A stretch of DNA of 11,831 nucleotides from Pseudomonadota bacterium (GTDB lineage: Bacteria; Pseudomonadota; Alphaproteobacteria; Rhizobiales; Hyphomicrobiaceae): assembly GCA_021813195.1 (NCBI GenBank), contig JAKALI010000064.1, forward strand, positions 1 to 11,831, given 5' to 3'. Both the position numbers and the translations under genes were made by a program. The notes under the pieces are model-generated. The model ran no database searches and had not been told where the DNA came from. It saw only the letters and a list, made by a program, of their open reading frames with translations. The stretch's first letter is position 1, and every line of letters begins with the position of its first letter. Below, piece by piece: positions 1 through 11,831 of the stretch.

Positions 1-1
1 G

Positions 2-136
2 TTATGTTTCGCGCATGTGACAAACCAGATGGGACGCATTGAAGGTGACTTCGAAAAGGGCGCATCGGACGGCGCCGAGGAATCGCTGAGAGTGATTTCG
101 CTGGTCGCCCAGCAGTGGCGTAGCGCCCGAAGATAG
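2..136 (+). CDS. 3' end of an unrecognised gene, cut by the left edge
   Basis: A reading frame enters from the left edge and stays open until TAG at 134-136, giving the last 44 residues of a protein. The tail contains the segments HVTNQMGRIEGDFEKG and EESLRVISLVAQQW, a charged turn followed by an amphipathic helix, which looks like the C-terminus of a folded protein rather than random translation. The HVTN...DFEKG pattern faintly recalls the C-terminal end of nucleoside-phosphorylase-like proteins, but this is a memory-based guess that I could not test. The start and main domain lie outside the window. The next gene begins more than 300 bp downstream, so no operon link is evident. Confidence 0.45.
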   Translation, partial: LCFAHVTNQMGRIEGDFEKGASDGAEESLRVISLVAQQWRSARR

Positions 137-450
137 GACAAAATAATTGCAATATCTGAGTATCAATGGCGTAGGACCCGAATCTATAGACGTAATGTTG
201 TAGGCTTTCTCTCAATAAATTCACGCCGACCGACATGTGCGTTCAATTCCGAGGCGTCTTTCAGTGGGGCCCGTTTTTGGGCGCAGAGCGCGGCAACTAT
301 GGCCGTGTTATTCAACCCCTGGCATGTTTCAGTACTTCTTGAAGACTCTTATCTTTCGCCCTCTTCCTGCCTGTGGCCGCTGACGAGACAGATCGGTCGG
401 ATTGCCCAAGGAATTGATGGAATAAACCTCTGCTTAACGGAGCCAAAAAA
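137..450. other. Intergenic stretch, no gene seen
   Basis: This 314-base stretch has no convincing coding frame. It contains a small GCCC-GTTTTT-GGGC hairpin at 269-282 whose T-run lies in the loop, so it is a poor terminator. The last bases before 451 carry a GGAG ribosome-binding site for the next gene. I see no clear promoter. Confidence 0.4.
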
Positions 451-663
451 ATGACTTCAAGAACCCTCGACCCAAATAATTTGGGTCATAACGAAGATTG
501 GGACGGAAACAATGCCGCTTTCGCCTGCCCGGTTTGTCAGAAGGTCTTTATTGTAAGCGGATACATGCATGAGGGTGAGCGGGCTTGTCCCAATTGCGAA
601 AAGTCCACGGCTCGCATTAAGGGCGGCAAGAACTCTGGAGGATCAGCCAGCATAAGCTGGTAA
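451..663 (+). CDS. Small zinc-ribbon-like protein (70 aa)
   Basis: This 70-residue protein carries two CxxC knuckles, CPVC at about residues 26-29 and CPNC at about 46-49, spaced as in a zinc ribbon. The C-terminus is glycine/serine rich and ends in SISW. The likely role is a small metal-binding, possibly nucleic-acid- or protein-binding module; no catalytic residues are visible. The ATG is preceded by GGAG about eight bases upstream (GGAGCCAAAAAAATG), a good ribosome-binding site that supports the start. It stands alone, with more than 300 bp on the left and 505 bp on the right. Similar small conserved hypothetical proteins occur in Bradyrhizobium-type genomes as far as I recall; the function is unknown. 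Confidence 0.72.
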   Translation: MTSRTLDPNNLGHNEDWDGNNAAFACPVCQKVFIVSGYMHEGERACPNCEKSTARIKGGKNSGGSASISW

Positions 664-789
664 ACTTGGGTCTTGAGCCGTAGGAGGGTAGTCGTAACAG
701 GTTCGACTCAGTCGTGGCCCGAGGTTACGATTGACGCCCTCGTCGGCGGAAATCCGCGGCGGCCTCAACTGACGCTTAGTAATTTAAGC

Positions 790-826
790 TAGTTGGCGCG
801 CTGTTCAATCCGACTGAGCTACCCCA
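790..826 (-). pseudogene. Degenerate tRNA-like 5' fragment
   Basis: On the minus strand the bases at 808-825 read GGGGTAGCTCAGTCGGAT, which matches the end of an acceptor stem, the U8-A9 pair and the D arm of a bacterial tRNA. The following GAACAGCGCGCC resembles the continuation GAGCA(A/G)CG(G)CC of tRNA-Arg genes. The D stem has a mismatch (GCTC against GAAC), no anticodon stem can be closed, and no T arm with GGTTCGAATCC follows. It is therefore at best a broken tRNA 5' half, possibly left by an integration or rearrangement event, and not a working gene. Confidence 0.35.
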
Positions 827-1088
827 TAGCCTCGACGGCCACCGTGATCTTCATTTTTGGTTGCATTCTGGCGCTGCCACCGCAAGCCGGTCGATACCCG
901 TGCGAGGGACGACGCAATGCGACCACCAGAAATATATATGCAACCAGCCGACCCCATAACCGCGACTGCTACATGACGGCGCCTGCAACATCGACTGATA
1001 AGAAAGACCACGTCCGCGGGTAACGATGGCCGATCGATAACCTTCATTGGCCAGCAAGTTTAGCTCCAAAAGGCCGTCGACGTGAATA

Positions 1089-1104
1089 TTTGACCGACGT
1101 CAAA
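1089..1104. promoter_or_regulatory. Fnr/FixK-type palindromic operator
   Basis: The sequence TTTGAC-CGAC-GTCAAA is a perfect inverted repeat with 6-base arms and a 4-base spacer. Its core, TTGAC-N4-GTCAA, fits the TTGA-N6-TCAA layout of Fnr/FixK/Nnr boxes. It is centred at 1096.5, about 72 bases before the start codon of the Crp/Fnr-family gene that follows. That protein carries an E-x-x-S-R recognition helix of the Fnr type, so autoregulation is the simplest reading. A related regulator elsewhere in the genome could bind instead. Confidence 0.6.
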
Positions 1105-1124
1105 GAGGCCTATGCTGCACCGCA

Positions 1125-1130
1125 TATAGA
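1125..1130 (+). promoter_or_regulatory. Candidate -10 element of a class II Fnr-type promoter
   Basis: TATAGA at 1125-1130 matches four of six bases of TATAAT. If it occupies -12 to -7, transcription starts near 1137 and the upstream palindrome is centred at about -40.5, essentially the -41.5 position used for activation by Fnr/Crp proteins that contact the polymerase alpha and sigma subunits. No -35 hexamer is apparent, which agrees with activator dependence. The start site is inferred. Confidence 0.45.
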
Positions 1131-1168
1131 CGATGGACAAAGATTGCTGACCAGTAGAGGGCTTCGTC

Positions 1169-1858
1169 ATGGGCAGCCGAAATTGGGAAAAGGTAAGATC
1201 GGCACGGCTATTTTGCGCGATGGACGATGAGGCGTTCGATCAGTTGATGGAGACCGCGTTCCTCCATCGATTTCCCAAGCACTCGAACTTTGTTACCGAA
1301 GGCGACGAGGCCGATTTTCTTTATGTTCTTCTCGACGGTATCGTCGAGCTATTCAGTTGCCATGAGACCCATAGAACAACTCTTCACATCATCCGGCCGA
1401 TTGCAACTTTCACATTGCCTTCCGTAATTCGAGAAGGGGCATACCTTGCTTCGGCTCGCGCCTTGGCTACCTCGGATATTCTCATGATCCCAGCACAAAC
1501 TGTACGGCAATTGTTGCGGGCCGATATCGCTTTTGCCGAGGCTATGGTTCATGAACTGGCAGAGCGTTATTGCGGCACCATAAAAGCCCTCAAAAGCGTT
1601 AAGTTGCGTGATGGCGTTGAACGTCTTGCAAATTGGATTTTGCAAGCCAACAAATATCAAGGCCAGCTCAATCACATCGAGCTGACCTTCGACAAGCGCA
1701 CGCTTGCTTCGCGGCTGGGGATGACGCCAGAAAATTTATCACGAAGCTTTGCAATGCTGATGAAACATGGAGTCCGAAGAGAGGGGCGCATCATCACCAT
1801 CGAAGACCCGTCGGCATTGATGTTGGTAGCGAAGCCTAGTTCCCTCATTGATGGTTAA
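1169..1858 (+). CDS. Crp/Fnr-family transcriptional regulator
   Basis: This 229-residue protein has the family layout: an N-terminal cyclic-nucleotide-binding-like beta-roll (about residues 10-115, including EGDEADFLYVLLDGIVELF), a long dimerisation helix (about 120-150) and a C-terminal winged helix-turn-helix (about 165-215). The recognition helix reads TPENLSRSFAML, with E188, S191 and R192 in the E-x-x-S-R pattern that Fnr, FixK and Nnr proteins use to read TTGAT-type half-sites. The four-cysteine iron-sulfur motif of true Fnr is absent, and the RSA-type cAMP-contact motif of Crp is not seen, so its signal is unknown; a Dnr/Nnr-like nitric-oxide or redox sensor is possible. The ATG follows GAGGG with 7 bases between. 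The palindrome at 1089-1104 suggests autoregulation. It is not close enough to the efflux genes to assign them as its targets. Confidence 0.88.
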   Translation: MGSRNWEKVRSARLFCAMDDEAFDQLMETAFLHRFPKHSNFVTEGDEADFLYVLLDGIVELFSCHETHRTTLHIIRPIATFTLPSVIREGAYLASARALATSDILMIPAQTVRQLLRADIAFAEAMVHELAERYCGTIKALKSVKLRDGVERLANWILQANKYQGQLNHIELTFDKRTLASRLGMTPENLSRSFAMLMKHGVRREGRIITIEDPSALMLVAKPSSLIDG

Positions 1859-2175
1859 ATTTGGCGTAGGTCGCCAGATAGCGAGGCAATCCACACCTAG
1901 GCTTCAACAATTTTTAGCCTGGAGCGTAAGGCTGCTGATGACGTTGCCCCCGCCCTTTAGTCCAGGTGAACTGGAGGCTGGCCCTTGACCATATCAGTTT
2001 GTCGCATTCCCTTGTCACGCTTTTGGGCCTGCTTATACTTACCGCGCGACGATTGAGATTTTGCCAACGCTGGCCTTGAGCTCTCGATCCGCTTTGTTAG
2101 CTTGAACCGATTGTATCGCGCGGCTATGAAGATTATCATGGCAGCTATACTGGTTCGCAACGGAAGGGCCTCCAC
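1859..2175. other. Intergenic stretch, no convincing gene
   Basis: The region starts right after the regulator's stop codon with a small hairpin TGGCG-TAGGT-CGCCA (1862-1876) lacking a T-tract, and a second inverted repeat AGGCT/AGCCT (1899-1903 and 1916-1920) whose T-run lies in the loop. Neither is a standard terminator. A lysine/arginine-rich open frame on the minus strand (GTG at 2175, or ATG at about 2139, to 1957) directly follows the stop of the minus-strand zinc-ribbon gene; it has no recognisable family and no clear ribosome-binding site, and I do not call it. Confidence 0.4.
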
Positions 2176-2412
2176 TCAATCGGATCTTTCTCCGCCAACC
2201 CGAATCCGCGGGGCTGGCTCGGGGCGCCGAACCAACCGGTAGACTGGCCTCAACCTCGAATGCCATTGGTTCATCCTTCGTCGGCACACCACACAATAAA
2301 CGCTGTCACTGTCCGCGACCGGTAATTCGATATAGCGCACGACGTACTGCGCCGTACAATGTCGACAGACGAAATCTTCTTGAATGGCTTCTTGGTTCGA
2401 TTGCGATGTCAT
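2176..2412 (-). CDS. Small CxxC/CxxC zinc-ribbon-like protein (78 aa)
   Basis: On the minus strand, 78 residues with CRHC at about residues 16-19 and CVVC at about 40-43, separated by a beta-strand-like VVRYIELPVADSDSVY, then an arginine-rich tail (RRRMNQWHSRL...). The paired CxxC knuckles indicate a zinc ribbon, and the basic tail suggests contact with nucleic acid or an acidic partner; this is inference. I recall similar short conserved hypotheticals in Bradyrhizobium-like genomes, often in accessory regions. The ATG at 2412 has only a weak GGAT upstream. It has no operon partner and lies back-to-back with the recombinase remnant. Its function is unknown. Confidence 0.6.
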   Translation of the reverse strand: MTSQSNQEAIQEDFVCRHCTAQYVVRYIELPVADSDSVYCVVCRRRMNQWHSRLRPVYRLVRRPEPAPRIRVGGERSD

Positions 2413-2508
2413 GTGCGCTTATCCGATTTGATACGCGAGTGTTCCTTGACGATTCTATATACCGAGGCGCGCGACAAACGAAACACAGCCAACAGAGGAG
2501 ACAAAGCG

Positions 2509-2556
2509 ATGATTCTTCCAGCACATGCTCCACACCAAACTCTATCCCGTTTGTGA
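2509..2556 (+). other. Strong ribosome-binding site with a 15-codon reading frame
   Basis: AGAGGAGA at about 2494-2501 sits eight bases ahead of ATG 2509, the best Shine-Dalgarno match in the left third of the window, yet the frame stops after 15 codons (TGA at 2554-2556). It may be the leftover start of a gene interrupted by the event that brought in the recombinase fragment, or a chance match. No function can be assigned to so short a peptide. Confidence 0.25.
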
Positions 2557-3004
2557 GCAAACTCATTATGACGTCGGTGGCAACCGGAGTCATCTGGTCC
2601 CCCTCGTTGGCTGGGGCGCCGAAGCAGTCAGGAAGCTCGACCGGCTGTCGGACAGTGTAGATGGGCCCGGCTGGTTGTTTCCCGGTAGGCGCACGCTAAG
2701 CATGATTTCCGAAGGTATCCAAGCCGGTCATGCCGATGTCGGCCTACTCAACGACTATCTCGGCGTCCCGCCCGGAGCCAATTTCTCGCCGCACTGCGTA
2801 CGTTATGCGTTCAGCACCTACGGCGAACGCGACTTGGGATTTCACAAGTCGGAAGCTAAGGTCATATTGGACCACATAGAAGGGATGGAGCCTGACTGTG
2901 TTATTTACCAGGCCAGAACGATACTTCGTCGATGGCCCTGGCTGCACACATGGGGGTCTTTGGCTATACTTCAATTGGCATTGAAGATGGTCGGACCCCG
3001 ATGA
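2525..3004 (+). pseudogene. C-terminal remnant of a tyrosine recombinase (phage-type integrase)
   Basis: The open frame gives up to 159 residues; recognisable similarity begins at about residue 16 (GGNRSHLVPL) and ends at about residue 145. It keeps the catalytic C-terminal pieces of the family: a PGWLFPGRR segment, the HxxR box as H90-C-V-R93, a histidine in ILDHIEG (H117) and a candidate nucleophile Y128 in VIYQ. The N-terminal core-binding domain and the first catalytic arginine are missing: a full integrase is about 350-420 residues. I therefore read it as a 5'-truncated remnant of a mobile element. The last residues run past the normal family end, and the stop overlaps the next gene's start as ATGA at 3001-3004, so it may feed translation into the response regulator by accident of fusion. 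ATG 2525 is only the first start in the frame, not a proven start. Confidence 0.62.
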
Positions 3005-3666
3005 AACTACTGATTGCCGAAGACGACGCAAAGACGGCGGCCTTTCTGCGCACCGGCCTGACGGAGCAGGGATTCGTTGTCGATACAACGGGCGACGGCG
3101 AGGAGGCGCTGCACCTCGCGCAAGAGGTGGACTACGCCCTCCTTATCTTGGACGTCATGCTGCCGGGACGCGATGGCTGGTCCATCCTGGAAGCCTATCG
3201 GCAATCCGGCGGCCAAGCGTCCGTGTTGTTTTTGACGGCCCGCGATGCTGTGCCCGATCGCGTCAAGGGCCTGGAGCTCGGCGCCGATGATTATCTGGTC
3301 AAACCGTTTGCCTTTGCCGAGTTACTGGCCCGGGTCCGGTCGCTGCTGCGGCGTCGAATGGCGCCAGGCTCCGACCGACTGCAGTTCGAAGACCTGTCTC
3401 TCGATCTGCGGCGGCATCGGGTCATGCGCGGCAACACGCCGATCGACTTGACGCCCAAGGAATTCCTCCTCCTTGCTTTGCTGCTGGAACACCAGGGTGA
3501 TCTTCTCTCGCGCACTCTGATTGCCGAGCAGGTCTGGGATCTTGCCTTCGACAGCGATAGCAATGTTGTTGACGTACACATCCGCCGTCTTAGGAGTAAA
3601 GTAGATGATCCCTTCGAGCGGAAGCTGATCCACACGGTGCGAGGGCTTGGATATGTCCTCCGCTGA
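3001..3666 (+). CDS. OmpR-family response regulator, CusR/CopR-like
   Basis: A 221-residue two-domain DNA-binding response regulator. The receiver domain (residues 1-115) holds the acidic pocket D8-D9, the phospho-acceptor D51 in LDVMLPG, T79 in LTARD and K101 in VKPF. The C-terminal winged helix (about 125-219) contains [13 protein letters not shown] and the [14 protein letters not shown] recognition region typical of the OmpR/PhoB group. The closest general resemblance is to regulators of metal-efflux loci (CusR, CopR, IrlR). I start at ATG 3001 because MKLLIAEDD is the usual start of the receiver; the frame extends to 2932 but that part overlaps the recombinase remnant and has no family similarity. 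The stop overlaps the sensor kinase start. A weak -10-like TATACT lies at 2965-2970 within the remnant. Confidence 0.93.
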
Positions 3667-5137
3667 GCGTTCCAAAGCTCAATTGAGTAAAGCCCTACAG
3701 CCCGAATCTCGCGCGACCCGCACTTGGTCATTGGCTGCACGGCTGGCCACTTGGTACGTCGTCTCTGCTTTTGCCTTGGTTCTCGTGGTGAGCGGCGGCC
3801 TATATTGGGCGCTGTTGGCCGGAATGCGGAGCGCCGATGACGAGATACTGATTGACAAGGTCCATGTTCTTCGCAGCCTACTTTCGGCCCCGCATCCCGA
3901 TCGGGCGATCATCGAACAGGAGATCGGAGAAGACGCCAATGCGCCGAGGCGCATCTATCTGCGGGTGCTGGCACTCGATGGCACAGTCCTTTATCAGTCG
4001 CCGCACATGGCAACCGATTTGCCGCCGGCAGTTTTTCCTCGGACGCCGAATGGCAATGGAGAGGCCGCCGGCGGCAGAACTGTTCAAGGGTCGGACCGAA
4101 CGTCCTATCGTGCGCTATCGAACCGACTGCGATATATAAGCGTAGGAAAGCCGCACGAAGTCATCGTCCAGGCGGCGATCGACACAACCTCGGACGAAGT
4201 GCTCCTGGCTCGGTATCGGACCGCACTTGGCATCATCCTGGGCGTTGCGCTTATTTTGTGCGCGGCAGCGGGCTACCAGATCGTGCGCGTTGGCCTGCTC
4301 CCGGTACACCGGATCGCCCGGGCGGCAGAGGAAATTGAGGCCAGCACTTTAGACAAGCGACTTGCTGTTGAAGGACTTCCGCCAGAACTGCGGGGCCTCG
4401 CGACCACCTTCAACGCAATGTTGGAGCGTCTCGAAGACTCGTTTGGAAAATTGCGCCAGTTTTCGGACGACATCGCTCACGAACTAAGAACACCCGTCAA
4501 TCGCCTATTGATTGCAAACGAAGTCGCGCTCCGACAGACCAGATCGGTCGATGACTACCACGAGGTTCTCTCGTCCAACATCGATGCCTGTACGCGACTT
4601 TCTCAGACGGTGCAAAGCTTGTTGTTTCTGGCGCGCTCGGAAAACCCGCAATCTCGGTTGCAGCGCGAAAACGTGGAGATCGCTCCGCAACTCTCGGCCA
4701 TCCAGGAGTTTTACGAGCCGCTCGCCAATGAAAAGGGCATTGACCTTTCAACGGAATGCAGTCCTGGGCTCACCGCTGCGGGCGACCGCTCGCTACTTCA
4801 GCGCGCGGTTGGTAATCTTGTTGCAAACGCGATTGCCCATACCCCGCAGGGTGGCTCAATCAAAATTGTCGGCCGCGATCTCGGTGCTTCGCTGTCCATC
4901 GAAGTGGCCGATACCGGGGAAGGCATTGCCGCGGAGCATCTGCCCTATGTGTTCGATCGGTTCTTCCGCGTGGAGCGGGATCGGCCATCGTCCGACGGCA
5001 ATCTTGGGCTCGGACTTGCCATCGTGAAGAGCGTTGCGGCTCTGCATGACGGATCGGTTAGTATTGACAGCGAGGCCGGGCGCGGAACGTTGGTCGCCAT
5101 CCGGTTGCCGAAGACCAGCGATGCGCACGCCGACTGA
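3653..5137 (+). CDS. Sensor histidine kinase, partner of the response regulator
   Basis: A 494-residue membrane kinase. Order of parts: cytoplasmic N-tail, TM1 (about 30-56), a periplasmic sensor region of about 130 residues, TM2 (about 190-212), HAMP linker (about 213-265), HisKA domain with phospho-acceptor H276 in [12 protein letters not shown], and the HATPase domain with the N box ([12 protein letters not shown]), the G1 box (VADTGEGIA), the F box ([10 protein letters not shown]) and the G2 box (GLGLAIVKS). The layout matches the CusS/IrlS-type metal-sensor kinases, but the periplasmic domain shows no obvious histidine- or methionine-rich metal motif, so the ligand is open. I chose ATG 3653; a TTG two codons earlier is also in frame. 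The 14-nt overlap with the regulator gene indicates translational coupling and a cognate pair. Confidence 0.92.
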
Positions 5138-5225
5138 GCCCGCCGTGTTTCGTGCTGAAAGACTGGCCGATATTGGGTCTCGAAGGCGGAGTTCCGGGAG
5201 CCGAGGGCTATGCCGCCAAACATGA

Positions 5226-5250
5226 CGATTTCGTTAGCTGGGCGTAATCG
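5226..5250 (+). promoter_or_regulatory. Conserved leader hairpin 1 (copy 1)
   Basis: CGATT (5226-5230) pairs with AATCG (5246-5250); across one T·T mismatch the stem continues with CGTT against GGCG (two G·U pairs) to close an AGCTG loop. The stem is kept intact in copy 2 at 6158-6182, where the only change in the element is in the loop (AGCCG). It may act in the RNA leader of uppP, or could be an operator. Confidence 0.4.
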
Positions 5251-5252
5251 GC

Positions 5253-5291
5253 GAGTCAGGTCCACTCCGCTATGGTCGCCGCACCTGACTC
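5253..5291 (+). promoter_or_regulatory. Nine-base-pair stem-loop just before uppP
   Basis: GAGTCAGGT (5253-5261) is perfectly complementary to ACCTGACTC (5283-5291), with a 21-base loop holding the CGCTATGGT block that is shared with copy 2. No T-tract follows, so it is not a standard terminator. Its place 17 bases before the uppP start suits control of translation or RNA stability. In copy 2 the corresponding pairing is shorter: GGGTCA could pair with TGATCC through one G·U. Confidence 0.45.
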
Positions 5292-5308
5292 ACTGACCCG
5301 CAAGCGCC

Positions 5309-6157
5309 ATGTCACTCCTCCAAGCAGTCGTCCTTGCCGCAATCCAGGGCATAACTGAGCTGTTTCCTATCAGCAGTCTCGGTCATGCAGTGATCCTCCC
5401 CAAGCTGCTCGGCTGGTCCATCGATCAGCATGCCGAGGGCTACCTACCCTTCCTGGTCATGCTTCACGTCGGCACGGCGGCGGCGTTGCTGCTCTATTTC
5501 TGGAGCGAATGGGTGGGCATCCTGCTTGCCATCTTCGGAATTGGCTCACCGGCCGAGATATCCGATGGTCGCCGTCTGCTCGCAAGGCTCATCGTGGGTA
5601 CGGTGCCGGCTGTTATCATCGGTTTTCTATTCGAGAATCCGCTGCGTGCCTTGTTTGGCGACCCTGCTCTCGTGGCGGGAGTGCTGATGATCAATGGTGT
5701 CATTCTATTTGTCGCCGAACGGCTCAGGAGCCGGGCGAAAGCGAATCAGGATCTGACAACGCTTTCCCTGGCCCAGGCGCTTTGGATTGGCATCTGCCAG
5801 GCCGGCGCGCTCATCCCTGGCCTTTCCCGCTCCGGACTGACGATCGGGGCTGGGCTAGGCGCTGGCCTCCGTCACGATCAGTCGGCTCACTTTTCGTTTC
5901 TACTGGCCGCTCCGATCATTACGGGAGCCGCCGTCCTGGAGCTGCCAAAGCTGATCCTCCACCATGCCACTGGCGGCATCGGGCTGGAAGTATCGCTCGT
6001 AGGCGGCCTTGTTGCCGGGCTCACCGCGTTCGCGAGCGTTGCCTTTCTGATGAGGTTCTTCCGGCGCCATGAGGTCGAAGCGCTCGATCCCTTTTCTTAT
6101 TACTGCTTCCTGATCGGCGCCATCGCCGTCGTAATATTTGCCATCGGGCGAACATGA
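5309..6157 (+). CDS. uppP: Undecaprenyl-diphosphatase, UppP/BacA family
   Basis: A 282-residue polytopic membrane enzyme that removes a phosphate from undecaprenyl diphosphate, recycling the lipid carrier for peptidoglycan and other envelope polymers; overexpression of the family gives bacitracin resistance. Both signature regions are present: the (E/Q)xxxE motif as Q13-G-I-T-E17 followed by PISSLGH with H26, and PGLSRSG with R174. The E. coli PxSSTGH motif has a small residue where this protein has L24, marking a divergent subgroup. About eight hydrophobic segments follow the family pattern and the length is normal. The start is fixed by family alignment, since no good Shine-Dalgarno is seen. 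It lies 171 bases after the kinase gene and its stop overlaps copy 2 of the repeat. Its place in an efflux operon suggests an envelope-stress role, possibly as a second uppP besides a housekeeping copy; this is inferred. Confidence 0.92.
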   Translation: MSLLQAVVLAAIQGITELFPISSLGHAVILPKLLGWSIDQHAEGYLPFLVMLHVGTAAALLLYFWSEWVGILLAIFGIGSPAEISDGRRLLARLIVGTVPAVIIGFLFENPLRALFGDPALVAGVLMINGVILFVAERLRSRAKANQDLTTLSLAQALWIGICQAGALIPGLSRSGLTIGAGLGAGLRHDQSAHFSFLLAAPIITGAAVLELPKLILHHATGGIGLEVSLVGGLVAGLTAFASVAFLMRFFRRHEVEALDPFSYYCFLIGAIAVVIFAIGRT

Positions 6158-6340
6158 CGATTTCGTTAGCCGGGCGTAATCGCCGGGTCACGTTCGTTTC
6201 GCTATGGTGCGGCGCCCTCAATTCATTGATCCACAAATTCCATGCCACTCCTGCAAGCGATAGTCCTCGCCGCGCTTCAAGGCATAACCGAACTGTTCCC
6301 CATCAGCAGCCTCGGCCATGGAACGATCCTCCCCAAGCTT
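6151..6340 (+). repeat. Direct repeat copy 2: leader plus uppP 5' stump fused to the adaptor frame
   Basis: This copy begins inside the uppP stop region (AACATGA) and repeats the uppP leader and first 33 codons (ATG 6242, residues MPLLQAIVLAALQG...). Similarity ends at about 6340, at codon 33 (PKL), and the frame runs on into the efflux adaptor. The mostly synonymous differences from copy 1 indicate that it diverged while still coding for UppP, then lost the rest of the gene by deletion. An ATG at 6154 overlaps the uppP stop as ATGA and reopens the MTISLAGRNRRV frame, which runs to 6375. Confidence 0.85.
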
Positions 6341-6379
6341 TTCGCGCGCATGCAGATGATCAAGTTGATCGATAAATCG

Positions 6380-7411
6380 ATGCTAGTTCGCTCATGCGCA
6401 TACTGCATCGTCGCGGTATTTGCCCTCGCGGCGCGACCGGGATACGCCGCGGACGGGTTGTGGATCGCCAAGACACAAACTGTGGCCAGACAGGTGATTG
6501 CCTACGGCACCGTGGAGCCGCGCGCCGTGCTTCGAGTGCGGGCCGGCGTCGCTGGCACTTTGCGCGATTTCTCGGTATTGCCGGGCGACGTGGTCACCGC
6601 GGGCGCCTCGCTTGGCCACCTCGCTGGCGCGCCGGTGGATGCACTACTGGCGTCGCGCCAATCCGCACTCGCTGGTGCTGAGGCGCAGCTCAAGGCGGCG
6701 CAACAAGCGTTGGCAATCGCGCGGCAGAACCTGACGGCTCGCCTGAATACGCGTGACGTGGTCGATCGCGCCGAAGCCGCGGTGAAGCAGGCCCAGGCGG
6801 CTCGCAACGGTACCCAAGCCAATCTCAAAGCGGCCCAGAGCATGGTGCTCGTGCGGGCCCCACGGGCAGGCCGCGTGCTAACGCTGGGCGCCACAGCGGG
6901 GGAACGCGTTCAACCGGGCGAAACGATCCTGACACTGTTGCCAAACCACGCCCTATGGCTCCGGGCGGTTTACTATGGCAATGCTGCGAACCGTGTTCGC
7001 GTGGGCATGTCCGGTGTCTTCGCCCCCGCGGGTGGGGGCGCGACTATACCGGTGAAGGTGCGCGCAATCGTCGGAGCGCTGCGTGCGGACGGCGGACGGA
7101 CGGTGAGCCTCGTCGCCACCAGTTCCGAGCCTGGGTGGCTCGACGGCGAAGCTGGCACAGTCACGATTGATGCAGGAAAAGTGACCGGCGTGGCGGTGCC
7201 GACCAGCGCATTGATTCTCGATCAGGCAAACTGGTGGATCGTCGTGCACACCGCAAAGGGAGACGAGCCGCAGCGGGTCGCGCCGGGACCGCGCTGGGGC
7301 GCGCTGACCCTGATCGAGCATGGTCTCACGCCGGGAACGGCGGTCGTGGTTGCGAACGCCTATCTTGAATTCCACCGCGGTATCAGCGCGCACTATCAGC
7401 CGCCGGACTGA
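6380..7411 (+). CDS. RND efflux periplasmic adaptor (membrane fusion protein)
   Basis: A 343-residue HlyD/AcrA-type adaptor linking the inner-membrane pump to the outer-membrane channel. From ATG 6380 it begins with a signal peptide (MLVRS, hydrophobic CIVAVFALAA, likely cleavage after GYA at about residue 23). Then come the first half of the lipoyl/barrel-sandwich domain (VEPRAVLRVRAGVAGTL... to about 75), an alanine/glutamine-rich alpha-helical hairpin (about 85-150), the second lipoyl half (VRAPRAGRVLTLGATAGERVQPGE), a beta-barrel and a membrane-proximal domain. The frame is open upstream to ATG 6242, adding 46 residues copied from the UppP N-terminus; these would bury the signal peptide, so I prefer 6380, although neither start has a clear Shine-Dalgarno. 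Only 5 bases separate it from the permease gene, so the two are co-translated. Confidence 0.85.
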   Translation: MLVRSCAYCIVAVFALAARPGYAADGLWIAKTQTVARQVIAYGTVEPRAVLRVRAGVAGTLRDFSVLPGDVVTAGASLGHLAGAPVDALLASRQSALAGAEAQLKAAQQALAIARQNLTARLNTRDVVDRAEAAVKQAQAARNGTQANLKAAQSMVLVRAPRAGRVLTLGATAGERVQPGETILTLLPNHALWLRAVYYGNAANRVRVGMSGVFAPAGGGATIPVKVRAIVGALRADGGRTVSLVATSSEPGWLDGEAGTVTIDAGKVTGVAVPTSALILDQANWWIVVHTAKGDEPQRVAPGPRWGALTLIEHGLTPGTAVVVANAYLEFHRGISAHYQPPD

Positions 7412-7416
7412 GGCCA

Positions 7417-10400
7417 ATGGCTGCACTCGAAAGTATCAGGCGCTTTGCGTTCCGACCGCTGCTCTGGATCATGGTGTACAGCGCGCTCGCTGGTTACGGT
7501 GCTTATGCTCTCCTGAACATCCCGGTCGAGGTGCTGCCGCGCTTCGACTTCCCGCAGATCGGTGTGGTGACGCATGTGTCGGGGGCGACCGCGCGCGAGC
7601 TCGAAATGCTGATCGTTCGGCCGATCGAGGGACAGCTCTTGTCGCTGCCGAACGTAGTCAGCATTCGTTCAACCATGGGCAACGGCGTCGTCGAGAATGA
7701 CGTACGCTTCCGCTCCGGCACAGCGCCGTCCCAAGACCTTCAGGCGGTCAATGGTGTGATTGATCGCGCGCGCGGACGGCTGCCGTCGACGGCCGAGCCT
7801 TATGCCGAGATCATGGGCAACGCCATTAATGAGGTGGCCGATTACACTACGGCGATTCCAGCTGGCATCGCGCCGGTTTCGGTGCAGCGGGCCATCGTGA
7901 CGCGTATCGTACCACAGCTGCGCGCGCTGCCCGGCGTCCAGCGCGTCGATGTCTACGGCACCGGCGATGAGGCCCTGCTTGTCGCGCCCGACCTGCAGGC
8001 GATGAGCCATTATGACGTCGGGGTCGGCGCCATTATCGATGCCGTGAAGCAGCACGTCGTGCTGGGCTCGGCCGGCTACCTCTCGCTCGGGCATCAGGAC
8101 GTGCTCGCTGAGGCGCGCGGCGCGCCGACCCAAACGGCCGAACTCGATCGAATCCCGGTAAAGGGCGCCGACGGGCCGATCCCGCTCCGCGCGCTCGCTC
8201 AAATTTCGCGTGGTCCCGTGCCGACGCACAATGCCGTCCGGCTCGATGGTCGGCCGAGCATCGCGCTCGCCATCTTCAAGCAGCCGGGCGCCTCCACCGT
8301 CCCGGTAACACGCGAGGTCCAGCGCACTTTGGCGGCAACCCAGGCGCAACTGCCGAGCGGCGTGCGTTGGATCAAGATGTACGATCAGGGCCATCTCGTC
8401 GGCATCATCGGCTCCGATCTCGGCCGCAACCTGTTCATTGGAGGCGTGCTCGCCGTCGTCGTGCTGATTTGGATCCTAGGGGCGGGGCGTGGCATTTGGA
8501 CGTTAGCGTTCAGCATTCCGCTGTCGCTGATTCTGGGAATCGCCGGGTTGTATGCCACCGGCCAGAGCCTCGATCTGATGACGCTCGGCGCGCTGACTGT
8601 TGCCATCGGCATCCTCGCCGATGACGCGATCATCGTACTCGAAAGCATCTACCATCGCTGGGAAGAAGGCGATGATCGCTGGACCGGAATCCGCAACGGC
8701 CTCGCCGGAATCGCCGGGCCCGACGTGACCGGCACCTTTACCGTTGTCGCGGTCTTCGTGCCGTTGTTGTTCGTCGGCGGCCTTGCCGGACTGTTCTTCG
8801 TGCCCTTTGCGCTCGCCATGTCGCTGGCGTTGCTGATGTCGCTGTTCGTGTCGTTGACGTTCATCCCGTTCGGCCTCGGTTTCATACAGGCGCGGCCAGC
8901 ACATCGGCAGAACGCGGGCGGACGCGCCGTCGAGCGACTGCAGCGGCTCAACGCGCGCCTACTCGATCTGACCCTGCGCTTTCCACGGTGGAGTGTCGGC
9001 GCCTGCGCGCTGGTGCTGCTCGCTGGCGTTGCCGGTTTGGCGCTCGTACCGGTCAATTTTCTTCCGCTGCCCAATGAAGGCGTTCTGCTCGAAAGCTTCA
9101 CCCTGCCGCCTGGCAGCGCGTTAACGGATGCCGAGGCAGCTGTCGCCGGCATTACGCAACGGCTGACGGCTGACCCGGCGGTGGCGCACGTCTTCGCGCG
9201 CATCGGTTCGCCAGCGAACACAGCGTATACCGAGCCGGCGTATGCCGGTGAAATCCAGATCAGTTTGAAGCCCAACGTCAATGCCAATAGCCTCGATCGC
9301 ATCGGCGCGCGCGTGCTGCGCGAAAGCCGCGCGACCGGCCTACAGATGGCGCTCGACACGCCGACGATCGAGCGCGTCGGCGAGAGCCTATCGGGGCTAC
9401 CGCAGCCGTTCGTCATTCATGTGTTTGGCAGTAGCGTTGCAAAACTGCGCGCGTTATCGCAAGAAATCACCGCGCGACTGCGTCGAGTTCCGGCACTCAC
9501 TGACATCTTCAACAACGACGCTTATCCGGTGACCGAGCTTCGGATCGAGCCGAAGCCGGCGGCGCTCGCCGCTTACGGATTGACGCCGGCACAGCTCTAC
9601 GCGCAGTTGCGTCCGCTGCTTGCCGGCGAAGTTGTCGCAACGGTACCGCAAAGCAGTTACCCACTCGATCTCTATGTGCGACTGGCTGACGCACCCGGTC
9701 AATCGCTTGAGGCGCTGCGCCGCCTACCCATCCGCACGGGCGATTGGACACCACTTGGCCAACTTGCGACCCTCGATCTCGCTGCCACGCCCGATCAGCT
9801 GCGCCACATCGACGGTGCGCGTGCCCTCGACATCTTGGCGACGCCGACCGGCGCGCCGGGCTCGGCGATCTCCGCGGCGCAGCAGGCGCTTGCCGGTTTG
9901 CATCTCCCGGCAGGCTATCACGTTGCCTTCGGCGGCCTTTATCCTGAGCTAGAGACGGCGGCACTGCGGCTCGGCATCGCCGCCATCGCCGCGTTTATCC
10001 TGATGGCCGGTATTCTGGCGCTGCAATTCGAAGGTTGGCTCGTCCCCGGGGTGCTGCTGCTGCAAATCCCGCTCGCTTTCGCCGGCGGCGCATTGGCGCT
10101 CGATTTGAGCGGCGTCGGTCTCAATGCATCAGGCCTTGTCGCCTTCGTCACGCTCATCGGCCTGAGTCTGCGGCAGGGCATTGTGTTGCTGCACTACGCG
10201 CGCCACCGCGAGGCTGACGGCTGGACACCGGAGGAGGCCCTGCGCGAAGCCGTGAAAGTCCGCTTTCGCCCCATTCTTCTGACCACGCTGACGGCCGTGC
10301 TCGGCATGCTGCCGACGGCGCTCGGCTGGGGACAGGGTGCCGCGCCTGAGCAGGGTCTGGCGATGGTGATACTCGGTGGCATCCTGTGGAGCGCGCTGCT

Positions 10401-10464
10401 CAGCACCAATCTGCTCCCGGCCCTGTACCTGCACGGCCGACGCAAGCAACTCGTACGGAGCTAG
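7417..10464 (+). CDS. RND efflux permease, inner-membrane pump subunit
   Basis: A 1015-residue RND transporter of normal length that exports substrate from periplasm or membrane using the proton gradient. It shows the family layout: TM1 near the N-terminus (about 13-33), a first large periplasmic loop, TM2-TM6 (about 335-490), a cytoplasmic linker, TM7 (about 530-550), a second periplasmic loop and TM8-TM12 to the end. The proton-relay pair is D402-D403 in GILADDAIIVLE, as in drug-type (HAE) pumps, whereas metal pumps of the CzcA/CusA type usually have D-G there. The TM10 lysine of AcrB (GLSAKN) is replaced by arginine: GLSLRQG, R919. It is thus a divergent RND member; the substrate is unknown, with hydrophobic toxicants more likely than metals on the D-D pair but metals suggested by the regulator type. 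A GAGG precedes the ATG. Confidence 0.94.
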   Translation: MAALESIRRFAFRPLLWIMVYSALAGYGAYALLNIPVEVLPRFDFPQIGVVTHVSGATARELEMLIVRPIEGQLLSLPNVVSIRSTMGNGVVENDVRFRSGTAPSQDLQAVNGVIDRARGRLPSTAEPYAEIMGNAINEVADYTTAIPAGIAPVSVQRAIVTRIVPQLRALPGVQRVDVYGTGDEALLVAPDLQAMSHYDVGVGAIIDAVKQHVVLGSAGYLSLGHQDVLAEARGAPTQTAELDRIPVKGADGPIPLRALAQISRGPVPTHNAVRLDGRPSIALAIFKQPGASTVPVTREVQRTLAATQAQLPSGVRWIKMYDQGHLVGIIGSDLGRNLFIGGVLAVVVLIWILGAGRGIWTLAFSIPLSLILGIAGLYATGQSLDLMTLGALTVAIGILADDAIIVLESIYHRWEEGDDRWTGIRNGLAGIAGPDVTGTFTVVAVFVPLLFVGGLAGLFFVPFALAMSLALLMSLFVSLTFIPFGLGFIQARPAHRQNAGGRAVERLQRLNARLLDLTLRFPRWSVGACALVLLAGVAGLALVPVNFLPLPNEGVLLESFTLPPGSALTDAEAAVAGITQRLTADPAVAHVFARIGSPANTAYTEPAYAGEIQISLKPNVNANSLDRIGARVLRESRATGLQMALDTPTIERVGESLSGLPQPFVIHVFGSSVAKLRALSQEITARLRRVPALTDIFNNDAYPVTELRIEPKPAALAAYGLTPAQLYAQLRPLLAGEVVATVPQSSYPLDLYVRLADAPGQSLEALRRLPIRTGDWTPLGQLATLDLAATPDQLRHIDGARALDILATPTGAPGSAISAAQQALAGLHLPAGYHVAFGGLYPELETAALRLGIAAIAAFILMAGILALQFEGWLVPGVLLLQIPLAFAGGALALDLSGVGLNASGLVAFVTLIGLSLRQGIVLLHYARHREADGWTPEEALREAVKVRFRPILLTTLTAVLGMLPTALGWGQGAAPEQGLAMVILGGILWSALLSTNLLPALYLHGRRKQLVRS

Positions 10465-10532
10465 GCGGGAGATGACGTTGTGATCGTGCGAATTGGTAAG
10501 TAGTTTCAACTGCGGTGAACGGGGGTTGAGTG

Positions 10533-11831
10533 GTGAGCTGCGTCCGAGGTTTCCGTAGTTTCCAATCGTTGCGCGTGACTTCCGCGACTGTTCTCGCGGC
10601 CGCGGACCGCCGTGAGGCGCGCGATTTCATCCGCCGCTTCAAGCGTCGCGCGCGAATTGTGATACTCGCTTTTGTCGGTGCCATTGCTCTCGCGGCGTTG
10701 GCGGGTTGTGCGACCTACCGCAAGCTGCCCCTCGCTGTTGGCTCGGATTTAAAGGCAAACGTGGCCGCTCTTCATACGGCGGTACCAGTTGGCCCTGCTA
10801 TCCGGCACATCGATCTGGCGCGACCTCTCACAATCGACCAGATCGGTATATTGGCTATTCTCAACGACCCCGATCTGAAATCAGAGCGCGGCACGATCGA
10901 TGTCGCGCGTGCGGGGGTAGTACAAGCAACCGTTATCCCAAATCCTGTAGCGAATTTCAGCTATGGAGCGCTGATCAGCGGTGACGCCACGACTTCGTCA
11001 CTTGCCGCCGGGCTATCACAGGCATTGGCCGCCATCATCACTCGGCATGCTCGCTACAAGGCGGCCGAGCTTCATCTGCATCAGGTCAACGCCGACCAGC
11101 TTTGGCGCGAATGGCAGGTCGCAGAGAAGGCGAGGCAACTTGCAGCGGATATCTACTCGGTCGACCGATCTATTGCACTGACGCGGCAAGAGATAGCGCT
11201 GCTGTCCCAAGAAGTCGCACAGGTGAGGAAGGCAATCTCGGCCGGTAATCTGACGCTCGCTGCCGAAGCCCCACTGGCAGCCGCACAGGCGGTCGCCGAG
11301 AACTCCCTTGTCACGTTGAAGCTCAACCGGCTCAAGCATTGGCAGATGCTGGATGGGTTGCTCGGGCTTGATCCGAAGGTACGCTTCCGGATTGCCCGTC
11401 CGGTATTCGATCCTGTGCCCAGGCATATCGAACCACTGCTTGCAGACTTGCCCGACAGGCGTCCCGATTTGGCGGCCCTACGGCTCGGCTATGATTCTGC
11501 AGACGAAGAAGTCCGGGCCGCTATTTTGGGACAGTTTCCAGCTTTAACGGTGGGAGGCTCGTACCACAAAGATACCGGCGACGTGATAACCGCGGGGCCG
11601 ACATTCAATCTGGCGCTGCCGGTGTTCGACCGTAACCAAGCCCGGGTGGGCAGAACGACCGCGACACGTCTCCTGCTGCGTGCGCAATACGAGGCGAGGC
11701 TTGACCGGGCCACTGCCGATGTCCGCGCGCTGGTTGCCCAAATTGGGCAACTATCGATGGATTTGATCGCAGCTCGCAGGGCTGCTGCGGCGGCGCAAAC
11801 ACTGGCGAAGACGGCACGGCAAGCCTATTCC
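10533..11831 (+). CDS. Outer-membrane efflux lipoprotein (TolC/CzcC-like), cut by the right edge
   Basis: An open frame runs from a stop at 10527-10529 to the right edge without interruption (433 codons from GTG 10533). It contains a basic then hydrophobic segment ending in the lipobox LAGC (C59 from this start, codon at 10707), so the mature protein is probably a lipid-anchored outer-membrane factor. Then comes the OEP-family pattern: LTIDQIGILAILNDPDLKSER, long amphipathic coiled-coil helices, and the DLPDRRPDLAALRL repeat junction followed by the second half (FPALTVGGSYHKD..., GPTFNLALPVFDRNQAR). It should form the trimeric channel for the pump encoded upstream, 68 bases away. Start choice is uncertain: GTG 10533 has GGGGG seven bases upstream but gives an unusually long n-region; GTG 10575 or 10659 are alternatives. 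The C-terminal end is outside the window. Confidence 0.85.
   Translation, partial: MSCVRGFRSFQSLRVTSATVLAAADRREARDFIRRFKRRARIVILAFVGAIALAALAGCATYRKLPLAVGSDLKANVAALHTAVPVGPAIRHIDLARPLTIDQIGILAILNDPDLKSERGTIDVARAGVVQATVIPNPVANFSYGALISGDATTSSLAAGLSQALAAIITRHARYKAAELHLHQVNADQLWREWQVAEKARQLAADIYSVDRSIALTRQEIALLSQEVAQVRKAISAGNLTLAAEAPLAAAQAVAENSLVTLKLNRLKHWQMLDGLLGLDPKVRFRIARPVFDPVPRHIEPLLADLPDRRPDLAALRLGYDSADEEVRAAILGQFPALTVGGSYHKDTGDVITAGPTFNLALPVFDRNQARVGRTTATRLLLRAQYEARLDRATADVRALVAQIGQLSMDLIAARRAAAAAQTLAKTARQAYS

Follow-up and report, generated by a model that had tools for sequence, protein, structure and literature searches.

Pho-box-type tandem operators of OmpR-family regulators consist of repeats at 11-bp spacing placed upstream of a -10-like hexamer. 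In Escherichia coli, the C55-PP phosphatases come from two families, BacA and PAP2, according to one report (PMC4641660). The first catalytic motif of E. coli BacA/UppP holds Glu21, Ser27 and His30, and activity drops about 50-fold upon loss of Ser173 and about 1000-fold upon loss of Arg174, as described in two papers (PMC5861054, PMC4641660). The DNA considered here, which we call the window (the whole stretch analysed, 11,831 nucleotides), is best read as containing a CzcR/S-type two-component island in which a single predicted promoter type serves a C55-PP phosphatase, UppP, and an RND efflux pump. The predicted promoter of the pump is followed by the beginning of another uppP gene, fused to the adaptor gene. 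This second copy is probably the remnant of a once-complete second uppP; the pump would now be driven from the promoter of this copy, which is predicted to respond to the two-component system. More informative than the relic is the predicted switch that the C55-PP phosphatase slot and the RND pump have in common.

Organization of the locus

The features from 3001 onward are all on the forward strand. The response regulator (3001..3666), of the CzcR/SilR/CopR type in the OmpR family, contains the Pfam domains Response_reg and Trans_reg_C and passes TIGR01387 (318.4 bits, cut-off 279.2). The sensor histidine kinase (3647..5137), of the CzcS/SilS/CopS type, passes TIGR01386 (388.2 bits, cut-off 292.55). 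Next comes the first predicted regulator-dependent promoter (5221..5275), assigned from its repeats spaced by 11 bp, the 10 bp and TATGGT that follow them, and its likeness to the second copy. It precedes the complete copy 1 of uppP (bacA), at 5309..6157. The second predicted promoter (6153..6207, within the repeat copy 6151-6208) overlaps the uppP stop codon and is followed by the uppP stump (6242..6343), which corresponds to codons 1-34 of a second uppP, or the first re-entrant hairpin. A linker (6344..6379), which has no counterpart in relatives in the adaptor alignment, connects the stump to the signal peptide of the RND periplasmic adaptor proper (6380..7411). The RND permease (7417..10464; PF00873, 607 bits) and an outer-membrane efflux protein (10530..11831; PF02321), truncated by the window end, complete the pump.

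The adaptor, assigned from the adaptor alignment, passes TIGR01730 (96.4 bits, cut-off 94.9) and stays below the cut-off of the CzcB model TIGR00999 (80.7 versus 319.3). The permease lies between the heavy-metal and multidrug classes, below the cut-offs of both the heavy-metal (HME) model TIGR00914 (407.5 versus 701.45) and the multidrug model NF033617 (460.8 versus 1250); among its solved relatives, ZneA and MdtB have the highest scores by sequence. The permeases of the related loci L001-L004 are 80-86% identical to that of the window, the adaptors of those loci only 58-68%; judged from these comparisons, the adaptor evolves much faster than the permease.

Copy 1 of uppP passes PF02673 with 230.5 bits (gathering score 33.4), while its scores for the NCBIfam equivalogs NF001397 (355.6 versus 363) and TIGR00753 (181.7 versus 217.5) are both below the cut-offs, so that it is filed by its domain and motifs and not as a certified equivalog. 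Alignment to PDB entry 5oon places both catalytic motifs, with the positions of E. coli Glu21, Ser27 and Arg174, in copy 1, as GITELFPISSLGH and PGLSRSG. Position 13 of this UppP group is glutamine in all 120 homologs compared and aligns with E. coli Glu17, described as the partner of the catalytic base in PMC5861054.

The region before the regulator gene contains, from 1 to 1150, short ORFs only (at most 80 codons), including one of 70 codons (451-663) with weak zinc-ribbon-like matches that are all under the cut-offs. A CRP/FNR-type regulator is encoded at 1169-1858; its best identity among 372 sampled genomes of the class is 49%, with matches at 1e-35 in 25 of them. The window kinase has no match at 1e-70 in any of the 372. 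An ORF of 159 codons (2525-3004) matches no Pfam or NCBIfam family; its carboxy-terminal part may resemble a tyrosine recombinase, and the ORF might be what is left of an integrase next to the island. A search of the window against Rfam matched no family.

The repeated segment

The stretch 5219-5411 recurs at 6151-6344, 932-933 bases downstream and in the frame of the adaptor ORF. A global alignment (193 versus 194 nt) contains one single-base gap. Identity is 86% in the first part (5219-5276 versus 6151-6208) and 76% in the second (5277-5411 versus 6210-6344). Upstream of 5219 and 6151 there is no similarity (16 of 20 bases differ), and at the other end the likeness stops near codon 34. The stop codon of uppP (6155-6157) is located inside the second leader copy, and the second copy opens a 389-codon ORF (6242-7411) that is continuous with the adaptor. 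The description from which we started, of a leader and 33 uppP codons repeated in frame with the adaptor, is thus confirmed in its coordinates by alignment. In the adaptor ORF, Pfam BacA matches residues 6-36 (E 6e-7) with 29.8 bits, under the gathering score of 33.4 as expected for a fragment, and NF001397 matches residues 1-35 (E 3e-10).

When codons 1-33 of the two copies are compared (from 5309 and 6242), 16 pairs are identical, 12 differ synonymously and five nonsynonymously, reproducing the earlier count exactly. Of 99 coding bases, 20 differ between the copies, with 4, 2 and 14 differences at the three codon positions, as do 14 of 26 synonymous sites. By the Nei-Gojobori method, dS is 0.95 and dN 0.087, giving a dN/dS of about 0.09. 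In a randomization with 20 random unweighted substitutions (3000 draws), 12.9 residues changed on average and seven at minimum, versus the five observed. The pattern of UppP-type selection on both copies, proposed in the earlier note, is upheld by these values, which cover 33 codons as the whole of the evidence on past selection.

The second copy was also compared with 120 UppP homologs, including P0042, which is identical to copy 1; the closest relatives are nine sequences with 83-90% identity. The stump retains the conserved first re-entrant motif. At positions 7, 12 and 34, its residues are common in UppP (71, 57 and 50 of the 120). Phe34 is present in all nine closest relatives and Ile7 in seven of them, where copy 1 has Leu34 and Val7, and given this match at positions 7 and 34 copy 2 is probably no recent copy of copy 1. 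Pro2, Gly27 and Thr28 of copy 2, on the other hand, are found in none, one and none of the 120. The simplest reading of these 33 codons would be that copy 2 was under UppP selection for a long time and then without it for a shorter one. Only the first catalytic motif is present in the stump. Having the nucleophile half of the active site and lacking the arginine half, it should be enzymatically dead, and it is expected to be without phosphatase activity.

Junctions and translation start

Eight uppP relatives of 280 residues end in IG, and the window uppP ends in IGRT. The gene runs two residues into the second leader, which puts the left join where uppP ends and the operator begins, the position expected if a box-uppP unit was doubled or recombined at the box. 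The right join is after codon 34 and is followed by a linker of 36 bases and then the adaptor signal peptide; the chance of an in-frame join is one in three.

Before the fusion, the adaptor probably started at what is now Met47 of the ORF (6380). Free energies against the 16S tail are 0.3, 0.6 and -0.2 kcal/mol for the starts of uppP, the stump and Met47, none of which has a Shine-Dalgarno-like sequence, and -5.9, -4.3 and -3.7 kcal/mol for the adaptor starts of L003, L001 and L002, which have weak ones; the contrast is itself weak, since the median for random 17-mers is -2.6 and their lower quartile -4.6. As there is no Shine-Dalgarno-like sequence before 6380, the fused ORF is predicted to start at 6242, and this former uppP start is mildly favoured.

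A structural model of the fused protein, built from an alignment with 33 rows, is predicted with confidence in the adaptor body; the solved structures that match the model best are adaptors, including TMexC and AcrA. Residues 1-70 are modelled with low confidence and contain only a short helix (residues 3-12). The suggestion that the stump forms an extra membrane-associating helix receives no support from this model.

The leader as a predicted promoter

The leader of copy 1 contains the repeats ATGAC, GTTAG, GTAAT and GTCAG at 11-bp spacing (5221-5259; 6153-6191 in copy 2), followed by ten bases and TATGGT. Of its first 32 bases (5219-5250), one differs between the copies, versus 12 of the 31 that precede the start codon (Fisher p 0.0005). 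Within the repeat, the leader has been preserved better than the remainder. A scan of 5100-6500 for the sigma-70 consensus found no site, which fits a putative activator-dependent promoter.

Similar leaders are present at related loci. L003, organized as regulator, kinase, adaptor and permease and without uppP, has a co-linear leader before the adaptor, with a local score of 23 with copy 1 (reached by none of 1000 shuffles) and of 14 with copy 2 (reached by one of 1000). With the leader of L002, which plainly resembles that of L003, either copy gives a score of only 12, attained by 30 and 19 of 1000 shuffles. A profile made from the four leader sites located an additional site in L002, at 2014, directly 3' of the kinase gene. 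In scans of whole genomes, the L002/L003 pattern gave two sites in G002, one in G003 and none in G001, all of them already known, and a reversed-pattern control gave no sites in G001-G003.

Direct repeats at 11-bp spacing precede the target genes in eight of ten upstream regions from eight regulator-kinase-linked loci (0.04 repeat pairs expected), by a post-hoc pattern, written when sequence from all but one of these loci was already known. The pattern is absent from L007, the sole unseen locus, and from L043, and ten other spacings gave no matches in the same ten regions. In a later set of 38 regions, which counts L007, L024 and L043 again and leaves out L037, L038, L039 and L045 (partial adaptor match), only L024, regulator-linked and already seen, has the pair, with none in the 35 regions not directly linked; in this set spacing 6 gave one match (L024) and spacings 8, 11 and 12 one each. 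The DNA-binding domains of the regulators at the loci of the operator test are 63-72% identical to that of the window. From these data we infer binding of the regulator to the repeats. The leader looks like a regulator-dependent promoter that is kept in stump-less pump operons, and not like a passive part of the relic. A literature search on 11-bp operators found no paper.

The phosphatase slot in related loci

Behind the first box of L002, a gene at 2261-2860 matches the YbjG-type undecaprenyl-diphosphate phosphatase model (E 3e-22) and Pfam PAP2 (E 0.005). It is broken by one in-frame stop, due to either decay or an assembly error, and the part 3' of the stop matches the same two models (E 2e-4 and 0.009). 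The fragments reach 79.4 of 229 bits, far under the YbjG model cut-off. With this PAP2 gene in the slot of uppP, two unrelated families of C55-PP phosphatases fill one slot. The order in L002 continues with a DedA-PAP2-LssY_C protein, a P-type ATPase, the second box and the pump.

DedA-PAP2 relatives are located near related pumps in three of 46 genome loci (L002, L036 and L041) and absent from the stretches of DNA examined at the other 43, with a weak DedA match in L026. They are also present on the Paraburkholderia plasmids L065, L078 and L079, loci that were picked for carrying pump relatives and so do not form a random sample. In the order of G002, one of 43 genomes has a DedA-PAP2 relative at 1e-60. 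The genes at L036 (6083-8134), L041 (2351-4426), L079 (2525-4540) and L065 (1238-3286) lie near pumps of the window's clade. The DedA-PAP2 proteins near these pumps come from different phyla and from plasmids, and the frame of L065 is split by a stop.

Distribution of the fusion and of uppP

An adaptor search gave 41 matches, of which P0001-P0036 are close adaptors; 32 of these 36 were aligned, leaving out P0022, P0026, P0027 and P0033. The stump is present in one of the 32 (P0001, 99% identical) and absent from 31. A general UppP-like extension of such adaptors, which the earlier note had named as speaking against its proposal, was thus not seen. The two known fusions, in the window and in P0001, offer no divergence from which to gauge selection. 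In 46 genome loci with a related adaptor, neither the stump nor uppP, single or in tandem, was found.

At E 1e-100 or better, uppP was found in none of 385 genomes sampled within the class to which G001 belongs and in none of three in another set; the class draws are samples, so that blanks there say little. A uppP at 1e-60 occurs in 28 of 43 genomes of the G001 order, the best match being 58% identical, and G001-G003 contain one uppP each (55% identical). Matches on plasmids are 54% identical at best; the single neighbourhood examined, that of the Roseomonas gilardii plasmid uppP, has no adjoining pump. Neither uppP nor the exact leader pattern was found in viral contigs.

Origin of the second copy

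The repeat, the UppP-type pattern, the adaptor fusion and the promoter layout before stump-less pumps are features of the sequence itself, and the reading of copy 2 as a relic of a second uppP, which they suggest, is likely. A box-uppP unit would have been duplicated in tandem, or acquired by recombination with a related locus. The second gene would subsequently have been lost from about codon 35 onward, along with any sequence then lying before the adaptor, through a deletion that fused the stump to the adaptor signal peptide. The promoter and 5' end of a phosphatase gene would stand upstream of a pump because the second gene was likely cut down. The response regulator, binding the 11-bp repeats of both leaders, would activate uppP along with the pump, and C55-PP recycling would then increase in parallel with efflux. 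The second-uppP relic of the earlier note is favoured by the substitution pattern, the relative-like residues, the later unusual changes and the near-absence elsewhere, while the tandem full-length genes that it envisaged were seen in none of the 46 loci; a tandem origin is plausible.

Part of this history could be replaced by a single recombination, in which the uppP promoter and a 5' fragment from a diverged strain were joined to the adaptor. A full second gene would then never have existed here, and the divergence of the copies would predate the join. We regard this promoter capture as the less probable course, with a small but appreciable chance. The shared operator provides a recombination site, copy 2 is like the relatives of 83-90% identity at positions 7 and 34, and the steps of a tandem phase are all unseen in the 46 loci. 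The sole discriminating point, the left join, argues against capture: it coincides with the very end of uppP, where duplication of a box-uppP unit would place it.

The stump could also be kept for its protein, the UppP hairpin acting as an extra membrane anchor of the adaptor or as a tie to UppP or its lipid. The open frame and the retention of most of the strongly conserved UppP motif residues agree with such a role. It is nevertheless improbable, in view of the low model confidence over residues 1-70, the unusual residues at 2, 27 and 28, the lack of a stump in all 31 other aligned adaptors and the complete signal peptide-like stretch that follows it. Least probable is an assembly artefact, in which the repeat served to join sequences of two strains. 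The window is as long as the contig given for its own kinase record, P0160 (11831 bases), and so appears to represent a complete assembled contig containing a near-repeat, but the copies differ in a fifth of their compared coding bases, and the 99% identical fused adaptor P0001 is encoded on a 6277-base contig with five member sequences, from a sample that is perhaps not independent.

Comparison with known systems

Read as a gene relic, copy 2 is a clear case of a gene remnant that may survive as the promoter and start of another gene. Some two-component pump islands may include a C55-PP phosphatase of their own that is governed by the same predicted switch; if so, efflux and the recycling of cell-wall lipid would be linked in a way open to testing. 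A wider generalization is put forward tentatively, at somewhat less than even confidence: a CzcR/S-type island would couple lipid-carrier recycling to efflux, with a four-repeat promoter in front of a phosphatase slot, occupied in different bacteria by BacA-type or by unrelated PAP2-type enzymes, and in front of the pump, whose RND clade is intermediate between the heavy-metal and multidrug classes. In the window, duplication of the box-phosphatase unit would have been followed by collapse of the second gene into the leader of the pump. A literature search returned no title on such a phosphatase-pump module, which does not show it to be unpublished.

When compared with E. coli BacA/UppP (PDB entries 5oon and 6cb2), copy 1 aligns across both catalytic motifs, while the stump is equivalent to the first re-entrant helix pair, where the Glu21/Ser27/His30 motif lies, and misses the second motif (Ser173 and Arg174). 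The YbjG/PAP2-type phosphatase of L002 occupies the same slot 3' of the kinase gene, behind the same predicted promoter type as uppP, although its protein family is unrelated to BacA/UppP. The predicted operators of the leaders share the spacing and the -10-like hexamer of Pho-box-type operators, but the letters of the repeats differ. With the RND pumps controlled by CzcRS or CusRS, the locus has the type of regulator and kinase in common, both passing the CzcR/SilR/CopR and CzcS/SilS/CopS cut-offs; it differs from them in its permease and adaptor, which fail the heavy-metal models, and in that the island encloses a C55-PP phosphatase.
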